From a virus, in IMG/VR virus record IMGVR_UViG_3300044675_000763, positions 1 to 30,619 of that record: a stretch of 30,619 bases of DNA; one strand, given 5' to 3'. The translations under genes were made by a program, and so were the position numbers. Numbering within the stretch: the stretch's first letter is position 1; every line of letters begins with the position of its first letter. Under the pieces are notes generated by a model, which saw only the letters and a program-made list of their open reading frames with translations, was not told where the DNA came from and ran no database searches. Shown piece after piece: positions 1-30,619 of this stretch.

Positions 1-87
1 GTAATTAAATTGTGGGAGCAAATCAAAAAAAGCGAATATTTTTTAACCGACGTCGTAAATATCTGGCGCAAAGTATTTAAAAAGTAA
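1..87 (+). CDS. Holin-like protein, 3' end (second copy of the end of 30339-30548)
   Basis: The window opens inside this gene. Twenty-eight codons are present, ending in a basic, amphipathic C-terminus (…WRKVFKK). They encode exactly the same residues as the last 28 codons of the complete copy at 30339-30548, with one silent change (ATT for ATC). The stop codon shares its last base with the next ATG (TAATG), so the two genes are translationally linked. See the complete copy for the functional argument. Confidence 0.8.
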   Translation, partial: VIKLWEQIKKSEYFLTDVVNIWRKVFKK

Positions 88-158
88 TGGCAAAAGGCGT
101 ACAATCAGTAAAGCCAGTTTCATTTGGCAAGCGTAGAAACGGAGCGGCTCAAAAGGCG
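1..158. repeat. Terminal overlap, left copy (matches 30462-30619)
   Basis: Bases 1-158 match bases 30462-30619 except at position 6 (T here, C at 30467) and position 110 (A here, T at 30571). Both differences fall in third codon positions and leave the protein unchanged: Ile in the holin and Val in the 40-aa protein. The overlap shows that the molecule closes into a circle or is circularly permuted, with a unit length of about 30,461 bp. It could be a true terminal redundancy or an assembly or read overlap from a mixed population. Confidence 0.95.
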
Positions 159-209
159 TTTTCTAAGTCACAGCAAAAGCCAAAAAAATACCGTGGACAA
201 GGTAGATAA
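87..209 (+). CDS. Small basic protein (40 aa)
   Basis: This 40-codon gene starts at the ATG that overlaps the holin stop (TAATG). The product is strongly basic, with the clusters GKRRNG, KPKKYRG and QGR, and has no membrane segment. I do not assign a function; RNA, DNA or membrane-surface binding would suit the charge. Support for it being real: start-stop coupling to the holin gene, and the only difference between the two window copies inside it (position 110 versus 30571) is a silent third-base change. It overlaps the next gene by 17 bases if that gene starts at 193. Confidence 0.6.
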   Translation: MAKGVQSVKPVSFGKRRNGAAQKAFSKSQQKPKKYRGQGR

Positions 210-348
210 ATCTAAAATTATCCGTCTGGGAATCTGGGCGGTTTTTTTAATTGTGGTAGGCGGTGTTGCTGCTTTCCTAATGCCAGAGCATAGCGTTAGC
301 GGTTTTTACGACCTGCTTAAAACAATTATAACTAGCCTACTTATATAA
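193..348 (+). CDS. Small single-pass membrane protein in the lysis region
   Basis: About 51 residues from a GTG at 193; the frame is open back to a TTG at 124, but that start would overlap the 40-aa gene much further. After a short basic N-terminus (KVDKSK) there is one hydrophobic segment of about 20 residues (IIRLGIWAVFLIVVGGVAAF), then a short tail. The stop overlaps the next ATG (TAATG at 346-350). Its place between the holin and the amidase suggests a second holin, antiholin or spanin component, but this rests on position and the membrane segment only. The start choice is uncertain. Confidence 0.55.
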   Translation: MDKVDKSKIIRLGIWAVFLIVVGGVAAFLMPEHSVSGFYDLLKTIITSLLI

Positions 349-1070
349 TGGAGGAATTTAGACCGCGATTAAATAAACACGAATGGGACATAATCCAGGG
401 ATTTAGAAACGCTAACAGCAAAGGCGGCGTTTTAGAAATTGGCGATTTGCACGAACCATTCTGCCTAGACGAATATTTAGAATTCTGCATAGAGCAAAAG
501 AAAAAATACAAAACGGATAAGGTGGTTTTTTTGGGTGACATTATAGATAACCATTTTGCCAGCTACCACGAAACCGACCCAGACGGGCTAAGCGCCCTGG
601 ACGAATTAAACATAGCAATAGAGCGCATAAAGAAATGGCGCGACGCATTCCCAGAGGCAACGGTTATAATTGGAAATCACGACCGCCTAGTAATGCGCAA
701 AGCATACACGGCTGGCATTTCTAAAAAATGGATAAAGACGTATAAAGAAGTATTGGAAACGCCCTACTGGAATTTTGTAGAAGAACACGTTTTATATGAT
801 AACCTGTACGTACACGGCGAACAGGGCACGGCTGTAGCTAGGGCAAAGTCTGATTTAATATCTACTATTCAGGGCCACAGGCACACGGAAGCCTATACTA
901 ATTTTGTGGTTGGTAAAAACTTTAAGCTATTTGGCAAACAGGTAGGCTGTGGAATAGACCGCCGTACGTATGCAATGGCCTACGCTATAGCAGGAAAAAA
1001 ACCAGCCATTGGCGTAGGTGTAACGCTAGACTACGGAAAACTACCTTTTAATGTAATGATGGATTTGTAA
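348..1070 (+). CDS. Calcineurin-like metallophosphoesterase
   Basis: The 240-residue product carries the complete metal-binding signature of the calcineurin-like phosphoesterase superfamily: GDLH (D33, H35), GDIID (D64, D67), GNHD (N110, H111), VHGE (H156) and GHRH (H177, H179). These normally hold two metal ions and hydrolyse phosphomono- or diesters. The substrate cannot be read from sequence; phage members include protein, nucleotide and DNA-end phosphatases. The start ATG overlaps the previous stop by one base. It lies in the lysis operon rather than with replication genes, so a late or host-modifying role is possible. All expected catalytic residues are present. Confidence 0.9.
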   Translation: MEEFRPRLNKHEWDIIQGFRNANSKGGVLEIGDLHEPFCLDEYLEFCIEQKKKYKTDKVVFLGDIIDNHFASYHETDPDGLSALDELNIAIERIKKWRDAFPEATVIIGNHDRLVMRKAYTAGISKKWIKTYKEVLETPYWNFVEEHVLYDNLYVHGEQGTAVARAKSDLISTIQGHRHTEAYTNFVVGKNFKLFGKQVGCGIDRRTYAMAYAIAGKKPAIGVGVTLDYGKLPFNVMMDL

Positions 1071-1078
1071 TACCTTTG
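1071..1078 (+). promoter_or_regulatory. Bacteroidetes-type -7 box before the amidase gene
   Basis: TACCTTTG matches the Bacteroidetes -7 consensus TAnnTTTG exactly and begins directly after the stop of the phosphoesterase gene. Its last base is only 4 nt before the amidase ATG at 1083, so a transcript would be leaderless or nearly so. The upstream -33 element is weak (a T-run at 1046-1049). Confidence 0.45.
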
Positions 1079-1082
1079 CATT

Positions 1083-1505
1083 ATGAAACGAGCGATAAAA
1101 TATATAGCTATCCATTGCACAGCCAGCCAGCCAACGGCTACGGTTGCTGCAATTCTACGCCATTGGCGCGAAAATCTAGGCTGGAAAAACCCAGGCTACC
1201 ATTTGCTAATAGAGGCTAACGGCACTATTCACAGGCTACTGCCATTTAACGGCATAGCTAACGGCGTGCGTGGATTTAACCAGGTTACTATTCATATTAG
1301 CTACATTGGCGGAATAACCAAGCAAGGCAGGCCGCTGGATAATAGAACGGATGCGCAGAAAAAAGCTATTTTGGAGTGCATAAAAGAGGTGCAAGAATGG
1401 AGCGATAATAAAAACCTAATTATCCAGGGACATAGGGATTTTCCTAACCAGAATAAAGCTTGCCCCTGCTTTGACGCTAAGGCAGAATACAGAGGCATAG
1501 TATGA
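1083..1505 (+). CDS. N-acetylmuramoyl-L-alanine amidase (endolysin)
   Basis: A 140-residue, single-domain amidase_2/PGRP-family enzyme of T7-lysozyme size. Zinc ligands expected for the family are visible: H11 (IAIHCTAS), H117 (GHRD) and C127 (KACPCFDA), plus Y39 and K125 at the catalytic positions. It would cleave the bond between N-acetylmuramic acid and L-alanine in peptidoglycan at the end of infection. There is no signal peptide or cell-wall-binding domain, so export would need the holin. It has its own promoter-like box just upstream and overlaps the next gene by ATGA. Confidence 0.93.
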   Translation: MKRAIKYIAIHCTASQPTATVAAILRHWRENLGWKNPGYHLLIEANGTIHRLLPFNGIANGVRGFNQVTIHISYIGGITKQGRPLDNRTDAQKKAILECIKEVQEWSDNKNLIIQGHRDFPNQNKACPCFDAKAEYRGIV

Positions 1506-1723
1506 AAGCCAAGCTAATATTTGACCTACCAGAGGAAACGCACGAATGGCGCAACGCTATAGACGGCGCTAAAATGCGTTCTGTTTTATGGGAACATGAC
1601 CAATGGCTACGCAGTAAGGTAAAATACGAAGACCTAACAGACGAACAATTCCAAGTTTACCAGGGCTGCCGCGACCATTTGCGGACCTTACTTTATGAGG
1701 AAAATTTAGACTTAGACGCGTGA
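1502..1723 (+). CDS. Conserved small phage protein of unknown function
   Basis: A 73-residue acidic, probably helical protein (start KAKLIFDLPEE, then a W-rich helix VLWEHDQWLRSK). Similar short proteins opening with a 'KxxFDLPEE' block and a 'D.WLR..IKY' block are common in phages, but I know of no demonstrated function. It is coupled to the amidase by an ATGA overlap and to the next small frame by a GTGA overlap. Confidence 0.75.
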   Translation: MKAKLIFDLPEETHEWRNAIDGAKMRSVLWEHDQWLRSKVKYEDLTDEQFQVYQGCRDHLRTLLYEENLDLDA

Positions 1724-1815
1724 AAAAAGTAGCTGCGATTTTAAACCAGGTTTGGCTGGGCTTTACATTGGCTAACCAATGGCAAAGCCGTTACCAGCAA
1801 TTCGGGAAAATATGA
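1720..1815 (+). CDS. Very small protein (31 aa, GTG start)
   Basis: This reading frame opens at a GTG overlapping the previous stop (GTGA) and closes in an ATGA overlap with the next gene at 1812. It fills what would otherwise be an untranslated gap in a chain of coupled genes. The product (VKKVAAILNQVWLGF… ending YQQFGKI) has a moderately hydrophobic helix near the N-terminus and could be membrane associated. It is too short for homology-based assignment. The double start/stop overlap is the main evidence. Confidence 0.5.
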   Translation: MKKVAAILNQVWLGFTLANQWQSRYQQFGKI

Positions 1816-2360
1816 AAGAATTACTAGACGACGAAAGAATAAGAATAGCTACAGTAGCTTTTTTAGCTGGGGTAATCCTGGCTATTATCCTTTTTCCTAA
1901 AAGGGAAATAGAAACCGTTTACAAAACAGAAACTAAGGTAAAAACAGACACGCTATACGTCACGTCTACAGATACTATTTACGTCCCGAAAACTAAGATT
2001 AAAACGCAGGTTATTAGGGATACTGTGCTAATAGATTTTAAGCCTAAAATAAGGGCCTTTACAGCGTCTTTTCCATCTAAGTATGGTAGCACTAAGGTAA
2101 GCGGCGAAGTGCTGGGAGAAGTGCTAAAAATGACCTCTATTAACGACTATAAAATTCCTGTCGTAACTAACACGGTAACCGAAACGAAAACCGAAACAAT
2201 AGTAGTAAAACCGAAGGGCGTTTATTTAGGCGTTAGCATTAACAGCGTAATGCAGCCAGGCGTAAAGGCCAGCTACCTGGATAATAAATATTTATTCCAG
2301 TATCAATTTCAGCCGTTGCAGGGAATTCACCAGATAGGCGTTAGTAAAAAGTTATTCTAA
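1812..2360 (+). CDS. Membrane-anchored periplasmic protein, candidate spanin
   Basis: About 182 residues from the ATG at 1812, chosen because it overlaps the upstream stop (ATGA); an in-frame ATG at 1779 would add 11 residues. One hydrophobic segment lies near the N-terminus (IATVAFLAGVILAIILF), followed by a long polar region rich in Thr, Lys and Val repeats (…TETKVKTDTLYV…, TETKTETIVVKP) and ending in a short beta-like tail. This N-in, C-out layout fits an inner-membrane spanin (Rz-like) next to the amidase, but no family motif proves it. It is the last gene of the lysis operon; a terminator follows at once. Confidence 0.6.
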   Translation: MKELLDDERIRIATVAFLAGVILAIILFPKREIETVYKTETKVKTDTLYVTSTDTIYVPKTKIKTQVIRDTVLIDFKPKIRAFTASFPSKYGSTKVSGEVLGEVLKMTSINDYKIPVVTNTVTETKTETIVVKPKGVYLGVSINSVMQPGVKASYLDNKYLFQYQFQPLQGIHQIGVSKKLF

Positions 2361-2414
2361 AGGTTAACACAGGTTTGCGATTTGTAACCCTTTGGGTTTA
2401 ATTGTTACCTTTTT
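2361..2414 (+). terminator. Branched intrinsic terminator after the lysis operon
   Basis: AGGTTAACA (2361-2369) pairs with TGTTACCT (2403-2410) with one bulged base, enclosing an inner hairpin AACCC-TTT-GGGTT (2386-2398). The outer stem is followed by a run of five Ts (2410-2414). It starts directly after the stop codon at 2360. The long interior loop makes it weaker than the other terminators here. Confidence 0.45.
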
Positions 2415-2505
2415 AAATAAATCTGTAACAACTGTCGCCAAATTGTCTACGCTTATTCGGATAATTACCGATAAGGTTAAACGTATTTTACAAAAGGGCC
2501 GCGTT
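2415..2505. other. Short non-coding gap with a small hairpin
   Basis: Between the terminator and the convergent minus-strand gene. It holds an imperfect hairpin, CTTATTCGG (2452-2460) with CCGATAAG (2468-2475) around an AT-rich loop, and no T-run. I see no gene here; it may help end transcription of the minus-strand gene or bind a protein. Confidence 0.4.
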
Positions 2506-2823
2506 TTAGAAAAAATCGTTAATGTTAATTTCCAATTCGTTAGCTTTTTGCATGGATTTTGAATCATTTTTATCCAGCATTTTTAGCAGAATTAGGTAGC
2601 CTATAAGGTCGTTAACTACGTCTTCGTCGTCTTTTTGCAGGCTGCCGTTTTTAATCCGTTTTAATTTGTCGTCTATCCGTACTAGTAGACCGTCCCTGGC
2701 AGGCAACTGGCTAAAAACGCCTAGCGGTTCCAGGGCGCTGTTTCCGTATTTCTGATTTTTGCTAATTAGCATTGTCGCAATTTCATCTAGAATCTGCGAC
2801 AGGTTTTTTTCAAAGTTGGACAT
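2506..2823 (-). CDS. DUF1599/Nmad1-like small helical protein
   Basis: The only convincing minus-strand gene: about 105 residues from the ATG at 2823. The core, with KNQKYGNSALEP, RIDDKLKRIKN and EDVVNDLIGYLILLK, resembles the DUF1599 ('nucleotide modification associated domain 1') and MazG-like all-helical group. Members often sit in phage genomes and are thought to act on nucleotides; the acidic EDVVNDL helix would fit metal binding. Function is inferred by resemblance only. It is convergent with the lysis operon and divergent from the early operon, as expected of a separately controlled gene. Confidence 0.65.
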   Translation of the reverse strand: MSNFEKNLSQILDEIATMLISKNQKYGNSALEPLGVFSQLPARDGLLVRIDDKLKRIKNGSLQKDDEDVVNDLIGYLILLKMLDKNDSKSMQKANELEININDFF

Positions 2824-2985
2824 AATAGGGCGCTTTTGGTTTAGCAAGTTAAAAGCACAAAAAGCCAGACTAAAAAATATTTTTGCGTTTTGTGTGATTT
2901 TTTTTTAGGAATTTGTAGGAATGTTAGAAATAACTATTAATTTTACATCAGCAACAACGCAAAACAACAACAAAACACAAACCCT
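2824..2985. promoter_or_regulatory. Divergent promoter region of the early operon
   Basis: An AT-rich intergenic region of about 160 bases between the minus-strand gene and the first early gene. Rightward candidates are TATTTTTG (2878-2885, exact TAnnTTTG) and TAATTTTA (2938-2945), the latter 22 nt after a TTTG (2912-2915). The palindrome around 2873-2884 also gives a TATTTTTT on the minus strand, a possible leftward box. The last 35 bases are an A/C-rich leader without a Shine-Dalgarno sequence. Confidence 0.5.
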
Positions 2986-3183
2986 ATGACAACTCAAGTA
3001 ACATTTAACAGCGAATTTCAAAGAAGACAAGACTTAATTAACAACGCAGATTTTAGAGCAATGTGCGCCAAGCACGCGCAAGCAAGCGGAGTAACCGCAA
3101 AAGAGTGGAACGCCAACAAAGTAGCTATTTTAATGCTAATGGCTAACGAGTTATGCGCACTAGAAAACAATTTAAATAAATAA
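2986..3183 (+). CDS. Small early protein of unknown function (65 aa)
   Basis: The first gene of the rightward early operon, with an ATG preceded by an A/C-rich leader. The product is a short, mostly helical soluble protein (FQRRQDLINNADFRAMCAKHAQ … KVAILMLMANELCALENN). No motif is recognised. First genes of phage early operons often act on the host, but nothing in the sequence shows this. Confidence 0.7.
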   Translation: MTTQVTFNSEFQRRQDLINNADFRAMCAKHAQASGVTAKEWNANKVAILMLMANELCALENNLNK

Positions 3184-3191
3184 ATTTTAAC

Positions 3192-3205
3192 GGCCCTTCT
3201 GGGCC
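3192..3205 (+). promoter_or_regulatory. GC-rich hairpin between early genes
   Basis: GGCCC-TTCT-GGGCC forms a 5-bp all-GC hairpin 9 nt after the stop of the first early gene, followed by only three Ts. It is more likely an mRNA-processing or stabilising hairpin, or a weak attenuator, than a full terminator. Confidence 0.4.
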
Positions 3206-3220
3206 TTTACCTACAAACAT

Positions 3221-3496
3221 ATGAGCAAGCGCTACCACGACATCGACATTTTCACAGACCAAACCATTGAGTTTACCTATGAGGGTAAGGAATACATTTG
3301 GGAGGGAGACTTTAGGGTAACTACCTGGGGAGAAACGGCAGACTACGATTACCCAGGCGACAGCGACATAGAAATAGAGATAGACCACACGACTAGTTTA
3401 ACCTATTACTGTGAAGACACAGACCAGCACATAGACGTTATCCCTACGCCGTCTATTCTGAACACTTTAGAAATATTTATTGAACGTTACAAATAA
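3221..3496 (+). CDS. Acidic small protein of unknown function (91 aa)
   Basis: A very acidic protein, with alternating D/E and beta-prone residues (DYDYPGDSDIEIEIDH…) and few basic residues. Strong negative charge in an early phage protein can mean DNA mimicry, but many unknown early proteins are acidic, so I treat that only as a possibility. It follows the GC hairpin and precedes the ERF gene by 14 bases. Confidence 0.7.
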   Translation: MSKRYHDIDIFTDQTIEFTYEGKEYIWEGDFRVTTWGETADYDYPGDSDIEIEIDHTTSLTYYCEDTDQHIDVIPTPSILNTLEIFIERYK

Positions 3497-3510
3497 CCAA
3501 ACAACTACCT

Positions 3511-4083
3511 ATGAAAGAGTTAATACTAATTCAGAACGAATTAAAAGCACCAAAAAACCAATATAACAGTTTCGGAAAATACAAGTACCGAAGCTGCGAG
3601 GATATCCTAGAGGCGCTAAAACCGCTGCTGCTAAAGTACGAATGCACGCTAACAATAGAAGACGAAGTTAAGGAGGTCGCAGGCATTGCGTTTATAGAAA
3701 GTACTGTTAGCATCCAGATAGATAAAAAAGGCAGAACCGAGGGACGCGCAGTTACTGCCCAGGCAGGAATAGACATTAACCGCAAAGGCATGGACGTGGC
3801 GCAATGTTTCGGCGCCAGCAGTAGCTATTCTAGAAAGTATGCGCTAAACGGACTTTTCTTAATCGATGATTCCGCACTAGACCCAGACAGCAGTAACGAC
3901 CACACACCAAAGACAGCAAAGGTCCAGGCGCCAGCGGCAAAAGTTGAGCCTACAGCGGAGCAATTTGCGCACCTAGTAAGGTATCTAAACGGCAGCCCAT
4001 CCCAGCAAGAACAAGCCAAACAGGCGCTAGGAAAATACAAGCTAACACAGGACCAGCTAGACACATTAGACGGATTAATTTAA
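3511..4083 (+). CDS. erf: ERF-family single-strand annealing recombinase
   Basis: A 190-residue protein with the ERF-superfamily core in the first ~125 residues: the N-terminal block GKYKYRSCEDILEALKPLL, the central beta region and the conserved AGIDINRKGMDVAQ…SSYSRKYAL block. ERF proteins are ring-forming annealing recombinases that pair complementary single strands during phage recombination and genome circularisation. A Pro/Ala-rich linker (about 130-145) leads to a short helical C-terminal domain. The neighbouring Gp157 and downstream RusA fit a recombination module. The start is ATG in an ACCTATG context. Confidence 0.88.
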   Translation: MKELILIQNELKAPKNQYNSFGKYKYRSCEDILEALKPLLLKYECTLTIEDEVKEVAGIAFIESTVSIQIDKKGRTEGRAVTAQAGIDINRKGMDVAQCFGASSSYSRKYALNGLFLIDDSALDPDSSNDHTPKTAKVQAPAAKVEPTAEQFAHLVRYLNGSPSQQEQAKQALGKYKLTQDQLDTLDGLI

Positions 4084-4099
4084 ACTAACCTATACAATT

Positions 4100-4582
4100 A
4101 TGAACCTTTACCAAATCACAAAAGAAGCGCTAGAAATCCAAACAATTCTAGAAACTGAAGAATTAACGCCAGAGCTAGAACAGGCGTTAATTCTAAATCA
4201 ACAGCAGCTGCAAACCAAAGCGGCTGGCTATGCTAAAATTATTGCCAATTACCAGGCAAACGCGGACGCTGCGGGCGCAGAGATTAAAAGACTAAGGCAA
4301 TACAAAGAGCAAAACGAAAAGGCCGTAGACAGGCTAAAAAACGCTCTGCGTGAATCTTTGCTAACGTGCGGAATTGATAAGCTAGAAAGCGAATTCTGGC
4401 GCCTATCTATTCGACGCAGCGAAGCCGTAGAAGTTGACCTATTAGAAGCTTTACCAGCTGATTTTGTAACGGTGAAAACTACCAAGGCCGCGGACAAAGT
4501 AGCAATTAAAGAAGCTATAAAGCGCGGCGAAAATATCACAGGCGCGCGAATAGTAGAAAACTTTAGCCTGCAAATAAAATAG
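4100..4582 (+). CDS. Siphovirus Gp157-family protein
   Basis: 160 residues: a long helical/coiled-coil N-terminal part (about 20-90, with …EIKRLRQYKEQNEKAVDRLKNAL…) and a small C-terminal beta part (LSIRRSEAVEV … ITGARIVENFSL). This order, and the 'WRLSIRRS' block, fit the Gp157 family (PF05565), often found next to ERF or RecT-like annealing proteins in siphoviruses. Its biochemical role is not settled; participation in recombination or replication is the usual inference from gene order. Confidence 0.82.
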   Translation: MNLYQITKEALEIQTILETEELTPELEQALILNQQQLQTKAAGYAKIIANYQANADAAGAEIKRLRQYKEQNEKAVDRLKNALRESLLTCGIDKLESEFWRLSIRRSEAVEVDLLEALPADFVTVKTTKAADKVAIKEAIKRGENITGARIVENFSLQIK

Positions 4583-4584
4583 CG

Positions 4585-4776
4585 ATGCCAGATATTACCA
4601 TGTGCGCAGGGACAGATTGTCCCCAGAAAGAAACCTGCTATAGGTTTACGGCTACGCCAAACGAATACAGACAGTCCTATTTTATTACTCCGCCAGTTAA
4701 GGACGGAAAATGTGAAATGTACTGGGGGCAAAAGGCACAGGTAGTTTACAACCAATTAAAAGAAATACTAAAATGA
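4585..4776 (+). CDS. Small four-cysteine protein (possible zinc binding)
   Basis: 63 residues with four cysteines, C7, C12, C18 and C43, in the pattern MCAGTDCPQKETCYRF … KCEMYW. This spacing could hold a zinc ion. I recall short proteins opening 'MPDITMC.G..CP.K..CYRF' in other Bacteroidetes phages, with no known function. It sits 2 nt after Gp157 and overlaps the next small gene by ATGA. Confidence 0.75.
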   Translation: MPDITMCAGTDCPQKETCYRFTATPNEYRQSYFITPPVKDGKCEMYWGQKAQVVYNQLKEILK

Positions 4777-4919
4777 AAACCTACACTTACTGCGGACAAA
4801 TAATAAAAACGCCTGGCGACCTAAAACCCAGAGGCGTGCGGTCAACATACAATGCCGAACAATTACCAATTAACGAAACCTATGAACGTCTATGGAAACT
4901 CATAAATACACTAACCTAG
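4773..4919 (+). CDS. Small protein of unknown function (48 aa)
   Basis: This 48-codon frame starts at an ATG that overlaps the preceding stop (ATGA). It encodes a basic N-terminal half (MKTYTYCGQIIKTPGD) and a helical end (ETYERLWKLINTLT). It overlaps the following HTH gene by 28 bases. The ATGA coupling and the fact that it fills an otherwise empty 115-base gap are the evidence; there is no homology argument. Confidence 0.5.
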   Translation: MKTYTYCGQIIKTPGDLKPRGVRSTYNAEQLPINETYERLWKLINTLT

Positions 4920-5233
4920 AAGAAAAAGTACAGGACCTTTATATTAATGGACTGTCTAAAAAGAAAATTAGCAAAGCGCTAGAAATGGACATTAACCAAG
5001 TGGGCTATATTCTTTACATAAAGCTAAAGGTGCATATGCGCTACCCACGCAAAAGAGTAAATACAGACCTGCTGGACCTGCTGCCCAGGGAAAAGGTAAA
5101 CCGAATTATTACCCTGGTAAACTTTGGATATAACCTAAAGGAAATAGCTAACGACCAAAACCTAGATTCACGCGAAGTTTACAGGCTGGTTAGGGAGGCA
5201 AAACAAAAAAATCTAATTACAAAAGTTGCATAA
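4892..5233 (+). CDS. Helix-turn-helix protein with two HTH-like units
   Basis: 113 residues with two HTH-like segments: about 15-40 (INGLSKKKISKALEMDINQV) and about 73-100 (NFGYNLKEIANDQNLDSREV). Both have the 'I/L..A…….V' spacing of DNA-binding HTHs of the resolvase/sigma region 4 type, and a basic patch (RYPRKRV) lies between them. A DNA-binding regulator in the early operon is likely; targets are unknown. An ATG 10 bases upstream in another frame (4882-4905) would give only a 7-codon peptide. Confidence 0.65.
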   Translation: METHKYTNLEEKVQDLYINGLSKKKISKALEMDINQVGYILYIKLKVHMRYPRKRVNTDLLDLLPREKVNRIITLVNFGYNLKEIANDQNLDSREVYRLVREAKQKNLITKVA

Positions 5234-5255
5234 TATCATTTATTTATTACTTTTA
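5226..5255 (+). promoter_or_regulatory. Internal early promoter, TTG-19-TACTTTTA
   Basis: A TTG at 5226-5228 lies exactly 19 nt before TACTTTTA (5248-5255), a TAnnTTTA form of the Bacteroidetes -7 element. The next ATG follows at 5277 after an A-rich leader. It would re-start transcription for the genes from 5277 to 6521. Confidence 0.5.
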
Positions 5256-5276
5256 CAGAAACAAAACAAAAGACCT

Positions 5277-5369
5277 ATGAAAATTTTAAAAGACATTCTC
5301 TATTTTATTGTGGCATTTACGCCGCTTTTTATATTCTGCTACATGATTGGCAAACACATTTCTGAATAA
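5277..5369 (+). CDS. Tiny single-pass membrane protein (30 aa)
   Basis: A 30-residue product almost entirely made of one membrane segment (ILYFIVAFTPLFIFCYMIG), with a short basic start and a polar end (KHISE). The start is in the context ACCTATG, shared with other early genes here, and it sits just after a promoter. It could modify a host membrane protein, but no function can be assigned. Confidence 0.55.
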   Translation: MKILKDILYFIVAFTPLFIFCYMIGKHISE

Positions 5370-5376
5370 ACGACCT

Positions 5377-5676
5377 ATGGAAAATTTAACCCTAAAAACA
5401 ATTAAGACCGTAGAAAGCTACGTAGTCGTTCCAAAATATTTCCGCTTAAATCTAAGTCAATACTACAGGATTATATCGGACAAATCCTATGTTGTAGTTA
5501 CATTTTACGACACGGATAAACACACAATGGAAGGTTTATATTTATACCCAGAAATTGAGGTAAAGCCAATAGACCAGCTGCACATTTACGTACAGGACAG
5601 GGAAATAAAAGAGATAACTAAAGACGAATTTTTAGAAAAGTTTGACGCCTGCACGACCTATATAGATACGCTATGA
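5377..5676 (+). CDS. Small early protein of unknown function (99 aa)
   Basis: The start is placed at the ATG at 5377 (context GACCTATG) rather than a TTG 30 bases upstream, because the TTG would overlap the tiny membrane gene. The product is beta-rich and acidic at the end (VVVPKYFRLNLSQYYRI … EITKDEFLEKF). No family recognised. Coupled to the next gene by ATGA. Confidence 0.65.
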   Translation: MENLTLKTIKTVESYVVVPKYFRLNLSQYYRIISDKSYVVVTFYDTDKHTMEGLYLYPEIEVKPIDQLHIYVQDREIKEITKDEFLEKFDACTTYIDTL

Positions 5677-6032
5677 ACTACAATAACGACTTTAGATTTG
5701 ACCTAGAATTTGGCGTTTTAGAAGGCGAAACCTGGTTTGCAGATATGATTTCAAATAACAAATTTGAAGTTAAAACAGACCGACGCACAGAAGAAACTGG
5801 CAACATTTATATAGAATACCAGAGCCGCGACAAACCTAGCGGAATAAAAACAACTCAGGCAGATTTTTGGGTTTACAAGGTAGGCCCAGGTAAAGCAATT
5901 GTAATAGAAACGCTAGAGTTAAAAAAGATTATAACTAGACTAGTACTGGAAGGCAAAGCCTACACTAACATTAGAGGCGGAGACAATAACACCAGCTTAG
6001 GGGTGCTAGTTAGAGTAAAGGATTTATTATGA
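5673..6032 (+). CDS. Possible PD-(D/E)XK nuclease-like protein
   Basis: 119 residues. The N-terminal half reads like the core of a PD-(D/E)XK fold: an early acidic residue in the GVLEGETWF block, then KFEVKTDR (the E-x-K strand) at about 31-38, then an IYIEYQSR strand followed by an alpha/beta part. Phage proteins with this 'FEVKTD … G.IYIEY.SR' layout have been related to small nucleases of this superfamily. I cannot confirm the fold or activity from sequence alone. It is linked by ATGA overlaps on both sides. Confidence 0.6.
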   Translation: MNYNNDFRFDLEFGVLEGETWFADMISNNKFEVKTDRRTEETGNIYIEYQSRDKPSGIKTTQADFWVYKVGPGKAIVIETLELKKIITRLVLEGKAYTNIRGGDNNTSLGVLVRVKDLL

Positions 6033-6391
6033 CACAGCAGGAAATAGTAAAGGAATTGCAACATAGGGCAACACAGAAATATTTAATTTACCTGGCGCTG
6101 CAGGAAATTATGCTAGATAATTATGAAGACTGTAAATTCTTAAAGGATTACGATTTTTATATAACGACCAAGCATAAAAACCTGCTGGCGGATTTACGGC
6201 GAAACGCAGCTAAGGCGTTTAGATTTCTAGAGGGATACGACGAAGGCGAAAAGACTATAAAACAGTTTCACGAATTCGTTAAAATCTTTGAAGCTTTGCA
6301 CGAATCGATAGACAAAGGCGGCAGCTATTTTAGCGACTGCCTGGCAGCCATTGAACAAATTTTAAAACAAGATGCCCAGACAGAAAATTAG
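6029..6391 (+). CDS. Helical protein of unknown function (120 aa)
   Basis: A soluble, nearly all-helical protein (ATQKYLIYLALQEIMLDNY … RRNAAKAFRFLEGYDEGEKTIKQFHEF…) without recognised motifs. The start overlaps the previous stop (ATGA), and the gene overlaps the following HTH gene by 20 bases. Confidence 0.65.
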   Translation: MTQQEIVKELQHRATQKYLIYLALQEIMLDNYEDCKFLKDYDFYITTKHKNLLADLRRNAAKAFRFLEGYDEGEKTIKQFHEFVKIFEALHESIDKGGSYFSDCLAAIEQILKQDAQTEN

Positions 6392-6521
6392 CCAGGATAA
6401 ATTAGACCAAATGTTTGAACTTTGGCGCGACAGAAACAGCACAGCTACAATAGCTAGAAAATTAAGTGTGTCCTATACGTCAGTTTATCAAGAACTAAGG
6501 CGCCGTTATTTAGTAGGTTAA
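6372..6521 (+). CDS. Small helix-turn-helix protein (49 aa)
   Basis: The 49-codon frame starts inside the end of the preceding gene. The product is basic and contains one clear HTH of the resolvase/transposase type at about 22-45 (NSTATIARKLSVSYTSVYQE) ending in RRRY. It sits just before the promoter and structured leader of the replication initiator, so control of that promoter is an attractive but unproven idea. Confidence 0.6.
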   Translation: MPRQKISQDKLDQMFELWRDRNSTATIARKLSVSYTSVYQELRRRYLVG

Positions 6522-6533
6522 TTAGAAAAGTGT

Positions 6534-6541
6534 TATATTTG
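6534..6541 (+). promoter_or_regulatory. Promoter -7 box for the structured leader
   Basis: TATATTTG, an exact TAnnTTTG match, 13 bases after the HTH gene. A weak TTTA (6509-6512) lies 21 nt upstream. Transcription would begin at about 6546, immediately before the first hairpin of the leader RNA. Confidence 0.5.
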
Positions 6542-6545
6542 AATA

Positions 6546-6634
6546 TCAAATTATTTTTGAGGTAGGAGCCAAAAATAATTTCATAAAGGTTTACTAAACC
6601 TAGCCCGACAGACTCCTACCTGTTGGGCTTTTTT
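6546..6634 (+). ncRNA. Structured leader or small RNA with complementary loops, ending in a terminator
   Basis: Three hairpins fill this stretch. H1: AAATTATTTTTG (6548-6559) pairs perfectly with 6570-6581, 12 bp, loop AGGTAGGAGC. H2: AGGTTTA (6587-6593) with TAAACCT (6595-6601). H3: AGCCCGACAG (6602-6611) with CTGTTGGGCT (6620-6629), one G-U pair, loop ACTCCTAC, followed by a T-run. The H1 loop GTAGGAG (6562-6568) is perfectly complementary to the H3 loop CTCCTAC (6613-6619), which allows a 7-bp kissing interaction. It may be a free small RNA, or an attenuator for the initiator gene that starts 7 nt later. I do not recognise a known RNA family. Confidence 0.6.
6602..6634 (+). terminator. Strong intrinsic terminator before the initiator gene
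   Basis: A 10-bp stem (one G-U pair), AGCCCGACAG/CTGTTGGGCT, with an 8-nt loop and then TTTTT. The U-tract ends 7 nt before the ATG of the replication gene at 6642, and no promoter fits in between. Expression of that gene from the upstream promoter therefore requires read-through. Confidence 0.85.
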
Positions 6635-6641
6635 ATTTACT

Positions 6642-7406
6642 ATGAAAAAGGAAGCTTACTACTTTTCGCACGATTCTAACGCGAAAGATGACCCTAAAAT
6701 TCTCCAGCTTAGAATGGAAATGGGCTGGGAAGGTTACGGCTTATTCTGGGCCCTAATAGAACTGTTAAGAAATGAAACAGAGCATCGAATGCGAACGCAT
6801 TACAAAAGCATTGCATTCGCATTGCAAACGCATGAGGATAGCATAAAAAAAATAATTAACGACTTTGAATTATTCGAAACAGATAACGAATATTTTTGGT
6901 CTGAAAGCCTATTAAAGCGTATGGAATTGAAAGAAGAACGCTCAGAAAAGGCTAGAGAATCTGCCAAAAAACGCTGGAATCGCGATAATGATGCGAACGC
7001 AATGCGAACGCATAGCGAAGGCAATGCGGATGCAATGCAATTAAAGGAAAGGAAAGGAAAAGAAATTAAAGAAAATAAAGAAAAGGAAAGTAAATTAAAT
7101 GAGGATTCACATAATGCTATTTTTCGTGAATTATGGAATAATAGGATTTGGCTGGAAGGATTAGCCATTACCTGGAAGGCAGATTTAAAAGAAGTCCAAA
7201 ACCATTTAAATACCTTTAGGCAGGAATGCATTTTAAAAAGCGATTTAAAAGAAAACGAAAAGCTTGCAAAAGAGCATTTTTTTAACTGGGTAAAACGAGG
7301 CAACCCAATTCCAAAAAAAGAAAATTACAACGTTTTCGACGAAATTTATAACGACCTAATAAAAGAAAAAGAAAATCAAAAAAGCGATGAAAGACACGAT
7401 AATTAA
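6642..7406 (+). CDS. Replication initiator, DUF4373 (Lin1244/Lin1753-like) family
   Basis: 254 residues. The N-terminal ~90 residues (YYFSHDSNAKDDPKIL, MGWEGYGLFWALIELL) are the DUF4373/Lin1244-Lin1753 N-terminal winged-helix domain of DnaD-like phage replication proteins. A charged linker (about 100-160) carries AKKRW and a Lys/Glu-rich run, then a helical C-terminal domain. By family role it should bind the origin and recruit the host replisome, since no phage polymerase or helicase is present. The coding sequence contains two clusters of 11-bp iterons (6789-6833, 6991-7034) and a purine-rich A+T stretch, so it probably holds the origin, as lambda O does. It overlaps the next gene by 20 bases. 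Confidence 0.85.
   Translation: MKKEAYYFSHDSNAKDDPKILQLRMEMGWEGYGLFWALIELLRNETEHRMRTHYKSIAFALQTHEDSIKKIINDFELFETDNEYFWSESLLKRMELKEERSEKARESAKKRWNRDNDANAMRTHSEGNADAMQLKERKGKEIKENKEKESKLNEDSHNAIFRELWNNRIWLEGLAITWKADLKEVQNHLNTFRQECILKSDLKENEKLAKEHFFNWVKRGNPIPKKENYNVFDEIYNDLIKEKENQKSDERHDN
6789..6833 (+). repeat. Iteron cluster A inside the initiator gene
   Basis: Contains ATGCGAACGCAT (6789-6800), an inverted copy TGCATTCGCAT (6812-6822, complement of ATGCGAATGCA) and a diverged direct copy TTGCAAACGCA (6822-6832). The unit is shared with cluster B about 200 bases downstream. Each unit is itself nearly palindromic (ATGCG-AA-CGCAT). Confidence 0.65.
6991..7034 (+). repeat. Iteron cluster B: four tandem 11-bp units
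   Basis: Tandem units with exact 11-base period: ATGCGAACGCA at 6991 and 7002, a diverged TAGCGAAGGCA at 7013 (8 of 11) and ATGCGGATGCA at 7024 (9 of 11). Eleven bases is not a multiple of three, so the repetition is not explained by repeated amino acids, and it is close to one DNA helical turn, as expected for binding sites on one face of the helix. Confidence 0.7.
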
Positions 7407-8016
7407 GCACCTAAAAAAAATGGAATTTGTTTGCGGTCTAAAGCAATTCAAAGAATACAAAAAAGAAGACGCGACAGAAATAATTCAATGCCTAGAGGAT
7501 TTGTTTAGAAAATATGGCTGGATGAATAACGACAGAGTAGATTACATTATGCACGCTGGGATGCGTGGGCAGTATGGCGATTTTTACCACGTTAACGAAA
7601 AGACTGTGAACGGTTGGATTAGTCAATATTACCAGCACCACCAAAGCCAGATAGTTATGGAAATACAAAACCAAAACAACAAACAGACAGAGCCCACAGA
7701 TGACGAAATAGCGCATTGGATAGAAGTAGGCAAAAACAATTTTAGAGAAAAATACCAGTCAGCAAAAGAAACAGGATACTGCCAGGACCTAGCAGAATGG
7801 GGCCCTAACTGGTTTAACAAATTCCAAGAAAACGGGATATTAAAACCCTGGCTTTACAACGTCGAACAAATAGAAAGCGACGTGCGCAAAGAATTGCGAT
7901 TAATTAGCCGCTACGTAGAAGAAAGCACAGTAGGCGCTAAATCGAAAAATAAAATCTGGAAACTATTTATATTAGAATCAATTAGAGAAAACAAAAACCT
8001 AGACAAATTAATTTAA
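7387..8016 (+). CDS. Unknown protein in the replication cassette, possible helicase-loader analogue
   Basis: 209 residues, soluble, helical, with Trp-rich blocks (RKYGWMNNDRVDYI, AEWGPNWFNKFQENG). No P-loop or other enzyme motif is visible. Its start lies 20 bases inside the initiator gene, so both are translated from one message. In lambda-type cassettes the gene after the origin-binding initiator encodes the protein that loads the host helicase; this gene's position suggests the same, but I see no sequence proof. Confidence 0.7.
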   Translation: MKDTIIKHLKKMEFVCGLKQFKEYKKEDATEIIQCLEDLFRKYGWMNNDRVDYIMHAGMRGQYGDFYHVNEKTVNGWISQYYQHHQSQIVMEIQNQNNKQTEPTDDEIAHWIEVGKNNFREKYQSAKETGYCQDLAEWGPNWFNKFQENGILKPWLYNVEQIESDVRKELRLISRYVEESTVGAKSKNKIWKLFILESIRENKNLDKLI

Positions 8017-8027
8017 AAAAAACAATT

Positions 8028-8330
8028 ATGGACGCAATCTATGCAGGAACAGCTAAGCTAGTAACAACTAAATTTGGCGAAATGACAAAGGTAAGTTTTA
8101 ACAGGACCGACCTAGAAAAGTTAACCAAGTATTTAAACGACAACGACACAGAATGGATTAACCTGGTAATTAAAGAGAAAAAAGAAAAGGTAGAAGGTAA
8201 GCCAACGCACTACCTACAGGTAGACGAATGGAAACCAAGCGGACAGCCAACAGAGAAAAAGCAATACAATCCAACTGTTGCAAAAAATGAAATGGTTAAT
8301 AAATTCGAAAACGATGCACTCCCGTTTTAA
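8028..8330 (+). CDS. Small SSB-like protein with an SSB-type C-terminal tip
   Basis: 100 residues: a beta-rich N-terminal part (YAGTAKLVTTKFGEMTKVSFN… INLVIKEKKEKV … HYLQVDEWKP) that could be a minimal OB fold, a short polar linker, and the C-terminus ENDALPF. Bacterial single-stranded DNA-binding proteins end in an acidic tip with a final Pro-Phe (for example DDDIPF), which recruits partner proteins. The match at the extreme C-terminus, in a replication operon, is good circumstantial evidence; the OB fold is inferred. Confidence 0.6.
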   Translation: MDAIYAGTAKLVTTKFGEMTKVSFNRTDLEKLTKYLNDNDTEWINLVIKEKKEKVEGKPTHYLQVDEWKPSGQPTEKKQYNPTVAKNEMVNKFENDALPF

Positions 8331-8481
8331 CCTAAAAAAAGCGGACTTGTTTAGCGCGGTTTGTACCGTGCTAGGCATTTTCCTTCTGCGTCAGTTCGAC
8401 ATTTCAAACGTGTTTATATTTATGGTCCTGGTAGTATTATTTACCGTTAGTATGGACATTATCTATAAAAACTGCAGGTAA
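8314..8481 (+). CDS. Small membrane protein (55 aa)
   Basis: The start is placed at the ATG at 8314, overlapping the SSB-like gene by 17 bases; frames from 8278 or 8287 would overlap more. Two hydrophobic stretches (ADLFSAVCTVLGIFLL and VFIFMVLVVLFTVSM) suggest one hairpin or two membrane passes. Function unknown. The stop overlaps the RusA start (TAATG). Confidence 0.55.
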   Translation: MHSRFNLKKADLFSAVCTVLGIFLLRQFDISNVFIFMVLVVLFTVSMDIIYKNCR

Positions 8482-8822
8482 TGATTCACGTAAAGCTAAA
8501 CGAAAAGGCGCTATCCGTTAACCAAGCCTGGCAGGGCAAACGCTATAAAACGCCAGCCTACCAGGATTACGAAAAAAGCATTTTGACACGGCTGCCAGCA
8601 GGTAAGGTAGACCCAGACGTAATGCTGCGCCTAGAATTTTTCTTTGGCTTTAGCAATGCCGCCAGCGACCTAGACAACCCAGTTAAGCTGCTAATGGATA
8701 TTGCGCAGAAAAAATACGGATTTAACGATAAAATGGTATATGAATTAAACGTTCGCAAATGCCTGGTTAAAAAAGGATTTGATTTTATCGAGATGGGAAT
8801 TTACCAGATGCTACCTTTTTAA
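8481..8822 (+). CDS. rusA: RusA-family Holliday junction resolvase
   Basis: 113 residues, the usual size for phage RusA. The family's acidic cluster is present: SDLDNPVKLLMD (D63, D65, N66, K69, D73) and the downstream NDKMVYEL (D83). RusA dimers cut four-way junctions that arise in replication and recombination, which would resolve ERF-made joints before packaging. It is the last gene of the replication operon. Confidence 0.87.
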   Translation: MIHVKLNEKALSVNQAWQGKRYKTPAYQDYEKSILTRLPAGKVDPDVMLRLEFFFGFSNAASDLDNPVKLLMDIAQKKYGFNDKMVYELNVRKCLVKKGFDFIEMGIYQMLPF

Positions 8823-8861
8823 CCTAAATGTGCGTTTTAGTTAGGAAAACAATTTATAACC

Positions 8862-8869
8862 TATATTTG
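8862..8869 (+). promoter_or_regulatory. Promoter -7 box for the XRE regulator
   Basis: TATATTTG is an exact TAnnTTTG match 16 nt before the ATG at 8886, with a T-rich TTTTAG (8835-8840) 21 nt upstream as a weak -33 element. The regulator is therefore likely transcribed independently of the replication operon. Confidence 0.5.
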
Positions 8870-8885
8870 TCGAAACGTTAAAACA

Positions 8886-9089
8886 ATGGGAGCAACTGAA
8901 GGCACATTAATTAAGAAACGCAGAAAGCTAAAAGGGCTAACCCAAAAGCAATTGTGCGAAAGGTTAGGACTAAGCACGGCGCCAATTCACCAGGTAGAAA
9001 ATGGGCTAGAATCTATTAGCCTGTCTAACCTGCGCGCTATCTGCCAGGAATTAGGTTTAAAAATTGTAATAGCAGACAAAAATGCCTAA
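8886..9089 (+). CDS. XRE/Cro-type helix-turn-helix regulator
   Basis: 67 residues, essentially one HTH_3 domain: IKKRRKLKGLTQKQLCERLGLSTAPIHQVENGLESISL, with the classic Q…L…..G.S…..…E.G pattern. It is the size of Cro-like repressors and has no oligomerisation domain. It has its own promoter and stands between the replication operon and the late genes, a natural place for an early/late switch. There is no integrase, so a lysogeny repressor is unlikely. It overlaps the next gene by 8 bases. Confidence 0.85.
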   Translation: MGATEGTLIKKRRKLKGLTQKQLCERLGLSTAPIHQVENGLESISLSNLRAICQELGLKIVIADKNA

Positions 9090-9333
9090 AGGTTTACCAA
9101 AGAGCAAACCAGATTATTCTTTAGAAATACGTTACCGTTTACGCAATGGAGACTGGTCCGAATGGACAAACAAGGGCAAAGGAACGTTTATAAGTATTGA
9201 CATAGTCCAGCGACAAATTAGAACGCTGGCAGCTGCATATTATGGCAGAGATAAAGAAGTAAAATTTATCTGGAATGGCTGGCTTTGTGATTTTAGCGGA
9301 CAGCCTACAGGTGAAGTAATAGTTTTAAGGTAG
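9082..9333 (+). CDS. Small beta-rich protein of unknown function (83 aa)
   Basis: The product (YSLEIRYRLRNGDWSEWTNKGK … VKFIWNGWLCDFSGQPTGE) is basic and beta-prone, with repeated Trp residues. Short proteins with this 'R..NG.WSEW' opening occur in phages without assigned function. It is cotranscribed with the XRE gene (8-base overlap) and followed by a terminator. Confidence 0.65.
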   Translation: MPKGLPKSKPDYSLEIRYRLRNGDWSEWTNKGKGTFISIDIVQRQIRTLAAAYYGRDKEVKFIWNGWLCDFSGQPTGEVIVLR

Positions 9334-9354
9334 TTATTTTGGGTTTGTTGATAG

Positions 9355-9390
9355 AAAGGACTTGGCTGCGTGGTCAAGTCTTTTTTTCTT
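9355..9390 (+). terminator. Intrinsic terminator after the XRE operon
   Basis: GACTTG (9360-9365) pairs with CAAGTC (9375-9380) around a 9-nt loop, extended by A/T pairs on the A-rich left and T-rich right flanks, and followed by a run of Ts. The A-tract on the left side means it could work in both directions. Confidence 0.75.
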
Positions 9391-9398
9391 TACCTTTA
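9391..9398 (+). promoter_or_regulatory. Possible promoter before the methyltransferase
   Basis: TACCTTTA, a TAnnTTTA variant, lies just after the terminator's T-run and 13 nt before the ATG at 9412. No good -33 element is seen at the usual spacing. Confidence 0.35.
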
Positions 9399-9411
9399 CT
9401 AAAAAAAAGCA

Positions 9412-9972
9412 ATGATTATAAACGAACTAGGATTCTGGGAAACAACAGACGGAACTGGACACATACACGACCACGCATTATCTAACGCATTAACGCAATA
9501 TCTGCTGGACACAAAGGCGGCAACTGTTGTAGACTTTGGCTGTGGGATGGGAGATTACGCTAGGGCCTTTAAATCTGCTGGCCTTAAGGTCGAAGCATAC
9601 GACGGCAACCCTAACACCGAAAAAATAAGCGAGGGCACAGGCAAAGTTTTAGACCTATCTAAGCCGTTCTACCTAAAAAAGAAATTCGACGCGGTGCTAT
9701 CCTTAGAAGTTGGCGAACACATACCAGCGGAATTCGAAACGCTGTTTCTAGACAATATCTGTAAGCACGTTAAAAATAGTTTGATTATTAGCTGGGCCGT
9801 AGAAGGTCAGGGCGGCAGCGGCCACGTTAACTGCAAGAATAATGACTACATTATTAACCAGATACAGGAGCGCGGTTTTAAATACAACTTAGAGGCCAGC
9901 GAGGCGTTGCGAAAAAGCGCTACTAATGCATCTTGGTTTAGCTATACTTTAATGGTATTTGATAAAATCTAG
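9412..9972 (+). CDS. Class I SAM-dependent methyltransferase
   Basis: 186 residues with the SAM-binding motif I VVDFGCGMGDYA (41-49 core), an acidic end of strand 2 (VEAYDGN) and a LSLEVGEHIP block of the Methyltransf_11/23 type. There is no DPPY/NPPY catalytic motif, so it is not an amino-group DNA methyltransferase; a sugar, lipid, small-molecule or protein substrate is more likely. It stands alone between two terminators next to terS, and two glycosyltransferases lie in the head operon, so it might take part in modifying a surface glycan. That link is inference. Confidence 0.85.
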   Translation: MIINELGFWETTDGTGHIHDHALSNALTQYLLDTKAATVVDFGCGMGDYARAFKSAGLKVEAYDGNPNTEKISEGTGKVLDLSKPFYLKKKFDAVLSLEVGEHIPAEFETLFLDNICKHVKNSLIISWAVEGQGGSGHVNCKNNDYIINQIQERGFKYNLEASEALRKSATNASWFSYTLMVFDKI

Positions 9973-9992
9973 CGGTGGCTAGACTTTTTTTT
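9968..9992 (+). terminator. Intrinsic terminator overlapping the methyltransferase stop
   Basis: TCTAGC (9968-9973) pairs with GCTAGA (9978-9983) around GGTG, then C and eight Ts. The stop codon of the methyltransferase lies within the left arm. It separates the methyltransferase from the packaging operon. Confidence 0.85.
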
Positions 9993-9999
9993 ATATTTG
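9992..9999 (+). promoter_or_regulatory. Promoter -7 box for the packaging operon
   Basis: TATATTTG, an exact TAnnTTTG match formed right at the end of the terminator T-run, 22 nt before the terS ATG at 10022. The -33 position falls in the terminator hairpin and has no TTTG, so an activator may be needed. Confidence 0.5.
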
Positions 10000-10021
10000 A
10001 TTGATTAACCGAACAAAATCG

Positions 10022-10279
10022 ATGGCTGGAAAAGGCGGATTTATACCAGGCTCTGGCAGAAAGCCAAAAGCGGACGAAATAAAAGTTATTGAACAGATGG
10101 ACGCTATTGCCGTACCTGAAGACGCCTGGCGTGCATTGTGGAATAAATGCCAAGATGGCGACATACAGGCAATTAAGACCTGGCTAAATTACCGCTTTGG
10201 TATGCCTAAACAGCAAATTGACGTAACAACGCAAGGCGACAAAGTAACGCCGCCAATTGAGTGGCTTAAATCCAAATAA
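10022..10279 (+). CDS. terS: Terminase small subunit
   Basis: 85 residues from the ATG at 10022; a TTG 21 bases upstream lies in the promoter spacer and is rejected. It opens with MAGKGGFIPGSGRKPKADEI, the basic N-terminal block typical of small terminase subunits in Bacteroidetes phages, followed by a helical segment (EDAWRALWNKCQDGDIQAIKTWLNY). It recognises the packaging site and presents DNA to the large subunit. The last base is shared with the terL ATG. Confidence 0.85.
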   Translation: MAGKGGFIPGSGRKPKADEIKVIEQMDAIAVPEDAWRALWNKCQDGDIQAIKTWLNYRFGMPKQQIDVTTQGDKVTPPIEWLKSK

Positions 10280-11490
10280 TGGAGGCAATTAAACTGTTGG
10301 ATAAATACCAACCTTTATTTTACGACCAACCTAAAACCCGTTATTTTTTAGTAACTGGCGGCAGAGGTAGCGGCAAATCGTGGACGCTGTCTATGTTTCT
10401 GCTAAACCTAACCTATGAGCCAGGCCACGTTATATTATTTACCCGTTGGACGCTAACAAGTGCATTTATTTCAATTATTCCAGAATTCATTGACAAAATT
10501 GAGTTAATGAATAAAGAGGGAGATTTTGAGATAACGCAAAGCGAAATAATTAACAAGGTCACAGGCAGCAAAATACTATTTAGAGGGATAAAGACCAGCC
10601 AAGGCACGGCAACGGCTAATCTAAAGTCTATTGCAGGCGTTACAACCTGGCTATTAGACGAAGCTGAGGAGCTAGTAGATGAAGACATTTTCGACCGTAT
10701 TGACTTATCAGTAAGGGCCGTAGATAAACCCAACCGCGTGCTGTTAGTAATGAACCCAGCGACCAAAGAGCATTGGGTTTACAAGCGATTTTTTGAAGAA
10801 TACGCGGTAAATTCTGGCTTTACAGGTATCAAAGAAGACTGCACGTATATTCATACAACCTATCTAGACAACCTAGACAATCTAAACCCTACTGTTGTCG
10901 CTAGGTTTGACGCAATGAAACAACGCAACCCAGCTAAATACAGTCATATAGTGCTAGGTAATTGGATGGATAAAGCCGAAGGCGTAATATTTGATAACTG
11001 GCGCATTGGCGACTTTGACCCGTCGCTGCCGTATGGCTTTGGGATGGACTTTGGTTTTAGTGTCGACCCTACAACCCTAGTAAAAGTAGCTGTAGACGAA
11101 GACAAAGGCGTAATTTATTGCCAGGAATGTTTTGCACAGCCAGGGCTAACAACAACAGACATAGCTAAAAGCATAGCCAAATGGTGCCAACCTAAAGACA
11201 TGATTGTAGCAGATAGCGCAGAGCCGCGCCTAATTAACGAAATTTACAACATGGGCTATAACATTATTCCCTGCACAAAAGGCCCAGACAGCGTTAGATA
11301 TGGCATAAAGAAAATGCAGGACTATGCAATAGTAGTAACAGGCGACAGCCCTACAATAATTAAAGAGCTTAATAACTACATTTGGAGCGACAGGCGCAGC
11401 GATACGCCCAGGGACGACTACAACCACACAATTGACGCAATTCGTTACGCCTTTGACAAACTAAGTATTACCAAATTTTGGCACGTTTAG
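10279..11490 (+). CDS. terL: Terminase large subunit
   Basis: 403 residues with both parts of the packaging motor. ATPase: Walker A GGRGSGKS (27-34) and Walker B WLLDEAEE (D127, E128). RNase H-like nuclease: D257 (GMDFGFS), D312 (VADSAE) and D386 (HTIDAIRYAF). It pumps DNA into the prohead and cuts the concatemer. The size and motif spacing fit the PBSX/Terminase_3 group. It is translationally linked to terS. Confidence 0.95.
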   Translation: MEAIKLLDKYQPLFYDQPKTRYFLVTGGRGSGKSWTLSMFLLNLTYEPGHVILFTRWTLTSAFISIIPEFIDKIELMNKEGDFEITQSEIINKVTGSKILFRGIKTSQGTATANLKSIAGVTTWLLDEAEELVDEDIFDRIDLSVRAVDKPNRVLLVMNPATKEHWVYKRFFEEYAVNSGFTGIKEDCTYIHTTYLDNLDNLNPTVVARFDAMKQRNPAKYSHIVLGNWMDKAEGVIFDNWRIGDFDPSLPYGFGMDFGFSVDPTTLVKVAVDEDKGVIYCQECFAQPGLTTTDIAKSIAKWCQPKDMIVADSAEPRLINEIYNMGYNIIPCTKGPDSVRYGIKKMQDYAIVVTGDSPTIIKELNNYIWSDRRSDTPRDDYNHTIDAIRYAFDKLSITKFWHV

Positions 11491-11521
11491 TTTACCTAAC
11501 TATAATTTTACTTTAATCCTT

Positions 11522-11529
11522 TATTTTTA
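11522..11529 (+). promoter_or_regulatory. Possible late promoter before portal
   Basis: TATTTTTA followed by CAAAAAAAG, the same core and flank as the boxes at 14300 and probably 19619 in the structural region. Here no TTTG is present 19 nt upstream, so the element is weaker or depends on a different factor. The portal ATG follows at 11548. Confidence 0.4.
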
Positions 11530-11547
11530 CAAAAAAAGACGCACGGA

Positions 11548-12927
11548 ATGAATTATATAGACCGCCTTAAATCCCTAGTTGGACTCAGCAAAAAGGACAC
11601 AACATATTTAAACGCCGTTTTCCCTTATTTGGGCAACAACGTAATTTGGACAGCCCCAACAACGCAGAATTTTATAGAAAAAGGGCTTTACCTTAATAGC
11701 GACCTTTATTCCATTATCAACCTAATCATTAATAAACTTTCTTCTGCGCCTTTGGTAACTTACGAAATTAAGGACCAGAAGGCGTTTAAATATTACAAAT
11801 CCATGAGCGGTGGAATGGGTAATTCTGGCGCCAAATGGTCAGCTGAAAAGCTACGCACTAAGGCAATGGAGGAGGTTAGCATTCCAGAATTTGACAAACT
11901 ATTAAAGAAGCCAAACGAATTTCAGACGTGGGATATGTGGCTAAAAGAAGTAGCCGCCTTTCGCTTAATTACTGGAAACGCATATATGTACGGCGCCCGT
12001 CGTGGAGGTCAAGAAAACGCGCCAATCATTGCGCTTTATTCTTTGCCGTCGCAGTTTATGGAGATTATTTCTGGCGGTCTAAACCAGCCTATTAAGGAAT
12101 ATAGACTAACCTATAACGGTTACGAGCGAATCAATGCTAAGGACGTTGGACACCTAAAAAACATTAACCTAAGTTACACGGCTGGAACGGCTAACCACCT
12201 TTACGGCGCGTCGCCTTTGCGTTCTGCTGTGCGTGACCTTACCACATCAAACGACGGTAAACAGGCCCTATTGTCTATGCTCCAAAACATGGGCGCCCGT
12301 GGTATTTTGACAGGAGACGGCAGCGTAAACATTACACGCGAACAGGCGCAAGGTCTAAAGGAGGATTACGCGCATAATTACCAGGGCTCAGATAGAGCTG
12401 GCGACGTGATTATAACGCCTGCCAAACTTAGCTGGGTTCAGATGGGAATGAACGCGGTAGATATGTCAATTATTGACACACAGAAAGTTATCCTGCGTTC
12501 ACTTTGCCGCGTCTACGGCGTCGACGCTAAGCTACTTGGCGACACAGAGGCCAGCACATTTAACAACACAGAGACGGCCTATAAAGCTCTAATTAATAAC
12601 GTTGTCCGTCCGTTGCACGTGGAAATTAGAGACGTGTTAAATAACTGGCTACTGCCAAGCTATGGCAAAAGCAATTATTTCGTAGACTTTGATTACATGG
12701 CCTACCCAGAAATGCAGGACGATATGGACAAATTAGTAGCGCAACTTTCTGCTGCCTACTGGTTAACTCCAAACGAAAAGCGAACGGCAATGAACTACGG
12801 GGTTTACGAAAACGAATTGATGGACAAACCATTTATTCCACAGGGACTAATGACCCTAGACGAATACGGCTCGAGCGCAGCAGAAGACCTAGACAACCTG
12901 GGAGACTATGCCACGACCAACGCGTAA
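11548..12927 (+). CDS. Portal protein (HK97 family)
   Basis: 459 residues. Conserved portal features: the N-terminal clip/wing region with NSDLYSIINLI, 'LITGNAYMYG', the tyrosine-rich middle (GASPLRSAVRDLTTSNDGKQAL), and 'LLGDTEASTFNNTETAYKALINNVVRPL', typical of HK97-type portals. It forms the dodecameric ring at one capsid vertex through which DNA enters and the tail attaches. It overlaps the next gene by 20 bases. Confidence 0.92.
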   Translation: MNYIDRLKSLVGLSKKDTTYLNAVFPYLGNNVIWTAPTTQNFIEKGLYLNSDLYSIINLIINKLSSAPLVTYEIKDQKAFKYYKSMSGGMGNSGAKWSAEKLRTKAMEEVSIPEFDKLLKKPNEFQTWDMWLKEVAAFRLITGNAYMYGARRGGQENAPIIALYSLPSQFMEIISGGLNQPIKEYRLTYNGYERINAKDVGHLKNINLSYTAGTANHLYGASPLRSAVRDLTTSNDGKQALLSMLQNMGARGILTGDGSVNITREQAQGLKEDYAHNYQGSDRAGDVIITPAKLSWVQMGMNAVDMSIIDTQKVILRSLCRVYGVDAKLLGDTEASTFNNTETAYKALINNVVRPLHVEIRDVLNNWLLPSYGKSNYFVDFDYMAYPEMQDDMDKLVAQLSAAYWLTPNEKRTAMNYGVYENELMDKPFIPQGLMTLDEYGSSAAEDLDNLGDYATTNA

Positions 12928-13693
12928 AGAATTAGCGCTGGCGCGTCAGCTGGATGCGCTACAGCGCCGCTATGAAAAGCGCTATGAAAAGCAAATATAT
13001 AGCGCACTAAAGGCACAGCTAAAGCCCTATTTAGCCGCTATAAAGCAAGCGCCTGGCAACGTTAATAGGTTTGACCTAATAACACCTGCGCCGCTTGCAG
13101 ACGCGTTAGAATCGCTGTACGTGGTCGCTGGCACAGCCTATGCAGACGCAATGTTTAGCGCTATACAACCGCCGACAAAAACAACACGCGAACAGGCGCG
13201 CGCAATATTCCGCGACTTTATGCGCAGATTTGCGGTTACTAATATTACTGGGCTCCTGCTAGACATTAACAGGACGTCTGTTAAACTAATTGAAAGGCTA
13301 GTAGCTACAGGACTACAGGAAGGTTTAGGCGTTGTCGAAATAGCTAGGCAAATAGAACAGCAGGTTAGCAAAATATTTATTAACAGGGCCAAGCTAATAG
13401 CACGAACTGAAATGGTAAAGGCGACTAACACAGCGGCAATGCAGTCTAGCGCTACCTCAGATTTTATGTACGAAAAGAAATGGATTCCAGCCGTAGACAA
13501 TAGGACTAGGGCAGACCATTTAGCAATGCTGGCTAGTGATTATATACCATTTGACCAGCCGTTTATTGTTGGAGGGGCAGAAATGCAACAGCCAGGCGCA
13601 GCTGGCGCCCCAGCGGAACAGGTTTGCAATTGCCGTTGCAAGGTTGTTTTTAGATTAATGCGAGACGTGGACGGTTTACCTATTAGAAAATGA
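12908..13693 (+). CDS. Minor head protein, SPP1 gp7/MuF family
   Basis: 261 residues with an N-terminal helical part and the C-terminal MuF core: RAKLIARTEMVKATNTAA, KKWIPAVDNRTRADH, and the final CNCRCKVVF. MuF-type proteins enter the prohead in a few copies next to the portal and are needed for head assembly or are ejected with DNA. There is no fused toxin domain, and the end is short. Coupled to the GT25 gene by ATGA. Confidence 0.88.
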   Translation: MPRPTRKELALARQLDALQRRYEKRYEKQIYSALKAQLKPYLAAIKQAPGNVNRFDLITPAPLADALESLYVVAGTAYADAMFSAIQPPTKTTREQARAIFRDFMRRFAVTNITGLLLDINRTSVKLIERLVATGLQEGLGVVEIARQIEQQVSKIFINRAKLIARTEMVKATNTAAMQSSATSDFMYEKKWIPAVDNRTRADHLAMLASDYIPFDQPFIVGGAEMQQPGAAGAPAEQVCNCRCKVVFRLMRDVDGLPIRK

Positions 13694-14268
13694 TTGCATA
13701 CGTAATAAACCTAGATAGCCGCCAGGACAAATGGCGCGCCACTCAAATGGAATTAGCGCCGCATTTTGAGCTGCAACGCGTGCCAGCCATTAAACACGAT
13801 TTAGGCTGGATTGGATTAGCCAGAACATTTAAACAGATATTTGCAGAGGCAACAGGCGACGTTTTGATTTTTGAAGACGACGCAACTTATAGAGGCTGGG
13901 CTACTCATTTAGAAAACGCAATAAAGGATTTGCCAGAAGGCTGGGAAATGTTAATGTTAGGGGCCAATATTAAAAACTGTAGTATGGATAGAATTACTAA
14001 CAATATTGCGCGCACCTACGGCGCCTGGACAACACACGCTATTTACTATTCCTATAGCCTGTGCCAAGAAATGGCCAGCGTAAATTTAGACGTGCCAATA
14101 GACGAATACTATAGGACCGTTGTACATCCACGCGGCAACAGTTACGTTATTTACCCATTTCTAAGCTACCAACGGCCTAGCGAATCCGACATAGAAGGCG
14201 GTTATAAAGATTATACCAGCCTATTTATTGATTCAGAAGAGCGCACAAAGTCTTTTATTGACGTTTGA
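13690..14268 (+). CDS. Glycosyltransferase family 25-like (LPS-type) enzyme
   Basis: 192 residues opening with AYVINLDSRQDKW, the sugar-nucleotide-binding start of GT25 (LPS galactosyltransferase/procollagen galactosyltransferase) proteins, and carrying the metal-binding LIFEDDATY (EDD 62-64) and a GWEMLMLG block. It would transfer a sugar from a nucleotide donor. It sits inside the head operon between the MuF protein and the protease, ATGA-coupled to the former, so it is expressed with virion proteins. The likely target is a virion protein or a host surface glycan; the sequence does not decide. It is a little shorter than bacterial GT25 enzymes. Confidence 0.82.
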   Translation: MIAYVINLDSRQDKWRATQMELAPHFELQRVPAIKHDLGWIGLARTFKQIFAEATGDVLIFEDDATYRGWATHLENAIKDLPEGWEMLMLGANIKNCSMDRITNNIARTYGAWTTHAIYYSYSLCQEMASVNLDVPIDEYYRTVVHPRGNSYVIYPFLSYQRPSESDIEGGYKDYTSLFIDSEERTKSFIDV

Positions 14269-14307
14269 TTTATTGGTTTGCATTATTTTTAAAGAGAATT
14301 ATTTTTA
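14269..14307 (+). promoter_or_regulatory. Late promoter before the prohead protease
   Basis: TTTATTGGTTTGCA (14269-14282, containing TTTG at 14277-14280), then 19 nt to TATTTTTA (14300-14307) followed by CAAAAAAG. The same upstream block and identical 19-nt spacing occur at 19588-19626. The start ATG follows at 14322. Confidence 0.65.
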
Positions 14308-14321
14308 CAAAAAAGAAGCTC

Positions 14322-15035
14322 ATGATTTATAAAAATATATCCAGCGGAATTATAGAAGACGTAGACGACGTTAAAGGCATCGTAACGGGCTATTTCTCTG
14401 CGTTTAACAATATCGACAGCGACGGCGACGTAATCGTAAACGGGGCCTATAAAAAGACCGTAGCCGAAAACGGACCAATGGGCAGAAACAGAATTATGCA
14501 CCTGCTACAGCATAACCCACTAATGCCGCTGGCTAAGCCAATGGAATTAATAGAAGACGCTAAGGGCCTGCGCTTTGTTTCTAAAATTTCGGAAACCAGC
14601 TACGGCAAAGACGTAATAAAGCTATATGCAGAAGGCGTATTTAACGAGCATTCTGTAGGGTTTGAAATTGTTAAGTCTGACAACAAAGCTGGATACAGAG
14701 AAATTAGAGAAATTAAACTCTGGGAAGGTTCAACAGTTACCTGGGGAGCCAATCCTAACACGCCTATAGAATCAATGAAAAGCTGGGACGCACCTAAAAG
14801 CCAGGATATGATTGCAAAAATGTGCAATGTTATCCGTAAAGGCGACCTAACAGACGAAAGTTTAATAACTTTGGAAATCTGTTTAAAACAATTAGAAGAA
14901 CACCTAATGGCATTGGAAAGTAAGTCAGTTAAAAATGTGGAATCCGTGGAAACACAATTCGTAAGCAATGAAGACCCGACAGTTTCAATGGCACTAGAAT
15001 TTGAATATTTATCAAAATTTAAAAAATTTATTTAA
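14322..15035 (+). CDS. HK97-family prohead protease
   Basis: 237 residues from the ATG at 14322, which follows the promoter; an upstream TTG frame start would lie before the promoter and is rejected. The catalytic His (QHNPLMPL, H64) and Ser (FNEHSVGFE, S111) of the HK97 U35 protease family are present, with the TVTWGANPNTP block after them. It trims the N-terminal delta domain of the capsid protein during maturation. A long Glu/Ser-rich tail (about 175-237) extends beyond the core. Next to the capsid gene, as expected. Confidence 0.92.
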   Translation: MIYKNISSGIIEDVDDVKGIVTGYFSAFNNIDSDGDVIVNGAYKKTVAENGPMGRNRIMHLLQHNPLMPLAKPMELIEDAKGLRFVSKISETSYGKDVIKLYAEGVFNEHSVGFEIVKSDNKAGYREIREIKLWEGSTVTWGANPNTPIESMKSWDAPKSQDMIAKMCNVIRKGDLTDESLITLEICLKQLEEHLMALESKSVKNVESVETQFVSNEDPTVSMALEFEYLSKFKKFI

Positions 15036-15041
15036 ACAACA

Positions 15042-16244
15042 ATGGAAGCTATTAAAAATCAATTAGACTCAGTATTGGCTAAATTGGAAGGCAACGAAGC
15101 GTTGATTTCTGACGTAAAGTCAATGAAAGAAGCTGGCGAAGAATTCAGAAAATCACTTTCTGCTGAAACTGCTAAGCTAAACGAAAAAGCTAACGCGCTC
15201 CAGGCACAATTGGACGGCGTAGACGCTAGAACTCAGGCTGGTTTCGCCTCTGCACAGAAAGGTTATTCTTTTTCCAGCGAATTGGAAAAGGCATTTTCTT
15301 CTGACGCATTCGGAAACTACAAAAGCGGAAACGCTAACAAAGTAAAGCTCGACCTAGAATTGAAGGGCGGCGACATGACTGTAGGCAACTCTTATTCTGG
15401 CGAAGTTATCCCAGCGGACAGAGTTCCAGATTTGAAGTTTACGCCAAACAGAAAGGTTAACGTTCGTCAATTGTTGCCAGTAGGCCAGACCTCTAGCAAC
15501 CTTATCCGTTTTGTGCGTGAATCTGCATACGATAACGCAGCAGTTCCAACTGCGCAAGGTTCTCCAAAGCCGCAGTCTGATTTCGACCTAACTGCTGTTG
15601 ACCGTTCTATCCGTACAATCCCTACTTTCATGAGATTGACTAAGGAAATGTTGGACGATACTCCAGGCTTGATTGCTTACCTATCTAGCCGCGCTCCTTC
15701 TAAGCTTTTGAACATCGAAGACACGCAAATTCTTTACGGGTCTGGTTCTGGTCAAAACTTGCACGGTTTCGCTACAGACGGGTCTGCATACACTAACGTT
15801 CCTTTCGGTACTACAATCAACAGATTTGACGTTTTGGCAGCTGCAGTAGTTCAAACTACTAAAAACGAATATTCGCCTAACGCAATCATGATTAACCCAA
15901 CTGATTATTTGAAACTAGTTTCTACTAAAGAAACTGCTGGCGCTTACATTTTGCCTAGCTACGTTTCAATGACTGGCGGACAAATGTTTATCATGGGAGT
16001 TCCAGTTTACGCAATTAACGGCGTTGTTGCTGGCGATTTCTTTGTAGGCGATTTGGCCCTAGGTTCTCAGTTGTTCGTACGTCAAGGTATTACCCTCGAA
16101 TTCTTTGAACAAGATGCCGACAACGTAACTAAAAACTTTGTAACAGTACGCGTTGAGGAAAGAATTGCACTTGCGGTTTACACATCTCAGTCTATTGTTT
16201 ACGGAAGCTTTGCCGCCGCTCTTGCCAGCGGTTCTGGTAACTAA
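15042..16244 (+). CDS. Major capsid protein (HK97 fold)
   Basis: 400 residues. The first ~75 are a coiled-coil delta (scaffold) domain (LDSVLAKLEGNEALISDVKSM … LNEKANALQAQL), then the HK97 fold with VIPADRVPDL, the axial/peripheral region and a C-terminal VRVEERIALAVYTSQSIVYGSF typical of the family. The upstream protease should remove the delta domain. Leucine is written mostly as TTG, whereas surrounding genes favour CTA, which suggests codon selection for very high expression. A strong terminator follows. Confidence 0.95.
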   Translation: MEAIKNQLDSVLAKLEGNEALISDVKSMKEAGEEFRKSLSAETAKLNEKANALQAQLDGVDARTQAGFASAQKGYSFSSELEKAFSSDAFGNYKSGNANKVKLDLELKGGDMTVGNSYSGEVIPADRVPDLKFTPNRKVNVRQLLPVGQTSSNLIRFVRESAYDNAAVPTAQGSPKPQSDFDLTAVDRSIRTIPTFMRLTKEMLDDTPGLIAYLSSRAPSKLLNIEDTQILYGSGSGQNLHGFATDGSAYTNVPFGTTINRFDVLAAAVVQTTKNEYSPNAIMINPTDYLKLVSTKETAGAYILPSYVSMTGGQMFIMGVPVYAINGVVAGDFFVGDLALGSQLFVRQGITLEFFEQDADNVTKNFVTVRVEERIALAVYTSQSIVYGSFAAALASGSGN

Positions 16245-16270
16245 TTTTTATAGGTTAGTTTTAGTGAAAG

Positions 16271-16298
16271 CCTACCCAAATTTTGGGTAGGTTTTTTT
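16271..16298 (+). terminator. Strong terminator after the capsid gene
   Basis: CCTACCCAA (16271-16279) pairs perfectly with TTGGGTAGG (16283-16291), 9 bp with a 3-nt loop, followed by seven Ts. It would raise the ratio of capsid message over the downstream genes. Confidence 0.92.
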
Positions 16299-16315
16299 AT
16301 TGTCTTAAAAATCAA

Positions 16316-16330
16316 TAGGTTTGGTAAACC
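16316..16330 (+). promoter_or_regulatory. Promoter box with overlapping inverted repeat before the GT4 gene
   Basis: TAGGTTTG (16316-16323) is an exact TAnnTTTG match. The inverted repeat GGTTT-GGT-AAACC (16318-16330) overlaps it, as an operator would. Read on the minus strand, ATTGGTTT (16333-16326) equals the core of the upstream block of the two late promoters. The ATG is at 16345. Confidence 0.5.
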
Positions 16331-16344
16331 AATAGAAAAAATCT

Positions 16345-17331
16345 ATGAACGTCGTTTTCTTTGTACACGCCTGGGCAGGCACACATAACAGCGGAGCCGA
16401 ATGGACCGTTCAACATTACGCCAAATTCTTTCACCAGAAAGGCTGCAACATCCAGGTTATTTTACCTGAGAATCAGATTTACCCAGATGGCGAAAAGTTT
16501 AATTTTATCCAATTTATTACTGGCTATTATTCAAATGATTTCTTTTTAGCGCTGCAAAATGCCGACGTTATATTTACTCATTTAGACAGTACTGGCGTAG
16601 CTATTAACTGGTCTAGAAATTTTAAAAAACAATTGATTTTTTTAAGCCATAACGACCACGACTATAGAAACGTTAGGTTTAAATCAAACAACATCCACGT
16701 AGTCTATAACAACAAAGCAAACCAGAAAAACGTAGGCGGTGGGCCTTATCCTAACGACTCTATTGTTTGTAAACCGCCAATTTTTGCAGAAGACGTAAAG
16801 TATAATAGAAAGCACGGCCAAAACGTTACGCTAATTAACTGCAATGAAAATAAGGGCGGCTATATACTTGTTGAACTGGCTAAACGTTTGCCTAAAATTA
16901 AATTTCTTGGCGTGCTAGGTAGCTACGGCGAACAGATTATAGACGACACATATAAAAATTTAAAGTACGTACCTGAAACGCCAGACGTGCATTTAATATA
17001 CGGCAAATCTAATATTGTGCTAATGCCTAGCAAATACGAAAGCTACGGGCGCGTTGCGTTAGAAGCGGCTATTAACAGGTTGCCTGTAATTTGCACGCCT
17101 ACAGACGGGCTAAAAGAATGCCTGGGCGCTGCTGGTCTTTACTTTGACCGCGACGACATCGACGGCATGGCTAATAAAATAAATGAACTAATGACAGATG
17201 AAATTCTGTACGATTTTCACCAGAATATAATGCGCAATCTGGCAGACGAACGCCTAAAATACCAGGACCAAGAATTGGATAGGTTTTATACCTTTATTGT
17301 TGACAAAGCTAAAAGGACATACAATGAGTGA
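16345..17331 (+). CDS. Glycosyltransferase, GT4-like (GT-B fold)
   Basis: 328 residues. The N-terminus NVVFFVHAWAGTHNSGAEW resembles the acceptor-side domain of GT-B enzymes, and the C-terminal half has PSKYESYGRVALEAAINRLPV with the EX7E motif (E232, E240) characteristic of GT4 retaining transferases. It is separated from the capsid gene by a strong terminator and has its own promoter box, the mark of an added 'moron', yet overlaps the connector gene by 8 bases. The target is unknown: capsid decoration or host envelope change are both possible. Confidence 0.85.
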   Translation: MNVVFFVHAWAGTHNSGAEWTVQHYAKFFHQKGCNIQVILPENQIYPDGEKFNFIQFITGYYSNDFFLALQNADVIFTHLDSTGVAINWSRNFKKQLIFLSHNDHDYRNVRFKSNNIHVVYNNKANQKNVGGGPYPNDSIVCKPPIFAEDVKYNRKHGQNVTLINCNENKGGYILVELAKRLPKIKFLGVLGSYGEQIIDDTYKNLKYVPETPDVHLIYGKSNIVLMPSKYESYGRVALEAAINRLPVICTPTDGLKECLGAAGLYFDRDDIDGMANKINELMTDEILYDFHQNIMRNLADERLKYQDQELDRFYTFIVDKAKRTYNE

Positions 17332-17917
17332 TTTACTATATACGCCTACTAACGGCTCATTTACAGGTTATTCGGTACAGGTTGCAGAGACTGCGCCAGT
17401 TACTGAGCCAATTACACTAGCAGAAGCAAAGGAATACGCTAGAATTGACACAACATTAGAAGACGCCCTAATAACAGCGCTTATAAAAATGGCGCGTTTA
17501 CATTGCGAATCTTTTTGCGGTAAATCTTTAGTGCCAAAGACAGTAACAATTACGTCTTTTGCATATCCGTATCAATTTCAAATGCCATACGGACCGCTAA
17601 ACGCAGAAAATAACGTTACAAAAGTGGTAACAATAGACGGAAACGGTGCAGAAACGGCGCTAAACTACCAGGTTAATCCAGGGCTTTACCCTAAAATTAT
17701 GATTTTGGGAGGCAATCAGTCCTATAAATTCAAAATGGTTTACACGGCTGGGTTTACAACTGTGCCAGAAGACATTAAATTAGCTATGAAAATGCTAGTA
17801 AATACCCTTTACGAGCGACGCGAAGACGTAGTAGTAGGGTCTATTGTAGCAGATTTCCCACTAGGCGTAAAGGCGCTATTAATGCCCTATAAAACGTTTA
17901 ACTGGTTTGGCGCATGA
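17324..17917 (+). CDS. Head-tail connector protein (HK97 gp6-like)
   Basis: 197 residues from the ATG at 17324 (8-base overlap with the GT4 gene). Contains the gp6-like pattern EPITLAEAKEYARIDTTLEDALITALIKMARLHCESFCG and, near the end, the PEDIKLAMKMLVNTLYERRE helix. Such proteins form the ring under the portal that closes the head and receives the tail. The gene order (capsid, gp6, stopper, gp10, terminator, tail tube) is standard. Confidence 0.88.
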   Translation: MSDLLYTPTNGSFTGYSVQVAETAPVTEPITLAEAKEYARIDTTLEDALITALIKMARLHCESFCGKSLVPKTVTITSFAYPYQFQMPYGPLNAENNVTKVVTIDGNGAETALNYQVNPGLYPKIMILGGNQSYKFKMVYTAGFTTVPEDIKLAMKMLVNTLYERREDVVVGSIVADFPLGVKALLMPYKTFNWFGA

Positions 17918-18255
17918 GGACTAACAATGAATTAAAAGCTGGCGATTTAAGAGAAAGAATAGAATTTATTAACCCTAATCAATTTGCCGACGGGTTCGGC
18001 GGTTACTATTCTAGTTTTTCTGTCTTTTATACCTGCTGGGCAAAGGTTACAAACCTGTCTGGCAGCAGAACAAACAGCGAGGACCAGATGACAATCAAAA
18101 ACACCTGGGAAATAGTTATAAGGTTAAATCCAATATTTAATCTAACAAAGTCTATGCACATTCAGTACATCAATAAAACGCTAATTATTGATTCAATCAT
18201 AGACGTTAACGAATACGACCGAATGATTAAATTAATTGCTAAAGAAAGGGATTAA
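17914..18255 (+). CDS. Head closure/stopper protein (SPP1 gp16 / HK97 gp7-like)
   Basis: 113 residues with the adaptor signature LRERIEFI … FGGYYSSFSVFYTCWAKVTNLSGSR and the ending YINKTLIIDSIIDVNEYDRMIKLIAKE. Members form the stopper ring that prevents DNA leakage and joins head to tail. Overlaps on both sides (ATGA upstream; one shared base downstream). Confidence 0.85.
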   Translation: MRTNNELKAGDLRERIEFINPNQFADGFGGYYSSFSVFYTCWAKVTNLSGSRTNSEDQMTIKNTWEIVIRLNPIFNLTKSMHIQYINKTLIIDSIIDVNEYDRMIKLIAKERD

Positions 18256-18701
18256 TGCTAACTATTAATTTTAACCAGAAGTCAATAAATGATTTGCTAA
18301 AGCAATTGAAAGGCAAAGAAAAGGACGTTTTGGATATGGTTAGGGCTGAAGTAGAAGACGCACTATTAAAGATAGAAAGCGAGGCAGTTAGCAACGTAGC
18401 AGTTGACACAGGGACGTTAAAACAAAGCATCCAAAGCACGCCTGTAAAGCAAACAAAAACAACTGTTCGCGGAGGTGTAGAAGTTGGCGCCGACTACGCG
18501 GCCTATGTGGAATTTGGCACAGGGACTAAAGTAAAGGTCCCGTCTGAATTGCAAAAGTTTGCGCAGCAATTTAAAGGCAAAGGAATTAAAGAGGTAAACC
18601 TACCTGCTAGACCTTTTTTTTATCCTGAGTTTTTCAAACAAACAAACGACCTGCCAAAGTCAATAGAAAAGACTTTGCAAACATTACTAAATAAGAAATG
18701 A
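18255..18701 (+). CDS. HK97 gp10-family tail/neck protein
   Basis: 148 residues with the gp10 pattern: helical start, VAVDTGTLKQSIQS, VEVGADYAAYVEFGTGTKV and ARPFFYPEF near the end. It works at the head-tail junction of HK97-like siphoviruses. The VEFGT and ARPF blocks make the assignment firm. Confidence 0.9.
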   Translation: MLTINFNQKSINDLLKQLKGKEKDVLDMVRAEVEDALLKIESEAVSNVAVDTGTLKQSIQSTPVKQTKTTVRGGVEVGADYAAYVEFGTGTKVKVPSELQKFAQQFKGKGIKEVNLPARPFFYPEFFKQTNDLPKSIEKTLQTLLNKK

Positions 18702-19123
18702 GAAATATAAAACCATTTATTAGAAAAGCATACTGGACCGCGTTAAATAGCACTATTACCTACAAAGGCGCAAAGGTTCCCTGTTATGATTCATTCGCTC
18801 CAGACACGGCAAATTTTCCGTATATTCTCATTACTAACCAGACGCAGGTAGACGATAAAGACAACCAGGAATATAACTATATTACTACAATTACTTTAGA
18901 CGTTGTTACTGCTGCGATTGCGCCATACGGTAGACTAGACGCAGACCTAATTGCAGACGCTATTTTACAAATAGTTTGCCTATACCCAGAAAACTATTTA
19001 GCTCTGCAAGTTGGCAAAATTGTAACGGCTAAACTTTTGCAACAGACTAGCCTGTCTAGCATAACAGACACTAACATAGTGCATCGCGAAATTCTAACTA
19101 TTGAAAACTGGATAGATGGCTAA
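18698..19123 (+). CDS. Tail completion/terminator protein (DUF3168-like)
   Basis: 141 residues with PCYDSFAPDTANFPYILITNQTQVDDKDN, then alternating strands and two helices, ending HREILTIENWI. Layout, size and position between gp10 and the tail-tube genes fit the tail terminator that caps the tube and binds the head. The family match is approximate; the role is inferred mainly from order. Linked by ATGA upstream and an 8-base overlap downstream. Confidence 0.7.
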   Translation: MRNIKPFIRKAYWTALNSTITYKGAKVPCYDSFAPDTANFPYILITNQTQVDDKDNQEYNYITTITLDVVTAAIAPYGRLDADLIADAILQIVCLYPENYLALQVGKIVTAKLLQQTSLSSITDTNIVHREILTIENWIDG

Positions 19124-19580
19124 GGTTAACGGCTCAACACTTTATGTCGTTGTTGGAGAAAACAGAATAGCCAAAACTACTGGCTACAATCTAAGCGTAG
19201 AAATGTCACAGTTAGACAGAACGTCTAGCGAAAACGGTTATTTTGCAGACCATATTTCACACATTGGCAGCTGGACGCTAAACAGCGATTCATTGCTAAT
19301 TTATGACGGCTATTCATACGGCGATTTATATAGCATATACAGTACCAGACAGCGCGTCTGGATTTCTATAGGCGACGAAACAAATTATACTTTATTAGGG
19401 CTGGCGACAATTGCAACAATTAGCCAGACGGGTCCGCTAGAAGACGTGCCAACAATATCCGTAGAATTTAAAGGCGTAGGCGAGCTTTACCAATCGACAG
19501 CACCAGCCGAGCGCTTTATAATTGACGAATTATTTGAGCGATTAATAGACCAAGATTCAAATTTTCTGGTTTACACTTAA
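19116..19580 (+). CDS. Tail tube protein paralogue 1
   Basis: 154 residues. It aligns by eye over its full length with the next gene's product: both open with a short 'NG..L.V..G…I…T' strand, have 'LSVE/LSVN', a 'HI..…W' block, a 'D.LY…S.R' block and an ending 'SVEF.G.G.L'. This is the beta-sandwich plan of TP901-1-like major tail proteins. It differs by an extra C-terminal acidic tail (RFIIDELFERLIDQD) and by being read from the connector operon without its own strong promoter, so it may be a minor or end-of-tube subunit. Confidence 0.75.
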   Translation: MAKVNGSTLYVVVGENRIAKTTGYNLSVEMSQLDRTSSENGYFADHISHIGSWTLNSDSLLIYDGYSYGDLYSIYSTRQRVWISIGDETNYTLLGLATIATISQTGPLEDVPTISVEFKGVGELYQSTAPAERFIIDELFERLIDQDSNFLVYT

Positions 19581-19587
19581 AAAAATA

Positions 19588-19626
19588 TTTATTGGTTTGC
19601 AATTATTCTGCAACCTTTTATTTTTA
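19588..19626 (+). promoter_or_regulatory. Late promoter before the major tail protein
   Basis: TTTATTGGTTTGCA (19588-19601, TTTG at 19596-19599), 19 nt, then TATTTTTA (19619-19626) followed by GAAAAAA. Same upstream block and spacing as at 14269-14307. The ATG is at 19657 after an A-rich leader. Confidence 0.65.
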
Positions 19627-19656
19627 GAAAAAATTAGCAATTAAAACTAAAAACAT

Positions 19657-20079
19657 ATGGCTACTACTGGCAAATTTAACGGCACGCTACTAAACGTTTA
19701 CCTAGGTAACACAATGATTGGCTGCGCAACATCTTCTGAATTATCCGTAAACGTCGACCTTGCGGACGCAACCTGCAAAGACGACGGAGGCTGGAGCGAC
19801 CATATCGCTGGTCTTCGTGACTGGTCAGTTTCTACTGACGGATTGGTAGCGTTTGACGACGTTAACAACGTTGGCGACCTTTACACATTGCTTAGCGGAC
19901 GTAGTGTTGTGGCTTTGAAATTTACAACTAACATTACTGGCGACCTAGTATTTTACGGAAACGCATCTGTTGCGTCTATTTCTGTTTCTGCAGAAATGGA
20001 ATCTGCAGTAACTTATTCTGTAGAATTTACTGGAAAAGGACCACTACTAAAAGCAACCGTAGTACCTGCAAGTACCTAA
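19657..20079 (+). CDS. Major tail tube protein
   Basis: 140 residues with the TP901-1-type tail-tube layout (FNGTLLNVYLGNTMIGCATSSELSV … GWSDHIAGLRDWSVSTDGLVAFDDV … TYSVEFTGKGPL). It should polymerise into the tube around the tape measure. Its own late promoter and TTG/GTT/CGT-rich codon choice, shared with the capsid gene, mark it as the highly expressed copy of the two tail-tube paralogues. Confidence 0.87.
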   Translation: MATTGKFNGTLLNVYLGNTMIGCATSSELSVNVDLADATCKDDGGWSDHIAGLRDWSVSTDGLVAFDDVNNVGDLYTLLSGRSVVALKFTTNITGDLVFYGNASVASISVSAEMESAVTYSVEFTGKGPLLKATVVPAST

Positions 20080-20098
20080 ATTTTACTAACTTGCGCGT

Positions 20099-20470
20099 AT
20101 GAAACAGGCAGCAAGAACAACAATAGAGGTAGGCGGTAAAACCTACCTGGTAAAATTTGGGATGGGCGCGCTAATGCATTTTAGCGAGCCATTCGGTGGC
20201 GACGTCGAAAAGACAATGCAACAGTTGCAGCAGACTGGCATACAGCAGATAAAGGCAATAGGTAAGTTTATCTATTCCGCGCTGTATGTCGATGCGCTAT
20301 ATAAAGAAGTTGAATTAGATTTAACTTTGGCAGATTTAATTGACTGGCTAGACACGTCGCCAGTTTCTGAACTGTCTAGAATTAGCGAAGTAATGGCAGC
20401 AGGTTTGCAGCAGATTAGCGAAGTAGCAACGCCTAACATAAAGGCTGTGTCTACCTCAAAAAAAAAATAA
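20099..20470 (+). CDS. Tail assembly chaperone, short form (gpG-like)
   Basis: 123 residues ending in a lysine run written as nine As and a TAA stop. It lies between the tail tube and tape measure genes, where lambda G and GT lie. The sequence (RTTIEVGGKTYLVKFGMGALMHFSEPFGG … LADLIDWLDTSPVSELSRI) is like tail chaperones of the Gp13/Phage_TAC type. It would coat the tape measure during tail assembly. An A10 tract at the 3' end allows a -1 shift into the next frame (see the fused product). Confidence 0.8.
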   Translation: MKQAARTTIEVGGKTYLVKFGMGALMHFSEPFGGDVEKTMQQLQQTGIQQIKAIGKFIYSALYVDALYKEVELDLTLADLIDWLDTSPVSELSRISEVMAAGLQQISEVATPNIKAVSTSKKK

Positions 20471-20829
20471 CGTTTAACCAAATTTTGCATTACGCTATAG
20501 GGGAGTTAGGGCTAGAACCTAACTCCTTTTATTTTATGTCGTTTGCTGAATACCAGTCTGTTAGCTATGGCTACCAGATTAGAGAATCAAAACACGAAAA
20601 TTTATTTAGGTCTATTTGGGTTCAGCTAAACAATGTTAACGCCTCAAAAAAGGAACAGCTAATAAAAAATCCAGAAAAATATTGGCGCATTCCTTTAATT
20701 GACGCTAAAGAAATACAGATACCGACGCAGGCCGAAATGGCAAAAGCTTACGAAATTGCAAAGCAATGGCAAACGCTTAATTTTACAGAGGAAGCTAATT
20801 TTGATACGGTAACTAAAAGCATTAATTAA
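20099..20829 (+). CDS. Tail assembly chaperone, frameshift fusion (gpGT-like)
   Basis: Ten consecutive As (20458-20467) precede the stop of the short form. A -1 shift there reads on as …K-K-I-T-F-N-Q-I-L-H-Y and stays open to 20829, adding about 120 residues (IGELGLEPNSFYFMSF… to …FDTVTKSIN). The second frame has no ATG near its beginning, only a TTG at 20485, which supports expression by frameshift (or by RNA polymerase slippage on the A10 tract). The T part would bind the tail tube protein while the G part holds the tape measure, as in lambda. Confidence 0.75.
20502..20535 (+). terminator. Terminator-like hairpin inside the chaperone T frame
   Basis: GGAGTTAGG (20502-20510) pairs perfectly with CCTAACTCC (20518-20526), 9 bp with a 7-nt loop, followed by TTTTATTTTA. 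It lies 34 nt after the A10 slip site, too far for a usual frameshift-stimulating hairpin, but has the form of an intrinsic terminator within a coding region. It may reduce transcription into the fusion and tape measure genes. Confidence 0.6.
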
Positions 20830-20832
20830 GCA

Positions 20833-23403
20833 ATGGCAGAATTAAAAATAGACATAATTGCAGGCATTGATAAATTATCTGCCAGCCTAAAAGAGGTAGA
20901 AAATAAGTTTGGCGCACTAGGGGATAAGTTAACCGACATAGGCGGCAAATTATCTTTGTCTGTTACAGCCCCTATTTTAGCAATGGGTGCTGTTGCTGCT
21001 AATGAATTTGCAACCGTAGAAAAGGGCCTGCGAGAAATCAATAGTTTATTTGGTTTAACAGGTGAAGAGGCAGAGAAAAACTTTGGAATGCTAACCAAAG
21101 TTGCAGAAGAGGCCAGCAAAGAATTAGGCATTTTGCAGAGCGACGTAGTGCCTGCAATGTATAACGCCATTTCTGCAGGTGTGCCTAAAGAAAATATATT
21201 TGAATTTATAAAGGTTGCAGGCAACGCGGCTATTGGTGGCGTTACTGACCTAAATACATCTGTCGACGGTTTAACAAGTATTATTAACGCCTTTGGGTTG
21301 TCAATGACAGACGCAGAGTCTGTTGCGGACTCAATGTTCGCGGCAGTTCAGGGCGGTAAAACAACGTTTAGCGAATTATCTGACTCAATCTTTAATATTG
21401 CCCCAGCGGCGGCTGCTGCTGGTGTTTCATTTAATGAGGTTAACGCAGCAATTGCAACGTTAACTGCTGGCGGTACGCCTACAGCTGTAGCGACTACGCA
21501 GATACGTGCAGCGCTTACTGGTCTACAAAGACCGTCTAAAGAATTGGACGCGATTTTTCAAAGTCTAGGTTTCGCATCTGCGCAATTAGCTATTGAAAAG
21601 AAAGGTTTGGGCTTTGCATTGGATGCTGTTAAAAAAGCAAGTAACGGCAGCAACGGCGAATTACAGACTTTACTAGGGTCAACAGAAGCGGTTGCAGCTG
21701 CAAACGTTTTAGCAGGCACAGGCGCCGCTAAGTTTAGCGCAGAATTAGACAGACAGGCAAATAGCGCTGGCGCGGCAGCAGGTGCTGCAGCAGAAATTAA
21801 TAAGTCTTTTGGCCGTGAATTAGAGCGTACAAAGGTAGCAGCTAGTAATCTAGGGATAAGCATAGGCAGCACGTTAGCGCCTGCGCTAAGCGCTTTAAAT
21901 AGCGTTATAGAGAAAGCTATAAATTTCTTTAGCAACCTAGGCCCTACAGCTAAAACTATATTGGTGGTTTTTGCTGGTTTGGCTGCTGCAATTGGTCCTA
22001 TTTTGCTAGGTATTGGCGGAATGATTTCCTTAATACCTGCGCTAACTGCTGGTCTAGCTGCTATAAAAGCAGCAATAACTGGCGTTACTTTGTCAATGGC
22101 TGCTGCTACATTAGGCGTTGGTCTTTTGGTTTACGCGCTTATTGACCTGCAGCAAAACCTAGCTAAAACAGCGCAGATTAAAGCCCAGGTAGCGCAGCAA
22201 CAACTGGCTGCAAGTTTAAAGGAAACGGCTAACGAAGTAGACCAATTAGCTAAAAAATACCAGCAAATTAACCCTGGTCTGTCCGAAAATGAAAACAAAT
22301 TAAGAGCTAACGAAGCGGTTTTAAAATCATATCAAACTGCGCTGCAAGGTGTTGCGACGACAGACCCAAAATATACAGAAAAAACAACCGCGCTTAAAGA
22401 GCAAATCAATGCGCTGCAATCTAACAGCGCCAGTATAAAAGGGCAAATAGAGATAACAAATTCTTTAGGCACAACTACTGGCGTTGCTGCTGGTAAAACT
22501 AAGGAATTAACAGATGCACAAAAACAGGCCATAGAAACACAAAAGGAATTAACTGCGTTTTCTAGAGGTTATGAATTGCAATTAGAAGACACCACGTACG
22601 CAACCGACGAATTTACAAAGTCAATAGCGTCAAAAATTAGTGAATTAGGCAAAGTGCCACAGGCTGGCGTTTTGTTAAAAACTTTTGAAGACCTATCTAA
22701 ACTGCCTACTATTACTGCGCCTTTAATAGACATGGGCGATTTAGCGCAAGGTTATACGCCTAGCCTAGAATTTGCGGACGTAGACGAAAGCATAGTAACA
22801 CAACGTTTACTAGCTTTTCAACAAAAGGCGGAACAATTTAGACAGACCGCAAATGCTGCATTACAACAGGGCGCAGTTGACACGGTTTCTGGCTTTGCTG
22901 GTGCTATTGGCGAAGCTTTTGCAGGTGGTGAAGGTGCGTTTAAAAGTTTTGGACAGGCCCTATTAGGCAACCTGGGCGAAATTATGCAGCAATTAGGTAA
23001 GGCCGCTATAGGTATTGGCTTTACAATGGAATCTATTAAAAAGGCATTTACTAACCCATATACGGCAATCGCGGCAGGTATTGCGCTAATTGCAGTAGGT
23101 AAATTTATTTCTACTAAAGTTGCAGGCATGACCTCTGGAGGCGGTGGCGGCGGAGGAGGCGGGGCTAAAATTGCAAATAGTAAAGGCGGCGGTTTAACGG
23201 CGTTTGCAGCTGGCGGTATAGTAAGCGGACCAACGGCAGCGCTAGTAGGTGAATATCCAGGCGCGCGTAATAACCCAGAAGTAATTGCACCGCTAAACAA
23301 ATTGCAGAATATGATGGGCGGAAATGTTAGTTTTGTAATATCTGGGGACAACCTAGTAGGCACGCTTAACAGAGCGAATAAAACAAGGGCACGCAAATTC
23401 TAA
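20833..23403 (+). CDS. Tail tape measure protein (TP901 family)
   Basis: 856 residues. N-terminal coiled/helical part, then the TP901 core (LGILQSDVVPAMYNAISAG … GGTPTAVATTQIRAAL), hydrophobic segments in the middle (about 375-435, with LVVFAGLAAAIGPILLGIG), a helical Gln/Ala-rich stretch, a nine-Gly run near 769-777 and a short C-terminal part (VGEYPGARNNPEVIAPLNKL) often seen at the end of such proteins. At about 0.15 nm per residue it predicts a tail of roughly 125-130 nm. No lysozyme or peptidase domain is evident. Confidence 0.93.
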   Translation: MAELKIDIIAGIDKLSASLKEVENKFGALGDKLTDIGGKLSLSVTAPILAMGAVAANEFATVEKGLREINSLFGLTGEEAEKNFGMLTKVAEEASKELGILQSDVVPAMYNAISAGVPKENIFEFIKVAGNAAIGGVTDLNTSVDGLTSIINAFGLSMTDAESVADSMFAAVQGGKTTFSELSDSIFNIAPAAAAAGVSFNEVNAAIATLTAGGTPTAVATTQIRAALTGLQRPSKELDAIFQSLGFASAQLAIEKKGLGFALDAVKKASNGSNGELQTLLGSTEAVAAANVLAGTGAAKFSAELDRQANSAGAAAGAAAEINKSFGRELERTKVAASNLGISIGSTLAPALSALNSVIEKAINFFSNLGPTAKTILVVFAGLAAAIGPILLGIGGMISLIPALTAGLAAIKAAITGVTLSMAAATLGVGLLVYALIDLQQNLAKTAQIKAQVAQQQLAASLKETANEVDQLAKKYQQINPGLSENENKLRANEAVLKSYQTALQGVATTDPKYTEKTTALKEQINALQSNSASIKGQIEITNSLGTTTGVAAGKTKELTDAQKQAIETQKELTAFSRGYELQLEDTTYATDEFTKSIASKISELGKVPQAGVLLKTFEDLSKLPTITAPLIDMGDLAQGYTPSLEFADVDESIVTQRLLAFQQKAEQFRQTANAALQQGAVDTVSGFAGAIGEAFAGGEGAFKSFGQALLGNLGEIMQQLGKAAIGIGFTMESIKKAFTNPYTAIAAGIALIAVGKFISTKVAGMTSGGGGGGGGGAKIANSKGGGLTAFAAGGIVSGPTAALVGEYPGARNNPEVIAPLNKLQNMMGGNVSFVISGDNLVGTLNRANKTRARKF

Positions 23404-23406
23404 AAA

Positions 23407-26400
23407 ATGGCATACGGTCTAAAATACACTATTCCTTTTAGGGACATTGATAACCTGGCAAACGTTGTAGAAATCTACCAGGACGCCTATACGGGCAGCG
23501 TTACAGAGTTAATAGCATCTGACGCGCCAGCCGTGCATAAATACGAACGCGAAGACAACGAAGACCTAACGTCGTCTATTATGTCGGCTACGTTGTCTAT
23601 TTCTTTTTATAGCACAGACGTAACAGATTTTCGCAGCTTTTATAGCGAAGGGGATAGGGTGTTTTTGGTAATCCATAAATTTGAGGGCAACGTAGTATTT
23701 AAAGGCTACCTATTAAACGACATTACAGGCGAACCATTCCAGGACCCCCCATACCCAGTAATGCTAACGGCTACAGATGGACTGGCACAGCTAAAAGAAA
23801 TAGCATTAACAGGCCCAGAAACAGACACGGATTTAGGAACGTTAATATTTAACCAGCTTAATACTTTAGATTTAGAGCTTGATTTTGAGGTTTGTAACGA
23901 CCTTTACGAGGCGCTGGTAATGGATAACACTAAAAGCATTTTTGCCCAGTCTGAGGGCGAAAATTTGCTAGTCCAGGCAGGGACATTTGACGCGCTACAA
24001 TTAAACTCGTTTGATTTCCTGCTAGAAATCTGTAAAACTATGGGTTGGGTTTTGTTCCAAAGGGATGGCCGCTGGATTATACAACGCGCGATTGCTAGAA
24101 ACATAGACACGACGACCATTTATATACATGACTGGGACACGTATGCAGTTAAATCTAGCTACGAAAATACCGCTATAGGGTCAGCGAGTGACTGGTATTC
24201 TCAAAGCATTGCCGCGTTACCTTTTAGCAATATTATTTTTGCAGATAATAAATTTGTAGCCATATCTAATGGCTCTTTTAGCTTATTACATTCAGCTGAC
24301 GGAATTACCTGGACAACAGTTACAATTGGCTCATTTGGATTATCTGGCATAACATACGGGGCAGGTAAATTTGTGGCAGTTGGCGCAGAATTTTCTGGAA
24401 TGAACCTAATAACTAATGTACAGGTTTCAACAAACGGAACTACCTGGACGCGTTACACGCCGTTTACTAATGGGCCATCGCCTAAAGCAATTACCTACGG
24501 CAACGGCTTATTTGTTGCAGTTGCAAATGGCGGAGGCAATCGAGTTATTACGTCGCCAGATGGAATTAGCTGGACTTTGCGCAATGCCTCAGACAATAAC
24601 GACTGGCAATCTGTAGCATACGGCAATGGTAAATTTGTCGCAGTAGCTAACACAGGAACTAACCGCGTAATGTATTCAACAGATGGAATTAGCTGGACTG
24701 GATTGCCTATAAATCTAGGCTCTAATAAAATTATTTTTGCAGACGGTAAATTTACTACTGGCAGCAATTATTCAACAGATGGAATTACCTGGACGAATAC
24801 TAACATTTCGCCAATTATACCTTTTGGAATTGCTTACGGTAATGGTTTGTTTGTTGCGGTTGGCCAGGCTGGAACAAATAGAATAGCGATTAGCACAGAC
24901 GCTACTAGCTGGCAATTAGTAACGGCGCCAGAATTAAACCCGTGGGAATGTGTAGCCTATGGCAATGGTAAATTTGTAGCGTTAACTTATACAGGAACTA
25001 ACCGTTCAATGGTTAGCTTTTCAAATGAGGGCCAGACTTTGGAGGTTGTAGGTGACCAAGAAAACGCGGAAACAGATTGGATTCCAGTACAGGGCGACCA
25101 GCTGCTACAATACCAGCGACCTATTAAAAAACTGACGCTAACCCAAAAAGATTTGGGCCAGTCTATTATTTCTAACGGCGAATCATTTAACGAATCTAGC
25201 TGGTATTTAGAGGGGCCATATAAGCTAACAGATTGGACAATAACCCCAGACCCAGACACGCCAATAATCCAAATTTTCCCTAATAATATTCCTGCACAGT
25301 CAACTTTTAACGACGAAGAAGGCGTTAGCTGGGACATTAGATTTATGCCAAACGGCGAAGACACAGACCAGCCTATAATTTCTAAACCTGTATTTTTAGA
25401 TTTTGCAGGGCTTAGCCTAGATTTAGAAATAGATATAGATTATTTAACTCTGGCTAGTGCAATGTCTATAGCTATAAAGCACGTAGATTCGTCGGACAAT
25501 GTTAAGTATTTAGGCACTACAATAGTAGGCAGTTTAAATTTATTGTCGTGGTCGGAAACGTTTAACAGCTTTGTTTATTATTCGACTAAAGACGACGACC
25601 GTAGAACGTTTAAATTAACGTCTTTTGTACTGCCTACGGCTGGGTTTCTGTCTGTAGAATTAAAGTATTTTGGCACTACAGGAATGGCAACCGTTAGGAA
25701 TGTTAGAATTACGCCAACATTTGAAGGCAAAAGAAACCCGACGGAGGTTAAAAAGGTATACGAAACTAATAAAGGCTATACATCTGTTAGGGAAGACGAA
25801 TTATCGTTTAGCGACGTGGTTATAACTAATTCTAAAAACTGGTTGCGAATTGGCGAATTACCAGCTATTGTTTTTGTTGAAAAATCCCTAGCTGCAACGC
25901 CTAACATTATCCAAGTACCTAGCGGAGCGGTTACCCAGGTTAATAGATTAACGGACACGCTAGGCACTAACACGCTAGATTTTACAGGCGGAGTTGTAAA
26001 TGGTCAATACCAGCGGCAATTTGTTGCAGCTTCTGGCTTTACAATTTCTAGCACCTTTGTTTTGGTTTCTACATTGTCTGGAATTCCGCCAATAGGCACG
26101 CAGATTCTACCAATTGTTACAACAATTTCTAGCACGCAAAGAAATCTGACTGTCACGTTTAATAATTACGATTATACAGGGCAGGCAAACGTGCAAATTC
26201 AGGTTTTTCTGCAAGATGCCAACAGCAATAATTACCAAACGTCTACGTTTCTGCTGCAAGTAAATGCAAACGGAACAATTACTTACACGCAGACTAATAT
26301 TACGTTCGAAAATCAGGCGCTTTTGGGGGGCTATTCGCCTACTTTGCGCGACTGCTACGCTCGTAACGTGCTAACGCTTTATAATGTCCTGTCGTTTAGA

Positions 26401-26586
26401 TTTGAGGGCTCATTTAGACGCAAGGGTAGCACGATGGGCAACGCCTACCTGCCTGCTAGTTTGAATTATTCTGGCTACACGTCTGTTAGATTGCAGGTAA
26501 TTGGCTGGGAATACGATTTTGCCACACGCGTGGCGCGCATTACCTTTGGACAGGTGCCAACAGCATACGTTTACCCAATAAATTAA
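23407..26586 (+). CDS. Tail tip/baseplate protein with inserted seven-repeat beta-propeller
   Basis: 1059 residues. The N-terminal ~270 residues (YGLKYTIPFRDIDNLANVVEIY … VFKGYLLNDITGEPF … FDFLLEICKTMGWVLFQRDGRWI) resemble the large tail protein next to the tape measure in Bacteroidetes siphoviruses. Residues about 272-543 hold seven repeats of the form 'I.YGNGKFVAV…..NR…S.DGISW', as in WD-like or sialidase-like propeller blades. The remaining 500 residues are beta-rich with several Ig-like stretches. The propeller is likely a receptor- or sugar-binding module inserted into the tip protein; this is inference from the repeats. Confidence 0.82.
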   Translation: MAYGLKYTIPFRDIDNLANVVEIYQDAYTGSVTELIASDAPAVHKYEREDNEDLTSSIMSATLSISFYSTDVTDFRSFYSEGDRVFLVIHKFEGNVVFKGYLLNDITGEPFQDPPYPVMLTATDGLAQLKEIALTGPETDTDLGTLIFNQLNTLDLELDFEVCNDLYEALVMDNTKSIFAQSEGENLLVQAGTFDALQLNSFDFLLEICKTMGWVLFQRDGRWIIQRAIARNIDTTTIYIHDWDTYAVKSSYENTAIGSASDWYSQSIAALPFSNIIFADNKFVAISNGSFSLLHSADGITWTTVTIGSFGLSGITYGAGKFVAVGAEFSGMNLITNVQVSTNGTTWTRYTPFTNGPSPKAITYGNGLFVAVANGGGNRVITSPDGISWTLRNASDNNDWQSVAYGNGKFVAVANTGTNRVMYSTDGISWTGLPINLGSNKIIFADGKFTTGSNYSTDGITWTNTNISPIIPFGIAYGNGLFVAVGQAGTNRIAISTDATSWQLVTAPELNPWECVAYGNGKFVALTYTGTNRSMVSFSNEGQTLEVVGDQENAETDWIPVQGDQLLQYQRPIKKLTLTQKDLGQSIISNGESFNESSWYLEGPYKLTDWTITPDPDTPIIQIFPNNIPAQSTFNDEEGVSWDIRFMPNGEDTDQPIISKPVFLDFAGLSLDLEIDIDYLTLASAMSIAIKHVDSSDNVKYLGTTIVGSLNLLSWSETFNSFVYYSTKDDDRRTFKLTSFVLPTAGFLSVELKYFGTTGMATVRNVRITPTFEGKRNPTEVKKVYETNKGYTSVREDELSFSDVVITNSKNWLRIGELPAIVFVEKSLAATPNIIQVPSGAVTQVNRLTDTLGTNTLDFTGGVVNGQYQRQFVAASGFTISSTFVLVSTLSGIPPIGTQILPIVTTISSTQRNLTVTFNNYDYTGQANVQIQVFLQDANSNNYQTSTFLLQVNANGTITYTQTNITFENQALLGGYSPTLRDCYARNVLTLYNVLSFRFEGSFRRKGSTMGNAYLPASLNYSGYTSVRLQVIGWEYDFATRVARITFGQVPTAYVYPIN

Positions 26587-26587
26587 T

Positions 26588-29500
26588 ATGGCAAATCGCA
26601 GGTTTATAGACTTTCCAGTAGCGACAACAGTAGGCGCTAACGACATTATACTAATTTGGCAGAGCGGCGCGAATAAACAGACGACAAAAGCCACGTTTTT
26701 AAGCGGTTTGCCAGAAAATCTAGACGAACTAAACGACGTAGCTATAAGCGGTTTAACGAATGGGCAGATTTTGCGCTACGATTCGACTACTGGTAAATGG
26801 GAAAATACAGACCAGGGCAACCTAGACCTAAACGACCTAAACGACGTTTCAATAGTTAGCCCTAGTAACGGGCAGGTTTTGGTTTATAATTCGTCTACCA
26901 GCAAATGGGAAAATTCCAGCGGCGGTTTTGTGCCGTATACTGGCGCCGTTACAACTGTTAACCTGGGAGCGCAAACAATACAGGCTGGACAATTTGTAAA
27001 GGTTGGCGGAACGTCTGCACAATTTTTAAAAGCGGACGGCAGCATAGATTCTAACACGTATGGGACAGGCACAGTTACTAGCGTAGGGTTAACCATGCCT
27101 ACGGCGTTTAACGTTGCTAACAGCCCTGTAACAAGCGCAGGAACGTTAGCGGTAACTGGCGCTGGAACGGTTAGCCAATATATTAGGGGAGATGGTAGTT
27201 TAGCAGATTTTCCAGCTTCTACTGGCGGCGGTTCGTCTGTTAGCTATTATTTGAACGGCTCTGTTAGCCAGGGGACTATTGGCGCAGTAGCTTATAGAGA
27301 ATTGAGCAAAGCGCCAGTTTTTGGCACAGGTACTGATATTTCTATAAATGCAGACGGATATATAGCTTCGTTTTTAACAGATGCAAATGACCCTAACCTC
27401 CTAGAAATCCCTGGCGGAAACTGGAATTTAGAAACGTATTTTAGCGCGTCTAGTAGTGGTGGTAATCCTAGTTTCTACGTAGAATTATACAAGTACAACG
27501 GCACGACATTTACGCTAATTGCGTCTAGCCAAAGCGCGCCAGAGTTAATTGCGTTTGGCACTAATTTAACGCCGTACTTTTCTACTTTGGCAGTGCCTAC
27601 TACTACGCTGGCGGCTACAGATAGGCTGGCGATGAGATACTACGTTACGCATTCAGGCAGGACTATTACGCTACATACTGAAAACAATCACCTTTGCCAG
27701 GTTATTACAACGTTTACAACTGGTTTAACTGCGTTAAATGGCTTAACAGACCAAGTACAATTTTTGCAGGTAGGCACGTCTGGAACTGATTTTAACATTA
27801 GCAGCGCGTCTAGCACGCATACTTTTAACCTACCTACAGCAAGCGCGACTAATAGAGGCGCTTTAAGTAGCGCGGACTGGACAACCTTTAATAATAAAAT
27901 GCCAGCGATTACCTTTAATGCTCCTTTATTTATTGCGAGTGGCGGCGAGGTAGGTATTACGCAAGCAAGTGGCAGCGCAAACGGATTCTTATCTAGTACT
28001 GATTGGACGACGTTTAACAATAAACAGAACGCGTTGGGCTTTACGCCAGTCCCTCAAACTAGAACGCTAACCATAAACGGGAATGCTTACGATTTATCTG
28101 TTGATAGGTCTTGGACTGTTGGCGATATGTTGTTAAATACTTATCAAGTAGTAACTGGTACTAAGGTATTTGACCCAGCTCGTTTAATAATGGCTGGCGA
28201 TGGAACTGCGCAACCTACTAGTTTAGCAAATACTCAAACAAGTAATTCAGCTTTGGCTAGTCATAACTCTTTTGGGTTTAATGGCTCAAACAATATTTAC
28301 TTTAATAAAGGAACGACTGCAAACGGCGGAATCTTCGCATTTAGCAACGCAGCTACTAGAACCTACACGTTAAAAGACGCATCTGGAACGCTGGCGTTTA
28401 CTAGCGATATTCCAGCCAATCCTGTTGGAGGCACAGGCACGACTAACTACCTGCCTAAGTTTACTGGCGCGTCTACTATTGGAAATAGCCAAATCTTTGA
28501 CACTGGTACAAACGTTGGGATTGGCACGGCTACGCCTACGGCATATTCTGGCTACCTAAACACGTCAATAGGCGGAGCTGCTAGAGGTTTATTGTCTATT
28601 CGAAATAATGCAAACAATGAAATAGGGTTTTTGTATAATTCTACTGGTAATATTTTTACCTTAGAATCTATACTAGATAATTTACAATTAACATCCCCGA
28701 CGTCTACTTTATTTGTTAATGGAGGTTCGACTAGGATGACATTAAACTCAACTGGCAACCTTGGCTTAGGAGTAACTCCTAGCGCGTGGTCTTTATCTGG
28801 GTTAAGTGTTTTGCAAATTCGAAATGCAGGATTTTTCGGATATTTTAACGAAACAGGAATTACCCAAAATGCTTATTTTAATTCTGGTTGGAAATATATT
28901 GCAACAGGTAATGCAACTGAATATTTACAAGTATCAGGCGAACATCGTTTTTTTACCGCTGCATCTGGCACTGCTGGAAACGCTATAAGCTTTACGCAAG
29001 CGATGACCCTAACCAGCGGAGGAAACCTGCTAGTAGGCACAACCACAGACAACGGAGCAAGGTTGCAGGTTAGTGGGGCTGGTAATACCGCTGTGAATGT
29101 TAGCGGCAATGGCTATTCTATTTTTCAAAGTAGCGCCTTTTCTTATACACCAAATAACATTGGGCTTTCGTTAGGTTATAATCGAAGCGGTGGCAATGGA
29201 GAATCTAGTATTGTTTGGGGTGCGCCAGCGTCTGGGTTTAACTTTGAAATAGCAAGCGTTACAAGTAACGTAATTACGCCTAGAATGACAATTACAACAA
29301 GCGGCAACGTTGGGATTGGTACAACGAGTCCAGATGATTACGGGGCAGGCTATAAAATGCTTTCAATAAATGCTTCTACTGCTGGAATTTTACAACTTAG
29401 AAGCAACAATGCGCCAATTATTAACATTGTTGGAACATCAACAAGCGCTGATTTTGAAGCTTTTACGGATAAATCAATAAGTTTTAAAACTGGGATTTTA

Positions 29501-29662
29501 AGTGTTGCCACTAGATTATTTATCACAACTAGCGGCAACGTCTTGATTGGAACGGCAACAAGCGGAGCAAGTAGGCTAAGAATTGTTGGTTTACCAACAT
29601 CAGCCGCAGGATTATCTAGCGGAGACATTTGGAACGATGGCGGAACTTTAAAAATTGCATAA
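26588..29662 (+). CDS. Tail fibre protein
   Basis: 1024 residues, low in charge and rich in Gly, Ser, Thr and Asn. The N-terminus (RRFIDFPVATTVGANDIILIWQ) is the usual attachment end of Bacteroidetes phage fibres. Two copies of 'LNDV.I..…NGQ.L.Y.S.T.KWEN' follow (about 48-75 and 82-108), then shaft repeats, including SSADWTTFNNK/SSTDWTTFNNK, and at the C-terminal side repeated 'GN.…G…TSP/TTT' units (NVGIGTATP, NLLVGTTT, NVGIGTTSP, NVLIGTAT). It ends LSSGDIWNDGGTLKIA, without a visible S74 chaperone domain. It probably contacts the host surface. Confidence 0.85.
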   Translation: MANRRFIDFPVATTVGANDIILIWQSGANKQTTKATFLSGLPENLDELNDVAISGLTNGQILRYDSTTGKWENTDQGNLDLNDLNDVSIVSPSNGQVLVYNSSTSKWENSSGGFVPYTGAVTTVNLGAQTIQAGQFVKVGGTSAQFLKADGSIDSNTYGTGTVTSVGLTMPTAFNVANSPVTSAGTLAVTGAGTVSQYIRGDGSLADFPASTGGGSSVSYYLNGSVSQGTIGAVAYRELSKAPVFGTGTDISINADGYIASFLTDANDPNLLEIPGGNWNLETYFSASSSGGNPSFYVELYKYNGTTFTLIASSQSAPELIAFGTNLTPYFSTLAVPTTTLAATDRLAMRYYVTHSGRTITLHTENNHLCQVITTFTTGLTALNGLTDQVQFLQVGTSGTDFNISSASSTHTFNLPTASATNRGALSSADWTTFNNKMPAITFNAPLFIASGGEVGITQASGSANGFLSSTDWTTFNNKQNALGFTPVPQTRTLTINGNAYDLSVDRSWTVGDMLLNTYQVVTGTKVFDPARLIMAGDGTAQPTSLANTQTSNSALASHNSFGFNGSNNIYFNKGTTANGGIFAFSNAATRTYTLKDASGTLAFTSDIPANPVGGTGTTNYLPKFTGASTIGNSQIFDTGTNVGIGTATPTAYSGYLNTSIGGAARGLLSIRNNANNEIGFLYNSTGNIFTLESILDNLQLTSPTSTLFVNGGSTRMTLNSTGNLGLGVTPSAWSLSGLSVLQIRNAGFFGYFNETGITQNAYFNSGWKYIATGNATEYLQVSGEHRFFTAASGTAGNAISFTQAMTLTSGGNLLVGTTTDNGARLQVSGAGNTAVNVSGNGYSIFQSSAFSYTPNNIGLSLGYNRSGGNGESSIVWGAPASGFNFEIASVTSNVITPRMTITTSGNVGIGTTSPDDYGAGYKMLSINASTAGILQLRSNNAPIINIVGTSTSADFEAFTDKSISFKTGILSVATRLFITTSGNVLIGTATSGASRLRIVGLPTSAAGLSSGDIWNDGGTLKIA

Positions 29663-29667
29663 CTTTA
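29660..29667 (+). promoter_or_regulatory. Possible promoter at the fibre gene stop
   Basis: TAACTTTA, a TAnnTTTA variant that includes the fibre stop codon, 12 nt before the ATG at 29680. No -33 element at the usual spacing. Confidence 0.3.
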
Positions 29668-29679
29668 AATAAAAAACGT

Positions 29680-29964
29680 ATGAAACCAATACAACCTGTA
29701 ACAATCTGGAAAAACGGAGAAAGCCAAGAGGCGAACCTACTAAACGCCGTAATTATTAACGACAACCTAGCAACGTCGTGCAGCTTCTACTACCAGCTAT
29801 GCGCAAGCGGTGAAGGCACAGAGGCAATGCCGCTAGTTATCGGCCAGACTTTGGCGGAAGGTAACATAACAATGGACGGCGAAAACTACCTTGGCTGGGA
29901 CGGCGCAAATGATTACGCGTTTACCTATATTGCCGAAAAATTAAATCTAACACTAATCGATTAA
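29680..29964 (+). CDS. Small protein after the fibre gene (94 aa)
   Basis: The start is the ATG at 29680; a TTG start upstream would overlap the fibre gene. The product (KPIQPVTIWKNGESQEANLLNAVIINDNLATSCSFYYQLC … GNITMDGENYLGWDGANDYAFTYIAEKL) is acidic and beta-rich. Short proteins of this type often follow fibre genes in Bacteroidetes phages and may be fibre accessory or chaperone proteins; that role is only inferred from position. Confidence 0.72.
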   Translation: MKPIQPVTIWKNGESQEANLLNAVIINDNLATSCSFYYQLCASGEGTEAMPLVIGQTLAEGNITMDGENYLGWDGANDYAFTYIAEKLNLTLID

Positions 29965-29966
29965 CT

Positions 29967-30254
29967 ATGAAAGTAAATCTAGCAGTAGCTATTACAGACA
30001 TTGAGGGGAACGCAATCCCTAACGAGTCTGGCGAAACTATGTTTTTATCCAAGCTAGTAGGCAACGCCCTATTTACAGCTGAAGACAAAGAAGACCCTAT
30101 TAGAGTTTATGAGTTAGCTAAGAAAATCTATTACGCAGAGGGCGAAATAGAGATAACTAAAAGCGATGCCGACCTAATAAAAGAGAAGGTCAAAGCTAAG
30201 GGCTTTACTGTACTCATTTTAGCGCCACTCTACGAGGCGTTAACGGAAAAGTAA
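29967..30254 (+). CDS. Small protein of unknown function (95 aa)
   Basis: Starts 2 bases after the previous stop. An acidic alpha/beta protein (KVNLAVAITDIEGNAIPNE … LIKEKVKAKGFTVLILAPLYEAL). No recognised domain. Cotranscribed with the preceding gene and closed by a strong terminator. Confidence 0.72.
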   Translation: MKVNLAVAITDIEGNAIPNESGETMFLSKLVGNALFTAEDKEDPIRVYELAKKIYYAEGEIEITKSDADLIKEKVKAKGFTVLILAPLYEALTEK

Positions 30255-30263
30255 TGGTAAACT

Positions 30264-30289
30264 AAGGGCTAGAAATTAGCCCTTTTTTT
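30264..30289 (+). terminator. Strong terminator at the end of the structural operon
   Basis: AAGGGCTA (30264-30271) pairs with TAGCCCTT (30277-30284), 8 bp with a 5-nt loop, and the T-run continues to 30289. It ends the tail operon just before the lysis promoter. Confidence 0.9.
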
Positions 30290-30306
30290 ATTGCCTTAAA
30301 ATGCCT

Positions 30307-30314
30307 TATTTTTG
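30307..30314 (+). promoter_or_regulatory. Promoter -7 box for the lysis operon
   Basis: TATTTTTG, exact TAnnTTTG match, directly after the terminator and 24 nt before the ATG at 30339. This also decides the start of the holin gene: a TTG at 30312 lies within the box and cannot be the start. Confidence 0.55.
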
Positions 30315-30338
30315 ATAAACGAAAACGCTACTAATGCA

Positions 30339-30548
30339 ATGAATCATATTCCCCCATTTGAACAGGTACTAGGTCTAGGCGTAATAGGCGCTATTACGTC
30401 CGTAATCGATATGAACGAAAGCCTAAAATTCCTTATTCTGTTAGTAACGTTTTGTGGTGTGGTAATCAAATTGTGGGAGCAAATCAAAAAAAGCGAATAT
30501 TTTTTAACCGACGTCGTAAATATCTGGCGCAAAGTATTTAAAAAGTAA
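30339..30548 (+). CDS. Holin-like membrane protein
   Basis: 69 residues from the ATG at 30339. Two hydrophobic helices (FEQVLGLGVIGAITSVI and LKFLILLVTFCGVVIKLW) separated by a short polar turn (DMNESL), then a basic C-terminal tail ending RKVFKK. This is the size and topology of class II holins or small phage holins. It is first in the lysis operon, with the amidase 1.1 kb downstream across the circular join. Family membership was not confirmed by motif. The stop overlaps the next ATG. Confidence 0.7.
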   Translation: MNHIPPFEQVLGLGVIGAITSVIDMNESLKFLILLVTFCGVVIKLWEQIKKSEYFLTDVVNIWRKVFKK

Positions 30549-30619
30549 TGGCAAAAGGCGTACAATCAGTTAAGCCAGTTTCATTTGGCAAGCGTAGAAA
30601 CGGAGCGGCTCAAAAGGCG
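30462..30619. repeat. Terminal overlap, right copy (matches 1-158)
   Basis: 156 of 158 bases match the window start; differences at 30467 and 30571. See the left copy. Confidence 0.95.
30548..30619 (+). CDS. Small basic protein, 5' part (continues at 111-209 after closing the circle)
   Basis: The first 24 codons of the 40-aa basic protein at 87-209, cut by the window end. It has GTT where the left copy has GTA at codon 8, a silent change. Confidence 0.6.
   Translation, partial: MAKGVQSVKPVSFGKRRNGAAQKA

Follow-up and report, generated by a model that had tools for sequence, protein, structure and literature searches.

In many viruses of Flavobacteria-type bacteria from the sea and from fresh water, the replication genes are immediately preceded by a leader RNA in which the apical loop of a 5′ hairpin is complementary to the loop of an intrinsic-terminator-like hairpin. 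The leader was predicted in a virus record that carries terminase, portal and capsid genes (IMGVR_UViG_3300044675_000763; its whole stretch of 30,619 nucleotides is referred to here as the window), and the loop-complementary design is far more general than this one window. Rfam has no entry for this RNA family, which is frequently found at replication operons in Flavobacteria-type phages, cultured virulent phages included. Its probable role is to time the onset of viral DNA copying, and possibly to make that onset depend on which other viruses are present. Such a leader would mean that lytic phages regulate replication through RNA much as plasmids do, but with a single molecule serving as both antisense and target. 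It would also supply natural 7-nt loop pairs that are largely distinct, and would make testable whether co-infecting phages tell self from non-self by RNA.

The leader RNA in the window

The original prediction, made from the letters of the window, described three hairpins and a U-tract whose coordinates stand (Table 1), with the correction that the second hairpin (H2) was given 7 bp and folds with 6 bp and a 3-nt loop. The loops of the first hairpin (H1) and of the terminator are, as claimed, exact complements over 7 nt; in the window the match reaches 9 nt (AGGTAGGAG/CTCCTACCT), of which the central 7 alone are kept in relatives. The chance of such a match had been called small, and for at least 7 complementary nucleotides between random 10- and 8-nt loops it computes to P ~6e-4. 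The fold of the leader segment beats 200 of 200 dinucleotide shuffles (z −3.9). The terminator, one of two terminator-like sites within 1.4 kb, does adjoin the replication initiator gene, whose ATG at 6642 lies 7 nt past the U-tract, and this layout supports the further claim that expression of the initiator would require read-through of the predicted terminator.

Table 1. Features of the leader and replication genes in the window, followed by loop pairs of cultured phages
Feature	Position	Strand	Details
Bacteroidetes-type −7 promoter box (TAnnTTTG), TATATTTG	6534-6541	+	from sequence
Hairpin H1	6548-6559/6570-6581	+	12 bp, 10-nt loop 6560-6569; from fold
H1 loop core GTAGGAG, loop–loop partner 1	6562-6568	+	441/441 cells paired, 63 distinct sequences
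Small hairpin H2 in linker	6587-6601	+	6 bp, 3-nt loop; from fold
Intrinsic-terminator-like hairpin with U-tract	6602-6634	+	10 bp (6602-6611/6620-6629), 8-nt loop 6612-6619
Terminator loop core CTCCTAC, loop–loop partner 2	6613-6619	+	from covariation
U-tract	6630-6634	+	
Replication initiation protein (Lin1244_N PF14297; phrog_2562), first gene after the RNA	6642-7406	+	
Tandem ATGCGAACGCA-like repeats, 11-bp spacing, inside the initiator gene	6789-6843 and 6991-7045	+	A/G-rich DNA then follows
Cellulophaga phi19:3			CTCTCACA/TGTGAGAG, before replication genes
Olleya Harreka_1			GTGGTGG/CCACCAC, before replication genes
Flavobacterium phages lillamy9-1, tooticki9-1, stinky9-1, hattifnatt9-1, hemulen6-2			GTGAGACG/CGTCTCAC, RNA identical in all five
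Flavobacterium phage 11b			CGGGCAGG/CCTGCCCG, before replication genes
Flavobacterium phage elemoA			GTGAGATG/CATCTCAC, before replication genes

Loop complementarity in relatives retrieved by protein

It had been proposed that relatives whose loops change and lose complementarity would speak against the pairing. Five initiator proteins (those of the window, L092, L071, L096 and L109) served as queries into IMG/VR, and 191 distinct upstream regions were kept after dropping duplicates and matches lacking the N-terminus. A terminator-like hairpin lies at most 45 nt from the ATG in 139 of these 191, and in 130 of the 139 a perfect Watson–Crick partner of at least 7 nt for the terminator loop is found in the 75 nt upstream, compared with 1.6% of shuffled sequences. 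Every row was fetched by protein, blind to the RNA; as four of the five queries were picked from RNA-carrying loci, the retrieved set samples the relatives of the RNA. Among the nine sub-threshold regions, two hold a pair of 7–8 nt on inspection (L355, GTTCTCAC/GTGAGAAC; L418, GTCGCAT/ATGCGAC), four hold one of at least 7 nt by an MFE-based hairpin finder, which split some H1 loops (L300, L330, L398, L343), and L448, L455 and L456 appear to be loci that lack the RNA. Complementarity was thus kept here and in both data sets described below (87/87 members; 441/441 cells), and the protein-based test is free of the selection caveats that attach to the covariance model R1 and the alignment A4.

Covariation of loops and stems

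A pattern scan of IMG/VR, in which the outer loop bases were fixed and the middle three left free, returned 91 stretches. The middle triplets match in 81 loci, where ~1.4 would be expected by chance; the 10 loci without matching triplets look unrelated. R1, a model of the three hairpins, was built from matching-loop sequences with the loop–loop pairing itself left unmodelled, and the 7-bp complement is kept in all 87 family members that it aligns. Alignment A4 holds 73 of these rows (63 distinct), the 14 rows with a shorter H1 loop having been left out because they are out of register. All 441 cells of its loop–loop helix are paired, with 54 double compensatory changes and no G-U, while helices slid out of register as controls pair in 35–54% of cells. 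The loop letters change together between viruses, and the pairing therefore matters; the double compensatory changes bear out the original suggestion that the complementary apical loops are under selection.

The stems covary as well. Compensatory changes occur at 12 of 12 pairs in H1 (92% of cells paired), at three of the four modelled pairs in H2 (88% of cells paired) and at eight of ten pairs in the terminator stem. G-U pairs, absent from the loop–loop helix (A4 columns 25-31 with 82-88), are nevertheless frequent in the stems. The outer two loop–loop pairs at each end are invariant in type I, the architecture of the window, where the search pattern fixed them for part of the set. By eye, a C-A mismatch recurs at the tenth H1 pair in L004 and other RNAs of the GTGAGAG and GTGGTAG types, where the window has U-A.

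Promoter box and predicted transcription unit

The original prediction missed a TATATTTG box 6 nt upstream of the foot of H1. Within the 50 nt that precede the loop core, 115 of 178 relatives have the strict form of this box, TANNTTTG, and 163 of 178 a relaxed form; random windows of 50 nt drawn from these loci give 3.4%. In types I and II (type II is described below) the box, judged by its distance to the loop core, ends 5–10 nt short of H1, and the loop-to-loop spacing is 47–59 nt in type I and 52–56 nt in type II. We infer from the sequence that transcription starts at the foot of H1; box and terminator probably delimit a transcription unit of ~85–90 nt, doubling as the operon leader. An attenuator and a released small RNA had been put forward as alternatives; both readings survive as probably one and the same thing, because the unit from box to terminator is also the operon leader. 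A scan of 155 loci for promoters of the TANNTTTG type found no conserved one on the minus strand.

A 49-aa helix–turn–helix protein (6372-6521; weak HTH_7 and HTH_23 matches; phrog_11420) ends 12 nt before the promoter box. It is apparently kept in relatives, and could therefore regulate the leader promoter.

Alternative architectures and cultured phages

A second architecture, type II, precedes some relatives of the same initiator; its H1 has 6 bp and a loop of 14 nt, its terminator hairpin is longer and interrupted, and H2 is lacking. It swaps the strands of the pairing, the H1 loop carrying CTCACTAC, CTCTCGAC, CTTCTCAC or CTCCTTAC and the terminator loop the complement, as in the RNAs with CTCACTAC in H1 and GTAGTGAG in the terminator. 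A third form is seen in L412 (GTTGCAG/CTGCAAC) and L418, whose upstream flanks are near-identical. Strands, stems and loops differ between the architectures, and thus only the match is fixed.

The design is kept before the replication genes in five cultured lineages, namely 11b, elemo, lillamy, phi19:3 and Harreka (Table 1). When regions of ~5 kb from these phages are scanned for promoter plus design, the scan recovers the site ahead of the replication genes, and in one region also a second pair inside the terminator stem; in the 30.6-kb window it finds only the leader site, and in 796 kb of control sequence it gives six matches. No instance of the design turned up in the regions examined from Enterococcus EF62phi and Porphyromonas phage005a, in most of the genome of Nonlabens P12024L or in Riemerella CRP6. 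On this result, we reject the notion that it is a feature of all initiators with this fold or of all Bacteroidota phages.

The replication operon and a candidate origin

The RNA precedes initiators of varied kinds, including Lin1244_N, DUF6291, DnaD-like loader, replisome organizer and HTH_36 proteins. In L068, L086, L131, L141, L143 and L151 a small gene stands between RNA and initiator, so that the initiator ATG is ~130–560 nt away, and the pairing is kept; the target is therefore the head of the operon and not one start codon. Small genes lie exactly between the RNA and the replication gene in these six loci and in L104 and L127, that of L151 being an apparent HNH endonuclease by sequence, as if the junction acted as an insertion site for extra genes. 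Within the initiator gene of the window, the two blocks of ATGCGAACGCA-like repeats and the A/G-rich DNA that follows are likely to form a candidate origin of the lambda-O type.

Turnover of loop types

A tree built from 37 initiator genes of the window's family requires 17 changes among the five loop types, close to the mean of 20.8 for shuffled labels; along this tree the types turn over almost at random. Loop type differs in 46 of 60 pairs at 93–95% initiator identity and in none of 17 pairs above 98.5%. In two pairs, L005/L006 and L038/L041, nearly all of the difference lies in the segment running from H1 through the terminator, as an RNA cassette set within near-identical flanks. As isolated 7-mer duplexes, the loops pair with their own partners at a mean of −9.3 kcal/mol and across types at −2.7 kcal/mol, and a few cross pairs reach −8.5. 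This turnover is as expected of exchanged self-recognition specificities, for which reason we give weight to action between RNA molecules; it could also be neutral recombination at a short intergenic site.

Proposed mechanism and alternative explanations

The reading that we place first, and to which we assign about an even chance, is that the leader is a cis-encoded attenuator of transcription, placed at the head of the replication operon and serving also as a small RNA gene. Its components (expression, termination, kissing of the RNA, the sign of the effect and action in trans) are what we infer from the arrangement described above. Once transcription had begun at the foot of H1, this hairpin would fold first and show its 7-nt loop, and the next ~50 nt would form the terminator whose loop exactly complements it. 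The meeting of the loops would then decide between a stop, with release of an RNA of ~85–90 nt, and reading into the initiator and helicase genes, most transcripts being expected to stop. Most likely, capture of the emerging terminator loop by H1 in cis would lead to read-through, although this sign is a guess. The terminated RNA would carry both complementary loops and hence may act in cis and probably, on leaders of the same type, in trans; terminated RNAs of the same type would compete for the loops on nascent leaders and favour termination, the net result being a self-specific negative feedback on replication initiation. By a rough helix-geometry estimate, a straight stack of H1, the 7-bp kiss and the terminator stem would span ~80 angstrom, which strains the 20-nt linker with a folded H2, so for the loops to pair in cis the RNA would have to bend, or H2 or the A-U foot of H1 would have to open. 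A point against the feedback reading is that copy control meets no obvious need of a lytic phage.

A second and more tentative proposal, possible but clearly doubtful, makes the leader RNA a determinant of self-recognition in virulent phages, in the manner of incompatibility or superinfection. Each phage would make a short RNA that, through its two complementary loops, is antisense to itself; this RNA would shut the replication operon of a co-infecting phage of the same loop type and spare other types, and frequency-dependent selection would drive the exchange of loop-type cassettes.

The RNA might instead act solely in cis, the pairing setting a fixed or factor-dependent level of read-through and the terminated RNA being a by-product. 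Its constant place at the operon head, its single copy and the tight loop spacing of 47–59 nt agree with such an arrangement, which we nonetheless hold to be rather unlikely, since it leaves the frequent exchange of a few discrete loop types between near-identical phages unexplained, unless that exchange is neutral.

We regard as improbable an independent small RNA, merely located before the operon, that would act in trans on host or phage mRNAs and use the pairing for stability or dimerisation. Although the ~85–90-nt unit does possess its own promoter box and terminator, the loops are free to vary provided that each still matches the other, swapped strands included, which makes a fixed outside target read by the loops unlikely; moreover, placement before different kinds of initiator is conserved. 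Equally improbable, in our judgement, is a replication RNA as in ColE1 or lambda, whose transcript would prime or activate an origin in the initiator gene while the loops regulate the primer or transcription through the origin: iteron-like repeats do lie 150–400 nt downstream in that gene, but a strong predicted terminator separates the RNA from them, and extra genes intervene in some loci. Translational control, with the terminator hairpin by the ATG or an RNA in trans gating ribosomes as in IsrK, would suit the 7-nt distance in the window and is very improbable, being disfavoured by the loci with intervening genes, where RNA and pairing are kept at ~130–560 nt from the initiator ATG.

Comparison with known RNA regulators

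Close parallels to the attenuator reading come from plasmids. In pT181 attenuators, a 5′ sensing hairpin and an intrinsic terminator precede the initiator gene, a loop–loop contact decides the outcome and a cis anti-terminator is involved (PMC4878617). The phage leader shares, by sequence and fold, the 5′ hairpin and the intrinsic terminator before a replication initiator gene. However, pT181 uses a separate antisense RNA from the opposite strand, for which no conserved antisense promoter was seen here, whereas the phage leader holds both complementary loops in one RNA and the partner is the terminator loop itself.

Kissing loops also set the specificity of copy control, and in IncK plasmids one RNAI nucleotide changes compatibility (PMC10724649). 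As in the I-complex and ColE1 RNAs (RNAI with SLI, RNAI with RNAII), a few central loop bases would set specificity, and as in ColE1 RNAI/RNAII the loop–loop complementarity is conserved via compensatory changes; in those plasmids, though, antisense and target are separate transcripts, while here a leader of virulent phages carries a terminator. The likeness to ColE1 originally drawn is limited to loop specificity: no sign of an antisense RNA was seen, and towards a primer role the sequence offers nothing beyond the iteron-like repeats downstream.

Among phage RNAs, the CI RNA of immunity in satellite phage P4 is a small RNA that originates in a replication-operon leader and, by pairing with sequences of the leader, brings transcription to an early stop (PMC4825925). 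Both are replication-operon leader RNAs complementary to leader sequence, the complement lying here in the same RNA, but CI RNA is processed from its leader, pairs with the separate seqA and seqC, has no kissing terminator loop and belongs to different hosts. IsrK of Gifsy-1 is a terminated short RNA that shares one promoter with a read-through mRNA and acts in trans on it (PMC4825925), which resembles the two products proposed for the phage leader; unlike the latter, it activates translation of an antirepressor operon, and a sequence relation was not seen. By none of the tests run is the leader homologous to pT181, the kissing-loop copy-control RNAs, P4 CI or IsrK.

Occurrence in databases and host genomes

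That the RNA belongs to no recognised family was the initial impression, and an Rfam search upheld it, with nothing at the gathering cut-off in the window or in 12 relatives. The trpB motif (RF04312), a leader of Firmicutes and Fusobacteria linked to amino-acid genes (PMC11109978), likewise has a 5′ hairpin followed by an intrinsic terminator; it was rejected at 30.2 bits (E 0.009-0.017) against a gathering score of 59. Direct DNA search of a phage collection gave no homolog of the leader RNA, and no account of it emerged from our literature search; the article that describes the lillamy-group phages uses none of the words hairpin, terminator, promoter, noncoding and small RNA. The phage records searched held no credible second copy that could serve as a partner in trans. 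Three loci (L100, L114, L095) give weak R1 matches with complementary loops before genes that are not clear initiators, and are possibly outlying members or chance.

A host gene was rejected as the origin of the RNA, given that a pattern scan of a genome collection covering 84,980 species yielded one credible site, on a contig of an Ekhidna metagenome-assembled genome (MAG), and that an R1 search of 395 genomes of the same class added no further site. At this site (L168:5342-5442) the RNA precedes a 75-aa gene, an HTH_36 replication protein and an AAA+ loader-like protein, and we take the locus to belong to a phage or a mobile element whose host is one of the Bacteroidota.
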